From: Brachybacterium sp. Z12
GTDB taxonomy: Bacteria > Actinomycetota > Actinomycetes > Actinomycetales > Dermabacteraceae
Length of the DNA: 64,000 bases
Direction of reading: 5' to 3'
Assembly (NCBI RefSeq): GCF_014400405.1
Contig: NZ_CP060496.1
Span: forward strand, 124,001-188,000
The position numbers were made by a program, and so were the translations under genes. Shown piece after piece: positions 1 to 64,000 of the stretch (positions within the stretch are counted from its first letter, which is position 1; every line of letters starts with the position of its first letter). Below the pieces are notes generated by a model, which worked only from the letters and a program-made list of their open reading frames with translations, searched no databases and had not been told where the DNA came from.

Positions 1-947
1 GGCTTATCTGCCGGCTCGCCTCACCATCGGCCCGCCGGGACCACCCGCGCCGGGCCGCGTCGGCGCCCGCCCGCCCCTCCGCAGTCGCGCGCGGCCCCCT
101 CGCCCCGTACCTGTTCCTCCTGCCCGCCTTCCTGGTCTACGGCGCGTTCGCGCTGTACCCGCTGGGCCGGGCCGCGCAGTTCTCCCTGTTCGAGTGGAAG
201 GGATTCGGCCCCTCCACCTTCGTGGGGCTGGACAACTACCTGGACCTGGCCGGGGACGCGGATTTCCGGGCGGCGATCGCCAACGCGCTGCTCCTGATCG
301 TCTTCTACGCGGTGATCCCGCTCGTGGTGGGACTGGTGCTGGCCGCGATCCTGCGGCGCGGGCAGGTGCGAGGGATGGGCTTCTTCCGCACCGTGATCTT
401 CCTGCCCCAGGTGATCGCGCTGGTCGTGGTCGCCGTGGCGTGGCGGCAGATCTACTCCCCGCACGGCCTGCTCAACGACGCGCTGCGGGCCGTCGGGCTC
501 GACGCGCTCACCCGCGGCTGGCTCGGCGATCCGAGCACGGCCCTGGCCGCCGTCGGCTTCATCGGCACGTGGGTGCAGATGGGGCTGGTGATGCTGCTGC
601 TCCTGTCCGGGATGAGCCGCATCCCCGCCGAACTGTTCGAAGCCGCCCGCCTCGACGGCGCGGGGCCGGTCAGGGAGTTCTTCGCGATCACCCTGCCCGC
701 GGTACGGGGCGAGATCTCGGTCGCGCTCGTGCTGACCATCATCGCGGCCCTGAAGACCTTCGACCTGGTCTACATGACCACCTCCGGCGGTCCCGGCAAC
801 ACCACGACCGTGCCCAGCTTCGAGGTGTACTTCCGCGCCTTCGAGCTGCGCGAGGTGGGCTCTGCTTCCACCGTCGCGATCGTGCTGACGGCTCTGATCT
901 TCGTGATCAACGTGGGCGTCTCCCGGATCGGGGAGCGTGAGTCATGA
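1..947 (+). CDS. Sugar ABC transporter permease, MalF type (5' end outside window)
   Basis: Inner-membrane permease of a carbohydrate uptake ABC transporter. The frame is open from base 3 with no usable start codon before the first membrane segment (APYLFLLPAFLVYG), so the N-terminus lies upstream of the window or uses a start I cannot identify. About six hydrophobic segments follow. The EAA loop that docks on the ATPase reads EAARLDGAG near 640-665, followed by the usual FFAITLP. It ends in an ATGA overlap with the next permease, so the two are translationally coupled as in MalFG-type pairs. No ATPase or binding protein gene is visible here; they would lie upstream or elsewhere. Substrate unknown. 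Confidence 0.9.
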   Translation, partial: LICRLASPSARRDHPRRAASAPARPSAVARGPLAPYLFLLPAFLVYGAFALYPLGRAAQFSLFEWKGFGPSTFVGLDNYLDLAGDADFRAAIANALLLIVFYAVIPLVVGLVLAAILRRGQVRGMGFFRTVIFLPQVIALVVVAVAWRQIYSPHGLLNDALRAVGLDALTRGWLGDPSTALAAVGFIGTWVQMGLVMLLLLSGMSRIPAELFEAARLDGAGPVREFFAITLPAVRGEISVALVLTIIAALKTFDLVYMTTSGGPGNTTTVPSFEVYFRAFELREVGSASTVAIVLTALIFVINVGVSRIGERES

Positions 948-1747
948 GGGTCTCCCGCGCCGAGACGACGCTGAACTACGTGATCCTGCTGGGCTTCGCG
1001 CTGTTCGCGCTCACCCCCGTCCTCACCATCCTGCTCACCTCGGTCTCCGCCCCGCTGGGGGAACCGGACGGTCTCTACCTCTCCAACTTCGTCGAAGCCT
1101 GGACCGTGGGCGGCTTCGGTCGCTCTCTGGGGAACTCCGTGGTGGTCGCCGCGATCGTGGTGTCCCTCGCGGCCGTGCTCGCGATCGGTGCCGGCTACGC
1201 CTTCGGCACCATGCGCTTCCGCGGCTCGACGCCGCTGTTCTACCTGTTCCTGCTGGGGCTGATGATCCCGACCGAGGCGACGGTCTTCCCGCTGTTCTTC
1301 GACCTGCGCACCCTGGGCCTGACCGACACCTATCTCGCGATCGCCATGCCGCAGGTCGCCCAGTCAGTCGCCTTCGGCACCTTCTGGCTGCGCGCCCAGT
1401 TCCGGGCGATGCCGGTGAGCCTGCTGGAGGCCGCGGCGCTCGACGGCGCAGGCCCGATGCGCGCCCTGACCCGGATCATGGTGCCCGCGGCCCGGCCCGC
1501 GATCCTCACCATGCTGGTGCTGGTGTTCATGTGGACCTGGAACGAGTTCCTGATCGCCCTGGTCATGGCACCGGGCGGGAGCCTGCGCACCGCCCCGCTG
1601 GGGCTGGCGAACTTCCAGGGCCAGTACACCTCCGAGACCGCATTGCTGGCCGCCGGCGCCGTGATCGTCGCCCTGCCCACCGTGATCCTGTTCCTGTTCC
1701 TCCAACGCCACTTCATCCGCGGAATGCTCGAAGGAGCCTCTCAGTGA
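944..1747 (+). CDS. Sugar ABC transporter permease, MalG type
   Basis: Second inner-membrane permease of the same importer, 267 residues, the normal length. Six membrane segments are visible, starting with NYVILLGFALFALTPVL. The EAA motif EAAALDGAG lies at about residues 160-168, followed by the conserved WTWNEFLIAL segment of MalG-type permeases. The ATG start overlaps the previous stop by four bases. The stop overlaps the GTG of the downstream PfkB-type kinase by four bases, so transport and phosphorylation of the same sugar are probably coupled. The exact sugar cannot be read from the sequence. Confidence 0.92.
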   Translation: MRVSRAETTLNYVILLGFALFALTPVLTILLTSVSAPLGEPDGLYLSNFVEAWTVGGFGRSLGNSVVVAAIVVSLAAVLAIGAGYAFGTMRFRGSTPLFYLFLLGLMIPTEATVFPLFFDLRTLGLTDTYLAIAMPQVAQSVAFGTFWLRAQFRAMPVSLLEAAALDGAGPMRALTRIMVPAARPAILTMLVLVFMWTWNEFLIALVMAPGGSLRTAPLGLANFQGQYTSETALLAAGAVIVALPTVILFLFLQRHFIRGMLEGASQ

Positions 1748-2939
1748 CGACCGACGATCCCGCTCTGCCCACCAACCCCGTTACGCCCGACCCTCCGGCG
1801 GCCCCTGGCCCGGGCGCCTCCACCCCCGCCCCGCCCGAGGCGGCCGAGCGCGACGACTGGGACCCGCTCGCCGCCCAGCGCACCGATGAGGATCCGCCGC
1901 TGGACGTGCTGCTGTCCGGCACGGTGTTCTTCGACATCGTCTTCACCGGCATGGACCGCCTGCCCCGCCCCGGCGAGGAGCTGTGGTCCAAGGGCATGGG
2001 CTCGAGCCCCGGCGGCATCGCGAACCTCGCCACCGCCGCCGCCCGCCTCGGCCTGCGCACCGGACTGGTCGCCGGTTTCGGGGACGACGCCTACGCCGAC
2101 TGGATGTGGCACACCATGGCGCATGAGGAAGGCATCGACCTGACCGCCTCGCGCCGCTTCACAGACTTCCACTCCGCGCTGACCGTCTCCATCGCCGCCG
2201 AGGGCGACCGCGCCATGGCCACGCATGGTCACGACCTGCCCGAGCCGCTCTCCTCCCTCATCGCCCGCGCCCCGGACGCCCGCGCCGCAGTGGTGGACCT
2301 GGCGGGGAGACCTCCTGGTGGGCGCAGCTCGCCCAGCGCGGCTCCGATGATCTTCGCCGACATCGGCTTCGACGAGACCGGCCGCTGGGACGAGTCCGAC
2401 CTCGCCCCGCTCATCCACTGCCACGCCTTCACCCCCAACGCGCTCGAGGCGATGGCCTACACCCGCACCGACAGTCCTGACCGGGCGGTGCGCGCGCTCG
2501 CCGAGAAGGTGCCGCTCGCGGTGGTCACCGACGGCGCCTCCGGCTCGTACGCGATCGACGGCTCCACCGGCGAGGAGGCCTACTGCCCGGCCGTGCCGGT
2601 CACCGCGATCGACACCACCGGCGCCGGGGACGTGTTCGCCGCCGCGATGGTGCTGGGCACGTTGGCCTCCTGGCCGCTCGATGAGCGGCTGCGGTTCGCC
2701 TCCCTGTGCTCGGCGCTGGCCGTCCAGCAGTTCGGGGGTCCCTCGCCGCACCGGGATGGGGCGACATCACCGACTGGTGGCGCTCGCTGAGCTCCGCCGC
2801 GGCGGAGGGCGACCTGCGCGCCGCCTACACCCGCAGCGGCTATCAGTTCCTCGACGCCGTGGTCCCCGACCATCCCGTCCAGGGCCGCCGCCGCGCCCAG
2901 GGCACCTTCGCGCTGCGCTCCGACGCCGGGAAGCACTGA
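1744..2939 (+). CDS. PfkB-family carbohydrate kinase, frameshifted
   Basis: ATP-dependent sugar kinase of the ribokinase/PfkB family, probably acting on the sugar imported by the two permeases before it. The GTG start overlaps the permease stop. After a Pro-rich N-terminus of about 55 residues the core shows LDVLLSGTVFFDIVF, the substrate-side GSSPGGIANLATAAARLG, and the anion-hole/catalytic motif DTTGAGDVFAAAM. The frame reaches a stop at 2790, but the family C-terminus (GWGDITDWW...) continues in another frame to 2939. One missing G in the run at 2734-2738 explains this. A second pair of shifts (missing G near 2304-2307, extra base near 2346) would restore a typical DLAGETSWWAQLAQRGS stretch. 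Function confident, exact sugar unknown. Confidence 0.8.
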
Positions 2940-3234
2940 CCCGGCGGCGCTGACGCGGGAGCACTGGCATCGGAGCCTCTGACGCGGCAACCCTGAGCGG
3001 GTCCCTGGCGTCGGAGCCCTCCCGCGGGGTCGAGTCGTGGGAAATGGGCGCCTGGGGGTGTCCCAGACGCACCGTTCCCACGGGTCGATCGCAACGTCGA
3101 GCCAAGCGTGCCGGAGCCACAGGTGCGCGACGACGCCTCGGCGGACGTTCCCACCTCCTGGTCTGCGTTCAGGGAGTTGCGGGGAACGTGGGAACCCGCC
3201 ACCGACAACCGGGGGTGATCGTAGGGTGGCGGGC
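2940..3234. other. Intergenic stretch with repeated GTTCCCAC-type motif
   Basis: No gene is seen. GTGGGAA-type octamers occur four times in two orientations: GTGGGAAA at 3037-3044, CGTTCCCAC at 3073-3081, ACGTTCCCAC at 3145-3154 and AACGTGGGAAC at 3185-3195. They may be regulator half-sites or decayed repeats. The stretch separates convergent genes, so a promoter role is not obvious. Confidence 0.35.
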
Positions 3235-3783
3235 TCACCGCACTGTGCGCACGATCAGCTGAGATGCCCTCGTGATCTCGGGCGCTTCGATGCTCAGTGG
3301 ACGGGTCTGCGTGCACTGGATGCCCTCCTCCAGCCACGTCGCAACCAGGGTGACCGCGGGATGGTAGTACGACCACCAGGCGATCCCGTCCCAGGTGCCC
3401 TGGTCGTAGATCCTCGCCGCCTGGCGCTGTGTGCGGCGCTTGTTGCGCTCGGTCACCTCGGTGACGCGAAGGATCCCGAGGGCTGTGAGCCTCTCCGGAT
3501 CGGCGAGGTCGGCGAGGCGGGTCGAATCGGAGATCTCGTAGGTGCTGAGCGCTCGGACCGCGTCATCGCTGCTCGGCACGAGAAGCATGCCGGAAGACCA
3601 CGTTGCCAGATGGCCGAAGGTCTCGGCGATCGCTCCCTCCGGAGTGGTCGAGAAGTATCGCAGCGCGTAGAGGTCGGGATTGTCCCAACGTCCCGCACCC
3701 TGCCCGGGCGGGATGAACAGCGGGCCGTACGGTGCGGAGGGATCGACGCCGTCGATCCACGGGTGCACGCGGTAGAGCAGCAT
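3235..3783 (-). CDS. RES-domain toxin
   Basis: Toxin component of a RES/Xre toxin-antitoxin module; RES toxins studied so far consume cellular NAD+. The 182-residue protein shows the family landmarks: an early YRVHP arginine, GAGRWDNP (the GRW motif), YFSTTPEGAIAETFGHL with the conserved Glu, and a late DGIAWWSYYHP block. Its ATG shares one base with the antitoxin stop (TGATG), giving tight coupling with the antitoxin translated first. Length is normal and no break is seen. Family assignment is good; NAD+ consumption is inferred from family knowledge. Confidence 0.85.
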   Translation of the reverse strand: MLLYRVHPWIDGVDPSAPYGPLFIPPGQGAGRWDNPDLYALRYFSTTPEGAIAETFGHLATWSSGMLLVPSSDDAVRALSTYEISDSTRLADLADPERLTALGILRVTEVTERNKRRTQRQAARIYDQGTWDGIAWWSYYHPAVTLVATWLEEGIQCTQTRPLSIEAPEITRASQLIVRTVR

Positions 3784-4148
3784 CAGGCGAAGACGCCCGC
3801 CTCGTCGCCGATGATGGCATCGAGGACTTCCGATGTGCGGCCATGGCGGATCAACTCCAGCGGTGTCGCTCCCTCGAGGAACGCGTTGTGACCGTTCAAC
3901 CAGTCCGGGATCACGGAATCGTCCCAGACCAAGCGGGCGCGGGAGACGATGAACTCGAGGTCGGTGACGGCGCGCACGGTGTCAGCGCTGGGTTGCGTGG
4001 CTCCGTCCACCCACCTGGTCGCCTGTGAACGGCCGACGCCCACCCACGCCGCGAGCTTCGCCTGGCTTCCGAGCGCTCGCGAGGCCGATCGGACCTTGAG
4101 TGCGAGCAGTTCGGCGTCGGGCTTCACGGGATGGTCGGTGGTGCTCAT
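3783..4148 (-). CDS. Xre/MbcA/ParS-type antitoxin
   Basis: DNA-binding antitoxin paired with the RES toxin. A helix-turn-helix lies at about residues 25-50 (LGSQAKLAAWVGVGRSQATR). The C-terminal DUF2384/MbcA-ParS toxin-binding region follows with PDWLNGHNAFLEGATPLELI and EVLDAI. I chose the ATG at 4148 because GGGGGC sits just upstream; a TTG at 4169 would add seven residues. Antitoxins of this family normally repress their own operon, and a matching inverted repeat lies directly upstream (4166-4181). Confidence 0.85.
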   Translation of the reverse strand: MSTTDHPVKPDAELLALKVRSASRALGSQAKLAAWVGVGRSQATRWVDGATQPSADTVRAVTDLEFIVSRARLVWDDSVIPDWLNGHNAFLEGATPLELIRHGRTSEVLDAIIGDEAGVFA

Positions 4149-4165
4149 GCCCCCAGTATGGGCGC

Positions 4166-4181
4166 GCAACAGAAATGTTGC
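4166..4181. promoter_or_regulatory. Candidate autoregulatory operator of the RES/Xre pair
   Basis: Perfect inverted repeat GCAACAGAAATGTTGC: arms GCAACA/TGTTGC around GAAA, 18 bases upstream of the antitoxin ATG. The position fits repression by the antitoxin. Role inferred from place and symmetry. Confidence 0.5.
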
Positions 4182-4255
4182 AAGGGTGAGGGGTGGGATC
4201 GTTCCGATCGGCCTGTCGTCAGGCGATTCCTCCCCCAGGGGTCGGGGCGGTCATG

Positions 4256-4807
4256 TCAATCCTTTCTTCGGGTCCAGCAGGCATAGGTGACGCCGGAGCT
4301 GAAGGCGTGATGCTCGCGCAGCTCGAGCCGCTCCGGGTGGCCGTTCGGGAACAGCCGGCGCCCGCGGCCCTGGACGTAGGGGTAGGTCCACAGCCGGTAC
4401 TCGTCCACCAGCCCGGCGGCGATCAGGGGATGGCACAGCTGGATGGAGCCGGTCAGAGAGATCTCAGCCCCCGTCCGCTCCTTCAGGGCGCGCACCGCCG
4501 CGACGGGGTCGCCAGGCAGGAGCGTGGTGTGCTGCCAGGCGGGGTCGGTCATGGTCGAGGTGACGACGTACTTCTCGAGCGAGTTCAGCTCGTTGGTGAT
4601 GCCGGTGGTGTCATCGGTCTGGGCCGGCCAGTAGCCGCGGAAGTCCTCGAAGGTCTGCCGGCCCAGCAGCAGCGCATCGCAGGCGGCGCTGTCCCGCTGG
4701 AGGATCTCGTGCTGGTCCGGTGGGGCGCCGGACGGGTCGAACCAGTCATCGAGCATCTCGATCGAACCGTCGACGGTCATGTTCTGGGTGATCACGAGCG
4801 GACGCAC
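4256..4807 (-). CDS. RibD C-terminal/dihydrofolate-reductase-like family protein
   Basis: Cytosolic NADPH-binding reductase fold of the RibD_C/DHFR-like superfamily, 183 residues, substrate unknown. Visible landmarks are LVITQNMTVDGSIE at the N-terminus, CDALLLGRQTFEDFRGYWP in the middle, LEKYVVTSTMTDP, and the C-terminal half TGSIQLCHPLIAAGLVDEYR with GRGRRLFP. These match stand-alone YwjB/YyaP-like proteins rather than true folate reductase or RibD. It is monocistronic, with a strong palindrome about 80 bp upstream that could be a repressor site. Confidence 0.8.
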   Translation of the reverse strand: MRPLVITQNMTVDGSIEMLDDWFDPSGAPPDQHEILQRDSAACDALLLGRQTFEDFRGYWPAQTDDTTGITNELNSLEKYVVTSTMTDPAWQHTTLLPGDPVAAVRALKERTGAEISLTGSIQLCHPLIAAGLVDEYRLWTYPYVQGRGRRLFPNGHPERLELREHHAFSSGVTYACWTRRKD

Positions 4808-4888
4808 AGGGCCTCCTCGATGGCCGCGGAGCAGTGTCTCCTCGCCGCGCTCACGACCTCCGAGAGCATCGGCGCAAGGGGTCCCGGA

Positions 4889-4904
4889 GTGTAGACCTCT
4901 ACAC
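4889..4904. promoter_or_regulatory. Palindromic operator candidate upstream of the RibD-like gene
   Basis: GTGTAGACCTCTACAC has 7-bp perfect arms (GTGTAGA/TCTACAC) around CC, resembling TetR-type operators. It lies about 82 bp upstream of the reductase start within the 445-bp gene-free stretch 4808-5252. I see no gene in the rest of that stretch. Confidence 0.45.
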
Positions 4905-5252
4905 GGCGCATCGCCATGGGTGGGGCGCCACCAGCGGCTGCTGCGGCCGCGCCGGCGCGAGCCCTGCCATCGCGCCGGCCCCGATCAGATTCGGTCCCCG
5001 CTGGCCGGTGACCTGCATGGGGAGTTCTCCCCGGGGACTTCTGCCCAGGAGTTCACCCCATCGCGCTCCCGGGCCCGGACCCGTAGATTCCAGGTGGCGG
5101 GTGCGGGACTCTCCTGGGGGAGAGGCACCGGCACGAGGCTCACGCAGAGCGGGAGCCGCAGGATCGACGGTGGGGGCCGACGATCCGGCGGCGAGGAACG
5201 CTCTGCCCCTGGCCTCGTGCCCGGTGCGCGAGGCGGGTGATTGGGGCCGGGG

Positions 5253-5989
5253 TCAGAGCTGGATGAGGCCCTGGGTGAGGGAGATCAGCGCACCGACCAT
5301 CGCGATCACGATCACCCAGCGCATCGCCCGGGCGCCGTGCACCCAGCGGGCCAGCACGTTGCCGCCGATCAGCCCCACTACCAGCAGCCCCAGCAGCGTC
5401 GCCCAGCCCGTGATGGGCAGCGAGGGCAGCGACCATTTCGCGATCAGCGCCGCCACGCCGAGCACGGCGAAGTGCAGCTGGGCGGTGGCCGCGAAGCGGC
5501 GATGCTCCACTGCGTGGCCAGGGCGTAGACCACCAGCCCCGGACCGCCCACCCCGGCGGTCACGTTCATCAGTCCCGAGGCGAAGCCTCCGCCCACGCCC
5601 ACCCACGGTGAGTTCGGCACCTGGAGCCGGCGCGAGGCGAGGGTGAACAGCAGCCCGACGATCACCAGCAGACTGATCGAGATCGCGAGCACCGGCGCCG
5701 GCAGCCACAGCACCAGCAGCGCCCCGGGCACGGTGCCCACGATCCCGGCGGGGATCACGCTTCCGGCCCGCTTCCAGTCGAGATCAGCATGGACCACGGA
5801 GAGGTTCAGCAGCGCGGCGACGATCCCGCACACGTTCGTGACCAGGATTCCCTCGAAGGGGCCCAGCGCCATCACCAGGAACGGGGAGGACAGCAGCGCG
5901 AAGCCCATTCCGGTGGTGCGCACCGCGACCGCCCCGGCCAGGACGGCCAGCGCGGCCAGGCCCAGCTGCCACCACTGCGGATCGATCAC
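5253..5989 (-). CDS. TauE/SafE-family sulfite/organosulfur exporter, frameshifted
   Basis: Polytopic membrane protein of the TauE/SafE (DUF81) family, which exports sulfite, sulfoacetate or related anions. The N-terminal two thirds (from MIDPQWWQLGL) contain four hydrophobic segments and the repeat motif GGGFASGLMNVTAGVGGPGL. The last segments (HRRFAATAQLHFAVLGVAAL, then GNVLARWVHG) lie in another frame down to 5253. Restoring one G opposite 5507-5508 joins them as YALATQWEHRRFAAT. Full length is then about 245 residues, normal for the family. It is divergent from the SDR gene at 6106. Confidence 0.78.
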
Positions 5990-6105
5990 GCAGGCCAGGG
6001 TATGCGGTGAACCGGTGACTTATGACCCTGGATCCGATGCGTGCGCGTGGATAGTGTCGAGGTACGAGCACTGCTCGATGCGGTGCGCTCACCAGGAGGT
6101 CCGTC

Positions 6106-6933
6106 ATGACCCGCACCTACATCATCACCGGAGCAGCCTCGGGCATCGGGGCGAAGACCGCCGAACTGCTGCGCGAGCAGGGCCACACGGTCGTCGGCGT
6201 CGATCTGCAGGGCGTGGAGGTCTCCGCGGACCTCTCCACCCCGGACGGCCGCGCCGAGGCCGCCCGGCTCGCCCTCGAGGCGACGGGCGGGATCGTCGAT
6301 GCGGTGATCCCGTCGGCCGGGCTCGCCGCCCCGAAGGCCGTCACCGCTGCGGTGAACTACTTCGGGATGACCGAGTTCCTCGAGGCGCTGCAGCCGGCGC
6401 TGGCCCGCTCCGAGGCGCCGCGCGTCGCGCTGGTCTCCTCGATGTCCTCCCTGCAGCCGCTCGACCCCGCGCTGGTCGAGGCGCTGATGGCGGATGACGA
6501 GCCCGCGGCGCTCGCCCGGGCGGAGGAGCTCGCCGCCGATCCCGCCACCGGCAACCTCATCTACGCCTCCTCGAAGCGGGCGATCTCCCGCTGGGTGCGG
6601 CGCGAGTCCACCGGGCCGAAGTGGGCCGGGGCCGGGATCCCGCTGAACGCCGTCGCCCCCGGCATCGTGCGCACCCCGATGACGCAGGACATGCTCGCCG
6701 ATCCTCAGTACGCGGCGTTCATGGACATGGTGGTGCCGATGCCGCTGAACGGTCATCAGGACGCCGAGAGCGTGGCGCGCCTGCTGATCTGGCTGACGTC
6801 GGTGGAGAACTCCCACTGCTGCGGCCAGACGTTCTACGCCGACGGCGGCGCCGATGCGGTGCTGCGGGGCGAGGACGTGTGGGGCTGGAACGACGAGGCG
6901 ATCAACGCCAAGTTCGCCGCGTTCGGGGTCTGA
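6106..6933 (+). CDS. Short-chain dehydrogenase/reductase
   Basis: NAD(P)-dependent SDR of 275 residues. The Rossmann motif TGAASGIGAKTAELL is at the N-terminus, DLQG follows the second beta strand, the catalytic Ser is in VALVSSMSS, and the catalytic pair is in YASSKRAISRW. NAVAPGIVRTPMT and FYADGGADAVL are the usual C-terminal signatures. The overall pattern resembles 3-alpha-hydroxysteroid-dehydrogenase-like SDRs with a long insert after the catalytic Ser. Substrate unknown. A Shine-Dalgarno AGGAGGT precedes the ATG. Transcription ends at the hairpin at 6952-6986. Confidence 0.85.
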   Translation: MTRTYIITGAASGIGAKTAELLREQGHTVVGVDLQGVEVSADLSTPDGRAEAARLALEATGGIVDAVIPSAGLAAPKAVTAAVNYFGMTEFLEALQPALARSEAPRVALVSSMSSLQPLDPALVEALMADDEPAALARAEELAADPATGNLIYASSKRAISRWVRRESTGPKWAGAGIPLNAVAPGIVRTPMTQDMLADPQYAAFMDMVVPMPLNGHQDAESVARLLIWLTSVENSHCCGQTFYADGGADAVLRGEDVWGWNDEAINAKFAAFGV

Positions 6934-6951
6934 GGCGCGCCGCCGCGCGTG

Positions 6952-6986
6952 CGGGCCGGCGTCGGCAGAGCGCCGACGTCGGCCCG
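6952..6986. terminator. Bidirectional hairpin between convergent genes
   Basis: A 15-bp stem (one mismatch) CGGGCCGGCGTCGGC / GCCGACGTCGGCCCG with loop AGAGC lies between the SDR stop and the amidohydrolase stop. There is no T-run, as is common for GC-rich actinobacterial terminators. Confidence 0.6.
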
Positions 6987-6990
6987 CCGG

Positions 6991-8214
6991 TCAGCCCCGC
7001 CCCAGCAGCGCGAACGCGGCGCTCGCCGCGGCCTCGGTGCCTGTGCTCAGGGAGGGCTGCAGGTCCGGGGCCCACAGCGGCGAGTGGTTCGGCGCCGCCT
7101 CCCGCCCTTGGGCGTAGCCGCCGAAGCCCCAGTAGCAGTACGGCACCCCGAAGGCGTCCGGGATCGTGGAGAAGTCCTCGGAGGCGGTGACGGGGTCCAT
7201 GTGCTCGACCCGCTCCGGCCCGAACTGGGCGATGAACGCCTCGCGCACCTGTGCGGCCAGCTGCGGGTCGTTGTCGGTGACGGGGTAGCGGTTGAACAGC
7301 TCGAACTCGGGCTCCTTCGGGGAGCGGGCCGCCTCGCACTCGGCGCGCACCATCCGCTGCACCCCTTCGACCAGGTGGTCGAGGATCTCCTCGCTGTAGG
7401 CGCGGAAGTTCAGCGCCAGCTCGGCTTGGTCCGGGATGATGTTCGCGCTGGTCCCGGCGTGCAGGGCGCCCACCGTCACCACCCCGAAGTCGCCGGGGGC
7501 GATCTCGCGGGCCACGAGGGTCTGGATCCGGGTGACGATCGCGGCGGCGAGCACCACCGGATCCACGCCCAGATGCGGCATCGAGCCGTGCGAGCCGGCG
7601 CCGTGCACCCGCACCCGCATCGACACCGAGGAGCTCAGCACCGGGCCGGGCGCCACGGCGACCTTCCCTGCGGCGGGGCTGGTCAGCACGTGCTGGCCCA
7701 GGTATGCATCCGGCGTGGGGATCTTGTCGATCAGCCCGTCCGCGACCATCGCCGCGGCCCCGGCGGCGGTCTCCTCCCCGGGCTGGAACAGGGCGATGAA
7801 GGTGCCGGACCAGTCCCCTCGATGCTCGGCCAGCAGCCTCGCCGCTCCGAGCGCCGCGACCATGTGGAAGTCATGGCCGCAGGCATGCATCGTGGGCTGG
7901 AGAGTCCCGTCGGCATCCTGCTGGCTGTGCACCGAGGCGTACGGCAGGCCGGAGGCCTCCTGCACGGGCAGGCCGTCCATGTCCGCGCGCAGCAGCACCG
8001 TCGGCCCCTCGCCCCGGGAGAGCACCCCCACCACGCCGCCGCCGATCTGCTGGACCTCGTACCCGAACTCGGCCAGCTGCGCGGCGATGATTCGCCGTGT
8101 GCGCTCCTCGCGCATCGACAGCTCGGGATGACGGTGCAGGTCCGTCAGCAGCGGCTCCTGCCAGGCGCGGTACTCTTTCAGCGCGGCGGTCATGCGGTCG
8201 GTCAGAGCGGTCAT
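6991..8214 (-). CDS. M20D-family amidohydrolase
   Basis: Zinc amidohydrolase/aminoacylase of the M20D peptidase family (407 residues), removing acyl or amide groups from amino-acid conjugates. Metal-site landmarks are LHRHPELSMREERT, LLRADMDGLPV, MHACGHDFHM, FQPGEE and the late TASEDFSTIP. The dimerisation domain begins near VRVHGAGSHGSMPH. I chose the ATG at 8214 because AAAGGA sits six bases upstream; the open frame runs further to 8691 without homology. The C-terminal YWGFGG and NHSPLWAPDL blocks are normal. Exact substrate not determinable. Confidence 0.88.
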   Translation of the reverse strand: MTALTDRMTAALKEYRAWQEPLLTDLHRHPELSMREERTRRIIAAQLAEFGYEVQQIGGGVVGVLSRGEGPTVLLRADMDGLPVQEASGLPYASVHSQQDADGTLQPTMHACGHDFHMVAALGAARLLAEHRGDWSGTFIALFQPGEETAAGAAAMVADGLIDKIPTPDAYLGQHVLTSPAAGKVAVAPGPVLSSSVSMRVRVHGAGSHGSMPHLGVDPVVLAAAIVTRIQTLVAREIAPGDFGVVTVGALHAGTSANIIPDQAELALNFRAYSEEILDHLVEGVQRMVRAECEAARSPKEPEFELFNRYPVTDNDPQLAAQVREAFIAQFGPERVEHMDPVTASEDFSTIPDAFGVPYCYWGFGGYAQGREAAPNHSPLWAPDLQPSLSTGTEAAASAAFALLGRG

Positions 8215-8487
8215 CTCGGATCCTTTCGCGGGGTGCCGCGGCGGCTTTTCGCGGCCGACGGGACAGGGCGCGGGCACGGCGGCGAGCACGCGGTATGACT
8301 CGAGCGTAACCAGGCCCGTCACCGCCGGTGTGATTCGCCTGACCCATGGTCTCGGACCCTTTTCTGCGACCCCCGCGGCCCTACTCTGGTCGCGAGCACA
8401 AAAGATGCCCGGAAACCGCATCTGATCAGCCGATACTCGGCCTCGAGAACGGTGCTCCCAACCACTGCGAGAAGGAGGGACCCACGT

Positions 8488-8670
8488 ATGGAGTCGCGCC
8501 ATGACGTCACTGTCGGCCAGGAGCTGCAGGCCACTACCGAGACCACGCAGATTCCGGCGGTCCCTGCCACTGCGGATTCGAGCGATCAGGCACCTACCTG
8601 GCGCAGCAGCCTGGCCGTCGCGGCCTCGCTCGTGGCCGCCTTCGTGGCCGTCACCCTGGTGAGCCTCTGA
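8488..8670 (+). CDS. Small single-span membrane protein, unknown function
   Basis: Predicted 60-residue protein with an ideal ribosome-binding site (AAGGAGGG) before the ATG. The N-terminal 40 residues are polar and Thr/Ala-rich. The C-terminus is one hydrophobic segment (SLAVAASLVAAFVAVTLVSL) ending at the stop, so it would be a tail-anchored membrane protein. I do not recognise the family. The 273-bp gap upstream (8215-8487) carries no gene. The stop codon lies in a triple 8-bp repeat. Confidence 0.55.
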   Translation: MESRHDVTVGQELQATTETTQIPAVPATADSSDQAPTWRSSLAVAASLVAAFVAVTLVSL

Positions 8671-8686
8671 GCCTCTGAGCCTCTGA
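8663..8686. repeat. GCCTCTGA tandem repeat, three copies
   Basis: Three exact head-to-tail copies of GCCTCTGA; the first contains the last codons and stop of the small membrane protein. Copy-number change would shift only what follows the stop. Confidence 0.8.
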
Positions 8687-8821
8687 GTCACGGCGGAGGC
8701 GCGCCCGAGCGTGCCGCCCCGACGGTCCGGCAGCGGGCCAACGAAAAGAACTACCAGGTCGCTGCAGTCTCCGGTAGCTTCCGTGGAGATCCACGTTCCC
8801 GAGCCCTAAGAGGCCGCCGCT

Positions 8822-9529
8822 GTGTTCTCCGCACTCATCTCCAGCCAGCGGCTCCCGGCCGCCTTCGAGCCCTGCCCTGACGGCGAGCTGCTGGTGGTCA
8901 TCGATCCGACTCGCTCGGAGAAGCTCCCGCTGTCGTTGCTGCGCCTGGACGGTGCGGCCGGGGTCCTCTCCCTCGCCCCGTACCTGGCCGCGCAGCTGGG
9001 CCTCGTCTCCGACGAGCGCCTGGACCGTGCAGAGCTCGAGGCGCGCCTCGAACGGGCAGGGCTCGAGCTCGCCAGCGCCGACCACCTGTTCCACCTCCCG
9101 CTCTCCGAGCAGGAGCGACTGCGCGCAGAGCCCTGGGGTGAGGGCACCCGCGAGCTCACCGCGGCCGACGCCGACGCCTTCGCCGCGTTCACCACCCGCG
9201 CCCCGGAGGACGACCTCGACGAGGCCTTCGTGGAGCTGGATCACTGGCTGGTGGTGGGCACCTTCCGCGAACAGCAGCTGGTCTCCGTCTCGAGCATGTA
9301 CCCGTGGGGCGAGAGCGCGATCGCGGACCTCGGCGTGATCACCCTGCCGCAGTTCCGCGGCCAGGGCCTGGGCCGGGCGACGGTGCGCGCGATCAGCGCC
9401 GCCGCGTTGGCCCGTGGATATGAGCCGCAGTACCGCTGCGACCTCGACAACGCCCCCTCGGCAGCGCTCGCGAGGTCGGCGGGCTTCGCCCGGTTCGGGC
9501 TCTGGGAGGGGCTCGAGGACGGGGAGTGA
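8822..9529 (+). CDS. GNAT-family N-acetyltransferase
   Basis: Acetyl-CoA-dependent acetyltransferase of 235 residues. The C-terminal half holds the GNAT fold: LVSVSSMYPWG, DLGVITLPQFRGQGLGRATV (the acetyl-CoA pyrophosphate loop, R/Q-x-x-G-x-G/A) and a final LARSAGFARFG. The N-terminal 110 residues are less conserved and resemble the extension of two-part GNAT proteins with a degenerate first half. The GTG start has only a weak ribosome-binding site (AAGAGG), so the start may differ. Substrate unknown. Confidence 0.78.
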   Translation: MFSALISSQRLPAAFEPCPDGELLVVIDPTRSEKLPLSLLRLDGAAGVLSLAPYLAAQLGLVSDERLDRAELEARLERAGLELASADHLFHLPLSEQERLRAEPWGEGTRELTAADADAFAAFTTRAPEDDLDEAFVELDHWLVVGTFREQQLVSVSSMYPWGESAIADLGVITLPQFRGQGLGRATVRAISAAALARGYEPQYRCDLDNAPSAALARSAGFARFGLWEGLEDGE

Positions 9530-9738
9530 GCAGGGATAACGCCTGACTCGTCTGTCAGGGGCGCGCCGTAGGCTTCCCGACGGCGCGGCGGCCGAGCGGG
9601 TGATCTCGAGGTCATCCGGCTGCCCGGGCCCTTCCCCACGAGCACGAAGGATCTTCCCTGCACACGCGACTGACCCTTCCCCTCCGCCACGACCGCCGCA
9701 CCCGCCCGGACCGGCACTGCGCTCGCGCGCTGTGGCCG

Positions 9739-10560
9739 ATGGTCCTGGCCGCCCTGCTCCTCCTCGCGCCGCTCAGCGCGTGCGAGCCCCTCACCGACAC
9801 TGCGGAGCAGCCCGATGCCGTCCCGGCGGCCGACGGGACGGCGCTCGCGCTGCTCGAGGAGCTCGACGAGAAGGGCCGCGCCCCGAAGACGGGCTATGAC
9901 CGCGACTCCTTCGGCTGGCGCGATGACATGGACCGCAACGGCTGCGACACCCGCAACGACATCCTGCGCCGCGACCTGGAGGAGATCACGCTCAAGCCCG
10001 GCACCGACGGATGCGTGGTGCTCACCGGCACCCTCCTCTCGCCCTTCAGCGGCGAGAGCGTCGCCTTCGACCGCACTGCCTCCACGGTCGACATCGACCA
10101 CGTGGTGGCACTGTCGGACGCCTGGCAGACGGGCGCAGCCACCTGGGACGACAGCACCAAGCGCGAGTTCGCGAACGACCCGCTGAACCTCCTGGCGGTC
10201 GAGGCGAGCCTGAACCGCCAGAAGGGCGACGGTGACGCCGCCACCTGGCTGCCGCCGAAGCGGGAGAGCCGCTGCGAGTACGTGGCCCGGCAGATCGCGG
10301 TCAAGCACCGCTACGAGCTGTGGGTGAAGCCCGCCGAGGCCGACGCCATGCGGCGCGTGCTCGCCGACTGCGCGGACCAGTCGGCGCCGGACGCCGACGA
10401 ACCCTCGGCGGAGGAGCCGGCCTCCGGGGCCGGCGGAAAGACAGCCCCGTTCGAGAACTGCGACGCCGCCCGCGCCGCAGGCGCCGCCCCGGTCCGCGCG
10501 GACGATCCCGGCTACGGCAAGCACTTGGACCGCGACGGCGACGGGGTGGGCTGCGCGTAG
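9739..10560 (+). CDS. Secreted lipoprotein HNH nuclease (DUF1524) with Excalibur domain
   Basis: Exported nuclease-like protein. The N-terminus is hydrophobic with lipobox LSAC, so it is probably lipid-anchored outside. The DUF1524/HNH region reads TVDIDHVVALSDAWQTGA, followed by FANDPLNLLAVEASLNRQKGD; the DH pair and Asn residues fit the HNH metal site. The C-terminus has an Excalibur calcium-binding motif (LDRDGDGVGC). The ATG at 9739 leaves no basic residues before the signal core. A CTG at about 9659 behind AAGGA would add an Arg-rich leader, so the true start is uncertain. Two-domain nucleases of this kind are common in Actinobacteria. Confidence 0.82.
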   Translation: MVLAALLLLAPLSACEPLTDTAEQPDAVPAADGTALALLEELDEKGRAPKTGYDRDSFGWRDDMDRNGCDTRNDILRRDLEEITLKPGTDGCVVLTGTLLSPFSGESVAFDRTASTVDIDHVVALSDAWQTGAATWDDSTKREFANDPLNLLAVEASLNRQKGDGDAATWLPPKRESRCEYVARQIAVKHRYELWVKPAEADAMRRVLADCADQSAPDADEPSAEEPASGAGGKTAPFENCDAARAAGAAPVRADDPGYGKHLDRDGDGVGCA

Positions 10561-10570
10561 GGCGTGCGCC

Positions 10571-11235
10571 TCAGCGTCTGCGCGCCACCAGCACCGCGTC
10601 CGCCAGCTCGGAGGGCTGCCCGTCATGGCCGACGGACGGGCGGCTGCGCTCGTCGGCGACCTCGATCGTCCACTGATCCGAGGGCAGGTCCAGCTGGGCG
10701 GCGTCGTCCCGGGCGGTGATCATGTTCGGGCCGCGGTGGGAGGAACCGGGCGGCCCGGCGGCGTGGGAGATCACCACGAGACGCCCACCGCTGCGCACGG
10801 CCGACGCCGCCGTGCGCAGGATCGCGGTGCGGTCCAGCGCCACGTTCGACTGGAAGAACGAGGCGGTCACCAGATCCACCGACTCCGGCTCCGGCTGCCA
10901 GGTGCTGAGGTCCGTCGCCGTGAAAGTTGCGGTGTCGGAGCCACGTGCGGAGGCTTCCGCGCGGGCGCGGCCGACGGCGGTTTCGGAGATGTCCAGGCCG
11001 TGGGCCTGCCATCCCTGCTCGGCCAGCCACAGCACATCCCCGCCCTCGCCGCAGCCGAGGTCGATCGCGGTGCCGGGGTCAGCTCGCCCACCACGGCGGC
11101 CAAGCTGGCGTTGACCTTCCCGGACCAGATCCGTTCGGTCTCCGAGTAACGCTTCTCCCAGTACTCAGTGGGGGAGAGGTGGGCGTGGGGGTCCTCGGCG
11201 GCGTGGCCTGCGCCGTGATGGTGGTGAGCTGTCAT
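10571..11235 (-). CDS. Class I SAM-dependent methyltransferase, frameshifted
   Basis: Small-molecule or metalloid-type methyltransferase of the TehB-like class I fold. The N-terminus is His-rich (MTAHHHHGAGHAAED), then SPTEYWEKRYSE. After a one-base break in the run at 11075-11078 (a missing C on the coding strand) the SAM-binding motif continues as AIDLGCGEGGDVLWLAEQGW, followed by GLDISETAVGRARAEA and the motif II/III strands. Repaired length is about 221 residues, normal. Convergent with the HNH gene. The His cluster may bind a metal; substrate not readable. Confidence 0.78.
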
Positions 11236-11427
11236 GGGGCGAGCCTGGCAGATGTGGTGACGGCGGGGAAGGGCTCGTGCGCACCGCGCCGCAGAGCTGC
11301 ACTGCATTCTTGCGCGGGGCGCCGGACGGGTAGATTGTCGCCTCATCCAGGAGCGCCGCTCCCGGTCATGACCGCTACTTCCCCGCCGACGCCGGCGCGG
11401 CCGGGGCGAGACGAGGGGATGCCTGAG

Positions 11428-12781
11428 ATGACGAGTCCGCGCCTGAGCCGCGCCCAGAAGGTCGACGCCGCCACCCCCGCCTCCCGCAACCGGGTGGTGG
11501 ACTTCCTGCGCGCCGCCGCGATCACCGTGGTGGTGCTCGGACACTGGACGATCATCGCCGTGGACGCCGACGGCGGGATCATGCCGCACGGCGTGCTCGA
11601 CCAGGCCCGCTTGACCCATCCGCTCACCTGGATCTTCCAGGTGATGCCGATCTTCTTCCTGGTGGGCGGCTACTCCAACGCCCTGTCCTGGCGATCCGCC
11701 CGGCGCAAGGACGTGGGCTACGCCGAATGGCTGCGCACGAGGCTGCGCCGCCGCCGGGATACCGCTGATCCCGCTGCTGCTGGCCTGGCTGGTGATCGGT
11801 ATGGTCGCCGTGGCAGCCGGTGCCCCGCATGCGACCGTCCAGCTCGCCTCCCAGATGGCGCTGATCCCTACCTGGTTCCTCGCCGCGTACCTGATGGTGA
11901 TCATCGTGGCCCCGCCCTGCCTGATCCTGTGGGAGCGGTTCGGCTGGTTCTCGATCCTCGGCGTGCTCGCGCTCGCCGCCGCCGTGGACACCCTCAGTCT
12001 CCTCGCCGACCAGCCGCTGCTCGGCTACCCGAACTACCTGCTGGTGTGGGCCGCGTTCCACCAGGTCGGCTACGCCTGGCTCGACGGCAGGCTCTCCGGC
12101 GCCGGCAGGCGTCTGCTGCTCGCCGCGATCGGCCTGGTGGGCCTGCTGCTGCTGGTGAGCGTGGGCCCCTATCCGGTCTCGATGATCACGTCCGCAGCCG
12201 ACGACATCTCCAACTCGAGCCCCACCCGCATCACCATGGCGTTCCTGGGCATGCTGCAAGCCGGGCTGGTGCTCTCCCTCGAGAAGCCGCTGACCGCCCT
12301 GCTGAAGAAGCCCGGGCTGTGGTTCGTCACGGTGCTGGTGAACCAGCGGATCATGACCTGGTTCCTGTGGCACCTCACCGTCATGGTGGGGGTGGCGCAC
12401 GTGCTGCTCGCCCTCGATGCCCGCGCGCTGCTGCCCGAACCGCTGAGCGGTGCGTGGTGGGCGAGCAGGCCGCTGTGGGTACTCGCGCTACTGGCGCTCA
12501 CCGGGGTGGTGGTGCTGGTGATGGGCCGGTTCGAAACCCCGCGGGCCGACGACAGGCCGGCGCCCCCTCTGTGGAAGCCCTTCGCGGCAGGCGTGACCGT
12601 GATCGCCGGGCTGGCCGTGATGGCGAACGTGGGCGTGGTCAGCGAGGGCGGCGTGACCTGGTGGTGGCCGCTGCTGCCGGTGGTGGGGATGGTGGTGTTT
12701 GGGGTGGTGGCGACGGTGCGAGATGAGGGTTCCCGGAAGACGGTGCGAATGTTGGCACGAAAATCTGCCGGGGACGACTAG
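11428..12781 (+). CDS. Acyltransferase 3 family membrane protein, frameshifted
   Basis: Integral membrane O-acyltransferase (acyl_transf_3/OafA-type), likely acylating a cell-envelope glycan. The first segment contains the family signature VVDFLRAAAITVVVLGHW, with the catalytic-type His, and FQVMPIFFLVGGY. About nine further hydrophobic spans follow, to the basic C-terminus. The frame changes at about 11756-11758 (one extra G or two missing), after which it continues as IPLLLAWLVIG. The ATG at 11428 has GAGGGG nine bases upstream; ATGs at 11368 and 11419 are alternatives. It is the last high-GC gene before the AT-rich defence block. Confidence 0.75.
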
Positions 12782-12940
12782 CGCGCAATGAGCGTTGAGG
12801 CAAAAAGCAAAAACGAAAGTAGATAAGAGTGTCAGACCGCTAACGGCCGCTCGCGTCTCTTCTGAACAGGCGAATCCACACACCTTAATGGATTCTCGTT
12901 ACGTCTATGTAAATGACGGCTGCGTTTCGAGTCTCGGTAA
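12782..12940. other. AT-rich gene-free junction
   Basis: Composition drops abruptly after the acyltransferase stop (A-rich CAAAAAGCAAAAACGAAAG). I see no convincing gene. It marks the left edge of the foreign-looking block. Confidence 0.5.
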
Positions 12941-13811
12941 TTACTTAGCGGGCTTTGTGTCTCTGCCCAGCGGCTGCTCTTCGTTTCGCTGATTCTGGGC
13001 TGCACCGGCGCTAAGTGGGATGTAGTCGGCACGATGCAAGTTGCCTCCACGTTCGCCGGCTTCTGCAGTCACGCTTCCAACCAGCTCGGGCACATCGATC
13101 GCTTCAGGAGAGGGTCGGTGCCTCCCCTCGGCGAATGCCAGTCTCGCTGCGGCGAGGTCCGCAAGGCGTACTGCCTGGATCACGATGACACGTCGCAGTC
13201 CCGCGGACACTTCGCCCCGCTCGTGAGCAACCGCGGCGACCCGGGCGAGTGTCTCTGCGCGCCGCGCGATGCGCACGTCTGGATGCTCTCTGTCCTCGCG
13301 CATGCCCTCCGGGATAAGCGTGAAGCGATGCGCGGCCGGCAGGTCAACTAGGGGATACTGGTGGGATCTTCTCATTGAGAATTGCCTGATACTTGGAGTT
13401 TCGAATTGCATTTACGTACACCGAATATTCGACGGCGTCGACCTGCGCATTCCGTTCTTTCGTTGGAGCTTCTCGCAGATGCTCTAGGGGATATAGCTCC
13501 ATGTCTGCAACTTCGAGCGGATCGAGGATCCTGTAGGCGATCGTGTCGGACCGCTGGCCGCGAAGGTGCCTGCCGACCCTGGTTGCGAAATCCTCGGTGG
13601 TCTGTCCGACGTAGATCGGCTCGCCGTCGTAGTCGTAGAAGGCGTACACACCGATGCACCTTCCGAGTCGTTCCCCGCTAAGCGGATCAATGGAATCGAG
13701 GGCCTCGGTAAGCAGCTCTCGAAATCCCCGCACGAATCGCGTCGGCATGGACTTTTTCGTCGGAGGCCTGCGGTCAGGGTCATTGTAGCTAGCGACTCCC
13801 CGGCTTGCCAT
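12941..13811 (-). CDS. GIY-YIG endonuclease-type protein, probably split by a frameshift
   Basis: Nuclease candidate of the defence operon. The first 155 residues carry a GIY-YIG domain: IGVYAFYDYDGEPIYVGQT, a catalytic-type Arg in TRVGRHLRG, and MELYPLEH downstream. This frame stops at 13344. An overlapping frame from 13375 continues with AAHRFTLIPEGMREDREHPD, VRIARRAETLARVAAV and VSAGLRRVIVIQAVRLADLA, which reads as the C-terminal half of the same protein. One missing C opposite the G run at 13351-13354 would join them as PPVSPLVDLP. Start ATG shares one base with the methyltransferase stop (TGATG). The joined reading is inferred; two overlapping genes remain possible. Probably the restriction nuclease of the module. 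Confidence 0.65.
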
Positions 13812-15028
13812 CAGAGAGCCTCGACGTTAAGTTCAAGCTGTCGCTGATGCCCGTCAGCCAGGGTGCCGTTGATGAGTGGAAGCAGATAGCTCTCGCTCAG
13901 CCAGGAGACGACAGGGACGGCAACAGCGTCGCCGAAACCAAACAGCGCCTGATTGGGTCGTGCCGAGCTCAAGTTATACTCGCCAGCACCCATGAGACGC
14001 GCGTACTCCTTGGGGGTCATCCAGCGGACTTGCATTCGCCCGTTCCCAAGCCGCACGACAGCTTGCTTCGAGGAGCCACCACGAGCCGTGCGCAGGCATC
14101 CCGAGATGTCGTCGGGCCGAACCTCCCATACTGCAACCCCTTTTCGTGTGCGGCGGTAGGCAGTTCTGTACTTGACCCCGCGTGAGTGTCGCATCGAGAT
14201 AACGCGCTCACGCTGGAAGGGCGAGAGGGAATCGGAGAAGGTTCGAGCTCGGTCCGCATCCCACCAACGCTCATCATCCAGTCGCATTTCCTCCACAAGG
14301 TCGCTCAGGCCTTCAGTGAGCGGAAGCGGCGGCGCGGGTAGGGCCGCACGGTGTGTGCGAAGGCTCTTGTCGCCGAAAACCCACTGTAGCCAGTCCGGCC
14401 TGAGCTCAGAATTCGGGTCCGCGACGTCGGTCGGAGGATTGGTGGCGGCGACGAGGAACAGTCGTGGCCGCGACTGGGGCACGAATCGCCTGGCGTCGAT
14501 TGCGAGGACATCAACAGAGTAACCAAGTTCGTTGAAAGCATGAATTGCCGCAGCGAGATCGTCGCCGCCATGCGACGAAGCCAATCCCGTCACATTCTCG
14601 AGGACAGCGACCTCAGGACGGTCGTCCCCTAGCTCCTTGAGGAGACGGATGAAGTGCCAGAAGGTGCCCGACTGTGCGCCAGCGAAGCCTGCTCGTCCAC
14701 CCGCAAGGGAGAGGTCAGTGCAGGGGGAAGAGGCCCAGGCGAGTGAAGCGTCGCGCGGCAGTTGAGCAACGCCTACCTGACCGATATCTCCTAGGGCAAA
14801 GGTGTGATCGTCTTGCCCGCCGAACTGGGCCTCGTACATTGCCTTCTTGTTGGCCTCGTAGTCGTTTGCCCAAGCCACGCGGAACCCAGCGGCCTCCAGA
14901 CCCATACGGGCAAGGCCGATGCCTGCAAAGAACTCGAGGGCCTTCGGTCGGGCGCTGTGCAGAGGCGTGATTACTCCCATCTGCCCGAGCATAGTCGAGC
15001 AACCGACATCTGGCAGGGGTAGAGCCAT
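13811..15028 (-). CDS. DNA (cytosine-5-)-methyltransferase
   Basis: C5-cytosine DNA methyltransferase of about 405 residues, complete by motif: I KALEFFAGIGLARMGLEAAG, IV SSPCTDLSLAGG (Pro-Cys nucleophile), VI VAVLENVTGL (Glu-Asn-Val), VIII PQSRPRLFLV, a target-recognition region around 200-330, and IX/X RWMTPKEYARLMG with FGFGDAVAVPV. The start is uncertain: ATGs at 15028, 14992 and 14980 all precede motif I, and a GTG at 15061 is possible. It follows the ATPase-TIR gene by about 80 bp and is coupled to the nuclease gene, so it is the modification arm of the operon. Base composition is clearly poorer in GC than the flanks. Confidence 0.9.
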   Translation of the reverse strand: MALPLPDVGCSTMLGQMGVITPLHSARPKALEFFAGIGLARMGLEAAGFRVAWANDYEANKKAMYEAQFGGQDDHTFALGDIGQVGVAQLPRDASLAWASSPCTDLSLAGGRAGFAGAQSGTFWHFIRLLKELGDDRPEVAVLENVTGLASSHGGDDLAAAIHAFNELGYSVDVLAIDARRFVPQSRPRLFLVAATNPPTDVADPNSELRPDWLQWVFGDKSLRTHRAALPAPPLPLTEGLSDLVEEMRLDDERWWDADRARTFSDSLSPFQRERVISMRHSRGVKYRTAYRRTRKGVAVWEVRPDDISGCLRTARGGSSKQAVVRLGNGRMQVRWMTPKEYARLMGAGEYNLSSARPNQALFGFGDAVAVPVVSWLSESYLLPLINGTLADGHQRQLELNVEAL

Positions 15029-15108
15029 CGCTGCCGAGTGAGTCTTGCGACTCCCGATCACTACTCGCGTGAGAGCCGTTACAGAGCGTCCACTACCCGC
15101 TGGCGCTA

Positions 15109-17223
15109 CTACATCGAGTTGGAAGGCGCGTAATAATGGGATAGATACTCGGGCATTCTCGGTTCTATAATAGTATTCCAGTGCTCCACTATGTCTTCGT
15201 CGAAATAGTCTTCGAGGGACTCCGAATTGCGCGACAGTTCAACCGCCAGCGGTACGTCGCGGCGGACAAAATGGCGAATCGCGTCTTTGCCGCCAATGTC
15301 CCTGCCGCGATTGAGGTGGTCGATCATGGGGTTCAGAACGCCCTCAATCAGATAGTTGTGCGTTTCGGGAGTAAGGGAGATTTTGCCGTCACCGCCAAGC
15401 AAAATCGCTTCACCTCGTCGGTTAGTTAACCATCCGGGAATGGCATCAAATTCTACGTTGAGCTTCAGGTACTCGCTTACTGCGCGGGTGGCCCACCCCG
15501 CGCCGCCTTCAAAAAGGCAGTACTGACTCTTCATGAAGTTCCTACTCGTTAGGTAGAAAACAAGGGTGTTGTCGTCAGTTATATTCCTTCTTACGACCTC
15601 ACTCAAGGCTCGCGCGTCGGTGGTGACAACGGTTGTGCCGGGTCGAGAGGTGTAAAAAATCTCTTCTTCATTAGCGCCGCGCGAGCGCAATAGCTCGTCT
15701 ATCAATGTGGCAAAGGCGTGGTCTGCGCTAGCGTGAGAGATAAAAACTTTGTAGTTTTGCTTTGGCGTGACGTCACCTTGGATTTTATTCGAGATTATTG
15801 AGTGTAGTTCGTCGCGTACGGATTGTGAGATTTCTTCATACTGATCAAAGTCGAGACGCAACTGCTGCGTGAAATGCTTCTTACCCGCGGTGTCTCGTCG
15901 ACCCCTCTCGTCTTCAGTATTCTTTGTGATTGTTGCTGCCAAGTGTGTGCGGCCCTGCATTAATCTTCGCACCAATGGTCGCACCAGTGCGCGAAGGAGG
16001 AGTATCCGTCTATCTGTTTGGTCGAAGTCTTGTCGGTTGGCAGTCGCGATGTCGGGTAGAAGATCGTCATCTAGCACGTCGAACGAGATCTCTCCTTCGA
16101 CATAATTGACATATGTGCCCGTCAGGCCCAATTGTGAGAGGAGATTATCGCTTGCGAGCTTGCCTCGCACATATAGGCGAATCTGCGCGGGGTTATAGAA
16201 CTTGTTCTTAGTGAATCGTTCATCGTTGGCTTTTGCGGAATCCGGATGGATTGTTGCGTGCATTCCTAGCCACCCGGTCAGCGCGAAAGGGCGACCCTTG
16301 TAAGTTTGAGCCTCCAGGTTCAGATCGTCCCCTAGTTCGCTCCATCCGTCTATTTCCTCAGTTAGGGTCCCGAAAGGTTCGCGCTCTTGAGGGAAGGAAA
16401 AAGTGCCGCCGGGTAGGCCCTTTGCGGGAATCTTTACGACCGGGGCGGCTTCGGCTAGTTCAATAGGTCGGTAACTGGCGTTGCGGAAGCTTTGGAGGAT
16501 TTCGCTAAAATTGTTGAAGGCGATCGATTTTTCGACTGGCTTGTAAGCAGGTTCGGCTGCATGTCCAGTTGTGTGCACCCACAGGAAGAGTCCCGCCTCT
16601 TTGGCGGCAGGAAGTAAGAACTGATTCGCGAGCCTCGTGCTAAGCGCCTTTATGGCTTGAGGTCCATACCCTGTTAGATCTACGCCGAGGATCGTGATTC
16701 GTGTGCCCGTACTGGTGTCGTCCCACAAATAATTGTTTGGAGTGGACGGGGTTGCGGACACACGGGCGAGGCTCGGATGGTCATTGTCACCTATGGTTCC
16801 ATCGCGTGCGTCCAGCTCCCACTTCGATTCTCCCTCAGAGTGCTTGGTCGATATGAAGAAGTGGGGGGAAAGGAATAGGGCCGCGAGTTTCCCAATGCCT
16901 TTGCGGCCCATGGGGTGGTTGACGCCACTGTTGTCAGAGTTTGCCTGGCGCTTATCGCGGCCAACTGTCACATATGAGTCGATGTCCGAACGTGACATTC
17001 CCACGCCGTCATCTAGAATCTCGATCGTTGCGTCAGTCTTGTTGGTCGCATCGATATAAATTCGTACGGCGTCTGCGCCGGCATCGAGGCCATTCGCAAC
17101 GAGTTCGGAGAGGGCATTCCATGGATTAGAGTACAGTCCTCGGCCGAGAAGCTTTAGCGCGAGCCAACTAAAGGTGAACTCTGCTCCCTCGTTGTCGTCT
17201 ACCACTGCGGCCTCTTCTTCCAT
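15109..17223 (-). CDS. GHKL (Hsp90/MutL/MORC-like) ATPase fused to a C-terminal TIR domain
   Basis: Large defence-type protein, 704 residues from the ATG at 17223 (GAGG just upstream; a start at 17259 would add 12 residues). The N-terminal GHKL ATPase shows the N-box ALSELVANGLDAGADAV, G1 ILDDGVGMS, TVGRDKR, and G2 GRKGIGKLAALF. A middle region follows. From about residue 490 comes a TIR domain: YKVFISHASADHAFATLIDE, EEIFYTSRPGT, LVFYLTSRNFMKSQYCLFEG, where the Glu of CLFEG (about 572) fits the NADase catalytic Glu. It leads an operon with a C5 methyltransferase and a GIY-YIG nuclease. Codons are AT-richer than the neighbours, so it was probably acquired. Inferred role: sensing foreign or unmodified DNA and triggering NAD+ loss. 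Confidence 0.85.
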   Translation of the reverse strand: MEEEAAVVDDNEGAEFTFSWLALKLLGRGLYSNPWNALSELVANGLDAGADAVRIYIDATNKTDATIEILDDGVGMSRSDIDSYVTVGRDKRQANSDNSGVNHPMGRKGIGKLAALFLSPHFFISTKHSEGESKWELDARDGTIGDNDHPSLARVSATPSTPNNYLWDDTSTGTRITILGVDLTGYGPQAIKALSTRLANQFLLPAAKEAGLFLWVHTTGHAAEPAYKPVEKSIAFNNFSEILQSFRNASYRPIELAEAAPVVKIPAKGLPGGTFSFPQEREPFGTLTEEIDGWSELGDDLNLEAQTYKGRPFALTGWLGMHATIHPDSAKANDERFTKNKFYNPAQIRLYVRGKLASDNLLSQLGLTGTYVNYVEGEISFDVLDDDLLPDIATANRQDFDQTDRRILLLRALVRPLVRRLMQGRTHLAATITKNTEDERGRRDTAGKKHFTQQLRLDFDQYEEISQSVRDELHSIISNKIQGDVTPKQNYKVFISHASADHAFATLIDELLRSRGANEEEIFYTSRPGTTVVTTDARALSEVVRRNITDDNTLVFYLTSRNFMKSQYCLFEGGAGWATRAVSEYLKLNVEFDAIPGWLTNRRGEAILLGGDGKISLTPETHNYLIEGVLNPMIDHLNRGRDIGGKDAIRHFVRRDVPLAVELSRNSESLEDYFDEDIVEHWNTIIEPRMPEYLSHYYAPSNSM

Positions 17224-17224
17224 C

Positions 17225-17446
17225 TCAGTCCTCGGGTCTGGGCGTGAAGCTGCCCGCAATTATAGCCGCTGGCTGCGCTCTCGGGCCTTGGTAGGCCGAC
17301 TCAGCTTTCCATCGTTGCGGCAACTCCTCGACTGCCGCGGAGCCGTCAAGACGGGTTCGCCGGTGGTGAGGGGTCTCCAGCGTGCGAATTCTGAGCGCCA
17401 TCTGCGTGCAGGAGGCGTACATGTTTGATGCTGTATCACGACTCAT
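17225..17446 (-). CDS. Possible small protein at the head of the defence operon
   Basis: Open frame of 73 residues on the operon strand whose TGA lies one base before the ATPase-TIR ATG. It contains MALRIRTLETPHHRRTRLDG and ends AIIAGSFTPRPED. I recognise no family. The close spacing suggests a leader gene translated into the ATPase, but no strong ribosome-binding site is seen and it may be non-coding. Confidence 0.3.
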   Translation of the reverse strand: MSRDTASNMYASCTQMALRIRTLETPHHRRTRLDGSAAVEELPQRWKAESAYQGPRAQPAAIIAGSFTPRPED

Positions 17447-17645
17447 AGGGAGCGAAGTCTGCGGAACGCCGGTGTTCCCGTGACTCGATTGAACAATGGT
17501 TCGAAGCTGACGGCTCCTTGAGTGGAGACTAGGTGGGCGGCGCGCGCCTATACGATCACTTTTTTAGAGTCGGTGCCATCAATCTGAATCGAAAGTTTGT
17601 TGCGTGGCACCACTGGACGTGCGGCGGTCTGGTTCGGAGTCTAGT
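17447..17645. other. Upstream region of the defence operon
   Basis: AT-rich, no gene. On the operon strand it holds an A6 tract and CGTATAGG near 17553-17575, a possible promoter area. It ends at the CTAG target site of the IS element. Confidence 0.35.
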
Positions 17646-18738
17646 TGTTGCGGGTCATGACGTTGTAGTCACGGAACGGGGATGAAGGAACGGGTCCCTG
17701 ACCGGCACGATGGGTGGTGTCTAGACATCCGTCGCCCGGGAGGAACCCGTTCCATGACCCACCGTAATTCGCCTCTGACCCCTGCCGGAAGACTCCGCCT
17801 GGTCCAACGTGTCGAAGATGATGGCAGACCCATCGCCCACGTCGCCGCTGAAGCAGGAGTAGTTCGATCCACGCTCACGAAGTGGGTCCACCGCTACCGC
17901 GAAGACGGCGTCGAGGCCCTGGAAGACCGCACCAGCGCCCCCGCAAGACGGCCCTCGCGGATACCGATCGAGGTCATCGAACTCATCGATGCCTGGCGAC
18001 GAGACCGCAAATGGTCTGCCCGCCGCATCGCCCTCGAGCTCGCCGGACGCGGGCACCATTTCTGTGTCCGCACCATCGGCAGATGGCTGCAGCGCCTCGG
18101 GATCTCCCGCCGCCGTGACCTCGACCCGACCGGGGAGAACAACCGCGAAACTGGGAAGATCATCGCTCGCTTCCCCGGTCACATGCTCCACCTGGACGTG
18201 AAGAAGGTCGGGAGGATCCCCGACGGCGGTGGCTGGAGGCTTCACGGCCGCGGCCATGCGAAGGCGCGCAAGCAGCGCGTGGACTACACCTACCTGCACA
18301 CCGTGATCGACGGCTACTCACGCCTCGCCTACACCGAGGACTTGGAGAACGAGACCGCGGCAACCACCATCGGCTTCTTCTCCCGGGCGAGAGCGTTCTT
18401 CGCTGCTCACGGCATCAATCGCCTCGTCCGAGTGGTCACTGACAACGGCTCCAACTACCGCGCGAAGACCTTCGTTCGCACCGTGAACGCGCATGCCTCG
18501 CGGCATCAGCGGACCCGGCCCTACATGCCCCGGCACAACGGGAAAGTCGAGCGCTACCAGCGGATCCTTGCCGAGGAATGCCTCTACGCCCACGCCTTTT
18601 ACTCCGAGAACGAGCGCCGCGAAGCGATCAGCGTCTGGGTCCACCATTACAGCTATCATCGGCCGCACACCGCCTGCGCCGATCAGCCCCCGGCCACCCG
18701 AGTCCACGAACGTGTCGACAACGTCATGACCTCATACA
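17646..18738 (+). mobile_element. IS481-family insertion sequence, complete
   Basis: Terminal inverted repeats of 21 bp start with TGT: left TGTTGCGGGTCATGACGTTGT (17646), and the right end read inward from 18738 gives TGTATGAGGTCATGACGTTGT. The inner 14 bases are identical. Both ends abut TCTAG (17640-17644 and 18739-18743), matching the CTAG target duplication known for IS481. The 1.09-kb size is normal. It sits between the defence operon and the metal ATPase gene. The repeat pair GGAACGGGT/ACCCGTTCC at about 17688 and 17745, just before the start codon, may form a leader hairpin. Confidence 0.85.
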
Positions 18739-18743
18739 TCTAG
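17754..18743 (+). CDS. IS481-family transposase
   Basis: DDE transposase, 329 residues, intact. An N-terminal helix-turn-helix (GRLRLVQRVEDDGRPIAHVA, then RSTLTKWVHRYRE) is followed by an HTH-like RRIALELAGRGH. The catalytic core shows HLDVKKVGRIPDGGG (first Asp), VVTDNGSNYRAK (second Asp) and HNGKVERYQRIL (Glu). The ATG at 17754 has GGAGG nine bases upstream. Its TAG stop is not encoded by the element: the last IS base is 18738 and the stop comes from the duplicated CTAG target. Confidence 0.92.
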   Translation: MTHRNSPLTPAGRLRLVQRVEDDGRPIAHVAAEAGVVRSTLTKWVHRYREDGVEALEDRTSAPARRPSRIPIEVIELIDAWRRDRKWSARRIALELAGRGHHFCVRTIGRWLQRLGISRRRDLDPTGENNRETGKIIARFPGHMLHLDVKKVGRIPDGGGWRLHGRGHAKARKQRVDYTYLHTVIDGYSRLAYTEDLENETAATTIGFFSRARAFFAAHGINRLVRVVTDNGSNYRAKTFVRTVNAHASRHQRTRPYMPRHNGKVERYQRILAEECLYAHAFYSENERREAISVWVHHYSYHRPHTACADQPPATRVHERVDNVMTSYI

Positions 18744-18971
18744 GATCTCTTCGAGCATCACGCCGCTGCTCGCACGGTGCCGCTCACCGAGGATGAACGC
18801 GGCTGAGCGTCATCACCGCAGACAAGCACGGTCGGCCGATTGACCCCCGAAGACGAGGCCATCATGAAGCCAGCGGTCGTTCTGGCGGCCTGACCTCAAC
18901 GGACATCTGATCGCGCACCAGTCCCCTCAGCCCGCTCTCCACATTCAGGAAGAAAGATCGAGGGCGTAGAA

Positions 18972-20909
18972 ATGCCGACACAGACCATCGCCTCACCCAC
19001 CCGAGAAGCGCCGTCCTCGACGTCGCGGGCAGTGGAGTTCCTCCGCCGCCGCAAGTTCATGATCTTCGTGATCATCGGACTCACGGCCGGGCTGGTGCTC
19101 TGGGCGACCGGCCAGACCACCGCTCTCGCCGTCACCGCGTACCTGGTGCTCGGCATCGTGATCGTCGTGACGGCGATCGACATGGTGCGGGATCTGATGC
19201 GCGGGCACTGGGGGCTCGACATCCTCGCGGTCATCGCCATGATCGCGACCCTCGCGGTGCAGGAGTATGTCGCGGGGCTCATCATCGCGTTGATGCTCAC
19301 CGGTGGCGAAGCATTGGAGGACCTGGCCGCGCGCCGCGCCAGCCGTGAGCTCGACCAGCTGATGAGCCGAGCTCCAGCGTTCGCGCAGCGAATCCACCCC
19401 AGCACAGGCGAGGTGGAAAGCATCACGATCGACGAAGTGCAGGTCGGTGACGAGCTGCTGGTGCGATCCTCGGAGATCCTCCCCGTTGACGGCGAGTTGT
19501 TGTCGGAGCACGCGACGATCGATGAATCCTCGGTGACCGGTGAGCCGATCCCGGTGAGCTATGGCGCCGGCGACCACGTCCTCTCGGGCACGGTGAACGG
19601 CACCGCGAGCTTCACGATGCGTGCGCAGAAGATGGCGGCCGATTCGAACTATGCGTCGATCGTGCGACTGGTGGAACGAGCCGTGGAATCCCACGCACCG
19701 ATGGTGCGGCTCGCCGACCGGTACGCCGTGCCCTTCACGGTGGTGGCGCTGCTCATCGCTGGTTTCGCCTGGTTCCTCAGCGGGGACCCGGTGCGCTTCG
19801 CCGAGGTGCTCGTGGTGGCGACGCCCTGCCCGCTGCTCATCGCCGCCCCGGTCGCCTTCATGGGGGCATGAGCTCCGCCGCACGGCTGAACGTCATCATC
19901 AAAGACGGTGGCGTCCTGGAGATGCTCGCCCGGGTGCGTTCCGCCGCGTTCGATAAAACAGGCACCCTGACGCAGGGCAAGGCTGACGTGGTGGATATCC
20001 ACCCGGCCTCCCGCAGCAGCAGCGAGACGCTTCAGCTGGCAGCTGCCGCGGAGCAGTACTCCGTCCATGTCTTCGCCGATCCGATCGTGGCAGCCGCGAG
20101 AGCGCAGCAGCTCGAGCTGCCGGACGTGACGAATGCTGACGAGGTCGCGACGAACGGGGTGCTCGCCCACCTGGCCGGCGGCGCCGTGGTGCGGGTCGGG
20201 AAGCCCGCCTTCATCGAGGAGGCGACCGGGTCGATCGACCGGCCCGAGCTCCGCGCCGGGGAGACGGCTGTGTATGTGTCGGTCGGTGACGAACTGGCCG
20301 GCACCATCATCTTGTCGGACCCGATCCGTCCGCACGCGGCAGGCACCATCTCCCGCCTTCGGGGAGCCGGCGTGGCGGAGATCGTGATGGTGACCGGCGA
20401 CGTCGCGCCGACCGCCGAGTCCGTCGCGCAGACGGTGGGCATCCAGACGGTCCACGCCGAGACCACACCCCAGACCAAGGTCGAGATCGTGCAGGCCATC
20501 CGGCCGCGGCCGGTGCTCATGGTCGGTGACGGCATCAATGACGCCCCGGTGCTGGCAGCTGCGGACATAGGCATCGCCATGGCAGGCCGGGGGCCACCGT
20601 CGCGAGCGAATCGGCCGCAGCGGTCATCACCTCGAACGACATCGCACGCGTGGCAGACGTCGCCTATGTGTCGCGGCGCACCGTGCACATCGCGCTGCAG
20701 TCGATCTGGATGGGCATCATCATCTCGGTGGTCCTGATGCTCGTCGCCGCCTTCGGCTACCTGCCCGCAGTGGCGGGTGCGCTCCTGCAGGAGGTGGTCG
20801 ATCTCGTCGCCATCGTGTCGGCTCTGCGAGCGCTCCGAGCACACAGGGGGCGGAGCGAGACCGTGCACCTCGCCACGAGCCGGCCCAGGCTGATGCCGCT
20901 GCTGCGTGA
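18972..20909 (+). CDS. Heavy-metal P1B-type ATPase, frameshifted
   Basis: Membrane pump exporting a transition metal. There is no N-terminal metal-binding domain; it starts directly with helices (FMIFVIIGLTAGLVLW). Core motifs are SSVTGEPIPV (actuator TGE), VVATPCPLLIAAPVAFMG (membrane metal site of TPC type), FDKTGTLTQGKA (phosphorylated Asp) and MVGDGINDAPVL. Breaks sit at GGGGG 19862-19866 (restores FMGGMSSAARLN) and 20589-20593 (restores MAGRGATVASESAAAVI). A third missing G at 20846-20850 would give a natural stop at 20909; without it the frame runs into the next gene. SVHVFADPIV stands where SEHPLA is usual. Metal unknown, perhaps Zn/Cd/Co. Confidence 0.8.
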
Positions 20910-21079
20910 GCCCGAGAGGATGAACGGGACGCCGAACCTGGTGTGGGTCACCGGCTTTCCCCGCGAGCGGGTGATGCCCCTCAGTCGTCCGCACCGGAGC
21001 GGCATTCGGCGGCGGCGGGTTCGTCCGGGGCGTGTTCGCCCAGCTGACTCCCGGCACTACCGGAAACTAGCGACCTCGA

Positions 21080-21718
21080 GTGGAAACCACGCCATGGCGC
21101 AGGTCGATCCCCGCCTGGTGGAGCGCCGAGGTGATCGCCGACCAGCTCCTCGCCGCGCTGACGCCCGTCGGTGCTGCGGCAGACGACCCCGCCTATGCCT
21201 CCCGCTTCGCCGCCCTGCTCGAGGCGAGTCGCGAGTCGGGGAAGGTCCCGCTCGCCGCCTACGACATCGACTACATGATCGATCTGCACCACCAGGGTGC
21301 CTACAACGCGATCGGCGATGAGTGGGTCTCCGGCTCGATCCTCCACCTGACCAGCCCCAACGCCGATCCGGATCTGGTCGAGCGCTCGAAGCGGCTGGGC
21401 GTCATCGTCTACGACGCGGTCGACTCCACGGGCTGGGGCCTGCTCGGGAAGTACGCCGGCGGCTCCGCCGAGACGATCAGCCGCAACGGGCTGGCCGTGG
21501 AGTACGACATCGCCACCCTGCTGTTCGAGATGCGCGGCATGTCCGACCACTCCAACGAGGGCTCGGTCCTCGGGGCCCGCAGCAGCGGATACCTGATCAG
21601 GCAGACCGTGATCACCCTCGAAACGGCGACCCGGGCGCTGGCCGACGGATCGATCGATGCGGCGGACACCTCCCTCTGGGACACCCTCCCCACCCAGGAG
21701 TGGAGCCGCGACGAGTGA
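21080..21718 (+). pseudogene. M14 zinc carboxypeptidase, C-terminal remnant
   Basis: Only the second half of an M14-type carboxypeptidase fold is present. DYMIDLHHQGAYNAIGDEW carries the third zinc ligand His, and YDIATLLFEMRGMSDHSNEG carries the catalytic Glu. The HxxE zinc motif of the N-terminal half is missing, and an in-frame TAG lies just upstream (about 21068). The GTG at 21080 lacks a convincing ribosome-binding site. I read it as a 5'-truncated gene, probably cut in the rearrangement that placed the metal ATPase beside it. Confidence 0.6.
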
Positions 21719-21749
21719 CGAGCTGACGAGCCGCAGCAGGCAGCGACTC

Positions 21750-22730
21750 TCAGCCCAGATACGCCTCGGCGAGCAGCTCCGCGGACCGCAGCCGCTGCTC
21801 CACCTGCGGCCCCTGGTGGGCGATGATCAGTTCGTCGGCGCCGGTCAGCTCGGCGAACTCGGTGACCTTGTCCCGGACCACGTCAGGGGTGCCGACGGCG
21901 CTGTAGGTCGCCATCTCGTGCAGGTGCCGGGCCTGGGGAGCGGCGAGCAGCTCATCGGCCTGCTCGTCGGTGTACTCGGTGCCCGGCTGCAGCAGCAGCG
22001 CCACCCGGCTGCGCATCATCTCGTGCTGCTGGCGCTCGGCGTCGGCCTGGTCATCGGCGGCGATGACGTTGTAGGCAGCGATGACGTGGGGCGCATCGAG
22101 CTGCTCGGACGGCGTGAACTCACGGCGGTACAGCGCGATCGCTTCGTGCAGGGCGCCCGGGGCGAAGTGCGAGGCGAAGGAGTAGGGCAGGCCGAGGGTG
22201 GCGGCCAGGCCCGCGCCGAACAGTGAGGAGCCGAGGATGTACAGCGGGACGTCGGTGCCCTTGCCCGGATAGGCGTCCACGCCCGGGATCCGGGACTCGC
22301 CGCGCAGGTAGGCCTGCAGCTCCATGACGTCCTCGGGGAAGGTGTCGGCCTTGGCGCCGCTGCGGCGCAGTGCGCGCATCGTGTTCTGGTCGGTGCCCGG
22401 CGCCCGGCCCAGGCCCAGGTCGATCCGCCCGGGGTGGAGGGTCTCGAGGGTGCCGAACTGCTCGGCGATCACCAGCGGGGCGTGGTTGGGCAGCATGATG
22501 CCGCCCGCTCCGAGCCGTATGGACGTGGTGTGCGCGGCGACGTGCGCGATCAGCACCGAGGTGGCCGAGGACGCGATCGACCGCATGTTGTGGTGCTCGG
22601 CGTACCAGACCCGCCGATACCCGGTCTCCTCCGCCTTCTGGGCCAGAGCGACCGTGCCCTCCAGTGCCTGCGCGACGGTCTGGTCGCGGGCGGCGGTGGC
22701 GAGGTCGAGGATCGAGAGCGGGACAGGCAT
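21750..22730 (-). CDS. LLM-class flavin-dependent oxidoreductase (luciferase-like)
   Basis: FMN/F420-type flavin monooxygenase of the bacterial-luciferase-like (MsnO8) subgroup, 326 residues. Signatures: [15 protein letters not shown] at the N-terminus, [46 protein letters not shown] and the C-terminal [22 protein letters not shown]. The ATG at 22730 is preceded by AAAGGTG; the frame runs 18 codons further upstream without homology. Single-gene unit, convergent with the M14 remnant. The 203-bp stretch upstream (22731-22933) holds nothing recognisable. Substrate unknown. Confidence 0.88.
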
Positions 22731-22933
22731 GAAGCACCTTTCGACGGGAGGCGGCGCCGGACGGCTCCGCACCTTCGGAGACAACGCCCGCGGCGTCGTT
22801 TCTCTTCCCGGCGTCGTGGTGGGTCAGACACCTGCCCGCTCATGAGACTCCACAGCACGAGAAGGTCATGGCACCCTCTCGCCGTGGGTGCCGTCACCGT
22901 CAGAGGCGGTCCCGAGCGCGGCTGCTCCTCCCG

Positions 22934-23976
22934 CTATTCCCGCTGCCTCGCCATCACCGCGCGCTGCAGCAGCACGAAGATCAGCAGGATCCCGCCGGTG
23001 ATGATGGTGGTCGCCTCTGGGGGATGCTGCCGTCGCGGGTGATGAGCACGTTCATCAGGCCCAGGACCAGCGCGCCCACCACGGAGCCGAGCACGTACCC
23101 GAAACCGCCGGTGAGCAGGGTGCCGCCGATGACCGCCGCGGCGATCGCGTCCAGCTCCCAGCCGATGCCGGTGATGTTCTGGGCGGAGCCGAGGCGGGCG
23201 GTGTAGACCACCGCGGCGATCCCGCCGAGGGTCCCGCTGATCACGTAGATCAGCAGCTTGGTGCGCAGCACCGGCAGGCCCATCAGGGAGGCGGACTGCT
23301 CGGAGCCGCCGATGGCGTAGACGGTGCGCCCGGTGCGGGTGCGGTGCAGCACCACGAACGCGGCGACGACGACCAACAGGGCGATGAGCACGCCGGGGGT
23401 GATGACCAGGTCGTTGACCTTCGGGCCGTCGATGATCTTGAGCTTCGTGCCCAGCAGCAGGATCCCGGAGTCCTCCTCGAGCCGCACCGGCACGGTGGAG
23501 AGCATGGAGGCCAGGCCCCTGCCCAGGAACATCATGGCGAGGGTCGCGATGAAGGGTTGGACGTTGAAGTACTGGATGAGGATGCCGGAGACCAGCCCCA
23601 TCGCCGAACCGATCCCGATCATGACCACGATGACCAGCCACGCGTTCCAGCCGGCGCCGGCGAGCATCACCCCGCACACGGAGGACAGCGCGATGATCGC
23701 CCCGACGGAGAGATCGATCCCGCCGCTGATGATCACGAAGGTCAGCCCCACGGCGAGGATGATCAGGTGAGCGTTGTTGATGAAGAGGTTCGAGACGGTG
23801 CTGAGCTGGAAGATCCGGCCGTAGGCGGTCTCGCCGTAGATCAGCATCAGCACGAAGATCAGCAGCGCGGCCAGAGTGGGCAGCGAGTCGGCGCGGAAGA
23901 AGCTCAGCATCCGGTGCAGGCGCGTGGTGCGCGGCGGAGTGCTGGTCGCGGGCGGGGTGGTGATGGCGGTGTTCAT
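22934..23976 (-). CDS. Sugar ABC transporter permease, YjfF/RbsC type, frameshifted
   Basis: Second inner-membrane permease of a ribose/galactofuranose-type importer. It has about nine hydrophobic segments, VGLTFVIISGGIDLSVGAI, FIATLAMMFLGRGLA and the late GTLLTGGFGYVLGSVVGAL typical of the BPD_transp_2 family. The last 30 residues (EATTIITGGILLIFVLLQRA) are in another frame. One missing C opposite 23019-23023 joins them as ITRDGSIPPEATT. Start ATG overlaps the previous permease stop by four bases. It is the last gene of the operon running from the binding protein. Confidence 0.85.
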
Positions 23977-25051
23977 GCGGCCACGGCCTCCTTCTGCGGG
24001 GCGTCGGTGCCGGCGCCGGACTTCCGGGAGCGGCGGGCACGGAACAGGGTGCGCACCCGCTCGGACTGCAGCAGGCACAGCGCGATGATCACGATCGCCT
24101 TGAACGCCGGGGTGGCGGAGGAGGAGATGCCCAGGAACACCACCGTCTTGTCGAGGGTGGCGATCAGCAGCGCCCCGATCGCGGCGCCGGTGATATTGAA
24201 CTTCCCTCCTGCGAGGGAGGTCCCGCCGATCACCACGGCGAGGATCGCGTCCATCTCCAGCTGGTAGCCGGTGTTGGAGACGTCCACCGTCATCACGCTC
24301 GCGGTGGCGAACACGCCGCCCACGGCCGCGAGCGTGCCCGAGGCGATGTACACCGCGAACAGCAGACCGCGCCGGTTCACTCCGGCCAGGCGCGCGGCGC
24401 GCGGATCCATGCCGATGGCCTCGATCATCAGGCCCAGCGCGCTGCGGCGCACCAGCAGGCCCACCGCGAGCACGATCAGCACGGCGAGCACGAACACCAC
24501 CGGGATGCCGAGCACGTAGCCGTTGGCGAGCCAGCGGAAGGTCTCGTTGCTCGCGGCGGTGTTCTGGCCGCCGGTGATCACCTTCGCCAGCCCTCTCCCG
24601 GCGAGCATCAGCACCAGGGTGGAGATGAACGGTTGCAGTCCCACCACCGAGACCAGCACGGCGTTGACCGCGCCGAGCGCCGCTCCCAGCAGCAGAGCGA
24701 GCGCCAGTGCGGCGGCCGCCGCACCGGGGAGCCGCCGGCTGAGGCGAGGAGCTCCATCGCGACCGCCCCGGCGACTGCCATCACGGAGCCGACGGAGAGG
24801 TCGATGCCGGCGGTCGCGATGACCAAGCACATGCCCACCGAGATCATCGCGATCGGGGCGGCGGCGCGGAGGATGTCGATGACGTTGCCGACCAGGCTGC
24901 CGGTGGTCTCGTTGTAGCTGACCGCCAGGTACCCGGGGTCCTTGAGGGTGTTGACCAGCAGCAGCAGGGCGATCGCGATGATGCCCCAGAAGTAGGGGCG
25001 GCGGATCAGGTCCCTCACCGCCGAGGTCCCCTGGGTGCCGTCGGGGCTCAT
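23973..25051 (-). CDS. Sugar ABC transporter permease, YtfT/RbsC type, frameshifted
   Basis: First permease of the same importer. The N-terminal part runs to CLVIATAGIDLSVGSVMAV. The frame changes opposite GGGG 24726-24729 (one missing C restores ASAGGSPGAAAAALALALLL) and continues through LQPFISTLVLMLAGRGLAKV and VVIGGTSLAGGKFNITGA, which align with the partner permease. Both ends overlap their neighbours by four bases (ATGA), so ATPase, permease and permease form one translational unit. Repaired length is about 359 residues. Confidence 0.85.
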
Positions 25052-26615
25052 GAGCTGACTCCTGTTCCTGCGGGGTGAGGACTTCCGGGCCGGCCCGGCG
25101 CGGATTCCTCGGCGATGGTGGCGATCAGCGAGTCGGTCGAGACGCTCTCATCCACGGTGAGGTCGGCCAGCTTCCGCCGGTCCTTCAGCACGATGATGCG
25201 GTCGCTGAGCCGCACCACCTCCTCGAGCTCGGAGGAGATGAACACGATCGCCACGCCCTCATCGGCCAGGGCGATCACCTGCTCCATGATCTCCGTCTTG
25301 GCGCCCACATCGATACCGCGGGTGGGCTCGTCGAGGATCAGCACCTCGGGCTGCGTGGCCAGCCAGCGTCCCAGCAGCACCTTCTGCTGGTTCCCGCCGG
25401 AGAGGTTCCTGATGGGCCGGTCCGGATCGGCGGGACGCACGTTCAGGGCGCTCATGTACTTCTCGACCAGGGCGTCCTTCTCGTGAGCGGGCAGCGGGCG
25501 GGCCCATCCCCGCTCGGCCTGGACGGCGAGGATGAGGTTCTCGCGCACGGTGAGATCGCGGATGATCCCCTCGTCGCGCCGGTTCTCGCTGGCGTAGGCG
25601 ATGCGGGCGGCGAGCGCGCGGGCGGGGGAGGAGATCTGGGTGTCCTCGCCGCGCATACGCACCGTCCCGGTTTCAGGCTTGTCCGCCCCGTAGACCAGGC
25701 GTGCGAGCTCGGTGCGGCCGCTGCCCAGCAGGCCGGCGATGCCCAGCACCTCCCCGGCGTGAAAGGTGACGTCGGTGGGTTCGAGGGAGCCTGTGCGGCC
25801 GATCCCCTCGGCGCTGTAGACGGGGTCGCCGCTGCGGTCCACCTCACGGCGCGAGCTGGCGCGCTCGAGGGAGTCCAGCGCCCCCATCTCCTTGCCCACC
25901 ATGGTGGAGATGAGGGTGGCCTGGCTGATCTCCCGGGTGAGGAACTCGCCCTGGAACACGCCATTGCGCAGCACGGTGAGGCGGTCGCTGATCTCGTACA
26001 CCTGGTCCAGGAAGTGGGAGACGAACAGGATCGCCACCCCTCATCCCGCAGCGAGCGGATCACCGCGAACAGTTGGGCGACCTCCGCCGCATCCAGGCTC
26101 GAGGTGGGCTCATCCAGGATCAGCACCTTGGAGTCTGTGACCGTTGCGCGGCTGATCGCGACCAGCTGCTGCAGCGCGATCGAGAGCGAGGACAGCGGAA
26201 GGCGCGGGTTCAGCCCGCCGAGGCCCACCTTCTCGAGCACCTGGGAAGCTCGCCGATGGGTCGCGCCCCAGTTGATGCCCAGCGGCCCGCGGGGCTCATG
26301 GCCGAGCATCACGTTCTCGCCGATCGAGAGGTTGGTGCACAGGTTCACCTCCTGGTACACGGTCGAGATCCCGGCGGCCTGGGCATCGGCCGTGCCGTGG
26401 AGCCGCTGCGGGGTGCCGGAGATCAGGACGGTGCCCTCATCGATGCTGTACACGCCGGTCAGCGCCTTGATCAGGGTGGACTTGCCGGCTCCGTTCTCCC
26501 CCATCAGGGCATGGACCTCACCGGGCAGGAGCCGGAAGCTCACCCGGTCCAGGGCCTTGACCCCGGGGAAGGAGATCGAGATGTCCTGCATCTCGACGAT
26601 CGGTGGTGCGGGCAT
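25048..26615 (-). CDS. Sugar ABC transporter ATPase with two nucleotide-binding domains, frameshifted
   Basis: Tandem ATPase of the RbsA/MglA/YtfR class. First domain: Walker A GENGAGKSTL, a divergent signature region LSIALQQLVAISRA, Walker B VLILDEPTSSLD. Second domain: GLLGSGRTEL in place of a canonical Walker A, signature LSGGNQQKVLLGRWLA, and Walker B VLILDEPTRGIDVG. The frames join opposite CCCC 26037-26040, where one missing G restores DEGVAILFVSH. It is translated ahead of the two permeases. A second, separate ATPase of the same class lies at 28026. Confidence 0.88.
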
Positions 26616-26765
26616 CGTGTCTCTCTCCGTGCGTTCTGCGGGCGGCGGTGCCCGGTCTGGTGCGGACGGCGGTCGTCGGCCCCGTGGCCGGGGCCCGGAG
26701 CGGACGGCCGCCGTCCGTCAGCTCCGGACCGGCCTTCAGGACCGTCTGCGGGTCTGTGCCTGCGG

Positions 26766-26808
26766 GCAGTGCTCGCGGGTCAGTGCTTGCAGATCAGTAC
26801 TTGCGGTC
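26766..26808. repeat. 14-bp imperfect tandem repeat at the binding-protein stop codon
   Basis: Three degenerate copies of TCAGTGCTTGCRG. The innermost encodes the last residues (DRKY) and stop of the binding protein; two more follow it. Probably a replication-slippage product. Confidence 0.5.
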
Positions 26809-27791
26809 AGGAAGGGCTTCCTCGGCGGCTTCGGGTGAGTCGAAGGTGGTGGACTCGACCTGGATGTAGGACTCGACCTCGCCGCCGTCCAGCGCGGTGT
26901 TGACCGCCTCCATCGCCTGATCGCCGAACAGCGGGTTGTACTCGGCCACGAAGCTCAGGGTGCCCGCCGCGAGCGCCTCGAGCGCCGCCTTGGTGCCGTC
27001 GATGGTCGCGATCTTGACGTCCTCGCCCGGCACCAGCCCGGCCTCTTCGACCGCCTGAGCGGCGCCGAGGCCCATCTCGTCGTTCTGCGCGAAGACCAGC
27101 TGGACATCGTTGCTGTTGGACTTCAGCACCGTCTCGAAGACGCTCTTGGCCTCCTCGGTGGACCAGTTCGCCGTCTGTGCGCCGAGGTTCTCGAAGGAGG
27201 ACTCGCCCTCCATCACCGCGTTCCAGCCCTCGTTGCGCTCGTTGACCACCGAGACGCCGGCCGGTCCCTCGAGCACGAAGTACTTCGCGCCCTCCGGGAA
27301 CGTCTCCAGCGCCCACTCGGCGACCGAGGTGGACACGGCGATGTTGTCCGGGGCCAGGCGGGTGACGTACAGGTCGGTGTCATCGGGCTCGATGCCGCGG
27401 TCGATCAGCAGCACCGGGATCTCCGCCTCCTGCGCCCGGCTCAGGGACTCCTCCCAGCCAGAGCCCTCGGTGGCGGATAGCAGGATCACGTCCACCCCTC
27501 GTCCACGAACGAGGTGAAGGCGTCGATCTGGGACTTCTGGTCGAGGCTGGTGGCGGGTGCGTACTTCAGATCGAAGCCCGCCTCCTGGGTGAACGTCTCC
27601 TGGATGTTCTCCTCGTTGGCCTGGCGCCAGGCGCCCTCGGGGCCGACGGCGACGAAGCCGATCGTGATCGTCTCTCCGGAGTCACCGCCGCCAGCGTCAC
27701 CGCCGGAGGAATCGGAGGAGCAAGCGGCCAGGACGGTACCGACGAGGCCGGCGGCTCCGAGGCCGAGAAGGGTACGACGTGTGGGGGTCAT
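26794..27791 (-). CDS. Sugar ABC transporter substrate-binding lipoprotein, YtfQ-like, frameshifted
   Basis: Periplasmic-type sugar-binding protein of the ribose/galactofuranose class, lipid-anchored. The N-terminus reads MTPTRRTLLGLGAAGLVG with lipobox LAAC, and the RR pair suggests possible Tat export. The mature part shows TIGFVAVGPEGAWRQANEEN and QIDAFTSFVDEG, then in another frame VDVILLSATEGSGWEESL, IPVLLIDRGIEPDD and ATIDGTKAALEALAAG. One missing G opposite CCCC 27495-27498 joins the halves. It heads the operon for the ATPase at 25048 and both permeases. The fold and VDRGI-type motif resemble YtfQ; the exact sugar is unproven. Confidence 0.85.
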
Positions 27792-27886
27792 GATCTCCTC
27801 CTTGAGATCTAGGGCGCGGGAGGCGCCTGCCCGGTATCGACCGGGCTCAGGGGTGTGGAACGGAAGGGGAGCGGCGGAGTGCCGCA

Positions 27887-27915
27887 CCATGTTCCAGGAA
27901 TGTTACCGGGAACAT
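27887..27915. promoter_or_regulatory. LacI-type operator candidate of the sugar transport operon
   Basis: ATGTTACCGGGAACAT (27900-27915) is a 16-bp palindrome with one mismatch, about 110 bp upstream of the binding-protein ATG. ATGTTCC at 27889 forms a second, overlapping inverted repeat with GGAACAT. The LacI gene at 29657 is the obvious candidate binder. The rest of the gap 27792-28025 holds no gene. Confidence 0.5.
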
Positions 27916-28025
27916 CACTGGGCGCAAGGTAGGTCACATCACGAAATGGACACGGCCGCATAACGGGCAGGTAGGGGTGAGCGGATGTGACCCAGGTGGG
28001 CCAGCGCCGATGGCGGCGGACCGGC

Positions 28026-29660
28026 TCAGCCGTGCGCGGCCCCGGAGATCGGCGGGAGATCGTCCTCCTCGGCGGGCGCCGCGATCATCTCCACGATGGT
28101 GTCCACGCTCACCCCGGACCGTTGCTGACCTCGCCGATCTTCACCCGGTCCTTCATCACCACGATCCGGTCGCTGAGCCGGATCAGCTCGTCCAGGTCGG
28201 AGGAGATGATGACCACGCCCACGTGGCTCGCGGCCAGGCGGGCGATCAGGGACTGGATCTCCACCCGGGAAGGGATGTCGATGCCCTTGGTCGGCTCGTC
28301 CAGCACCACCAGGCGCGGCCGGGTGGCCAGCCAGCGGGCCAGCAGCACCTCTGCTGGTTCCCGCCGGAGAGCTGATCGACCAGGGTGGCCGGATCCGCGG
28401 GCGAGATCCCGAGCTCGTCGATGTACGCGGCGACCAGCTCCTCGCGCTCGGCGCGGGACAGCGGCCGGGCCCATCCGCGCATCGACTGCAGCGCCAGCGT
28501 GATGTTCTCGCGGATGCTCAGCCCCGCGATCACGCCTTCGCTGAGCCGGTCCTCGCTGGCCATCGCGATGTGGTGGCGCAGCGCCGCGGCGGGGGAGGAG
28601 AAGGAGACTTCACGGCCGTCCACCTCGGTGCGGCCGGAGTCGGGCCGCGCGCCCCCGGCCAGCAGCCGCGCCAGCTCGGTGCGGCCGGAGCCGCGCAGGC
28701 CCGCGATCCCCACCACCTCGCCGCGGTGCAGGTCCAGATCCGTGGGCGCCAGGACGTCCTGCTGACCGAGGCCGCGCGTGCTGTAGAAGGGCGTGCCCTC
28801 GGGGTAGGTGCGGTGCTCCTGGCGCAGCGAGCCGATCCGCCGCAGGTCCTGGAGATCGCGCCCGATCATCAGCGCGATCAGCTCGGAGCGCTCCACCTGA
28901 TGGGCAGGGAACTCCGCCACCTTCGCCCCCGCCCGCAGCACCGTCAGCCGATCGCTGAGTGCGAGGACCTGCTCGAGGAAGTGAGACGCGAACACCATCG
29001 CGACCCCCTGGTCCCGCAGCCGGCGCAGCACCACGAACAGCTGCTCGACCTCCGCCGCGTCCAGGCTCGAGGTGGGCTCGTCCAGCAGCAGCACGCGGGG
29101 GCGGGTCGCCATGGCCCGCGCGATCGAGACCAGTTGCCGCACCGCGGGGAGAGCTCCCGCAACGGCCGCCGCGTATCCAGCGCGCCGAGCCCCAGCTCGC
29201 TCAGCATCTGCTGGGCGCGCTCGTGCAGCGCGTTCCAGTGGATGCCCCAGCGTCCGTACGGCTCGTGGCCGAGCATCACGTTCTCGCCGATGCTCAGGTG
29301 CTGCGAGAGCGGCACGTTCTGCAGCACCGCGGCGATTCCCGCCGCCTGAGCGTCGGCCGCCGAGGAGAAGCGCACCGGGCGTCCTTCCAGGCGGATGCTG
29401 CCGGAGGAAGGCACCACCACCCCGGCCAGCACGTTGATCAGAGTCGACTTGCCCGCCCCGTTCTCGCCCATCAACGCGTGGATCTCGCCGGCCCGCAGGT
29501 CCAGATCCACCCCGTGCAGTGCGCGCACGGGCCCGAAGTCCACGGCGATGCCCCTCATCTCCGCCGTGACTGCGGCCCCGTCGGCGGCACTGACTGTGCC
29601 CTTGCCTGCGCTCTCGCCCGGGCCCCTGCTGGCACCCCCGTCCACCTCGCGCGTGCTCAC
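28026..29660 (-). CDS. Second tandem-domain sugar ABC ATPase (RbsA class), three frameshifts
   Basis: Two-domain ATPase paralogous to the one at 25048. Domain 1: GENGAGKSTLINVLAGVV and LLLDEPTSSLDAAEVEQ. Domain 2: GLRGSGRTELARLL, signature DQLSGGNQQ, then VLLARWLATRP and VVLDEPTKGIDIP. Three single missing bases break it: opposite GGGG 29146-29149, at 28350-28351 (Lys codon of NQQK), and opposite CCCC 28112-28115. With all restored it ends at 28026 as ISGAAHG. The GTG start overlaps the LacI stop. No second permease set is visible, so it either serves the same permeases or is an orphan. Confidence 0.8.
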
Positions 29661-30679
29661 GGTCCCTGCCTCACCTTCGCGGTGGACAGCCGCACCACCA
29701 GCTCTGGCGGGATCTTCGTGCGCTGGGGGATGGGCTGGCCCTGGATCGCGGCCAGCAGCACCTCCACCACCGCGACGCCCAGCGCATCGAAGGGCTGGCG
29801 CACCGTGGTCAGCGGAGGGATCGAGTGGCGGGAGAAGGGGGCGTCGTCGAAGCCGACGATGCTGAGATCCTCCGGGACACGGATCCCGCGGTCATGCAGG
29901 CCGTGCACGATCCCGAGCGCCACCTGGTCGTTGGCCGCGAAGATCGCCGTGTAGTCGGGCAGGCGCTGCAGGCCAACCGCGAAGTCGTAGCCGAAATCTG
30001 CAGACCAGTCACCGGCCACGATCGGCCGCTCCGGCATGCCCCAGGAGCGGGTCCGGGCCCGGAAGGCCCGCTCTCGTGCCCGCGCATCGAGCCAGTCCAT
30101 CGGACCAGAGACATGCAGGATGTCCCGGTGCCCAAGCGCCGCGAGGTGATCCACCGCCATCGTCACCCCCAGCTGCTGATCCACGCACACTCGCAGCAGC
30201 TCCGCCTCCCGCTCGGGCTTGACCACCAGCACCGGCATGTCCGGGGAGATCGCCCGCAGCGCCGCGAGCGACGCAGAGCGCGGAGTGACCAGGCACAGCG
30301 CATCGATGCCGAGCCCGGCCAGCTGCTCGAAGGCGCGGCCGGCATCGGTCGAATCGTCCTCGTCCAGCGCGATCGAGCTGACCGAGTAGCCCCGCTGGCG
30401 TGCGGCGCGGTGGATCGCCCGCAGCGCGCTGGCCGGGCCGAACTCCGTCTCTGTCTCCACGATCGCGCCGATCCGCAGCGTCTTCTGCGTGGCCAGGGCG
30501 CGGGCAGCGATATTGGGGCGGTAGCCCAGCTCATCGACCGCGACGAGCACCTTCTCGCGGGTGCTCTCCTTGATGTTCGTGTGCCCGTTGAGCACCCGGG
30601 AGACCGTCATGTGGGAGACCCCGGCGATCTCGGCGACCTGGCGGATGTTCGGGCGTTCGGAGGCGGAGCGTGTGGCCAC
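29657..30679 (-). CDS. LacI-family transcriptional regulator
   Basis: 340-residue repressor-type protein, intact. The N-terminal helix-turn-helix and hinge are canonical: NIRQVAEIAGVSHMTVSRVL, then LGYRPNIAARALATQ. The ligand domain resembles periplasmic sugar-binding proteins (VPEDLSIVGFDDAPFSRHS, PPLTTVRQPFDALG). It overlaps the downstream ATPase by GTGA and so is co-transcribed with transport genes. It probably controls this locus through the palindrome at 27900. Effector sugar unknown. Confidence 0.9.
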   Translation of the reverse strand: MATRSASERPNIRQVAEIAGVSHMTVSRVLNGHTNIKESTREKVLVAVDELGYRPNIAARALATQKTLRIGAIVETETEFGPASALRAIHRAARQRGYSVSSIALDEDDSTDAGRAFEQLAGLGIDALCLVTPRSASLAALRAISPDMPVLVVKPEREAELLRVCVDQQLGVTMAVDHLAALGHRDILHVSGPMDWLDARARERAFRARTRSWGMPERPIVAGDWSADFGYDFAVGLQRLPDYTAIFAANDQVALGIVHGLHDRGIRVPEDLSIVGFDDAPFSRHSIPPLTTVRQPFDALGVAVVEVLLAAIQGQPIPQRTKIPPELVVRLSTAKVRQGP

Positions 30680-30976
30680 TGCGCCTCCTTCGGGTCGATC
30701 GTCTCATCGGTGGTCTGTTGCGGAGTCTCCTACGGTCGGCGCATTGCGATCGGCCGGCCCCGCACCGCTCATCATGCCGGATCGACTCCCTCCTGCCCTA
30801 CCCGCGTAGATCATCGTCCCGTCGGCGGCAAGGAGGTGGGGAGCGCTCGCTGCCCGGCCGCAGCTCTCGCGCAGACGCACTCCGGTGGTCCGCGCCGCCG
30901 CGGAACTGGCACGACCTGGAACACTGTCCCTCGAACGCCGCCTCCAGCGGCTCTCCGAACAATTGCGAGGTCGACG
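30680..30976. other. Divergent intergenic region between lacI-type and aldo/keto reductase genes
   Basis: About 300 bp without a gene. It must hold promoters for both flanking genes. I see no convincing operator resembling that at 27900. Confidence 0.4.
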
Positions 30977-31999
30977 ATGTCCATGCCGTACCGCACACCC
31001 GCCCGACTGGGCCGCCCGCTGTCCGTGATCGGGCAGGGCTGCTGGCAGATCGGCGCCGACTGGGGAGACGTCACCGACGACTCCGCTCAGGCCGTGCTCG
31101 GCGCCGCGCTCGATGCGGGCGTGACCTTCTTCGATACCGCCGACGTCTACGGCGACGGCCGCAGCGAGCGACTGGTGGGGCAGATGCGCAACGCCGCCCT
31201 CGACGGGGGAGCGGCCGCCGATCTCCCGTTCGTCGCCACCAAGGCCTCCCGCCGCGCCGACCCCTTCGCCCCGGAAACCTTCACCGAGGAGAACCTGCGC
31301 ACCTGGGTGGAGCGCTCCCGCAAGAACCTCGGCATGGACACTCTGGATCTGGTGCAGCTGCACTGCCCGCCGCCCGCGATCTACCGCGACGACCGCGTGT
31401 TCGACGTGCTGGACGCGCTCGCCGGGGAGAAGAAGATCGCCGCCTGGGGCGTCAGCGTCGAAACCTGCGAGGAGGCGCTGATCAGCCTCGAGCGCGAGCA
31501 CCTCGCCTCGATCCAGATCATCCTGAACCCCTTCCGCCTCAAGCCGCTCGACGAGGTGGTCCCGCTCGCGCGCGAGAAGGGAGTGGCGATCATCGCCCGC
31601 GTCCCCCTCGCCTCCGGACTGCTGACCGGCAAGTTCTCACCCAGCAGCAGCTTCGCCGCGAACGACCACCGCAGCTTCAACCGCCACGGCGAAGCCTTCG
31701 ACCAGGGCGAGACCTTCTCCGGCGTGGACTACGAGACGGGCCTCGCCGCCGTGGCCCGGCTCGAGCAGGCACTCGGCGGGGCGATGCCGCTCGCGGAGGC
31801 GAGCCTGCGCTGGATCCTCGCCCAGAGTGGGGTCACGGCCGCCATCCCCGGCGCCAGCAGCGGCGAGCAGGCCCGCCGCAACGCCGCCGCCGGCAGCGCC
31901 CCCACCCCCGCGCAGGCCGGGATCGTCGGCCGCTTCGACGCCGCCGTGCGCGAGACCTACGAGGAGCTGCTGCGCGAGTCCATCCACCCGCGCTGGTGA
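30977..31999 (+). CDS. Aldo/keto reductase
   Basis: NADPH-dependent oxidoreductase of the AKR superfamily, 340 residues. Visible: SVIGQGCWQIGADWG, DAGVTFFDTADVYGDGRSER with the catalytic Asp and Tyr, VATKASRRADPF with the Lys, LVQLHCPP with the His region, and a C-terminal cofactor segment (TAAIPGASSGEQARRNAAAG). The ATG at 30977 follows GAGG by six bases. Its place beside a sugar importer suggests a carbonyl-sugar substrate, but this is inference. Transcription probably ends at the hairpin at 32006. Confidence 0.88.
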   Translation: MSMPYRTPARLGRPLSVIGQGCWQIGADWGDVTDDSAQAVLGAALDAGVTFFDTADVYGDGRSERLVGQMRNAALDGGAAADLPFVATKASRRADPFAPETFTEENLRTWVERSRKNLGMDTLDLVQLHCPPPAIYRDDRVFDVLDALAGEKKIAAWGVSVETCEEALISLEREHLASIQIILNPFRLKPLDEVVPLAREKGVAIIARVPLASGLLTGKFSPSSSFAANDHRSFNRHGEAFDQGETFSGVDYETGLAAVARLEQALGGAMPLAEASLRWILAQSGVTAAIPGASSGEQARRNAAAGSAPTPAQAGIVGRFDAAVRETYEELLRESIHPRW

Positions 32000-32005
32000 C
32001 CCACC

Positions 32006-32036
32006 GGCTGCGCGGCCCGTCACCGGCCGCGCAGCC
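32006..32036 (+). terminator. Strong hairpin after the aldo/keto reductase
   Basis: Perfect 12-bp stem GGCTGCGCGGCC / GGCCGCGCAGCC with a 7-base loop (CGTCACC), seven bases after the stop. No T-run. Confidence 0.65.
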
Positions 32037-32084
32037 CCCTCGGAGATGCCGATCCCTCCCAGAGCGCACCCGGGATGACGCCTG

Positions 32085-32630
32085 ATGCTGGATGAGTCGA
32101 TGCCGATGCCGATGCCGATGCCGATGCTGGTGCGCTGGCCCGCCCAGATCGCCGCGGGCACCCGGATCACCGACACCATCTCCAACGTCGACTTCGCTGC
32201 CACTCTGCTCGAGGCAGCGGGGGAGGAGTCGCAGAGCCTTCCCGCGCAGCAGGGCCGCAGCTTCCTGCGCGAGCTGCACGGAGAGCAGGTGCCGGACTGG
32301 CTGCAGGCCGTCTACTACCGCTACTGGGAGCACGACGACCCCGAGCATACGCCCCCGCCCACTACGGCGTGCGCACCCCCACCCACAAGTACATCCGCTA
32401 CTACAACGACGGGCTGGGCACCCCGGCTCCTCGGACCGCATCATGCCGGTCGAGGATGAGTTCTATGACCTGGTCGCCGACCCGCACGGGATGACCAACG
32501 TCGTTCACGACATTGCGTATGCGCAAATCCTCGAACAGATGCAGGCCCTCACCGCCGAGCTGCAAGCCGAATATGGAGACGCGCCCTACGACGGCCCGGG
32601 CACCCGCGCCTGGAGTGGTCCACCGCCTGA
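32085..32630 (+). pseudogene. Sulfatase, C-terminal remnant with frameshifts
   Basis: The C-terminal quarter of an arylsulfatase-like enzyme: LVRWPAQIAAGTRITDTISN, VDFAATLLEAAG, WLQAVYYRYWEHDD, then HYGVRTPTHKYIRYYNDG and DEFYDLVADPHGMTNV in two further frames. The active-site CxPxR region and the whole N-terminus are absent, so it cannot be active. Missing C in runs at 32352-32356 and 32421-32424 and a missing G at 32612 explain the frame changes and would end it at 32630. The new N-terminus is an ATGCCG repeat. Confidence 0.7.
32100..32127. repeat. ATGCCG hexanucleotide repeat
   Basis: Four exact ATGCCG units plus a partial fifth, encoding Met-Pro repeats at the cut end of the sulfatase remnant. 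Confidence 0.85.
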
Positions 32631-32646
32631 GGACGGTAGGCAGCAC

Positions 32647-33117
32647 TCAGAACGGGAAGCCGCGGAGCAGCCCCTGGCTGAAGTTCACGAAGAAGCCGAC
32701 GAACACCAGCATCACCAGCGTGCCGCCGATCTTGATCAGCGGCCTGAGCGGGGAGAGGCTGCGCCCGTTCTTCGGTGCGATGATCCGCTCGGGCCGCTCC
32801 CGGTCGTAGAACACCGTGACCTCCTGCCCGGTGCGGTCCAGCATGCCGGTGTCACCGCGCAGCGGGTTGGTGCGCACCGTCTGCCCGCGGTCGGTGGTGA
32901 ACTCGATCGTCTCCACCATCGTCGAGCTGCGGTTGTCGCCGCTGCCGGAGATGTGAACCTGCGCCGAGATCACCACGCCACGGACCTGCTGGCCCCGCGA
33001 GGTGAGGCGTGCCCCGCGCAGCAGGTCCCGCACCCCGCTGAGCAGGATCAGCAGAGCGATCAGGCCGATGAACGCGGGGACGATCACGAACATAATCCCC
33101 AAATTCTCGAATCCCAC
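32647..33117 (-). CDS. DUF3592-like membrane protein
   Basis: 156-residue protein with a membrane segment at each end (MFVIVPAFIGLIALLILLSG and IGGTLVMLVFVGFFVNFS). Between them is a soluble beta-rich domain (GVVISAQVHISGSG, VETIEFTTDRGQTVRT, VTVFYDRERPERI). This arrangement is typical of DUF3592 proteins, whose function is unknown. Intact, single gene, convergent with the sulfatase remnant. Confidence 0.75.
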   Translation of the reverse strand: MGFENLGIMFVIVPAFIGLIALLILLSGVRDLLRGARLTSRGQQVRGVVISAQVHISGSGDNRSSTMVETIEFTTDRGQTVRTNPLRGDTGMLDRTGQEVTVFYDRERPERIIAPKNGRSLSPLRPLIKIGGTLVMLVFVGFFVNFSQGLLRGFPF

Positions 33118-33196
33118 GAGGGCCCCTCTCGGCTGACGGTGTGGCCTTCACTCTAGAGCACGTCAGAGGCGCCCGCTCGGCATCGCCGCAGGTCGG

Positions 33197-33871
33197 TCAG
33201 GCGGCGGACTCGGCCTTCGGATCGGCGGTCACGTCATGCTCCGTCTCGCCCAGCAGGTGCGCGCCGCCGATCGGGATGCTCACCCAGTCCTCGAGCACCC
33301 AGCCCTCGTCCGGGTGGCCGGTGAGGCTGACCATGCCGGTGTTGAACAGCGGGCGGTCGTGACGGGTGGCCGCGCCGAGGTTCCCCGCAAGCGAGGCGAA
33401 CACCCGGATCGAGGCGCCGTGGCTGATCACGGCGACGGTCGCATCCTCCGCGTAGAGGGAGGCGATATGGCGCAGCGCGCCCGTGTAGCGGTCCAGGAAC
33501 TGATGGCCGACCTCGCCGCCGGGCAGGCCGCCGCTGAGCTCGCCGCCGCTCCAGGCAGCCTGGTTCTGCTGGTACGCATCGACCGACTCCTCGTCGCGCC
33601 GCAGCTCGACGTCCCCGGCCTGGATCTCCTCGAGCCCCTCGGTCAGCCGCGGGCTCGTTCCCAGTGCAGCGGCCAGCGGGGCCGCGGTCTCATGGGTGCG
33701 CAGGAGGCGGGAGACGTGCAGACCCGCGATCTTCTCGTGCTGCAGGGCGCCGGGCACGGCCTGGGCCTGTGTATGGCCGAGCGCGGTCAGCCCGGGGCCC
33801 GGGTAGCCGGTGTCGAGGATGCCCTCGACGTTGCTGGGGGTCTGGCCATGACGGATCAGGAGAAGTCGCAT
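33197..33871 (-). CDS. Histidine phosphatase family protein
   Basis: Phosphoglycerate-mutase-like phosphatase, 224 residues. The catalytic RHG motif is at the N-terminus (MRLLLIRHGQTPSN). Further landmarks are VSRLLRTHETAAPLA with the Arg, GLEEIQAGDVELR and VAVISHGASIRVF with the second His. The ATG at 33871 directly precedes the RHG strand; the frame extends upstream without homology. Substrate unknown; most actinobacterial members are broad phosphatases. Divergent from dhaK. Confidence 0.88.
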   Translation of the reverse strand: MRLLLIRHGQTPSNVEGILDTGYPGPGLTALGHTQAQAVPGALQHEKIAGLHVSRLLRTHETAAPLAAALGTSPRLTEGLEEIQAGDVELRRDEESVDAYQQNQAAWSGGELSGGLPGGEVGHQFLDRYTGALRHIASLYAEDATVAVISHGASIRVFASLAGNLGAATRHDRPLFNTGMVSLTGHPDEGWVLEDWVSIPIGGAHLLGETEHDVTADPKAESAA

Positions 33872-34095
33872 GGACGGCACCGTACGCGATCCCCCGACGC
33901 GTTCGATGGACGCCAGGTGAACTCTGGGTGCGCAGGTCACAGCCATGGGAGCGATCCCATCTGCACCAGTAGCAACAGCCCCGGGTGCGCCCTCAGCAGG
34001 CGCGAGCGGCGACGGGCCGCGGTGGTCTGCATCACTGCAGGGCTGTGTCTCGCGGTAGCGTCGGAGGCACCTGCCCCGCCTGGAAGGAGCGCAGC

Positions 34096-35094
34096 ATGCG
34101 CCGCACCATCGTCAACGACCCCGAGGATCTGGTCCCGGAGGCCCTCGAGGGGCTCGTGCTCAGCCATCCCCTGATGCTCGAGCTCGAGGCCGAGCACCGC
34201 TTCGTCACCCGCCGTCAGCGGGCCACCGACAAGGTGGGCCTGGTCTCCGGCGGCGGCTCCGGCCACGAGCCGCTGCACGCCGGCTTCGTGGGTGCCGGGA
34301 TGCTGGACGTCGCCGTCGCGGGTGCCGTCTTCGCCAGCCCCACCGCGCTGCAGGTCCTCGAGGCCACCAAGGCGGCGGACTCCGGCCGCGGCGTGGTCCA
34401 GATCGTCAAGAACTACACCGGCGATGTGCTGAACTTCCGCATCGCCGGGGAGATCAGCGGCGACGACGCGATCGACACCGAGATCGTGCTGGTGGATGAC
34501 GACCTCGCCACCGACCTCGGTGAGGAGGACGGCCCCGGTCGCCGCGGCACCGCCGCGACCGTGATCGTCGAGAAGCTGTGCGGCGCCGCCGCCGAGGCCG
34601 GGGCGAGCCTCGCCGAGGTCGCGGCGATCGGCCGTCGTGCCGCCTCCCGCGCCCGCACCATGAGCCTCGCCCTCTCCGCCGGCACCCACCCCGGCGACAC
34701 GGAGCCCCAGTTCACCCTCGAGGATGACGAGGTCGAGCTCGGCGTGGGCATCCACGGCGAGCGGGGACGCGGCCGCGTCCCCTTCCGCGACGCCGACGGC
34801 CTGGTCGAGCTGCTGGTGGAGCCGCTGCGCAAGGAGCTGGACCTGCGCCGCGGTGAGGAGGTGCTCGCGATCGTCAACGGCCTGGGCGGCACCTACCCGC
34901 TCGAGCTGCAGCTCGCCGCCCGCGCCCTGCACCACCACCTGGCCGATGCCGGGATCTCGATCGAGCGCTCCCTGGTCGGTTCCTACGTGACCAGCCTCGA
35001 CATGCACGGCCTCTCGATCACCCTGATGCCCCTGGATGACGAGCAGCGCCGGCTGTGGGACGCCGCCGTTCGCACCCCTGCCCTGACCTGGTGA
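34096..35094 (+). CDS. dhaK: Dihydroxyacetone kinase subunit DhaK
   Basis: Substrate-binding subunit of dihydroxyacetone kinase, 332 residues. Markers are VGLVSGGGSGHEPLHAGFVG, IVKNYTGDVLNF and GIHGERGRGRVPF, with the His that covalently holds the ketose. AAGGAG precedes the ATG. dhaL follows ten bases later. No dhaM/PTS phosphoryl-donor gene is in the window, so the donor may be encoded elsewhere. Related two-subunit kinases act on dihydroxyacetone or on C4 ketoses. Confidence 0.93.
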   Translation: MRRTIVNDPEDLVPEALEGLVLSHPLMLELEAEHRFVTRRQRATDKVGLVSGGGSGHEPLHAGFVGAGMLDVAVAGAVFASPTALQVLEATKAADSGRGVVQIVKNYTGDVLNFRIAGEISGDDAIDTEIVLVDDDLATDLGEEDGPGRRGTAATVIVEKLCGAAAEAGASLAEVAAIGRRAASRARTMSLALSAGTHPGDTEPQFTLEDDEVELGVGIHGERGRGRVPFRDADGLVELLVEPLRKELDLRRGEEVLAIVNGLGGTYPLELQLAARALHHHLADAGISIERSLVGSYVTSLDMHGLSITLMPLDDEQRRLWDAAVRTPALTW

Positions 35095-35104
35095 GGAGAC
35101 CCTG

Positions 35105-35771
35105 ATGACCAACAACGACACCCTGCCCGACGACTTCGGTCGCAGCTTCATCCGCGGCCTGCGCGACATCCTCGGCGGTGCGGCTGAGCCCCTCGGCGAC
35201 CTCGACCGCCGCGCCGGCGACGGCGACTTCGGCACCAACGTGCGCACCGCCATGAAGCTCGCCGACCGCAACATCGAGGACGGCGAGCCCAGCAGCTACC
35301 GCGAATGGGTCACCGCGATGTACATGGCCTGGCTCGGCGTGGGCGGCACCAGCGGGCCCCTGTTCGGGATGTTCTTCCGCGACCTCGCCAAGGCTGCCGA
35401 CGGCGAGGGCGCGCCCACCCTCGCCCAGTTCGCCGACGCCCTCGGGGCCGGGCAGGCCACCGTGCAGAAGTACGGCGAGGCGAAGGTGGGGGACAAGACC
35501 ATGGTCGACGCCCTCGACCCCGCCGTCACCGCGCTGCGCGGCGCCGTCGACGCCGGAAAGGACGCATCCTCCGCGCTCGCCGAGGCCGAACAGGCCGCTG
35601 TCGAGGCTGCCCGCGCCACCGCTGAGACCGTCGCCCGCCGCGGCCGCGCCAGCTACGTCGGCGATGTGGCGGGGAGTCATCGACCCCGGCGCCGCCGCGA
35701 TCGCGCTCGTGATCGGTGCCGCCCGCGCCGCCGCCGACGGAGGAGACGTGGGCACCGCCTGGATCGGCTGA
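35105..35771 (+). CDS. dhaL: Dihydroxyacetone kinase subunit DhaL, frameshifted near the end
   Basis: Nucleotide-binding subunit partnering DhaK. The Mg-ADP site is LDRRAGDGDFGTNV with its Asp residues; GGTSGPLFGMFF and KVGDKTMVDALDPAV are also conserved. The frame breaks at GGGG 35671-35674. One missing G restores ASYVGDVAGGVIDPGAAAIA and a natural end at 35771 (GTAWIG). Repaired length is about 222 residues, slightly longer than E. coli DhaL. Confidence 0.88.
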
Positions 35772-35810
35772 GTGGGCCTTACGGATCTGGTCGGCGTCAG
35801 CCTGTTCGAC

Positions 35811-36014
35811 TCAGTGAGAGTCGCGAGAGCTGTGCTTGTCGTCGGAGATCTCGCCGGTGATCTTCCGAGCCTTCATCTGGAACGCATCGGCTAGTTCGAG
35901 GAATTGCGCATCCAAGGGATCCCGCACGACAACGCGCTGGTTGTTCCGAGACTTCATGACGACGGTGTACGGCGTGGTCTTCCGAGCGCGCCGTGTCGGG
36001 TTGTCGACACTCAT
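35811..36014 (-). CDS. Small hypothetical protein
   Basis: 67 residues, basic N-terminal half (NPTRRARKTTPYTVVMKSRN), polar C-terminus. An excellent ribosome-binding site (AAGGAGGT, seven bases before the ATG) makes it a likely real gene. I recognise no family; size and charge would suit an antitoxin or nucleic-acid-binding protein, but this is only a guess. Another short frame ends 28 bases upstream. Confidence 0.5.
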   Translation of the reverse strand: MSVDNPTRRARKTTPYTVVMKSRNNQRVVVRDPLDAQFLELADAFQMKARKITGEISDDKHSSRDSH

Positions 36015-36042
36015 CGTGACCTCCTTCGGAGGGCCAGGCCCT

Positions 36043-36153
36043 TCAGTCTACTGAACAGATCACGCGTGGCGGTAGGGGTTCCGGCACGCTCGTCTCGAGC
36101 GACAGCTTGTCCAGAACTTCGCTGATCAGGATGTCGTTCGCCTCCGAGAGCAT
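36043..36153 (-). CDS. Possible very short protein or gene fragment
   Basis: 36 codons from an ATG: MLSEANDILISEVLDKLSLE, ending VICSVD. The same frame continues open upstream as PKWDEVDVK, so it may be the 3' end of a decayed gene. It shares the strand of the small gene at 35811 and could form a pair with it. Low confidence. Confidence 0.3.
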   Translation of the reverse strand: MLSEANDILISEVLDKLSLETSVPEPLPPRVICSVD

Positions 36154-36292
36154 CTTCACGTCGACCTCGTCCCACTTGGGGCCGGGTGATCGACCGTCCG
36201 GCGAGGATTGTGGATGGGCATCCTCGCGGGCATTCCTGCAGGCCGAGCCTCCATGGCGCCGAGACGCTCCAGATCAGTGGAAGCAGCGCAGC

Positions 36293-36330
36293 GCAGGGCC
36301 CGCCGTCCACTGCTGGACGACGGGCCCTGC
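36293..36330. terminator. Long hairpin downstream of the Gfo/Idh/MocA gene
   Basis: 16-bp stem with one mismatch, GCAGGGCCCGCCGTCC / GGACGACGGGCCCTGC, loop ACTGCT, 21 bases past the dehydrogenase stop. It likely ends the minus-strand dehydrogenase transcript. Confidence 0.65.
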
Positions 36331-36350
36331 GGCGCTGTGACCGGGTGGTC

Positions 36351-37363
36351 TCAGAGCCGGATCACGTCGGCCATCTTCCCGGTGCGGGAGGACTCGTACG
36401 CCGCGAGGATCACGCCGAGCACGCTGACCCCCTCGACCTCGGTGTTGATCGGGCGCTCGCCGGTGAGCAGGCAGTCCACGAAGTGCGCGATCTCCGCAGC
36501 GAAGGTCTCCACCTCCTCGTGCTCGAAGACCTGCTCCTCCTCACCGCGCACCTGCACCCGCAGGGTCGAGCCGTCGGAGCTGAGCGAGCCCTTCTCGCCC
36601 ACCACCGAGAAGCGGTCCGTACCCGGCGCCGCCTGATACGCCCAGGAGGTGACCATCTGGCCCACGGCCCCGTTCTCGAAGCGCACCAGCACCTGCGCCG
36701 AGTCCTCACCCTCCATGAACTTCAGGCGGTGGGTGGACAGCATCGCGAAGGCGCTGGTGGGCACTGCGCCCGCGAGGTGCAGCATCAGGTAGGTGGGGTG
36801 GTAGCCGGTGTCGATCAGCTCGCCGCCGCCGGAGGTCGCAGCGTTCGCGCGCCAGCCCATCGAGTCGGGATCGAAGTCGTTGTAGAACGAGTCGGTGGTT
36901 CGCACCTCGTACACCTCGCCCAGCGTGCCGGCGTCGAGGATCTCCTTGGCCTTCGCGACGGCCGGCATGAACAGCTGGTTGTGCGCGCACATCAGCGTCA
37001 CGCCCGCCTTCTGCACCGCGTCGCTGACCTCTTTCGCCTCCTCGGGGTGAGGCACAGCGGCTTCTCGCACAGGATGTGCTTGCCCGCCGCGGCGGCCGCG
37101 AGGATCGCCGGGGTGTGGAGATGGTGGGGCAGGCAGATGTCGATCGCGTCGACGTTCTCGTCCTTCACCAGCTCCAGGAAGTCGGTGTAGCCCTTTGCGC
37201 CGGTCTCAGCCTCGCGCCGGGCGAGCGCCTCGGGGTCGACGTCGGCGATGGCGGTGACCTTCGCACGGTCGGAGACGGTCGCGTAGGCGTTCAGGTGAGC
37301 GGTGGCGATGCCGCCGCCGCCCAGGATTCCGATGCGGACGGGGGAGGGGACAGTCGTGCTCAT
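36351..37363 (-). CDS. Gfo/Idh/MocA-family oxidoreductase, frameshifted
   Basis: NAD(P)-dependent sugar dehydrogenase. N-terminal Rossmann motif VRIGILGGGGIATAHLNAY, ADVDPEA, then GKHILCEKPL with the catalytic-type Lys. The frame breaks opposite GGGG 37044-37047; one missing C restores CLTPEEAKEVSDAV. The C-terminal domain has SGGGELIDTGYHPTYLML with the conserved Asp and His. Repaired length is about 337 residues. A second family member lies immediately upstream, so two steps of one sugar pathway are likely encoded together. Confidence 0.85.
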
Positions 37364-37430
37364 GGGAAGCTCCTCAGAAGTCGTGGGGGTCGTGCTGGAC
37401 GTGCTTGGTTCGGGCGCGTGCAGGTGTGCC

Positions 37431-38390
37431 TCAGGCGGCCGCGGCGTTCGCGGCGACCACCAGGGCGGTGAGGGCCTGAGCCCGCTCGAGGTTCTCGACG
37501 GTGTCCTCACCGGTGCGGATCGCCTCGACCCACTGCGCGAAGGGGTTCTCGGCGTCCTCCGGGAGGTCGAGGGGGACGGGGCCCTCGCCGGTGTCGACGG
37601 TGGTGCCGCCGTCGGCCCCGAGCCCGTGCTGGAACGAGCCCTTCGTGCCCTGCACCTCGATCGAGAAGGGGCTCGTGGGGGTGACGAACCCGGTCTCGAT
37701 CACTCCGATCGCGCCGTCGGAGCCGGTCACGGTGACCACGGCGTTGTCCTCCACGCCGCGGCCGGTCATGTCCGCGAAGGTCGCCGAGCGCACCTGCACG
37801 TCGGCGCCCAGGATCAGCTGGGTCAGGTAGACGGGGTGCGCGGCGAGGTCGCTGAACGCCCCGCCGATCGCGGCGGCCGGATCGTAGAAGCGCGCCGGCA
37901 GCCAGTCGCCGGTCGAGCCGTTGTGCGCCAGCCGCACCCGCGAGTAGGTCAGGCGCCCCAGCGTGCCCTCCTCGAGCACCCGGCGCAGCGCGAGCGCATA
38001 GCCGTGGCTCAGACGTGGCAGGGAGACGGTCAGCCGCACCCCCGCCTCGCGCGCCGCGGCGATCAGCTCCTCACCCTCGGCGACGGTGGGGGCCAGCAGC
38101 TTCTCGGTGAACACGTGCTTGCCCGCCGCGAGCGCCCGCCCGATCACGTCGCGGTGGTCGCTGGTGGCGGTGGTGACGGTGACCCCGTCCAGATCCTCGC
38201 GGGCCAGCAGCGCCTCGAGGTCCGGCGCGAATTCGACCCCGAGCGTCTCCGCCAGGGCGCTGCCCCGCGCGGAGTCGTCGTCCCAGACGGCGACCAGCTC
38301 GGTGCCGGGATGCTGCTGTGCCTCCCGGGCGTATTCCTCGGCGTGGACGTGCCAGGCCGAGAGTGCGGCGATGCGCAGTGGTGCGGACAT
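37431..38390 (-). CDS. Gfo/Idh/MocA-family oxidoreductase
   Basis: 319 residues, intact. PLRIAALSAWHVHAEEYAR replaces the usual GxGxxG with a divergent A-L-S-A-W-H-V-H pattern, seen in a subset of the family. GKHVFTEKLLAP holds the EK motif with Leu instead of Pro after Lys. AIGGAFSDLAAHPVYLTQL carries the Asp-His pair. It starts opposite a divergent ROK regulator (38763) and is probably controlled by it. Confidence 0.85.
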   Translation of the reverse strand: MSAPLRIAALSAWHVHAEEYAREAQQHPGTELVAVWDDDSARGSALAETLGVEFAPDLEALLAREDLDGVTVTTATSDHRDVIGRALAAGKHVFTEKLLAPTVAEGEELIAAAREAGVRLTVSLPRLSHGYALALRRVLEEGTLGRLTYSRVRLAHNGSTGDWLPARFYDPAAAIGGAFSDLAAHPVYLTQLILGADVQVRSATFADMTGRGVEDNAVVTVTGSDGAIGVIETGFVTPTSPFSIEVQGTKGSFQHGLGADGGTTVDTGEGPVPLDLPEDAENPFAQWVEAIRTGEDTVENLERAQALTALVVAANAAAA

Positions 38391-38573
38391 TCTTCCTCAC
38401 GATCTTTCGAAGGGGTCGCGGCATGCCCGCAGGACTTAGCGCCGCACGTCAGCTCGGGGACGGGCCCCGCCGCACTGACCGGCTCCGCCGGGCAGCGGGA
38501 GAGTCGGGTCCGGTGCCCCGACGCCCTGGGGTCGGGGAGTCGGGCCGGATGATCCGTCCGCCGTTGGTGAGGT

Positions 38574-38602
38574 AGGTTACTCACGCCGATTGACATAATC
38601 AA
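38574..38602 (-). promoter_or_regulatory. Candidate promoter and AT-rich operator for the dehydrogenase pair
   Basis: On the minus strand TTGATT (38597-38602) and TAACCT (38574-38579) are separated by 17 bp. The -35 area overlaps TTGACATAATCAA (38590-38602), an AT-rich inverted repeat that stands out in this GC-rich DNA and suits a ROK regulator. Role inferred; it lies in the 372-bp divergent gap 38391-38762. Confidence 0.35.
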
Positions 38603-38762
38603 CGGGTCGGCGCCGACGAATGTCCTCGCCGTGCCCACGGGCCCTGCGTCTCGTGCGCCGACGCGGGGAGGCGCCCTCAGGATCCGCCGGGGACAGGATC
38701 GGCCCGGGATCGATCCGGGATCGACCCGGGATCGCCACAGGGCTACAGCTGGAAGGAGCGGC

Positions 38763-40175
38763 ATGCGCGGGACATCGATGGCCGACATCGGCTCCTACCA
38801 CGAGAAGCTGGTGCTGCAGATGATCCGCTCGGAGCCCGAGGGGATGTCCCAGTCCCAGGTGGTGCGCGGCAGCGACCTGTCGCGGCAGACGGTCTCCCTG
38901 ATCGCTCGCCGACTCCTGCGCGAGGGGCTCATCGAGACTGCGGGGCAGCGCATCGCCGGGCCGGGCAAGCCCACCACCACGCTGCGGGCCGTCGCCGATT
39001 CCCGCTGGACCGTCGGTGTCCACGTGGATCCCGCCCACCTCACCGTCGTCATCTGCGACCTGCAGGGCAGAGCCGTGGACACCGCCACCCTCGGCGCCCC
39101 CACCGAGGACGCCGCCGCGGATCTCGCCCGCATCGCCGCCGAGATCCAGCGTCTCTGCGCCCGCCACGGCGCGGTGAAGATCCACGACCTGCCAGCTCCC
39201 GTCCCGGGCGCGAGCGCAGAGGCCCGGCCCCAGGGCCCGCCCCGACGGGTGGTGCTCGGGATCGGGGTCGCGGCCCCCGCCCCGCTGGACGTCGCCACCG
39301 GCGTGATCACCACGCCGCCCTGGCTGCCCGGCTGGCACGGCATCCCCGTGGCCGCCGAGCTCGAAGCCGCCACCGGCCTGCCCGTCCTCCTGGACAAGGA
39401 CACCAACGCGGCCCTGACCGGCGAGATCTGGGCCGGGCACCTCCCTGCTGAGGAGACCGTCCTGTACCTCTACCTCAGCCACGGTGCGGGCTCCGCGGTC
39501 AGCGCGGGTGGTCGCGTCCTCCGCGGCGGCACCACCCAAGCCGGCGAGATCGGGCACCTGCCCACCGGTATCGCCGACGAGATCTGCCGCTGCGGCCGCC
39601 ACGGCTGCCTGAACCTCTTCACCGATGCGCGCCGCATGATCGAACGCGCCACCGCCGCGGGCCTGGACCGCCGCCCGGACGACATCCCCGCCGCGGTGGG
39701 CGCCATCGCCGGCGCCGCCGTGCGCGGGGAGAGCGGCGCGCTCGAGGCCGTGGAGCAGCACCTCGCCGCCGTGGTCACCGCGCTGGACATTCTTGCCCGC
39801 ATCCATGACCCGCAGCGGATCATCGTCGGCGGCCCGGTGCTGTCAGCACTGCTGCCGCTGGCCGCGCCCCGGATTCGCGCCGGCACCGCGGACTGGCTCG
39901 GCAGCTCCGGGTGCACGCTGCACTTCTCCGAGCTCGGCAACGCCGCCGGCGCGATCGGCGCGGCTTGCCTGTTCCTCGAGGAGGAGGAGCTCTCCCCGCC
40001 GTGGGCCGGGTGCCGGCGCGAAGGCCAGGGCATGATCGGCGCCGGGATGGACGGCGCCGGCATGCACAGCACCCGCATGGACGCCACCGGGATGGACGCC
40101 ACCGGCATGATCAGCGGAGCCTCGTCGTCCAGGCCGCGTCCCCGTACCTGCCCCCTCCCGCCTCGCCACCCCCTG
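38763..40175 (+). CDS. ROK-family transcriptional regulator, 3' end uncertain
   Basis: NagC/Mlc/XylR-type regulator. N-terminal winged helix: QSQVVRGSDLSRQTVSLIAR, RRLLREGLIE. The ROK sugar-binding domain has LDKDTNAALTGEIWAG, GGTTQAGEIGHLPTG and the zinc motif CRCGRHGCLN. AAGGAG lies six bases before the ATG. After LFLEEEELSPPW the frame enters a pentapeptide repeat (40032-40118) and would run on to 40460, deep into the next gene. A one-base shift near 40120-40140 would stop it at 40175, just before the next ribosome-binding site, so I give that end. Confidence 0.75.
40032..40118 (+). repeat. 15-bp degenerate tandem repeat, about six units
   Basis: Units begin ATG at 40032, 40047, 40062, 40077, 40092 and 40107; the two at 40077 and 40092 differ by one base (ATGGACGCCACCGGG/C). 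Translated in the ROK frame they give M-x-x-x-G-like pentapeptides (MDATG, MDGAG, MHSTR). Confidence 0.85.
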
Positions 40176-40189
40176 ACGAAGGAGCACCC

Positions 40190-41056
40190 ATGTTCTCGAC
40201 CCTCTCGCCCGGCGCCCTCGGGCTCGACCTCGACCACTCCCGCGCCGTCGACCTCGCGGCCGCCCACGGCTTCGGCGGCGTCGATCCCGACCTCGCCCAC
40301 TTCCGCACCCTCGGACCCTCCGGCACCGCCGAGCACGCCGCCGAGGTCCGCGAAAAGGGCCTGCAGTGGGGGATGGCGGGCCTGCCCGTGCCCCTCGATG
40401 CTCCCGCCGCTGAGTTCCGCCAGGCGCTCGTGGACCTGCCGGCCGCTCTCGAGCTGCTGAAGGCCGCCGGTGTCACCCGCGTGGGCACCTGGATCCGCCC
40501 GATGCACCAGGAGCTCGACCACCGCCAGAACTGGCGCCTGCACCAGGGCCGCATCTCGCTCGTGGCCGCCCTGCTCGAGGACGCCGGGATCCGGCTGGGA
40601 CTGGAGTACATCGGCCCGAAGACCCTCTGGTCCACACAACGCTTCCCCTTCATCCACTCCCTGCGCGAGGCCCGCGAGCTGATCGCTGAGACCGGCGCCG
40701 GGAACGTGGGGCTCATCCTCGACAGCTACCACTGGCACACCGCTGGGGAGGATGCCGCACAGCTGGACGGCCTGACCGACGCGGAGATCGTCTCTGTCGA
40801 CCTCAACGACGCCCGCGCCGATCGCGAGCTCGACGAGCAGCAGGACCTCGACCGCCGCCTGCCCTTCGACACCGGCGTCATCGACCTCGACGGCTTCCTC
40901 CGCGCCGTCACGGCCGCGGGCTACACCGGCCCCGTGAAGATCGAGCCGTTCATGGCCTCCCTCGCCGAACGGCCCGTCGACGAGGTCCTCACCGAGATCT
41001 CCGGGCTCCTGGACCGGGCGATCACCGTCGGGGCCGACGCCGCCCGGGAGCGCTGA
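40190..41056 (+). CDS. Sugar phosphate isomerase/epimerase (AP endonuclease-2-like TIM barrel)
   Basis: 288-residue TIM-barrel protein of the xylose-isomerase-like superfamily acting on a keto/aldo sugar or derivative. Landmarks: LEYIGPKTLW with a metal-ligand Glu, NVGLILDSYHWHTAGED with Asp and His, IVSVDLNDARAD with Asp, and VKIEPFMASL with the last Glu. GAAGGAG precedes the ATG. It follows the ROK regulator and probably belongs to the same sugar pathway as the two divergent dehydrogenases. Substrate unknown. Confidence 0.85.
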   Translation: MFSTLSPGALGLDLDHSRAVDLAAAHGFGGVDPDLAHFRTLGPSGTAEHAAEVREKGLQWGMAGLPVPLDAPAAEFRQALVDLPAALELLKAAGVTRVGTWIRPMHQELDHRQNWRLHQGRISLVAALLEDAGIRLGLEYIGPKTLWSTQRFPFIHSLREARELIAETGAGNVGLILDSYHWHTAGEDAAQLDGLTDAEIVSVDLNDARADRELDEQQDLDRRLPFDTGVIDLDGFLRAVTAAGYTGPVKIEPFMASLAERPVDEVLTEISGLLDRAITVGADAARER

Positions 41057-41105
41057 GCCGGACCGCCCCACCTGCCGCTGCAGCGCGCTGATAGGTTCAC
41101 CCACC

Positions 41106-41933
41106 ATGTCCGATCTCGCCGCGCTGATCCCTGCCCTGAGCTCGTCCGCCTGGCTCCTGGTGATCCTCGGTGCCCTGATCGTCGGCTTCTCCAAGACTGC
41201 CCTGCCCGGCGCCGGCACCATCGCGGTGGGACTCTTCGCCTTGGCCATGCCCGCGAAGGAATCCACCGCCGCGCTGCTGCTCCTGCTGATCGTGGGCGAT
41301 ATGACCGCGCTGTGGGTCTACCGCCGCGAACCGGACTGGCGCACGCTGATCAGGCTCTTGCCCAGCGCCATGATCGGCGTGGTGATCGGTGTGTTCTACT
41401 TCGCCCGCGTGGACGGCGATGGGGTGCGCCTGACCATCGGCCTGATCCTGCTGGTGCTGGTGATCGTCACCGTGGGCCGGCGCCGCCTCGCCCAGCGCCG
41501 CGAGGCCGCCGGCACCGCCGCGGGCAAGGAGCTGCCGCCCACCCGCGCCGCGGCCGCTGGATCGCAGCCCGGCGCCGCCGCGACCGCCCAGGGCATCGGC
41601 TACGGCCTGCTGGGTGGCTTCACCACCATGGTCGCCAACGCCGCCGGCCCCGTGATGTCGCTGTACTTCTACGCGATGCGGCTGCCGGTGCTGACCTTCC
41701 TGGGCACCTCCGCCTGGTACTTCGCGATCGTGAACCTCTTCAAGGTGCCGTTCTCCGCGGGCCTGGGCCTGATCACCCGCGACACCCTGGTGATGGACGC
41801 GATGCTGATCCCCGTGGTGCTGATCGGTGCCTACGCGGGGGCGAAGGTCGCTCGTCGCATCCCGCAGAAGGTGTTCGAGAACCTCATCCTGGCCCTCACC
41901 GTCGCCGCCGCGATCGGGCTGCTCGCCATGTGA
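41106..41933 (+). CDS. TauE/SafE-family membrane transporter
   Basis: 275 residues, intact, about eight hydrophobic spans in two halves separated by a Pro/Ala-rich linker (residues 135-155). Family motifs: LIVGFSKTALPGAGTIAVGL in the first repeat and GLLGGFTTMVANAAGPVMSL in the second. These proteins export sulfite, sulfonates or other organic anions. It lies 50 bp after the isomerase and may be co-transcribed. It is not closely similar to the TauE protein at 5253. Confidence 0.85.
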   Translation: MSDLAALIPALSSSAWLLVILGALIVGFSKTALPGAGTIAVGLFALAMPAKESTAALLLLLIVGDMTALWVYRREPDWRTLIRLLPSAMIGVVIGVFYFARVDGDGVRLTIGLILLVLVIVTVGRRRLAQRREAAGTAAGKELPPTRAAAAGSQPGAAATAQGIGYGLLGGFTTMVANAAGPVMSLYFYAMRLPVLTFLGTSAWYFAIVNLFKVPFSAGLGLITRDTLVMDAMLIPVVLIGAYAGAKVARRIPQKVFENLILALTVAAAIGLLAM

Positions 41934-41957
41934 CGAGGCCGGCCTGCCACGCGGCTC

Positions 41958-42929
41958 TCAGTCGGGGCGGTCCTCGGCCGGTGCCCCGCGTGCCCGGCCC
42001 GCCCACCGGCCCAGCTCCTCGATCACCTCGAGCAGCTCGGGCGGATTGATCACCTCGATCGGGGCGCCGATCCACGCCAGGTACATCGCGACCCAGTGCA
42101 GCTCATCGGCGCCAGCGCGCAGGATGCAGGCATCCGGCCCGTCGGCCGTGACCGTTCCGGACCTCGCCGGGACGTGCGGTGCGACCTCCTCGAGCGGGGC
42201 GAGGATCCGCACCGTTGCCGCGCGGGTGTACCCACCCGCCGTGATCGACTCCCGCACCGCAGCCTCGATGTCCGGGGTGGGACGTTCGGCGATCGGGAAG
42301 GTTGAGGCGTGCACCGCGTGCATGCGGTCCAGGCGGAAGGTGCGCCAGTCTTCCCGTCCCAGGTCCCAGGCGAACAGGTACCAGCGGCCCTCCATCGACA
42401 GCACCCGGTACGGCTCGAGACGGCGCTCGCCGCGCTCGCCGTCGGCCCGCTCGTAGTCCACCCGCACCCGCACCCCGTCCCGCACCGCGGAGGCGAGCGT
42501 CATCAGCACCTCGGAGCGGGTGCCTGCGGCAGGGCGGGTGATCACGCCCATCGCCTCGGTGATCGCACCGACCTCCGCCCGCACCGGCGCGGGCAGGATC
42601 CGATCCAGCGCGGCCAGGGCCCGGAGTGCTTCCTCGTCCAGGCCGTCCACTCCGGAGGACGCCGCCAGTCGCAGCCCCACCGCCACTGCGACCGCTTCGT
42701 TCGAGCTCAGCAGCAGCGGTGGCAGCGCCCGGCCCGCGCCAAGCTGGTAGCCGCCGCCGTGCCCGGCCGAGGTGAGCACCGGGTAGCCCAGCTCCCGCAG
42801 CCGGTCCACGTCCCGCCGCACGGTCCGGGTGGTCACGGCCATCTCCGCGGCGAGCTCCGGCCCGGTCCACACCGTGCGCGACTGCAGCAGGGCGAGCAGC
42901 CGCAGCGCTCGAGTCGTCACGTTGCTCAT
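41958..42929 (-). CDS. HTH/WYL-domain (YafY-type) transcriptional regulator
   Basis: 323 residues: N-terminal HTH_11 (RALRLLALLQSRTVWTGPEL, TRTVRRDVDRLRELGYPV), a central WYL domain (YRVLSMEGRWYLFAWDLGRE with the WYLFA core and FRLDRMHAV), and a C-terminal WCX extension (ALDRI to EVIEELGRWAG). WYL regulators respond to nucleic acids or small ligands and often control DNA-damage or stress genes. A 19-bp palindrome (42951) sits 22 bases upstream of the ATG, and a near copy lies before the dinB-like gene at 44835. Autoregulation and control of that gene are inferred. Confidence 0.9.
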   Translation of the reverse strand: MSNVTTRALRLLALLQSRTVWTGPELAAEMAVTTRTVRRDVDRLRELGYPVLTSAGHGGGYQLGAGRALPPLLLSSNEAVAVAVGLRLAASSGVDGLDEEALRALAALDRILPAPVRAEVGAITEAMGVITRPAAGTRSEVLMTLASAVRDGVRVRVDYERADGERGERRLEPYRVLSMEGRWYLFAWDLGREDWRTFRLDRMHAVHASTFPIAERPTPDIEAAVRESITAGGYTRAATVRILAPLEEVAPHVPARSGTVTADGPDACILRAGADELHWVAMYLAWIGAPIEVINPPELLEVIEELGRWAGRARGAPAEDRPD

Positions 42930-42950
42930 GGGGACAGTCTGCCCGGCTTC

Positions 42951-42969
42951 GCGGACAGGACCTGTCCGC
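42951..42969. promoter_or_regulatory. Palindromic operator of the WYL regulator (copy 1)
   Basis: GCGGACAGGACCTGTCCGC is a perfect palindrome except for its central base. It is flanked by an outer TTCGC...GCGAA pair and followed by AGTGG. The same arrangement recurs at 44731. Confidence 0.65.
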
Positions 42970-43002
42970 AGGTGTGCGAAAAGTGGCCGCCGCCTGACCC
43001 GC

Positions 43003-44694
43003 TCAGCGCCGGGTGAGGTTGCGGTGCACGAAGCGGCCAGCCCGTCGCGCGGGGCCGCCGCTCGCGGCGAGGTACGTGCCCAGCAGTGCGGCTGCTCCGC
43101 CGACGCCGAGCAGCGCGGGGCCGCGCAGCTGCGAGGGTCGTCCAGGGGCGGCGGAGATGAAGCTGCCGATGCCCACCAGCAGGGCGCTGAGGGTCATTCC
43201 CACGATCAGCCTGTCGGCGGTGCCCTCCAGGCGGGAGATGGCCCGGTCGAGGTCCTCGGCATGGATGCCGATGTCGATGCCGTGGGCCTCGTAGTCGTCC
43301 AGCAGCCGTGCCGCGCGGCCCGGCAGCTCGTGCCCGACGCGGAGCGCCTGCATCCCGGCGGAGCTGGCCCGTCGCAGGAGCGCCTCCGGGCTGAGCAGCT
43401 CGACGAGCGCCACCGGCATCACGCTCTGGAGCACCGTTCCCAGGTGGAAGTCGGGGTCCAGCACCACGGCGGTGGACTCGGTGAGCACCAGCATCCGCAG
43501 CATGGAGGACACCTCGGCGGGCAGCTGCAATCGGTGGTGGCGCAACAGCGCATAGATCTGTTCGACGACCCGTGAGACCGACACCTCGGCCAGCGGATGC
43601 CCGGAGATCGACTCGACCAGGGCCCCCACGTCCCGGGTGAGGCGCCGACGGTCGATCCCTCGGCGCGGGGGCGCCAGCCTCAGCAGCGAGGCGACTATGG
43701 CCTCCTCATCATGACGAGACATCGCCAGCAGCAGCCACAGCAGATCCTCACGGGCCGCGGGGTTGAGCCGGCCGACCATCCCGAAGTCGATGAGCCATAT
43801 CGTGGAGTCCGCGGCGACGAAGAGGTTGCCCGGGTGTGGATCGGCGTGGAAGAACCCATCGACGAGCACCATCCGGATCAGGGCGTCGGTGGCGGTATGC
43901 GCGAGCGTCCGACGGTCCACGCCGGCGGCATCCAGCCCCACGGAATCGGTGATGTTCCGGCCGGTCACGAGTTCCTCGGTGAGCACCTCGGAGGTCGTCA
44001 GCTCCTCGACGACGAGTGGGATCCGTACGGCGGGATTCTCGGCCAGGTTCTGGCGGAACTGCTCGGCGTTCGCGGACTCGGTGCGGTAGTCGAGTTCCCC
44101 GAGCATCATCCGGTGGAAGGCGTCGACCAGGGCCTCGATGTCCACATCGCGCGCCAGTTCCCACTCGCGGGCGGCCAGCGAGGCCAGCTGTTTCATCACG
44201 TCCAGATCCGCCCTCACCTCGGCGGTGACCCCGGGCTTGCGCACCTTGACGATCACCTCGGTGCCGTCATGCAGGCGGGCCCGGTGGGCCTGGCCGATGG
44301 AGGCGGTGGCCAGCGGTGCCTCCGCGAAGCTCGGGTACAGCTCATGCGGGTCGGCGCCCAGCTCGCGACGGATCGAGGCGGCGATGGCCTCGTAGGGAAC
44401 CGGGGTCGCGGAGTCCTGGAGCTTGGTCAGCTCGGCGATGTAGTCCGCTGGCAGCAGATCGCTGCGGGTCGACAGCATCTGGCCGAGCTTGACGAAGGTG
44501 GGGCCGAGCTCTTCCAGAGCGGTGCGCAGGCGCTCCGGCCCCATGGGCAGACGCTCCTCCGCGTGATGGTGGCGCAGCGCCTGCGGAAGGTGATCGCGCA
44601 GACCGATCTGGGCAGCGAGGGCAGAGAGGCCGTTGCGCGCCAGCACCTCGACGATCTGTCGGTAGCGTGCTGTGACGGAGGCCATGACCAGCAT
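43003..44694 (-). CDS. UbiB/ABC1/AarF-family atypical kinase
   Basis: 563-residue membrane-associated protein-kinase-like ATPase. Markers: the KxGQ region GPTFVKLGQMLSTRSDLLP, SIGQAHRARL, EVIVKVRKPGV with the ATP-binding Lys, the catalytic segment FFHADPHPGNLFVA and LIDFGMVGRL with the Mg-binding Asp. The C-terminus has two hydrophobic spans (LIVGMTLSALLVGIGSFIS, ALLGVGGAAALLGTYL). Bacterial members aid quinone biosynthesis or lipid homeostasis. It is divergent from dinB-like genes, with the second WYL site in the 140-bp gap between them. Confidence 0.9.
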   Translation of the reverse strand: MLVMASVTARYRQIVEVLARNGLSALAAQIGLRDHLPQALRHHHAEERLPMGPERLRTALEELGPTFVKLGQMLSTRSDLLPADYIAELTKLQDSATPVPYEAIAASIRRELGADPHELYPSFAEAPLATASIGQAHRARLHDGTEVIVKVRKPGVTAEVRADLDVMKQLASLAAREWELARDVDIEALVDAFHRMMLGELDYRTESANAEQFRQNLAENPAVRIPLVVEELTTSEVLTEELVTGRNITDSVGLDAAGVDRRTLAHTATDALIRMVLVDGFFHADPHPGNLFVAADSTIWLIDFGMVGRLNPAAREDLLWLLLAMSRHDEEAIVASLLRLAPPRRGIDRRRLTRDVGALVESISGHPLAEVSVSRVVEQIYALLRHHRLQLPAEVSSMLRMLVLTESTAVVLDPDFHLGTVLQSVMPVALVELLSPEALLRRASSAGMQALRVGHELPGRAARLLDDYEAHGIDIGIHAEDLDRAISRLEGTADRLIVGMTLSALLVGIGSFISAAPGRPSQLRGPALLGVGGAAALLGTYLAASGGPARRAGRFVHRNLTRR

Positions 44695-44730
44695 CCTAGT
44701 GGGGTGCTATCGAGGCAGCCGGGTGACTTC

Positions 44731-44749
44731 GCGGACAGCACTTGTCCGC
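44731..44749. promoter_or_regulatory. Palindromic operator of the WYL regulator (copy 2)
   Basis: GCGGACAGCACTTGTCCGC has 7-bp arms identical to copy 1 and the same TTCGC/GCGAA outer pair and AGTGG tail. It lies about 85 bp before the dinB-like ATG and 37 bp before the UbiB ATG. Confidence 0.65.
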
Positions 44750-44834
44750 ATGGGGGCGAAGAGTGGGTCTCGAACCACCGGAGGGTCGCAGAGCACCGTG
44801 TCCCGGCCCCAAGCAGACGAGAGATGAGAGCACG

Positions 44835-45410
44835 ATGCCTTTCCTCACCGCAGAGACCACCGACGAGCGCGACAGCCTCGCCACCTTCGCCCAGCAGCAG
44901 ATCGACCAGATCGCCACGGCCCTCCACAGGCTCGACCGGGAACAGCTCGCCCAGATCCCCAGCGCCTCCGAGATGAGCTTGGGCGCCCTGGCACGGCACG
45001 TGCTGCTGATCTCCGAGCGTGCGGCAGAGTCCTTCCACGCCGCGCCGGACGCGCCCCCGGCGCCCGCCAGCACCCTGGATCAGCTCATGGCCGAGGGCAC
45101 CATCTCCTCCGAGGCGCTGCGCGAGAAGGACACCGCCGACTCGCTGATCGAGCAGCTCCAACAGGCCGGTGCGGGGCTCGCCGCCGCGATCCGTGAGGTC
45201 GATCTGGAGACCAGGGGTCCCGTCCCCGACCAACCCTGGTTCGAGGGGCGCACGACGTGGAGCCTGCGGTGGCACGCCCTGCACCTGATCGAGGAGAACG
45301 CCCGCCACGCCGGCCATGCGGACATCCTGCGGGAGAGCATCGACGGCAAGACCGCCTACGAGCTCAACGCGCTCGCCGCAGGGGAGGGCTGGCCGCCCGC
45401 CGGCTGGTGA
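44835..45410 (+). CDS. DinB-family protein
   Basis: 191-residue four-helix-bundle protein of the DinB/YfiT superfamily, probably metal-dependent. The conserved His positions are in MSLGALARHVLLI (first helix pair) and LRWHALHLIEENARHAGHAD (the HxxxH-type cluster). Thiol-dependent transferases (bacillithiol/mycothiol S-transferase-like) belong to this superfamily. I chose the ATG at 44835; the frame extends upstream across the WYL operator without homology. It is probably induced through that operator. Confidence 0.82.
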   Translation: MPFLTAETTDERDSLATFAQQQIDQIATALHRLDREQLAQIPSASEMSLGALARHVLLISERAAESFHAAPDAPPAPASTLDQLMAEGTISSEALREKDTADSLIEQLQQAGAGLAAAIREVDLETRGPVPDQPWFEGRTTWSLRWHALHLIEENARHAGHADILRESIDGKTAYELNALAAGEGWPPAGW

Positions 45411-45522
45411 CCCCTCCCGCTCCCTCGCGTCGCCCGCCGGCGCCGCCTCCCTGCTCCATCCCTCCCGTCGTACGGCTCCAGTCCTCACGCCTCGCTGCTC
45501 CAACCCTCACAGGAGAACCCTC

Positions 45523-46140
45523 ATGACCAGCCCCGACATCACTCAGACCGACCAGCCCCGCGGTCTCGGCGGCGACCTGCCCACCGTCCTGCTCGACCAG
45601 ATCGAGTTCCACGTCCGCGAGCACCTGCGGCCCCGCCTCGAGGGGCTCACCGACGAGGAGTACTTCTTCGATCCCGGCGGCTCCGGCCGGGCCTGGACCG
45701 TGCACCCTCGTGCGGCCGACGGCGAGCAACCACCCACCTCGCTCCAGGGCGGCTCGGGGCAGATGGCCATCGACTTCGAGTTCCCCGAACCGGACCCAGC
45801 GCCCCTGACCACCATCGCCTGGCGCTTGGGGCACCTCATCGTCGGCGTGCTCGCCATGCGCAACCATTCCCACCACGGAGGGCCGCCCGCGGACTACATG
45901 ACCTGGGACTACGCTGCCACGGCCGCGGAGGCCCTCGCCCAGTTCGACGCCGAGTACAAGCGCTGGATCGACGGCGTGCGCGGCTGGGGCCAGGAGGAGC
46001 TCCAGCTCGCGGTCGGCGAGGCGGAGCACCACTGGGCTGACCACTCCCGAGCCACCCTCGTCGCCCACATCAACCGCGAGCTCATCCACCACCTCGCCGA
46101 GATCGCCCTGCTGCGGGACCTGTGGGCCCATCGCGGGTGA
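45523..46140 (+). CDS. DinB-superfamily protein
   Basis: 205 residues, distinct from the preceding DinB protein. LLDQIEFHVREHLRPRLEGL begins the first helix, TTIAWRLGHLIVGVLAMRNH carries a conserved His, and VAHINRELIHHLAEIALLRD carries the second His cluster, the normal DinB/DUF664 arrangement. AGGAG lies nine bases before the ATG. It follows the first dinB-like gene by 112 bp on the same strand and may share its WYL control. Confidence 0.82.
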   Translation: MTSPDITQTDQPRGLGGDLPTVLLDQIEFHVREHLRPRLEGLTDEEYFFDPGGSGRAWTVHPRAADGEQPPTSLQGGSGQMAIDFEFPEPDPAPLTTIAWRLGHLIVGVLAMRNHSHHGGPPADYMTWDYAATAAEALAQFDAEYKRWIDGVRGWGQEELQLAVGEAEHHWADHSRATLVAHINRELIHHLAEIALLRDLWAHRG

Positions 46141-46240
46141 GGCCCGCGGCGCGGTGATCGTCCTAGGGCGTGGGTGGCGCTCGAGGAGGGTGTGATGTCG
46201 GCCCGGCCTGCAGTGTCGCTCCAACCTGCAGAGTGCGGCG

Positions 46241-47400
46241 TCAGACCGCCTGCGCAGGGAAGACCCCGCCCGCCGGCTCGCTGCGGGAGGCGCGGCCGGG
46301 GGTCATGAACGTCTGCAGCGCCAGCACCGCCGCGCCCACCGCGCACGGGTGCGGCTGGACCTGCGAGACCGACACCGACACCTCCGCGCCGAGATTGCGG
46401 GCGCGCGCGGTGAACAGGCGATCCATCGTCTCGCCCACCAGCACCGGCGCCGCCTGCATGCCAGGCCCCGAGAGCACCACCGCCCGGATCCCCAGCGCGC
46501 TGGTCGCCGACCACACCGCCTGCGCGACCGCCGAGACCGCGGCGACGAACACGTCCCGCGCCCGGGGCTCGCCGCGCGCGGCGGCCAGTGCGATCAGCAC
46601 GACATCGCTGCTGAGGGAGGAGTCCGTGAGCCGCAGTCCCAGATCGTGCGCGAGATCGCCGGTGCGGGAGGCGCGCTCGATGATGGCGCGGGCCGAGGCG
46701 TACTGGTGCAGGCAGCCGCGGCCGCCGCATGCGCAGGGCGGCCCCTCGGGATCGATGCCCACGTGGTCCAGCGTGGCCGAGCTGCTCGGGCCGGGCTGGA
46801 GGGGCCGGCCGTCCTGCAGGATCGCCAGGCCCAGCCCCGCGTCCACGTGCACCGTCGCGCACAGACCGCTCTCAGGCTGTTCGCCGCTCCAGAAGCTGCC
46901 CAGCGCCGCGCAGGCCGGTGCGTTCGCGCTGATGAAGGGGATCTCCAGGCCCTCGGTGAGCTCACGCAGCAGCTCCGGACCGTGGTCACCGAACCCGTGA
47001 GGGATCGCCAGGCCGATTCCGGTGGCCGAGTGCGCCTGGCCCTCCGGGCGGATCATCGTCAGGGCCCGGTGCAGCGCCCTGCCCACCTCCGCCGGCTCGG
47101 GGAGGCGCCCAGCGGCACCGCGATCCGGGCGCGCAGCGCGCCGGTGAGGTCCACGCCGGCCAGCGAGAGCCGGTCCGCGTCGATCGTGCAGCCGATCGCC
47201 CAGCGGGCCTGATCGTTCAGTCGCAGCAGGGAGGCGCGCTTGCCGCCCTTGGATTGCGCGAATCCGGCCTCGCGCAGCAGGCCGGCGGCGAGCAGGCGCT
47301 TGACCGCGTAGGTGACCGTCGCCGGGGTGACCCCGAGCTCGCGGGAGATCTCCACCCGGCTGGTCTCGGAGCGTCGCCGCACGATCTCGAGGATCGACGT
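46241..47400 (-). CDS. ROK-family transcriptional regulator, frameshifted and lacking a clear start
   Basis: NagC/XylR-type repressor. The helix-turn-helix reads ILEIVRRRSETSRVEISREL, GVTPATVTYAVKRLLAAG. The ROK domain follows with VHVDAGLGLAILQDG, LDHVGIDPEG, the zinc motif CACGGRGCLHQYA, and VSVSQVQPHPCAVGAAVLAL. The frame breaks opposite CCC 47108-47110; one missing G restores VPLGRLPEPAEV. No good ATG precedes the HTH: sequence upstream of about 47400 belongs to an opposite-strand MFS remnant, so roughly ten N-terminal residues and the promoter seem lost. A GTG at 47382 is the only nearby start. Confidence 0.75.
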
Positions 47401-47746
47401 GGTGCTGGTGATGGCCTTCCCCGACCCCTCCGGACAGCTCGATGCGACCCTGGTGCCGGTGCTCGCCGGGCCGATGCTGATGTCCTTCACCGCCTCGCTG
47501 TTCTTCGCCCCCATCCAGCTGGAGATCCTGGACCTGTTCCCGCACCAGCGCGGCGCCGCAGCATCGCTGGGCACCTTCTTCACCCTGGTCATGAACGCCA
47601 TGCTCTCCGGAGTGATCGCCCCGCTGATCACCCCGAACCTCACCGTGGTCGCGATCGCGGCGCTGATCGGCGTGGTTATCGGTGCGCTGCTGTGGGCCTG
47701 GCACCTGGCCGACCGCCGACGCCTGCTGGCCGACGCCCCGGTCTGA
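47396..47746 (+). pseudogene. Bcr/CflA-type MFS transporter, C-terminal remnant
   Basis: Roughly the last 110 residues of a drug-efflux-type major facilitator: LVPVLAGPMLMSFTASLFF, APIQLEILDLFPHQRGAAAS, LGTFFTLVMNAMLSGVIAPL, then a final helix and DRRRLLADAPV. The first three quarters are missing. Its cut point coincides with the 5' end of the divergent ROK gene at about 47400, so one deletion probably removed both 5' ends. Confidence 0.7.
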
Positions 47747-47801
47747 GATCCCGTTTCGGTGAACCCCCGCGCGGACCGCGCTCCTCGGGAGACCATGGAG
47801 C

Positions 47802-48509
47802 ATGTCGTTCGATCTGGACCCCCTCGAGCTGCTGGCCGCCGTGCTGACCGCGGCGATGCTCGCGATCCCGCTCGCCTTCCCGCTCGCCGCCGGGATCATC
47901 ACCGCCCCCGCCCGTGCCTGGAACCGCACCGGACTGGCGATGGGCGTGAGCCTGCTGCTGGGGGTGCTCCTGGCCGCCGGGAGCCTCTTCCTCGGCGCCG
48001 GCCCGCTGCAGCTGCTGGCCGGGATCGGAATGCTGCTGGGCCTGGGCTGCGCGATCGCCGCCGCCGTGATGATCGTGGTGCTCGATGACGGGACCGTGCT
48101 GTCCACGGTGCTGGGGATCCTCGCCTGCGTGCTGGTCGGTCTGGGCGAGCCGATCCAGACCGTGCCGACGATCTTCGGCCTGAGCTCCTCGCTGCTGGTG
48201 GTGATCGCCGCGGTGGTGGTCGAGGCGGTGGTGCTGGTCGCCCTGGTGGGCTTCCTGGTGGCCGTCGCCCGGCGGGTGCGGGCGCTGCAGATCGGCGTCG
48301 CCGCCGGAGGTGCCGTGGCCGCGCTGGTGCTCGGCGTCGCGGTGCTGCTGCATGTGATCGGCCTGGCCACCGACGCCTCGCCCCCGCACCTGCCGCTGCG
48401 TGCCACGCTCATCGCAGCGCTGGCCGCCTTCGTGATCGGCTCCGTGGTCGCGGGCGTGCTCGGCACGCTCACGGCGCGCCGGCAGCAGGCCCCCGCCGAG
48501 GAGGCCTGA
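47802..48509 (+). CDS. Multi-span membrane protein, unknown function
   Basis: 235 residues with about six or seven hydrophobic spans (LLAAVLTAAMLAIPLAFPLA, GVSLLLGVLLAAGSLFLGAG, VVIAAVVVEAVVLVALVGFL and others) separated by very short loops, ending in a basic ARRQQAPAEEA tail. I do not recognise the family. Composition and frame are clean. It stands alone between the MFS remnant and a convergent hypothetical gene. Confidence 0.65.
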   Translation: MSFDLDPLELLAAVLTAAMLAIPLAFPLAAGIITAPARAWNRTGLAMGVSLLLGVLLAAGSLFLGAGPLQLLAGIGMLLGLGCAIAAAVMIVVLDDGTVLSTVLGILACVLVGLGEPIQTVPTIFGLSSSLLVVIAAVVVEAVVLVALVGFLVAVARRVRALQIGVAAGGAVAALVLGVAVLLHVIGLATDASPPHLPLRATLIAALAAFVIGSVVAGVLGTLTARRQQAPAEEA

Positions 48510-48527
48510 GCCGGGCCGTCGCCCCGT

Positions 48528-49316
48528 TCAGCGGAGCGCTTCCACGCGCTCCCGCAGCGCCCGGAACCAGCGCAGCTCGTACGCGCTGCGGGGCATCGCG
48601 AGCGCCTGCTCGCACCACTGCAGCACCTGCTCACGCTCCCAGTGCCCCTCCCGGATCAGCCGCGGAACGAGGTGCCGGCCCAGGCTCAGTCCGGGCATCG
48701 TCTCGTCCCGCTGCGCGGCCGACGCCCCCGAGCGGCCCTCGACCGTGAACAGCAGCGGCAGCGTGGTCCCGATCAGCACCGGGTGCTGGTCGAGGTATCC
48801 GGAGAGGTCATGCTGCGCGATGAGCAGCAGCACTGCGCCGCGCTGGGTGGGCGGCGGGACCAGGCCCTGCTGCGCCCAGTCGAACATCGCCTCGACGCCG
48901 CGCAGCCGGTCCCAGGCCCTGGGGTTGCTGAGGAAGGCCTGCGACCACACCTCCACGAACACGTCGAGATGCTCGGGGAACAGCCGTGGGATGAGATCCC
49001 TCGCCACCGGCAGTTCAATCGGATGCACCCGCTTGGCCGCGATCTGCGCCTCGCGGGTGCCCAGCCTCGCCACGGTCGCGGCATCCCAGTGCGCCTGACG
49101 CAGCCTGCCCACCCAGCGCCCTTGAGGATCGCGGGCGCTGTCCGGGGACATGTCGATCGCGTCCGCGGCCTCCCGTAGCGCCGGCGTCCAGGCGCGCTTG
49201 CGCTGCGCGAGGGGCAGCGGCTCGAGTACCTCGAGCGCATCGAGCGGCCGACCGTTCCGCGCCGCGACCAGCAGTGCCTCGGCGGGCGAGGATGCACTCC
49301 CGGGCGTGCCCGTCAC
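48528..49316 (-). CDS. Hypothetical protein, possibly DUF6493-related
   Basis: 262 residues, helical, no membrane span or signal. It begins PAEALLVAARNGRPLDALEV and contains VWSQAFLSNPRAWDRLRGVE, AMFDWAQQGLVPPPTQRGAV and a final RSAYELRWFRALRERVEAL. The WDRLRGVEAMFDWAQQGLVP part recalls DUF6493-type actinobacterial proteins, which are much longer, so this may be a short or partial form; I am not certain. The GTG start overlaps the LacI stop by GTGA, placing it in the regulator's operon. Confidence 0.55.
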   Translation of the reverse strand: MTGTPGSASSPAEALLVAARNGRPLDALEVLEPLPLAQRKRAWTPALREAADAIDMSPDSARDPQGRWVGRLRQAHWDAATVARLGTREAQIAAKRVHPIELPVARDLIPRLFPEHLDVFVEVWSQAFLSNPRAWDRLRGVEAMFDWAQQGLVPPPTQRGAVLLLIAQHDLSGYLDQHPVLIGTTLPLLFTVEGRSGASAAQRDETMPGLSLGRHLVPRLIREGHWEREQVLQWCEQALAMPRSAYELRWFRALRERVEALR

Positions 49317-50380
49317 GGCGCCGACTCCCGGATGATCAGGCGGGTCGGCAGGATGAGCGGGCTCGTGGGCTCCCCGTCGATCAGCCGCACCAGCATGGTG
49401 GCGATCTCGTAGCCGAAGGAATGGAACGGCTGATGGACCGTCGTCAGGGGCGGATCGGACTGCTCGGCGAGGGGAGATCGTCGAAACCGACGACCGCCAC
49501 GTCCTCGGGGACCGAGCGACCGTGGGCCTTCAGCGCGCGCAGGGCCCCCGCGGCCATACCGTCGGACGCGGCGAAGACGGCGTCGAGATCGGGGTGGGCG
49601 GCGAGGAGCCGTGCCATTGCCTCCTCCCCGCCGGTGAAGCTGAAATCGGACTCCTCGACGAGGTCCGCCCGCAGCCCGGCGACCGTCAGGGCGTCGGTGA
49701 ACCCCGGTGCCGTGCGACCGAGGCCTCCAGGCCCATCGGCCCCGAGATCTCCGCTATGCGCCGACGGCCCGCTGCCACGAGGTGCTCGACCGCTCGGCGG
49801 GCTCCGCCGCGGTTGTCGACGTCGATGTAGTGCTCCGCCCGACCGTGCAGCGGACGACCGCCGAAGACGACCGGCACCGCGGAGTTGTCGGCGACCCGGA
49901 CCAGCGGATCATCGCCCCGTGGTGCCATCATCATGACCCCGTCGGTATCCGGGGAGCGCAGCAGGCGCTCCAGGCGTTCCCGGCTGCTGAGGGATGAGGC
50001 CAGCATCAGGGTCAGGTCCAGCTCAGCCCGTGCCAGCACGGTGGTGATCCCGACGACCACCTGTGAGAAGAACGGGTCGCTGAAGAGCGCCGGCTCCTCG
50101 TCCACCACCGCCAGCACCACCGACCCGACCCGCCTCGTGGCGAGGGCGCGGGCGGAGGAGTTCGGGGCGTAGCCGAGCTCCTGCGCCGCCTGTCGGACCG
50201 CTTCGCGCTTGGCCGCGCTGACGTCCCGCGTGTTGTTCATCGCGCGGGAGGCCACCGTGCGGGAGACCCCGGCCCGGCGGGCCACGTCATCCAGGGTGGG
50301 CCGGCGCTGGGCAGTGCCTCCCCCGGTCCGCGCTCAGCGGATGCGCCGGGAGGCGGGGCGTCATCGGGAGAGGAGGGCAT
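49313..50380 (-). CDS. LacI-family transcriptional regulator, three frameshifts
   Basis: Repressor-type regulator divergent from the GH6 cellulase gene. From the ATG at 50380, MPSSPDDAPPPGASAERG leads to the helix-turn-helix PTLDDVARRAGVSRTVASRA after restoring a base in GGG 50298-50300. The hinge (LGYAPNSSARALATRR) and ligand domain follow; breaks opposite CCCC 49702-49705 (restores RHRGFTDALTVAG) and GGGG 49471-49474 (restores FDDLPLAEQSDPPL) are again single missing bases. The end is LILPTRLIIRESAP. It probably represses the cellulase in the absence of cellodextrins, an inference from orientation. Confidence 0.8.
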
Positions 50381-50422
50381 GACGAGGAGCCTACTGGGGC
50401 CGAAGCTCTCCCGAACGGCGTG

Positions 50423-50451
50423 TTGACGCCTCGCAATCCCTCGTGCATGAT
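50423..50451 (+). promoter_or_regulatory. Sigma70-type promoter candidate of the GH6 gene
   Basis: TTGACG (50423-50428) and CATGAT (50446-50451) are separated by exactly 17 bp, about 125 bp before the GTG start. ACCGG recurs just downstream (ACCGGACGCAACCGGT), a possible regulator contact. Confidence 0.5.
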
Positions 50452-50574
50452 CAACCGGACGCAACCGGTAGGACACCGGAAGCGCATCCAGTCTCGCCGG
50501 TGCGACGAAGGCGCCGATCCAGGAGCCGACTGAGCGCAGAGGCTCAGCGGTTCACGACAGTGGAGGAACATCTC

Positions 50575-51636
50575 GTGAGAATCAGCCAGCGCCGAGCAGT
50601 GCTCGGTGCCGCCGCCGTCCTGACGATGTCGCTCGCCGCGTGCGGCGCGACCCAGGAGGCCACCGGCCCGGAAGTACCCGGGTCCGACGACGGCGTCGCC
50701 GCAGCCCCGGAGCCCGACGAGGTGCTCGAGTCCGACCAGGCCGACGCCCACGCCGCCCCCTCGCCGGGACAGCCGTTCTACGTCGATGCGGGCTCGACCC
50801 CGCTGCAGTGGGCAGAGGAGAACGACTCGGACCCCCGTGCAGAGGCGATCCGCACGGAGATCGCGGGTACGCCGATGGCGCGCTGGTTGGGGAACTGGAC
50901 GGAGTCCCACGGCGACTCCGCCGAGGAGCTCACCTCGGCCGCCCATCAGCAGGGGCAGCTGCCGATCATGGTCGCGTACAACATCTCCGGGCGTGACGCC
51001 TGCGGCGGACACTCCGGGGGTGGCGCAGGATCCCCTGAGGCGTACAGCGCGTGGATCTCCGAGCTCGCCGGAGGGATCGGGGAGCGCCCTGCGCTGGTGG
51101 TCCTCGAGCCGGATGCGCTGGGTGACTACGAGTGCATGAGCGACTCACAGGTCGCCGAACGCGAGGGCATGCTGATCGGCGCCATCGGCGAGTTCGCCGA
51201 GCGGGCCCCGAACACCTGGACCTACCTCGATGCCGGCAACCCGGGATGGGTGGAGCCCGAACTCATGGCCGAGCGCCTCGACGCCGCAGGTCTGGAGGGC
51301 GCGCACGGCTTCTCCCTGAACGTCTCCAACTACCGCAGCACCGAGGACAACACCGCCTACGGGCAGGAGATCAACGCCGTCCTGGAGGAGCAGTACGGCT
51401 ACACGAAGCCGTTCGTGATCGACACCAGTCGGAACGGACAGGGCCCCGACGACGCCGACTGGTGCAATCCGGCAGGACAGCAGATCGGCGAGCCCAGCCA
51501 GTGGGGTGATGCGGCGGAGATGCTCCTGTGGATCAAGACCCCCGGCGAGTCCGATGGGGACTGCGGCGTGGGCGAGGGGTCGGCGGCCGGGGACTTCCTG
51601 CCCGACGTCGCCTACGACCTGGTCCACGGTCCCTGA
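50575..51636 (+). CDS. Secreted glycoside hydrolase family 6 (cellulase/endoglucanase type)
   Basis: Extracellular beta-1,4-glucan hydrolase, 353 residues. The GTG start follows GGAGG. The signal peptide RISQRRAVLGAAAVLTMSLA ends in lipobox LAAC, so it is probably surface-anchored. GH6 landmarks: MVAYNISGRDACGGHSGGG with the acid Asp, LVVLEPDALGDYEC with the second Asp, GFSLNVSNYRS, FVIDTSRNGQGP and WIKTPGESDGDC. There is no carbohydrate-binding module. Length is near the catalytic-domain minimum. Regulated by the divergent LacI protein by inference. Confidence 0.92.
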   Translation: MRISQRRAVLGAAAVLTMSLAACGATQEATGPEVPGSDDGVAAAPEPDEVLESDQADAHAAPSPGQPFYVDAGSTPLQWAEENDSDPRAEAIRTEIAGTPMARWLGNWTESHGDSAEELTSAAHQQGQLPIMVAYNISGRDACGGHSGGGAGSPEAYSAWISELAGGIGERPALVVLEPDALGDYECMSDSQVAEREGMLIGAIGEFAERAPNTWTYLDAGNPGWVEPELMAERLDAAGLEGAHGFSLNVSNYRSTEDNTAYGQEINAVLEEQYGYTKPFVIDTSRNGQGPDDADWCNPAGQQIGEPSQWGDAAEMLLWIKTPGESDGDCGVGEGSAAGDFLPDVAYDLVHGP

Positions 51637-51651
51637 TCCTCACATCACAGG

Positions 51652-51688
51652 GGCCTCCGGACGGTGGGTGCGCCACCGGACGGAGGCC
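51652..51688. terminator. Two-tier hairpin between GH6 and IclR genes
   Basis: Outer arms GGCCTCCG/CGGAGGCC and inner arms CGGTGG/CCACCG around GTGCG, between two convergent stops. Likely bidirectional. Confidence 0.65.
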
Positions 51689-51715
51689 GCACGGGCAGCG
51701 TCCCCGCTGGATCCC

Positions 51716-52521
51716 TCAGTGCAGCGGCGTCAGCTCGAATCCGCTCGGCGCCAGGCGCTCCAGCTCCTCCCGCAGCAGCGCCCCGACCTCGGCCCGACGT
51801 GCCTGGCCCATCCGCTCGATCGGGCCGGTCACGCTCACCGCCACCGAGCATCCGTCGCGGCGCGTCAGGGCCACGCCCACGCACGCGATCCCCGCCTCGT
51901 TCTCCTCGATCTCGGCCGACCACCCGCGCTCCGCCGCCGTCTCCACCACCTCGCCGAGATGCGCGAGCTCGACGGCGCCGCCCGCCTCGCCCGCCGGCGG
52001 CACGGTGGCCAGCGCGTAGGCCTCGAGCGCGGGGCCGCGCACCCCGTCGGCCGCGAGCATCGCACGCCCCATCGCCGTGCGCGCGGCCGGAGCGCGGCTG
52101 CCCACCCGTGACCACACCCGCAGCGTGCGCTCGGGCTCGACCTTGTCGAGGTAGAGCACGCGGGTGCCGTCCATCCGCCCCAGGTGCACCAGCTCCTGGG
52201 TGCGCTCGGAGATCGCCGCGAGCGCCGGCGCGAACAGGGTGGGCAGGTTCTCCCCGGCCCCGAAGGCGTGCGCGAGCTCGAGCGGTGCGTTGCCGAACCG
52301 GTAGCGCTGATCGAGCGCGGACTGCTCGGCGAAGCCGCGATGCATGAGCGCCCGCAGCAGGCGGTGCACGGAGGCCTTGTTCATCCCACCGGCCTCGGCG
52401 ATGTCCCGCAGCGTCATCCCCTCGGGACCCGCGCCGGCGAGGATCTCCAGCAGTATCAGCGCCTTGTCGACGCTGCCGACGGGGAGGGCGTGCCATCCTG
52501 GCCAGGTGCGGAGAGGGGCAT
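51716..52521 (-). CDS. IclR-family transcriptional regulator, frameshifted near the N-terminus
   Basis: IclR-type regulator, about 267 residues when repaired. From the ATG at 52521, MPLSAPGQDGTPSP meets VGSVDKALILLEILAGAGPE after restoring one C opposite GGGG 52481-52484. The winged helix follows (MTLRDIAEAGGMNKASVHRL). The effector domain has LVHLGRMDGTRVLYLDKVEP, TAMGRAMLAA and a late GIACVGVAL. It is divergent from mannonate dehydratase. A site in that gap recurs before the hexuronate operon at 60076, so it is probably the hexuronate regulator. Confidence 0.85.
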
Positions 52522-52600
52522 CGGGAGACCTTCTTCCTCGTCGGACGGCGATTGCCGGGCGGTGGCGGACGCCCCTAGACTCATCACGGAAAGCAGAACG

Positions 52601-52620
52601 CGCGTTCCATCATAGAAAAC
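52601..52620. promoter_or_regulatory. Shared hexuronate-regulon site, copy 1
   Basis: CGCGTTCCATCATAGAAAAC lies in the divergent gap between the IclR gene and manD. It matches 60076-60095 at 18 of 20 positions. GCGTT...AACGC arms around CCATCATAGAA give partial symmetry. Presumed IclR-protein binding site. Confidence 0.6.
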
Positions 52621-52674
52621 GCTGAGGGCCTCGTCGACGAGGTGCCCCGGTGCTCGCCCCGGAGGACTCCCCGC

Positions 52675-53913
52675 ATGGCCATCGAACGCATCGACGTGAA
52701 CGTCACCAGCCCCGGCCGCAACTTCGTGACCGTCATGGTCACCACCAGCGACGGAATCACCGGCCTCGGCGACGGCACCCTCAACGGGCGCGAGCTGGCG
52801 GTGGTCTCCTACCTGCGCGACCACGTCGCCCCCACCCTGATCGACCGCGACGAATCGCAGATCGAATCGATCTGGCAGTACCTCTACCGCGGCCCCTACT
52901 GGCGGCGCGGGCCGGTCACCATGAGCGCGATCGCCGCGATCGACATGGCGCTGTGGGACATCGCCGCGAAGAAGGCCGGGGAGCCGCTGTACAAGCTGCT
53001 CGGCGGCGCCTCCCGCACCGGCCTGCTCAGCTACGCCCACGCCTCCGGCACCACGATCGACAAGCTCAACGACGCGATCCGCGGCTACGTCGACCAGGGC
53101 TTCCAGGCCGTGCGCATCCAGGCCGGGGTGCCCGGGATGGACCAGATCTACGGCGTCCACGACTCCGAGCCCGGTGGCAAGTACGAGTACGAACCGGCTG
53201 GTCGCGCGGCCGCCGGCGCGGCGATGCGGCCGACGGAGGAGACCTGGGACACCCGTGCCTACCTCCGCCACCTGCCCACCGTGTTCGAGGGCGTGCGCGC
53301 CGAGTTCGGGCCGGAGCTGCGGCTCCTGCACGACGGCCATCACCGCATGAGCCCCATCGAGGCGGCGAAGCTCGCGAAGGACATCGAGCCCTACGACCCG
53401 TTCTGGCTCGAGGACTGCACACCCGGCGAGGACCAGGCAGTGCTGCGCCTGGTGCGCCAGCACTCGGTCACCCCGCTCGCGATCGGCGAGGTGTTCAACT
53501 CCGTCTACGACTATCAGACCCTGATCACCGAGCGACTGATCGACTACGTGCGCTCTTCGGCGACCCACGCCGGCGGCATCACCGGGCTGCGCCAGATCAT
53601 GAGCTTCGCGGCGGTGTACGGCATCCGCTCCGGCTTCCACGGGCCTACGGACGTCTCCCCGGTGGGCATGGCTGCGAACCTGCACCTGGGCCTGGCGATC
53701 CACAACTTCGGGATCCAGGAGTACATGCCGCACTCGGAGACCACGAAGTCGGTGTTCCGCACCAGCTACCGCTTCGAGGACGGCCTGCTGCACCCGGGAG
53801 AGACCGCGGGCCTGGGCGTCGATCTCGACGAGGAGGCCGCGGCCGCGCACGAGTATCAGCCGGCGTACCTGCCGGTGAACCGCCTGCGGGACGGCTCCGT
53901 GCACGACTGGTGA
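52675..53913 (+). CDS. manD: D-mannonate dehydratase, enolase superfamily (ManD type)
   Basis: Cytosolic Mg-dependent dehydratase turning D-mannonate into 2-keto-3-deoxy-D-gluconate; 412 residues. Enolase-superfamily features: N-terminal capping domain (AIERIDVNVTSPGRNFVTVM), RRGPVTMSAIAAIDMALWDI, LLHDGHHRMSP with the first metal-ligand Asp and the His, FWLEDCTPGE with the second ligand Glu, and LAIGEVFNS with the third. SGFHGPTDVSPVGMAANLHL is typical of ManD. GGAGG precedes the ATG. Some homologues are only weakly active gluconate dehydratases. The product feeds KdgK and the aldolase at 55803-57417. Confidence 0.88.
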   Translation: MAIERIDVNVTSPGRNFVTVMVTTSDGITGLGDGTLNGRELAVVSYLRDHVAPTLIDRDESQIESIWQYLYRGPYWRRGPVTMSAIAAIDMALWDIAAKKAGEPLYKLLGGASRTGLLSYAHASGTTIDKLNDAIRGYVDQGFQAVRIQAGVPGMDQIYGVHDSEPGGKYEYEPAGRAAAGAAMRPTEETWDTRAYLRHLPTVFEGVRAEFGPELRLLHDGHHRMSPIEAAKLAKDIEPYDPFWLEDCTPGEDQAVLRLVRQHSVTPLAIGEVFNSVYDYQTLITERLIDYVRSSATHAGGITGLRQIMSFAAVYGIRSGFHGPTDVSPVGMAANLHLGLAIHNFGIQEYMPHSETTKSVFRTSYRFEDGLLHPGETAGLGVDLDEEAAAAHEYQPAYLPVNRLRDGSVHDW

Positions 53914-53943
53914 GCGGCGCGGCCGCGCCTGCGACGACGAGGC

Positions 53944-54441
53944 TCAGGGTCGGGGCTCGGGCGCGGAGGTCGGGGAGGGCGCGGAGGGCTGCGCCGTCGC
54001 CGGAGCGCGCAGCTCCGAGACGGCACGCAGCACCAGGGCGGCGAAGAGCGCGCAGGCGGCGATCACGAGGCCCACGAGAGCGGGTGTCGCCGCAGGCGCG
54101 TGCCCGGCCCGTACAGCCCATCCGAGCAGCATCGTGCACAGCGAGAACAGTGCCGTTGCGGCGCCGAGCAGCGACAGCCACCGCCGCCGCAGGGCGAGGG
54201 CGGCGATGAGCACCGTGACCAGCGAAGCGAGGAACGCCTGCATCGGCAGGAAGCTGAACCCGTTGCTGGTGTCGAAGAGGGCGGGGTTCGCCCAGGACTC
54301 CAGGGTGGAGACATCGGTGCGCAGGGCGTCGCCGAACCACCACTGCCGCCAGGTGGGCAGTGCGAGCACGACGGTCGAGAGCATGCTCGCTGCGATCCCG
54401 AGCCACGTCAGCGCAGTGCCTACGTGATGAGCTCTTCCCAT
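53944..54441 (-). CDS. Small multi-span membrane protein, unknown function
   Basis: 165 residues with four hydrophobic spans ([74 protein letters not shown]) and a Pro/Ala-rich C-terminal tail. No family recognised. The ATG has a weak upstream GAGGGGA. It lies convergent with manD. The 215-bp gap to the OYE gene carries nothing I can name. Confidence 0.6.
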
Positions 54442-54656
54442 CGCGTGTCCCCTCCGTTCTCGGCGTCGGGCACCTCTCCACGGGGTGGAGCCCGGTGTCA
54501 GGATCGCATATGCGGTGGGGCGGGTCTGGGACCTGCATCATCGTGAGGAATAGGCGTGGAGAGCAGCTCGTTGGTGGGGGCGAGAGCTCTCGCCGCCGCG
54601 TGCGAGCGGGGGCGCCGAGGCCCGTCCCGGTCCCGCACCACCAAGGAGCAGTCCGC

Positions 54657-55739
54657 ATGTCCGTCCTGATGACCCCGCTCGAGCTCGGCGAGCTCACCCT
54701 CCCCAACCGGATCGTGATGGCCCCGCTGACCCGCGCCCGCACCGGCGATCACCGCATCCCCGGGGAGCTGAACGCTGAGTACTACGCCCAGCGCGCAGGG
54801 GCCGGGCTGATCATCAGCGAAGCCACCTCCGTGAGCCCCCAGGGCGTGGGGTACCACGGCACCCCGGCATCTGGAACGACGAGCAGGTGGCGGGCTGGCG
54901 GAAGGTCACCGACGCGGTCCATGCCGCCGGCGGCAGGATCGTGCTGCAGCTGTGGCACGTGGGCCGGATCTCCGATCCCGAGCTCCTCGATGGTGAGCGG
55001 CCCGTCGCCCCGAGCGAGGTCACCCCTGCCGGGCGCGTGGCACGGCTGCGCCCCAAGCGCCCGTACGTCCAGCCCCGGGCGCTGGAGACCTCCGAGATCC
55101 CCGGCATCGTCGAGGACTTCCGACGCGGCGCCGAGAACGCGCAGCGGGCCGGCTTCGACGGGGTCGAGATCCACGGCGCGAACGGCTACCTGATCGACCA
55201 GTTCCTCCAGGACAGCACCAACCAGCGCACCGACCGGTACGGAGGATCCGTCGAGAACCGGGCGCGCTTCCTGCTCGAGATCACCGATGCGGTCACCAGC
55301 GTGTGGGGCCCCGGCCGGGTGGGCGTGCACCTGCGCCCCGCGCGGCGAGGAGCACGACATGGGCGACAGCGACCCCCGCGCGATCTTCGGCCACGTCGCC
55401 GAGGAGCTCGGGAAGCGGAAGGTCGCGTTCCTGTTCATCCGCGAGGTCGAGGAGGAGGACAGCCTCCTGTCCGAGATCCGCGGGCTGTTCGCCGGCCCCG
55501 TGATCGCCAATGACGAGATGGAGGCGGCCGACGGGGCACGGCTGATCGAGGCCGGCGCGGCGGACGCGGTCGCCTTCGGCCGCGACTACATCGCCACCCC
55601 GGACCTCGCCGAGCGCATCGCCGCCGGCGGCGCCCCGAACCCGCAGCACAAGCCCACCTTCTACCCGGACACGGGTGAGGCGCTTTCGGTCGGTTACACC
55701 GACTACCCGACGATGGCCGAGGCGCCCCTCAGCGTTTGA
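54657..55739 (+). CDS. Old-yellow-enzyme family NADH:flavin oxidoreductase (NemA type), frameshifted
   Basis: FMN-dependent ene-reductase of about 360 residues. [59 protein letters not shown] with active-site His region, [40 protein letters not shown] and [14 protein letters not shown] are all family hallmarks. Breaks: CCCC 54862-54865 (one missing C restores [12 protein letters not shown]) and about 55334 (one extra base; restores [19 protein letters not shown]). AAGGAG precedes the ATG. Reduces activated alkenes or nitro compounds; physiological substrate unknown. Confidence 0.85.
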
Positions 55740-55778
55740 GCCGGGCCTGCGGCGAACCGGCCCGTCGGCCACGCAGCC

Positions 55779-55825
55779 CCGCGGACCCGTCGGCCCCGGC
55801 GGTCAGCGGCTGACCGGGTCCGCGG
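55779..55825. terminator. Nested hairpin between OYE and KDG kinase genes
   Basis: Outer arms CCGCGGACCCG (55779) and CGGGTCCGCGG (55815) enclose the inner palindrome GGTCAGCGGCTGACC (55801-55815), which contains the kinase stop codon. Likely bidirectional terminator. Confidence 0.6.
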
Positions 55826-56767
55826 CACCGCCGGTCAGCAGTGCCTCGAGATCGCTCCGGCGCGGAGCGCCCTCCCAGTCGCCGGGGTGGTGCAGGCCAG
55901 CGCCCCGCAGGCGTTCGCCCGGGCGAGCCGGGCCGGGACGTCGAGCCCGTCCAGCTGGGCGCTGAGGTAGCCGGCCACGAAGGCGTCCCCCGCGCCGACG
56001 GTGTCGACCACGTCGACGACCAGGCCGGGCGCCTCATGGAGCCGGCCGTCCGAGAGGGCGGCGGCGCCGTCGGCTCCGAGCTTGGCGACCACCTGGCGGC
56101 CCTCCGAGGCGAGGGCGCGCAGGAGGGGTGTGCGGTGCGGATTCCTCAGCGTCCGGAGCGAGGAGGGACAGCTCCTCCGGACCGCCGAAGAGGATATCCG
56201 TGTGCTCGAGGATCTCGCCCAGCAGCTGGGCCAGGCGCTCTCGCGAGCCGAGCCGGGACCGGTAGTTCACGTCCAGGCTCACTTGCACCCCGGCGGCCGC
56301 AGCGCGGCGCGCGGCGGTGACCACGGTGGCGTGCGCGCTGGCCGAGAGCAGCGAGGTGATGCCGCTGATGTGGAGGATCTCGGCCTGCTCGATCAGCTCC
56401 TCGGGAAGGTGCGAGGGCTCCAGGGCGGTGGCGGCTGAGCCGGCTCGGTAGTAGTCCACCCTGGTGGTCGCAGCGCTGGGGCGGGACTTGACCATCAGGC
56501 CCGTGGGTCGCTGCGGATCGATGCCGCAGTGCACCTCGACGCCCTCGGCACGGATCTCCCGCACCACCCGCTGCCCGAGCGGGTCATCACCCACCCGGCT
56601 GATCCAGGCGGCCGGCACGCCGAGCCGGCGCAGCCCGATCGCGAGGTTCGACTCCGCGCCGCCGAGCGAGATGTCCACGTTCGGCAGGTGGGCGAGCGAG
56701 CCGATCACCGCAGAGCGCATCAGCGCCATGGTCTCCCCACGGTCACCACGCGCGGAGCGCTGCTCAT
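55803..56767 (-). CDS. kdgK: 2-keto-3-deoxygluconate kinase, PfkB family, three frameshifts
   Basis: Phosphorylates KDG to KDPG. From the ATG at 56767, MSSAPRVVTVG joins ETMALMRSAVIGSLAHLPNV by restoring a G opposite 56735-56738. VDISLGGAESNLAIGLRRLG is the sugar site, and DILFGGPEELSLL follows. A shift near 56124 leads to GRQVVAKLGADGAAAL and the catalytic DTVGAGDAFVAGYL. A missing C opposite 55883-55886 restores the end GDWEGAPRRSDLEAL. Its ATG overlaps the aldolase stop by four bases. Identity as KDG kinase rests on the operon and the PfkB features. Confidence 0.82.
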
Positions 56768-57417
56768 GCCCCTGCCTCACGGGTGGTGACGCCGACGAAC
56801 TGCACGGCCCGATCGGCCAGCGCCTCGAGGCTGCCGCCCTTCAGCGCGTCGCCCAGCAGCGGCCCGCCCACGGAGACGGCCTCTGCACCGGCCTGCAGCC
56901 ATGCCCGGGCCGCTTCGAGGTCGACCCCGCCCGAGGGGATCACGCGGATGCCGGGGAACGGACCGCGCAGGTCCTTGACGTAGCCGGGCCCCACCACGGA
57001 CGCGGGGAACACCTTCACCGCGGCCGCCCCCGCGGCCCAGCCGGCGTGCAGCTCGCTCGGGGTGAGGCCGCCGGGCACGATCGGGATCCGCGCCTCGTCG
57101 GCCGCTTCGAGCAGATCCGCCCGGGTGATCGGGGTGACGATGTAGTGCGCCCCGCGCTCCGCGGCGACGCGCAGGTCATCGGGGTCGGTGACGGTGCCGA
57201 TGCCGATGTCCAGCTGGTCGCCGAAGCGCTCCAGCAGCGCGGGCAGCTCATCGAGCGTGCCCGGGGTGGACAGCGTCAGCTCCACCGAGCGGATGCCGGC
57301 TCCGGCCAGGGCATCGAGCACCGGTGCGTACTGGTCTGCGCGCTCGCCGCGGATCACGACGATCAGGCGTGCGGCCGCGGTGCGCTCGGGAAGGGACGGG
57401 CGAGAAGCGAGAGTCAT
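56764..57417 (-). CDS. eda: KHG/KDPG aldolase
   Basis: Class I aldolase splitting KDPG into pyruvate and glyceraldehyde-3-phosphate, the last Entner-Doudoroff step; 217 residues, intact. AARLIVVIRGERADQYAPVL, SVELTLSTPGTLDELPALL with the catalytic Glu, LDIGIGTVTDPDDLRVAAER, YIVTPITRADLLEAA, and GAAAVKVFPASVVGPGY with the Schiff-base Lys. IRVIPSGGVDLEAARAWLQ is the phosphate site. Coupled by ATGA to the kinase and 56 bp after the dehydrogenase. Confidence 0.92.
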   Translation of the reverse strand: MTLASRPSLPERTAAARLIVVIRGERADQYAPVLDALAGAGIRSVELTLSTPGTLDELPALLERFGDQLDIGIGTVTDPDDLRVAAERGAHYIVTPITRADLLEAADEARIPIVPGGLTPSELHAGWAAGAAAVKVFPASVVGPGYVKDLRGPFPGIRVIPSGGVDLEAARAWLQAGAEAVSVGGPLLGDALKGGSLEALADRAVQFVGVTTREAGA

Positions 57418-57473
57418 GAGAGGTCTCCTGGAGGGAACGAAGGGGCGGCTCGGGGAGGGCGGCTCGGGGCGGC

Positions 57474-58479
57474 TCAGAGCTCCAGCAGCACCTTGGCGGA
57501 GCGGGAGGAGTCCTTCGCGGTGGCGAAGGCGTTCACGGCGTCGGCCGCGGGGAGGCTCTGGGTGATCACCGCGTCGAAGCGCGGATCATCGGCGAGCAGC
57601 TCGATCGCCTCATCGATCTCGGCATCGAAGCGCTGGGTCCCGCGCAGCTGGATCTCCTTGGCGACCAGCGAGGCGAGGTTCACCGGGATCTCCGCATCGG
57701 GGAGGATCGCGACCTGCACGATGATCCCCGCGGGGCGTGCCGCCTTTACCCCTGAGGACAGGGAGACCGGCGCTCCGGAGCACTCGAGCACCACGTCGTA
57801 GGCGTTGGCTTCCGGGGGCGCCCTCGGTGACCAGGATGGTGCGATCGGCGCCGAGGGCCTTCGCGCGCTCGAGCGGCTCGGGGTGCACATCGGTCACGTC
57901 CACCGAGGCTGCACCGCGGTGCAGCAGGGCGGCGACGGCGAGCAGGCCGATCGGTCCCGCGCCGAGCACCAGGCAGCGCTTCCCGGCCACATCACCGGCG
58001 ATCGTCACGGCGTGCAGGGAGACGGCGAGCGGCTCTGCGAGCGCACCGCGCGCCAGCGGCAGCGAGTCCGGCAGCCGGCGCACATTCTTCCGCTCGACGA
58101 TCAGGAACTCCGCGGCCGCGCCCTGCTTGTGCGGGATGACGCTCGCGCTGCCGAGGTAGTCTCCGCCCGGCCACAGGTGCGGGCGGTCCTCGATGCCGGG
58201 AGCGCTGGTCCCGTAGCGGGCCGGGTGCACGGTGACCGGGGTGCCGGGCGCGTACTCGCCGCTGGGATCCATATCCACCACGGCCGAGAGCTCATGGCCC
58301 GGAGTCAGCGGCTCGGTGATGACAAAGGCCCCGTTGGCGCCGTTGTAGTAATAGTGCAGGTCGGAGCCGCAGATGCCGACGTAGGCGATGCGCAGGCGCA
58401 CCTGGTCCGGGCCGGGTTCGACGTTCGGGACGTCCTCCCAGCGGATGTCCTCTGCGGCGTGGATGCTCAGGGCCTTCAT
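57474..58479 (-). CDS. Zinc alcohol dehydrogenase, L-idonate 5-dehydrogenase type, frameshifted
   Basis: Medium-chain NAD(P)-dependent sugar-acid/polyol dehydrogenase. VGICGSDLHYYYNGANGAF carries the first zinc ligand Cys, LTPGHELSAVV the His-Glu, and CLVLGAGPIGLLAVAALL the Rossmann loop. The usual structural-zinc cysteine cluster is absent: PHLWPGGDYLGSASV stands there, as in idonate dehydrogenases. The frame breaks opposite GGGGG 57814-57818; one missing C restores TEGAPPEANAYDVVLE. Its ATG shares one base with the uxuB-like stop. L-idonate to 5-ketogluconate is the best guess; galactonate or a similar acid is possible. Confidence 0.82.
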
Positions 58480-59996
58480 CAGTGGTTCTCCTTCATGGAC
58501 GCGGCCAGGGCCTCGGCGGCCGCGGCGCGCGGACCCGAGGAGACGATCGTGGTGAGCAGTGCGCCGACGAGCTCGACGAAGTCCTCGTGCTCGGCGAGCT
58601 CCTCGGAGAGGCATCCGCTCTCGAGCAGGATGCGGGCGTGCTCGGCTGGGGTCGTGGCGCGTGAGCCGATCTCCTGCAGGCGCGCCTGCGCGGGATCGGT
58701 CATCGAACGGGCCTGCTCCCCGGGGTCGAAGCCGCGCGGCGGGACCACGCAGGCGAACCAGGCGGCGACGGTGAGGGCCAGAAGCGCAGGCATCCGCCCG
58801 GCCCCGAGATGGAAGCGCGCCGGAACGGGGATGCGCTGGGGCAGCCGCATCGATCCGTCCGAGCCCACCTGGCGGGTGCGGTGGCCCAGATCGTGATTGC
58901 GCCAGCGGTGCGTGAGGTCCTCGATGTACCCGGCGACGTCGAAGCCCGAGGGCAGGTCGATCGTGGGCAGGTTCTCGTCATGAATGAGCGCGAGGGTCGC
59001 CTCCGCGATCCAGTCCTGCGCAAAGGATGCGGGGATCGTGACCCGCCCGTCGAGCGCGCCGAGGTAGGCGATGAGGGAGTGCGGTCCGTTCAGGATACGC
59101 AGCTTGACCTGCTCGTACTTCTCCACCTCGTCGGAGAGGATCGCGCCGCCGCGCTCCCAGGCGGGGCGGCCGGCGGGGAAGTCGTCCTCGATCACCCACA
59201 TCGAGAACTGCTCGGCCCGCACCGGGGCGTCGTCGCGCACGCCCAGCAGCTCTGCCACCTGGTCGCTCGTGCCAGCCGTGGTGGCGGGGACGATCCGGTC
59301 CACCATCGCGTCGGGGAAGGAGACGCTGTCCCGCACGTAGGCGAGCACGGCGTCGTCGGCGCCGGAGTGTTCGAGGAACTCGGTGATCATCTGCCGGGCG
59401 GTCTGCCCGGCAGAGGCGACGTTGTCGCAGGGCAGCACCGTGAACGGTTCGCCGCCGGCGGCGGCGCGCGCGGTGAGCCCGGCGGCGATCAGTCCGATCA
59501 CGCTGCGCGGAGCCGACGGGTCCGCCAGATCCGCGCGCAGCAGCGGTGCGTCCACGTCCAGGTGTCCGGTGCGCGGGGAGACGTAGTAGCCGCCCTCGGA
59601 GACGGTGAGGGTGAGGATCCGGCGGTGGGTGTCGGCGATCTCGCGGATCACAGCGCCGGGATCTTCGGTCATCACACCGAAACCGCGATGCACGTCGACG
59701 AGATCGGCGCGGGTGCCGGCCTCGGAGAGCTCGAGCACGCTGTACAGGCCGTCCTGGCGCGCCATCGCGTCGACGACCGAGCGGGAACGGTTCGCGAAGC
59801 CGATGATCCCCCAGTCACCCGGCTCAGCGGCGAGGGCGCGGGCGGTGTGCACGGCGGCATGGGCGCGGTGGAATGCGCCCAGCCCCAGGTGGATGATGCC
59901 CGCGCGCGCCGGGTCCTGCGGGGCTGCGGCCCCGAGCAGGGGGAGCCCGTCCAAACGCGATCGATCGAGGGCGGGGGTGGAACCGGGATCCGGCAC
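58479..59996 (-). CDS. uxuB: Mannitol dehydrogenase-family protein, probable fructuronate reductase
   Basis: Long-chain polyol dehydrogenase of 505 residues interconverting D-fructuronate and D-mannonate. GIIHLGLGAFHRAHAAV is the N-terminal Rossmann motif; VLPCDNVASAGQTAR, VSFPDAMVDRIVPATT, FSMWVIEDDFPAGRPAWE and the catalytic KLRILNGPHSLIAYLG with its Lys-x5-Asn-x2-His pattern are all present. The GTG start at 59996 has GGAGG five bases upstream. First gene of a four-gene operon reading down to 55803. The reductase versus mannitol or tagaturonate activity is chosen from the manD/kdgK/eda context. Confidence 0.85.
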   Translation of the reverse strand: MPDPGSTPALDRSRLDGLPLLGAAAPQDPARAGIIHLGLGAFHRAHAAVHTARALAAEPGDWGIIGFANRSRSVVDAMARQDGLYSVLELSEAGTRADLVDVHRGFGVMTEDPGAVIREIADTHRRILTLTVSEGGYYVSPRTGHLDVDAPLLRADLADPSAPRSVIGLIAAGLTARAAAGGEPFTVLPCDNVASAGQTARQMITEFLEHSGADDAVLAYVRDSVSFPDAMVDRIVPATTAGTSDQVAELLGVRDDAPVRAEQFSMWVIEDDFPAGRPAWERGGAILSDEVEKYEQVKLRILNGPHSLIAYLGALDGRVTIPASFAQDWIAEATLALIHDENLPTIDLPSGFDVAGYIEDLTHRWRNHDLGHRTRQVGSDGSMRLPQRIPVPARFHLGAGRMPALLALTVAAWFACVVPPRGFDPGEQARSMTDPAQARLQEIGSRATTPAEHARILLESGCLSEELAEHEDFVELVGALLTTIVSSGPRAAAAEALAASMKENH

Positions 59997-60075
59997 GTGA
60001 ACCTCCAGGTCGGTGCGATGTCGCGGAGAGCGCGGAGCGGCTTCGCAGCGCGCCACCCGACCTTCGGCATTCCAT

Positions 60076-60105
60076 CGCGTTCCATCATGCAAAACTTGAG
60101 TTTTG
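60076..60105. promoter_or_regulatory. Shared hexuronate-regulon site, copy 2, with adjoining palindrome
   Basis: CGCGTTCCATCATGCAAAAC (60076-60095) matches the manD/iclR site at 18 of 20 bases. It overlaps CAAAACTTGAGTTTTG (60090-60105), a palindrome with 7-bp arms around TG. Both lie about 80-110 bp before the uxuB-like start, so two regulators may act here. Confidence 0.6.
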
Positions 60106-60198
60106 AATCTGGTAACAGTCTAAAGGTCGGCTAGTCGGCCTGTCTCTCCTCTCGCAGCGTCTCACCCCCGGGTTCCGCCCGTCCGTCACAATGGCTCC

Positions 60199-61558
60199 GT
60201 GACTCCTGCCAGCACGACCATCGATACCGTCCTTGCCCTCCTGCGCGGCGAGACGCAGGACGAAGCCCAGCTCGAGCAGCTCGCCCGCGAGGCGCAAACC
60301 CTGCCCATCGGGGAGCTCGTCTACCTCGTCGAGGCGCGCCCGTCGACCGAGGCCGCGATCCTGTTTCGCGTGCTCGGCAAGGCCACGGCGCTCGCTGTCT
60401 TCGAGGCGCTCCCAGCATCCCACCAGGCCGAGCTGATCTCCGCGCTGCGCACCCAGCAGGTCGCGGACATCATCGGCGATCTGGACCCCGACGACCGCGC
60501 CTCCCTGCTCGACGAGCTGCCTGCCTCCGTCGCCGAGCGGCTGATGCATGGGCTCGATGCGAGCGAACGGGCCATGACCACGGCGGTTCTCGGCTATCCG
60601 CGCCATGCGATCGGGCGCTATATGTCGCCCGAGGTGCTCGCTCTGAGCCCCGGGATGACCGTCCGTGAGGCGCTCGCGCACGTGCGCGCCCACGCCGAGG
60701 AGCCCGAGACGATCTACATGCTGCCCGTCGTCGACGGGTCCCGCGTTCTGCTCGGCGTGTTGGGGCTGCGGCGCCTGTTCGTGGCCGAGGAGGACCTCCT
60801 CGTCGGCGATCTCGCCCACGAGGCGGTCCGTGCAGCGGCCACCGACGACCGCGAACTCGTCGCCCGGCGCTTCTTCGACGCCAAGCTGCTCGCGATGCCG
60901 ATCGTGGACGGGGAGGATCGCCTGGTGGGCATCCTGACCGTCGATGACGCCGTCGACATCCTCGAGCAGGAGAACCACGAGGACAGCGCGCGCACCGGTG
61001 GCTCCGAGCCGCTGCCCCGCTCCTATCTCTCCACCCCGATCCTGCGAGTGGTGCGCAGCCGCATCGTGTGGCTGCTGGTGCTGGCGATCTCGGCGATCCT
61101 CACCGTGCAGGTGCTCGAGATCTTCGAGGACAGGCTGGATCAGGTGGTGATCCTGGCGCTGTTCATCCCGCTGCTGACGGGCACGGGAGGCAATACCGGC
61201 AACCAGGCGGCGACGACCGTGACCCGGGCGCTGGCCGTGGGGAGGTGCGGGTGCGCGACCTGCCGCGGGTGGTGTGGCGGGAGCTGCGCGTGGGCGCGGT
61301 GCTCGGGGCGGTGCTGGGCTCTCTGGGATTCGTCGTCGCCGGGCTCGTCGTCTACGGCATGGCGATCGGCACGGTGATGGGGCTGACGCTGATGTCGATC
61401 TGCACCATGGCCGCGATCGTCGGGGACTGATGCCGCTGGTCGCGAAGAAGGTCGGTGCGGACCCGGCGGTGTTCTCCAACCCCTTCATCTCCACCTTCTG
61501 CGATGCCACCGGCCTGATCATCTACTTCTCGATCGCCACAGCCGTGCTCGGCTTGTGA
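60199..61558 (+). CDS. mgtE: MgtE-family magnesium transporter, two frameshifts
   Basis: Mg2+ channel. The N-terminal MgtE_N superhelical domain (LGKATALAVFEALPASHQAE, DIIGDLDPDDRASLLDELPA) is followed by two CBS domains (RYMSPEVLALSPGMTVREAL; LLAMPIVDGEDRLVGILTVD) and five membrane helices with the pore motif FIPLLTGTGGNTGNQAATTV. Missing G in GGGG 61239-61242 restores AVGEVRVRDLPRVV, and in 61422-61425 restores AAIVGGLMPLVAKKVG. The GTG start has no clear Shine-Dalgarno, so translation may be leaderless. Repaired length is about 453 residues, normal. Confidence 0.9.
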
Positions 61559-61632
61559 GGCTGGTAGGGCCCCCTGCCTGACGGGCGCTTGACGCCCCCG
61601 ATGCTGCGCCGCATACTTGCTGCCACGACGGT

Positions 61633-61648
61633 GTCGAAGCGCTTCGAC
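61633..61648. promoter_or_regulatory. LacI-type operator O1
   Basis: GTCGAAGCGCTTCGAC, a perfect 16-bp palindrome with the CG centre typical of LacI/GalR operators. An identical copy starts 68 bp downstream. Confidence 0.7.
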
Positions 61649-61700
61649 TCTCGCTGAACATCCCCTCCCCTTGGTAGTCCGGGGTGGCGGACTCCTGCGA

Positions 61701-61716
61701 GTCGAAGCGCTTCGAC
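61701..61716. promoter_or_regulatory. LacI-type operator O2
   Basis: Second exact copy of GTCGAAGCGCTTCGAC. The 68-bp spacing would allow looping. It lies just before the LacI stub and about 210 bp before the GH31 gene. Confidence 0.7.
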
Positions 61717-61741
61717 TGGTGATGGGCGACCCGAACTCGCG

Positions 61742-61885
61742 ATGCAGGAGCTCGGGTACCGCCCGAACGCGATCGCGCGCAGCCTCGCCAGTCCGCGCAC
61801 CCGGATCCTCGCCCTCCACTTGCCGGAATTCGCCGTCTCGGCCGGAGAGACCGTCTTCGAGATCGTCCGCGGGGCGTACAAGTGA
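61742..61885 (+). pseudogene. LacI-family regulator remnant
   Basis: 47 residues that begin inside a LacI DNA-binding domain: MQELGYRPNAIARSLASPRT, the hinge region, then RILALHLPEFAVSAGE and a stop after FEIVRGAYK. The HTH helices and almost all of the ligand domain are gone. The two perfect operators upstream suggest that it once autoregulated this locus and the GH31 gene. Confidence 0.65.
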
Positions 61886-61927
61886 CTTCCCGATACCCCG
61901 AACTCTGAGCAGAAAGGAGCGCTGACC

Positions 61928-63970
61928 ATGCGCTTCACCAATGGATACTGGATGGACCGAGAGGGCTTCACCGTCGAGCGCGGCCGTCAGGTCCACGACC
62001 TGCAGGTCGATGCCGAGGCCGGCCAGCTCCGCGCCTTCGCCCCCATCCGGGCCGTCCGCGGCCGCGGCGACACCCTGAACAACCCCCAGCTGACCGTCAC
62101 CTACGAGGCCGTGGCCGAGGGCGTGATCCGCGTGCGGGTGGAGAACCACCGCGGGTGCGCACCCCGCAGCCGCGCTTCGAGATCGACGCCGACGCCGACT
62201 ATCGCGGCACCGTCGAGACCGCCGACGATGGGCGGACCACGCTCCGTGCGGGCGACCTCGCCCTCGCGATCGGCGAGGGCGAAGAGTGGCTGGCGGAGTT
62301 CACCTCCGCAGGCCGCGCGCTGACCAGCTCCATGCCCCGCTCCATCGCGCACGTGATCGCACCCGACGGGCAGCGGTTTATGCACGAGCAGCTCAGCCTG
62401 CAGCCGGGGAGAGCGTCTACGGGCTCGGCGAGCGGTTCGGCGCCTTCGTGAAGAACGGCCAGAGCGTCGACATCTGGAACGAGGACGGCGGCACCACCTC
62501 CGAGCAGGCCTACAAGAACGTCCCGCTGTACCTGACCTCCCGCGGCTATGGCGTGTTCGTCGAGGACACCGGCGGGGTCTCCTTCGAGGTCGCCTCCGAG
62601 ATGACCACCCGGGTGCAGTTCTCCGTCGAGGGCCAGTCCCTGACCTACCTGGTGATCGACGGCCCGACCCCCAAGGACGTGCTGCGCCGCTACACCGCCC
62701 TGACCGGCCGGCCGCCGCTGGTGCCGGAGTGGTCCTACGGGCTCTGGCTGTCCACCTCCTTCACCACCGACTACGACGAGGCCACGGTCATGTCGTTCAT
62801 CGACGGGATGGAGGAGCGCGGCATCCCGCTGTCCGTCTTCCATTTCGACTGCTTCTGGATGCGCGGCTTCACCTGGACCGACTTCGTGTGGGACCCGGCG
62901 ACCTTCCCGGACCCGGAGGGCCTGATCCGCCGCCTCCACGACCGCGGTCTGAAGGTGTGCGTGTGGATCAACCCCTACATCGCTCAGAAGTCGGTGCTGT
63001 TCGACGAGGGCCTCGAGCACGGCTACCTGGTGCGCACCACCGATGGGAACCTCTGGCAGACCGATCTGTGGCAGGCCGGGATGGCGCTGGTGGACTTCAC
63101 CAACCCCGCCGCCGTCGCCTGGTACCGCAGCAAGCTCGAGGGCCTGATGGACATCGGTGTGGACTGCTTCAAGACGGACTTCGGCGAGCGGATCCCGGTG
63201 CGGGACATCGCCTGGCACGACGGCTCGGACCCCGAGAAGATGCACAACTACTACACGCATCTGTTCAACCGCACCGTGTTCGACCTGCTGGTGGAACGCC
63301 GCGGGGAGGGGGATGCGATCGTCTTCGCCCGCTCCGCCACCGCCGGCGGCCAGCAGTTCCCGGCCCACTGGGGCGGGGACAACGACTCCTCGCTGCCCTC
63401 GATGGGGAGACCCTGCGCGGCGGCCTGTCGCTCGCGCTGTCCGGCTTCGGTTACTGGAGCCACGACATCGGCGGCTTCGAAGGGGCACCGGATCCGACGG
63501 TGTTCAAGCGCTGGCTCGCCTTCGGCCTGCTCTCCTCGCACTCGCGCCTGCACGGCTCGAGCTCCTACCGGGTGCCGTGGGCTTTCGACGAGGAGTCCGT
63601 CGCCGTGGCGCGACGCTTCACCCTGCTCAAGCAGCAACTGGTGCCGTACCTGCAGCAGATGGCGGTCCAGGTGAATGAGCAGGGCACCCCGATGCTGCGC
63701 CCGATGGTGCTCGAGTTCCCGGAAGACCGCACCTGCCATGCGATCGACACCCAGTACATGCTCGGTGATTCGCTGCTGGTCGCGCCGGTGTTCGAGCCCG
63801 ACGGCGAGGTCGAGATCTACCTGCCCGAGGGCACCTGGACCTCAGTGTTCGACGGCAGCGTCGAGACGGGCGGGCGCTGGCTGCGCCAGCAGCACGACTT
63901 CATGACCCTGCCGCTGTACGTGCGCGACGGCGTCGACCTGGGCATCGACGTGACGGCGATCGACGGCTGA
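61928..63970 (+). CDS. Glycoside hydrolase family 31 (alpha-glucosidase/alpha-xylosidase), three frameshifts
   Basis: Cytosolic retaining alpha-glycosidase of about 681 residues, YicI-like layout. [20 protein letters not shown] starts after AAAGGAG. The catalytic barrel contains [48 protein letters not shown] with the nucleophile Asp, and [20 protein letters not shown] with the acid/base Asp region. The frame changes at GGG 62153-62155, GGGG 62406-62409 and GGGG 63404-63407, each repaired by one G (for example [14 protein letters not shown] and [14 protein letters not shown]). KTDFGE is usual for alpha-xylosidases. Only 30 bases follow in the window. Confidence 0.88.
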
Positions 63971-64000
63971 GACCGGGGCACGGCCCGCGCCGGCCCGCAG

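Follow-up and report, generated by a model that had tools for sequence, protein, structure and literature searches.

A GHKL-S5-TIR protein paired with a C5 DNA methyltransferase in Brachybacterium: a candidate methylation-gated NADase defence

GHKL ATPases that carry a TIR domain in restriction-modification contexts were predicted in 2008 as paraMORC4, and the TIR domain was suggested at the time to be a nuclease or a ligand site (Iyer, Abhiman, Aravind; PMC2292703). Related proteins place other domains behind a GHKL ATPase. VcSduA, a paraMORC3 protein of Shedu type, follows the ATPase with an effector domain and protects against phage, but its effector is a DUF4263 nuclease and the available text describes it as host-sparing (PMC12137116). 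The paraMORC-like HEF_HK proteins, found with Response_reg_2, likewise set a GHKL chassis beside a C5 methyltransferase and bear a different C-terminal output, which is histidine-kinase-like and works with a receiver protein (PMC8011034); one locus retrieved here (L028) has a similar arrangement. SpbK, a TIR protein with NADase activity, is defective when it carries G194R or W197A, and E192 is placed at the modelled NAD+ site; it acts on YonE, the portal protein of SPbeta, has another N-terminal domain, and no methyltransferase is named in the sections available (PMC12847820). No experiment on GHKL-TIR proteins in restriction-modification contexts was found in the library of open-access articles searched, preprints excluded.

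HgiDII and BbrUII have GTCGAC as their target, and the methyltransferase of Eco29kI, whose site is CCGCGG, is of the C5 type. BbrUII and HgiDII are treated here as proven restriction enzymes on the basis of the name of their NCBIfam family, NF050001.

The window analysed here is a stretch of 64,000 nucleotides from Brachybacterium sp. Z12. Its minus strand carries three same-strand genes between 12941 and 17446, as the first-pass annotation had reported, encoding a GHKL-S5-TIR protein, a C5 methyltransferase (DCM) and a GIY-YIG nuclease.

15109..17223, minus strand: GHKL-S5-TIR protein, paraMORC4-like, 704 aa from the ATG at 17223; PF13589, E 2.2e-19
15922..17193, minus strand: GHKL ATPase and S5/transducer part, residues 10-433 of the GHKL-S5-TIR protein
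15292..15759, minus strand: TIR domain, about residues 488-643; E571 codon at 15508-15510
13811..14980, minus strand: C5-cytosine DNA methyltransferase (DCM), 389 aa from the ATG at 14980; PF00145, 3e-40; PADLOC PDLC03243, 576 bits
13344..13811, minus strand: GIY-YIG nuclease, N-terminal piece with candidate catalytic residues; PF01541, 9.5e-6; ATGA overlap with DCM
12941..13411, minus strand: GIY-YIG C-terminal piece, in the other frame; 82% identical to residues 154-254 of the GIY-YIG protein of locus L073

Residues of the GHKL-TIR protein are numbered along window:15112-17220, residue 1 coming right after the ATG at 17223. The DCM start at ATG 14980 was chosen by alignment with relatives; the mechanical open reading frame begins at GTG 15061. 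The genes had been called tightly spaced, which holds for DCM and GIY-YIG, coupled by TGATG, but not for GHKL-TIR and DCM, where 128 bp separate the stop (15109) from the next start (14980). They had also been called AT-richer than their surroundings: all do fall below the 69.7% GC of the window, but unevenly (GHKL-TIR 52.9%, DCM 61.9%, the GIY-YIG pieces 56.6 and 65.0%). The IS481 element noted earlier is present in the region (E 3.8e-86). A promoter and terminator scan gave scores near or below those of shuffles, and no tandem repeats were found.

The GHKL part has the MORC/MutL/Hsp90-type ATPase fold. Its boxes, already described as intact, are invariant in nine aligned proteins: N box E39-N43-D46, G1 D70-x-G72-x-G74 and G2 G105-G108-G110. 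The family model NF050001 matches the window protein at E 7.4e-47 and 160.2 bits, against a curated cut-off of 550, and gives 727-801 bits for BbrUII members at L013, L017 and L021, each adjoining a C5 methyltransferase. Both groups share the ATPase and S5 chassis, but the BbrUII-type similarity of all nine GHKL-TIR proteins ends at position 368-434 of 682. The C-terminal third of the restriction enzymes, in which a D..ExK-like motif can be picked out by eye, is missing from GHKL-TIR, and a TIR domain stands in its place. The protein thus appears, from its sequence, to be a BbrUII/HgiDII-type ATPase/S5 chassis in which a SpbK-like TIR domain replaces the nuclease-like C-terminal third.

Pfam recognises this TIR domain weakly in the full-length protein (TIR_2, 0.0028, under the Pfam cut-off); at E 0.01, full-length proteins of L022 and L023 are listed with TIR_2, and those of L011, L012, L026 and L020 are not. 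When the C-terminal parts are searched alone, TIR_2 is recovered in 8/8 at E up to 0.1, the best at 5.4e-6. SpbK, the closest solved TIR by sequence, is matched at 5.3e-11, and the PADLOC spbK model at 1.9e-19 over residues 474-609 of the 716-aa frame. The glutamate at the SpbK E192 position is the catalytic residue of TIR NADases. E571, G573 and W576 of the window protein align with SpbK E192, G194 and W197 (SpbK numbers counted from the text of PMC12847820); E571 is kept in 9/9 aligned proteins and C-x-x-E in 8/9, which bears out the candidate NADase glutamate of the first-pass annotation. The first TIR loop carries Hx[ST]xD (HASAD, residues 496-500 in the window), strictly in 5/9 aligned proteins, with H and D in 9/9. 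Set beside the 2008 description, the protein resembles paraMORC4 in its GHKL-S5 part with N, G1 and G2 motifs, C-terminal TIR, Hx[ST]xD and nearby methylases (PMC2292703). The first-pass annotation knew of no named system that fuses GHKL to TIR inside a C5 restriction-modification operon; such fusions in restriction-modification contexts have been named paraMORC4 since 2008. The available account of it is a prediction only, to which the window adds the SpbK-like glutamate, the pairing with DCM, the BbrUII chassis and a probable change of partner. DNA looping was proposed for paraMORCs in the same work (PMC2292703), and with a MORC/MutL/Hsp90-type fold the protein could be a looping accessory of a restriction-modification complex, its TIR a nuclease or ligand-binding part instead of an NADase; the match of the glutamate and its surroundings to those of an NADase, SpbK, makes this quite improbable.

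Full-length GHKL-TIR proteins were found in eight actinobacterial genomes (the window's, G086/L011, L022, L023, L024, L025, L026 and L027). The DCM subfamily is encoded in 7/8 of these genomes and adjacent in 6/8, against a background of 9/297 genomes of the order. In the named genome set, DCM accompanies GHKL-TIR in 5/6 (binomial 8.5e-8, or 2.6e-6 when two Salinibacterium are counted as one). The two genes are convergent at L011, L022 and L023, divergent at L026 and L027, and in tandem in the window. A link between the TIR protein and a C5 methyltransferase at a defence-type locus was thus rightly proposed. The Demequina GHKL-TIR lacks this DCM and sits in a DISARM operon, and L024 has neither an adjacent DCM nor a DISARM operon. 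In the Salinibacterium locus L026, DCM and GHKL-TIR occupy a slot where a relative has a HamB-like defence helicase.

Five of the adjacent pairs (L011, L022, L023, L026 and L027) have DCMs that form one clade (support 100/99), and in these dedicated pairs the GHKL-TIR and DCM trees branch similarly. The window GHKL-TIR groups with L011, L022 and L023 (96/97, or 85/86 once a distant Listeria row is added), and constraining the window DCM into the dedicated-pair clade is rejected (p-AU 0.0078). The window DCM is 78-81% identical to the DCMs of L043 and L073. The trees support the view that the window GHKL-TIR swapped its methyltransferase partner.

We favour, with a rough probability of 0.48, methylation-gated NADase abortive defence by GHKL-TIR and DCM. 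DCM would mark host DNA at its own site, and the GHKL-S5 ATPase would load on, or be licensed by, unmethylated sites of incoming DNA. ATP-driven dimer closure would then bring the TIR domains together, and the joined domains would hydrolyse NAD+ and so arrest the infected cell before phage are released. The NADase activity, the methylation gate, the abortive outcome and the target site are what we infer; the domain make-up, the chassis, the TIR in place of the nuclease-like third, the pairing with DCM in three orientations, the partner swap and the slot exchange are read from sequences and trees. More tentatively, the pair may perform a suicidal restriction, in which DCM marks self and a BbrUII/HgiDII-type ATPase-TIR destroys NAD+ on unmethylated DNA, with two genes, no nuclease, and a methyltransferase exchangeable with that of an ordinary type II system, of which the window would be a case.

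Alternatively, a phage protein might trigger GHKL-TIR, as YonE does SpbK, with the methyltransferase a fellow traveller of the defence island or in some other role. The sequence closeness to SpbK and its action on the SPbeta portal protein (PMC12847820) favour this, as do the Demequina protein, within DISARM and lacking this DCM, and L011 and L023, whose loci resemble defence islands. It is nonetheless unlikely, given the same DCM subfamily in 7/8 genomes, adjacent in 6/8 and in three orientations, the similar branching of the dedicated pairs, and an ATPase chassis common to restriction enzymes.

Were the methylation-gated NADase reading true, methylation-based self/non-self discrimination would be wired to abortive NAD+ depletion instead of DNA cleavage, blurring the boundary between restriction-modification and abortive infection. 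One ATPase chassis would take nuclease, TIR or kinase outputs, the paraMORC4 prediction of 2008 would gain a function, and the role of methyltransferase-linked GHKL ATPases could be tested with two genes. What is new is the DCM/GHKL-TIR pair, the exchanged C-terminus and the partner swap.

A GIY-YIG match is present beside GHKL-TIR in 0/7 other full-length loci (blastp with both pieces on the stretch around each locus), and DCM with GIY-YIG is found elsewhere without GHKL-TIR, so that the trio, once proposed as an operon whose co-occurrence should be searched for, was rejected as a conserved unit. The locus is best described as two modules: A, a paraMORC4-type GHKL-S5-TIR protein that usually pairs with a C5 methyltransferase, and B, a type II cassette of DCM and GIY-YIG. 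Cassette B is a separate restriction-modification system like Eco29kI, sharing with it a C5 methyltransferase and a GIY-YIG nuclease, in which candidate equivalents of Y, Y, R, H, E and N occur in order. The motifs, matched by eye, are VYAF 55, IYVGQT 66, RVGRH 78, VEYSVY 127 and AILNEK 143; the key residues of R.Eco29kI are given as Y49, Y76, R104, H108, E142 and N154 in the text available (PMC1952068). The two differ in that the window GIY-YIG has no sequence match to a solved Eco29kI structure and its frame is broken in the assembly. CCGCGG occurs 111 times in the window against 124 expected, with no clear avoidance, a difference that does not bear on the target either way. In the window, module A lies beside the DCM of cassette B and not an own-clade DCM, so that one methyltransferase would protect against both nuclease and NADase.

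The position of GHKL-TIR upstream of this cassette, together with other restriction or defence genes near L011, L023 and the Demequina protein, would suit a back-up guard that senses failure of resident restriction, through an inhibited nuclease or DNA ends, and then kills. This has little probability, with the GIY-YIG match absent from 7/7 other loci and no Pfam nuclease family in the scanned neighbouring frames of L022 (5), L026 (4) and L027 (2), several of which have no family at all. L023 does have a neighbour with an MrcB_N domain (Pfam), and L011 an MTaX1 protein alongside an additional methyltransferase. A statement that none of the five dedicated pairs has a nuclease neighbour was dropped for these two cases; restriction-associated neighbours stand in 2/5 and no nuclease was found in 3/5. 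The first-pass idea that the system cuts first and kills if that fails is thus not required, since five relatives pair GHKL-TIR with its own DCM without a GIY-YIG match, though L011 and L023 have the neighbours just named.

In the order sample, 10/297 genomes had a GHKL-TIR match at E 1e-10; three of these matches are full-length, one being that of the window itself. At E 1e-30 a phylum-wide sample gave 0/395 other genomes, and a Firmicutes sample queried with the Listeria protein, which contained no known positive, 0/299. Plasmids yielded 23 records with partial matches, all below 60% identity, and 0 counted at 80% coverage (the Listeria row prints 80%); phages yielded 2 partial matches. Viral contigs held no GHKL-TIR relative and 27 DCM relatives, 6 with a GIY-YIG match and 5 with a DUF4928 match; in one contig (L093) a DCM relative accompanies a GHKL match with no TIR listed.

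The TGATG coupling of GIY-YIG to DCM had been noted correctly, but the nuclease gene is split between two frames. The first piece matches, with its residues 1-153, 1-151 of the intact L073 copy and the other frame covers 154-254, at 79% (N-terminal) and 82% (C-terminal) identity; the C-terminal piece is also 68% identical over 93 residues to the L043 GIY-YIG. This break, the differing GC of the modules, a DCM from another clade and the absence of the trio from seven other GHKL-TIR loci could mean a decaying or chance assembly, in which a broken type II cassette merely happens to lie next to GHKL-TIR and the two do not work together in this strain. It is improbable, with GHKL-TIR and DCM open and conserved and both GIY-YIG pieces sharing 79-82% identity with an intact copy. 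Assembly errors are also suggested by a frame break in the acyltransferase gene next to the locus, which is open for 378 aa here, as opposed to 435-721 in 11 genus matches (at least 300 of 329 residues covered, at least 62% identity), 2/11 of which have one internal stop. The assembly may be rich in frame breaks: its completeness is 85.7% though it is one contig, compared with 99-100% in 18 listed same-genus genomes, and in a second genus sample 74-88% was seen in 4/20 genomes, all four in 310-750 contigs. The genus flank comparison gave no clean empty site for the window locus; in one genome (G697) the two genes that flank it lie about 41 kb apart.

The window carries three minus-strand genes, whose domains can be assigned with high confidence, next to a transposase:

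15109-17223, minus strand: GHKL-S5-TIR ATPase fusion (GHKL-TIR), 704 aa; HATPase_c_3 2.2e-19 (Pfam)
13811-14980, minus strand: C5-cytosine DNA methyltransferase (DCM), start set by alignment with relatives; DNA_methylase 3e-40 (Pfam)
13344-13811, minus strand: GIY-YIG nuclease gene, overlapping the DCM stop by ATGA; GIY-YIG 9.5e-6 (Pfam)
17682-18743, plus strand: IS481-family transposase, adjoining the GHKL-TIR gene

The IS481 copy and the coupling of GIY-YIG to DCM are thus as the first-pass annotation had described them. Its intact GHKL boxes and TIR glutamate are also borne out, with the N, G1 and G2 motifs and E571 invariant across all nine aligned GHKL-TIR proteins (numbering from window:15112-17220, residue 1 being the first after ATG). 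The TIR_2 match (0.0028, Pfam) falls under the TIR_2 cut-off. A GHKL-S5 protein with a TIR domain bearing Hx[ST]xD, found in restriction-modification contexts, was described as paraMORC4, with a nuclease or ligand-binding role suggested for it (Iyer, Abhiman, Aravind 2008; PMC2292703). The window protein has HASAD, and the strict motif is found in five of the nine aligned proteins; given this and the 2008 description, GHKL-TIR is filed under paraMORC4, the 2008 members being matched by description. No experimental study of GHKL-TIR or paraMORC4 was found in the open-access library searched, which holds no preprints. What is new relative to paraMORC4 is the pairing of DCM with a TIR protein bearing an NADase-type Glu (aligned with SpbK E192), the ATPase/S5 chassis in common with BbrUII/HgiDII-type restriction enzymes, and a swap of the methyltransferase partner.

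DCM and GHKL-TIR probably form a two-gene defence unit (probability about 0.7). Full-length GHKL-TIR was found in eight distinct genomes, namely that of the window, G086 (L011), a Demequina (G284; stretch L012, identical to L025), an Actinomycetaceae MAG (L022), a Schumannella (L023), a Cellulomonas (L024) and two Salinibacterium (L026, L027). DCM of the same subfamily adjoins it in 6/8 loci, in tandem in the window, convergently in L011 and L022 (16 bp gap each) and L023 (12 bp overlap), and divergently in L026 and L027, with 42 and 20 bp respectively separating the longest frames. A whole-genome search for DCM was positive for five of seven handles, placing the Cellulomonas copy outside the L024 stretch; the negatives were Demequina and L028. 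The subfamily is present in 9/297 genomes of the order, and its excess among GHKL-TIR genomes is strong in the named set (5/6, 8.5e-8; 2.6e-6 with Salinibacterium as one) and borderline in the order sample (0.053 without the window's genome, 0.0024 with it). The proposed trio, by comparison, is a genuine neighbourhood in the window but not a conserved system, since blastp with the GIY-YIG pieces found no match beside GHKL-TIR in any of the seven other loci. Two of eight loci from the genome-contig search were left uncounted: L029, a fragment, and L028, where the N part alone matches. The latter, from a Clostridia MAG, holds DCM, a GHKL protein with a second C-terminal HATPase, and a receiver-domain protein (6729-11073).

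Slot exchange, DISARM linkage and a Listeria DCM neighbour point to a putative defence role for GHKL-TIR. In L026, no long frames other than those of DCM and GHKL-TIR lie in the DUF368-LuxR stretch, where homology with relatives ends at ~6293 and restarts at ~10460; the L027 interval has, in addition, an EcsC-family gene and an incomplete second DUF368. In the relative G1009, genes for a HamB-like/PDC-M23B helicase, a 344-aa protein and a DUF2971 protein fill this slot, whereas G1019 has small genes there, one HNH among them. Across Salinibacterium and relatives, this interval (L026 6293-10460; L107 2615-8227) is a slot with varying cargo. In Demequina (L012 8404-19486), GHKL-TIR follows DrmMI-DrmA-DrmB-DrmC on the same strand, 118 bp past DrmC, and is possibly an add-on to DISARM. 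A distant Listeria GHKL-TIR (24%) lies 5 bp downstream of a DCM. Methylation-gated NAD+ depletion by GHKL-TIR is a tentative proposal, at slightly under even odds.

DCM plus GIY-YIG is a separate cassette in its own right. It recurs in G289 (L043; DCM 79-81%), on Curtobacterium, Mycobacterium and Arthrobacter plasmids, and in the IMG/VR locus L073 (DCM 79%, GIY-YIG 79%, same overlap as in the window), with GHKL-TIR absent from the searched stretch or record of each. Among 27 viral-contig loci with related DCMs, GIY-YIG matches occur in six and DUF4928 matches in five. Related DCMs in L067 (4995-7119, Enterobacter plasmid), L075 and L076 each precede a DUF4928 protein, which is another candidate for the restriction partner.

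The five DCMs dedicated to GHKL-TIR form one clade in their tree (support 100/99), while the window DCM groups with those of L043, L073, the Curtobacterium plasmid and Cellulomonas. A tree constrained to place the window DCM among the dedicated ones is rejected (p-AU 0.0078), although the clade was chosen after the first tree and the test assumes a choice made beforehand. In the GHKL-TIR tree, the window protein is nested with those of L011, L022 and L023 in a clade with 96/97 support (85/86 including the distant Listeria row). These discordant trees, together with GC content (GHKL-TIR 52.9% vs DCM 61.9%), support an exchange of partner, with a different member of the DCM subfamily now lying downstream of the window GHKL-TIR.

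The window GIY-YIG frame is broken: its first 153 residues correspond to residues 1-151 of the intact L073 copy (79% identity), and the next frame to residues 154-254 (82%). The gene is a single frame in L043 and, by annotation, on the Curtobacterium and Arthrobacter plasmids; it is annotated in two parts on the Mycobacterium plasmid, and in G287 the partner of a related DCM is open for just 96 aa (L044 7169-7459). The break may be an assembly fault, given the low completeness of the window assembly in one contig (85.7%; 99-100% in 18 listed same-genus genomes) and a short acyltransferase frame. In a second genus sample 4/20 genomes are 74-88% complete, all four fragmented. The acyltransferase-like gene (10927-12781, plus strand) is apparently in two frames, with 378 aa open, against 435-721 aa in 11 genus matches (at least 300 of 329 residues covered, identity at least 62%; a second, broken copy in G695 left out), two of which have one internal stop. 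A P-type ATPase-like gene (18972-21321, plus strand), whose overlapping pieces lie in different frames with PF00122 and PF00702 in separate ORFs, is a further sign of frame breaks.

Two lineages (L022; L026 and L027), rather than all five pairs, support a DCM/GHKL-TIR pair with no recognised nuclease, because L023 and L011 have restriction-associated neighbours. No Pfam nuclease family was found among the neighbouring frames scanned in L022, L026 and L027, which gave thioredoxin-like, PucR-type, DUF368, LuxR and EcsC families (housekeeping) or none; the frames with no family, among them a 363-aa one adjoining the L022 DCM, make this less than certain. In L023, a protein with MrcB_N, a restriction-associated family, lies directly upstream of GHKL-TIR (6143-7528, minus strand), with Mfd and a protein kinase also nearby. 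The L011 pair is followed by another C5 methyltransferase and a protein with an MTaX1 domain (12818-15302). Elsewhere in the window, GmrSD_C (DUF1524-type) and Excalibur domains are fused at 9739-10560 (plus strand).
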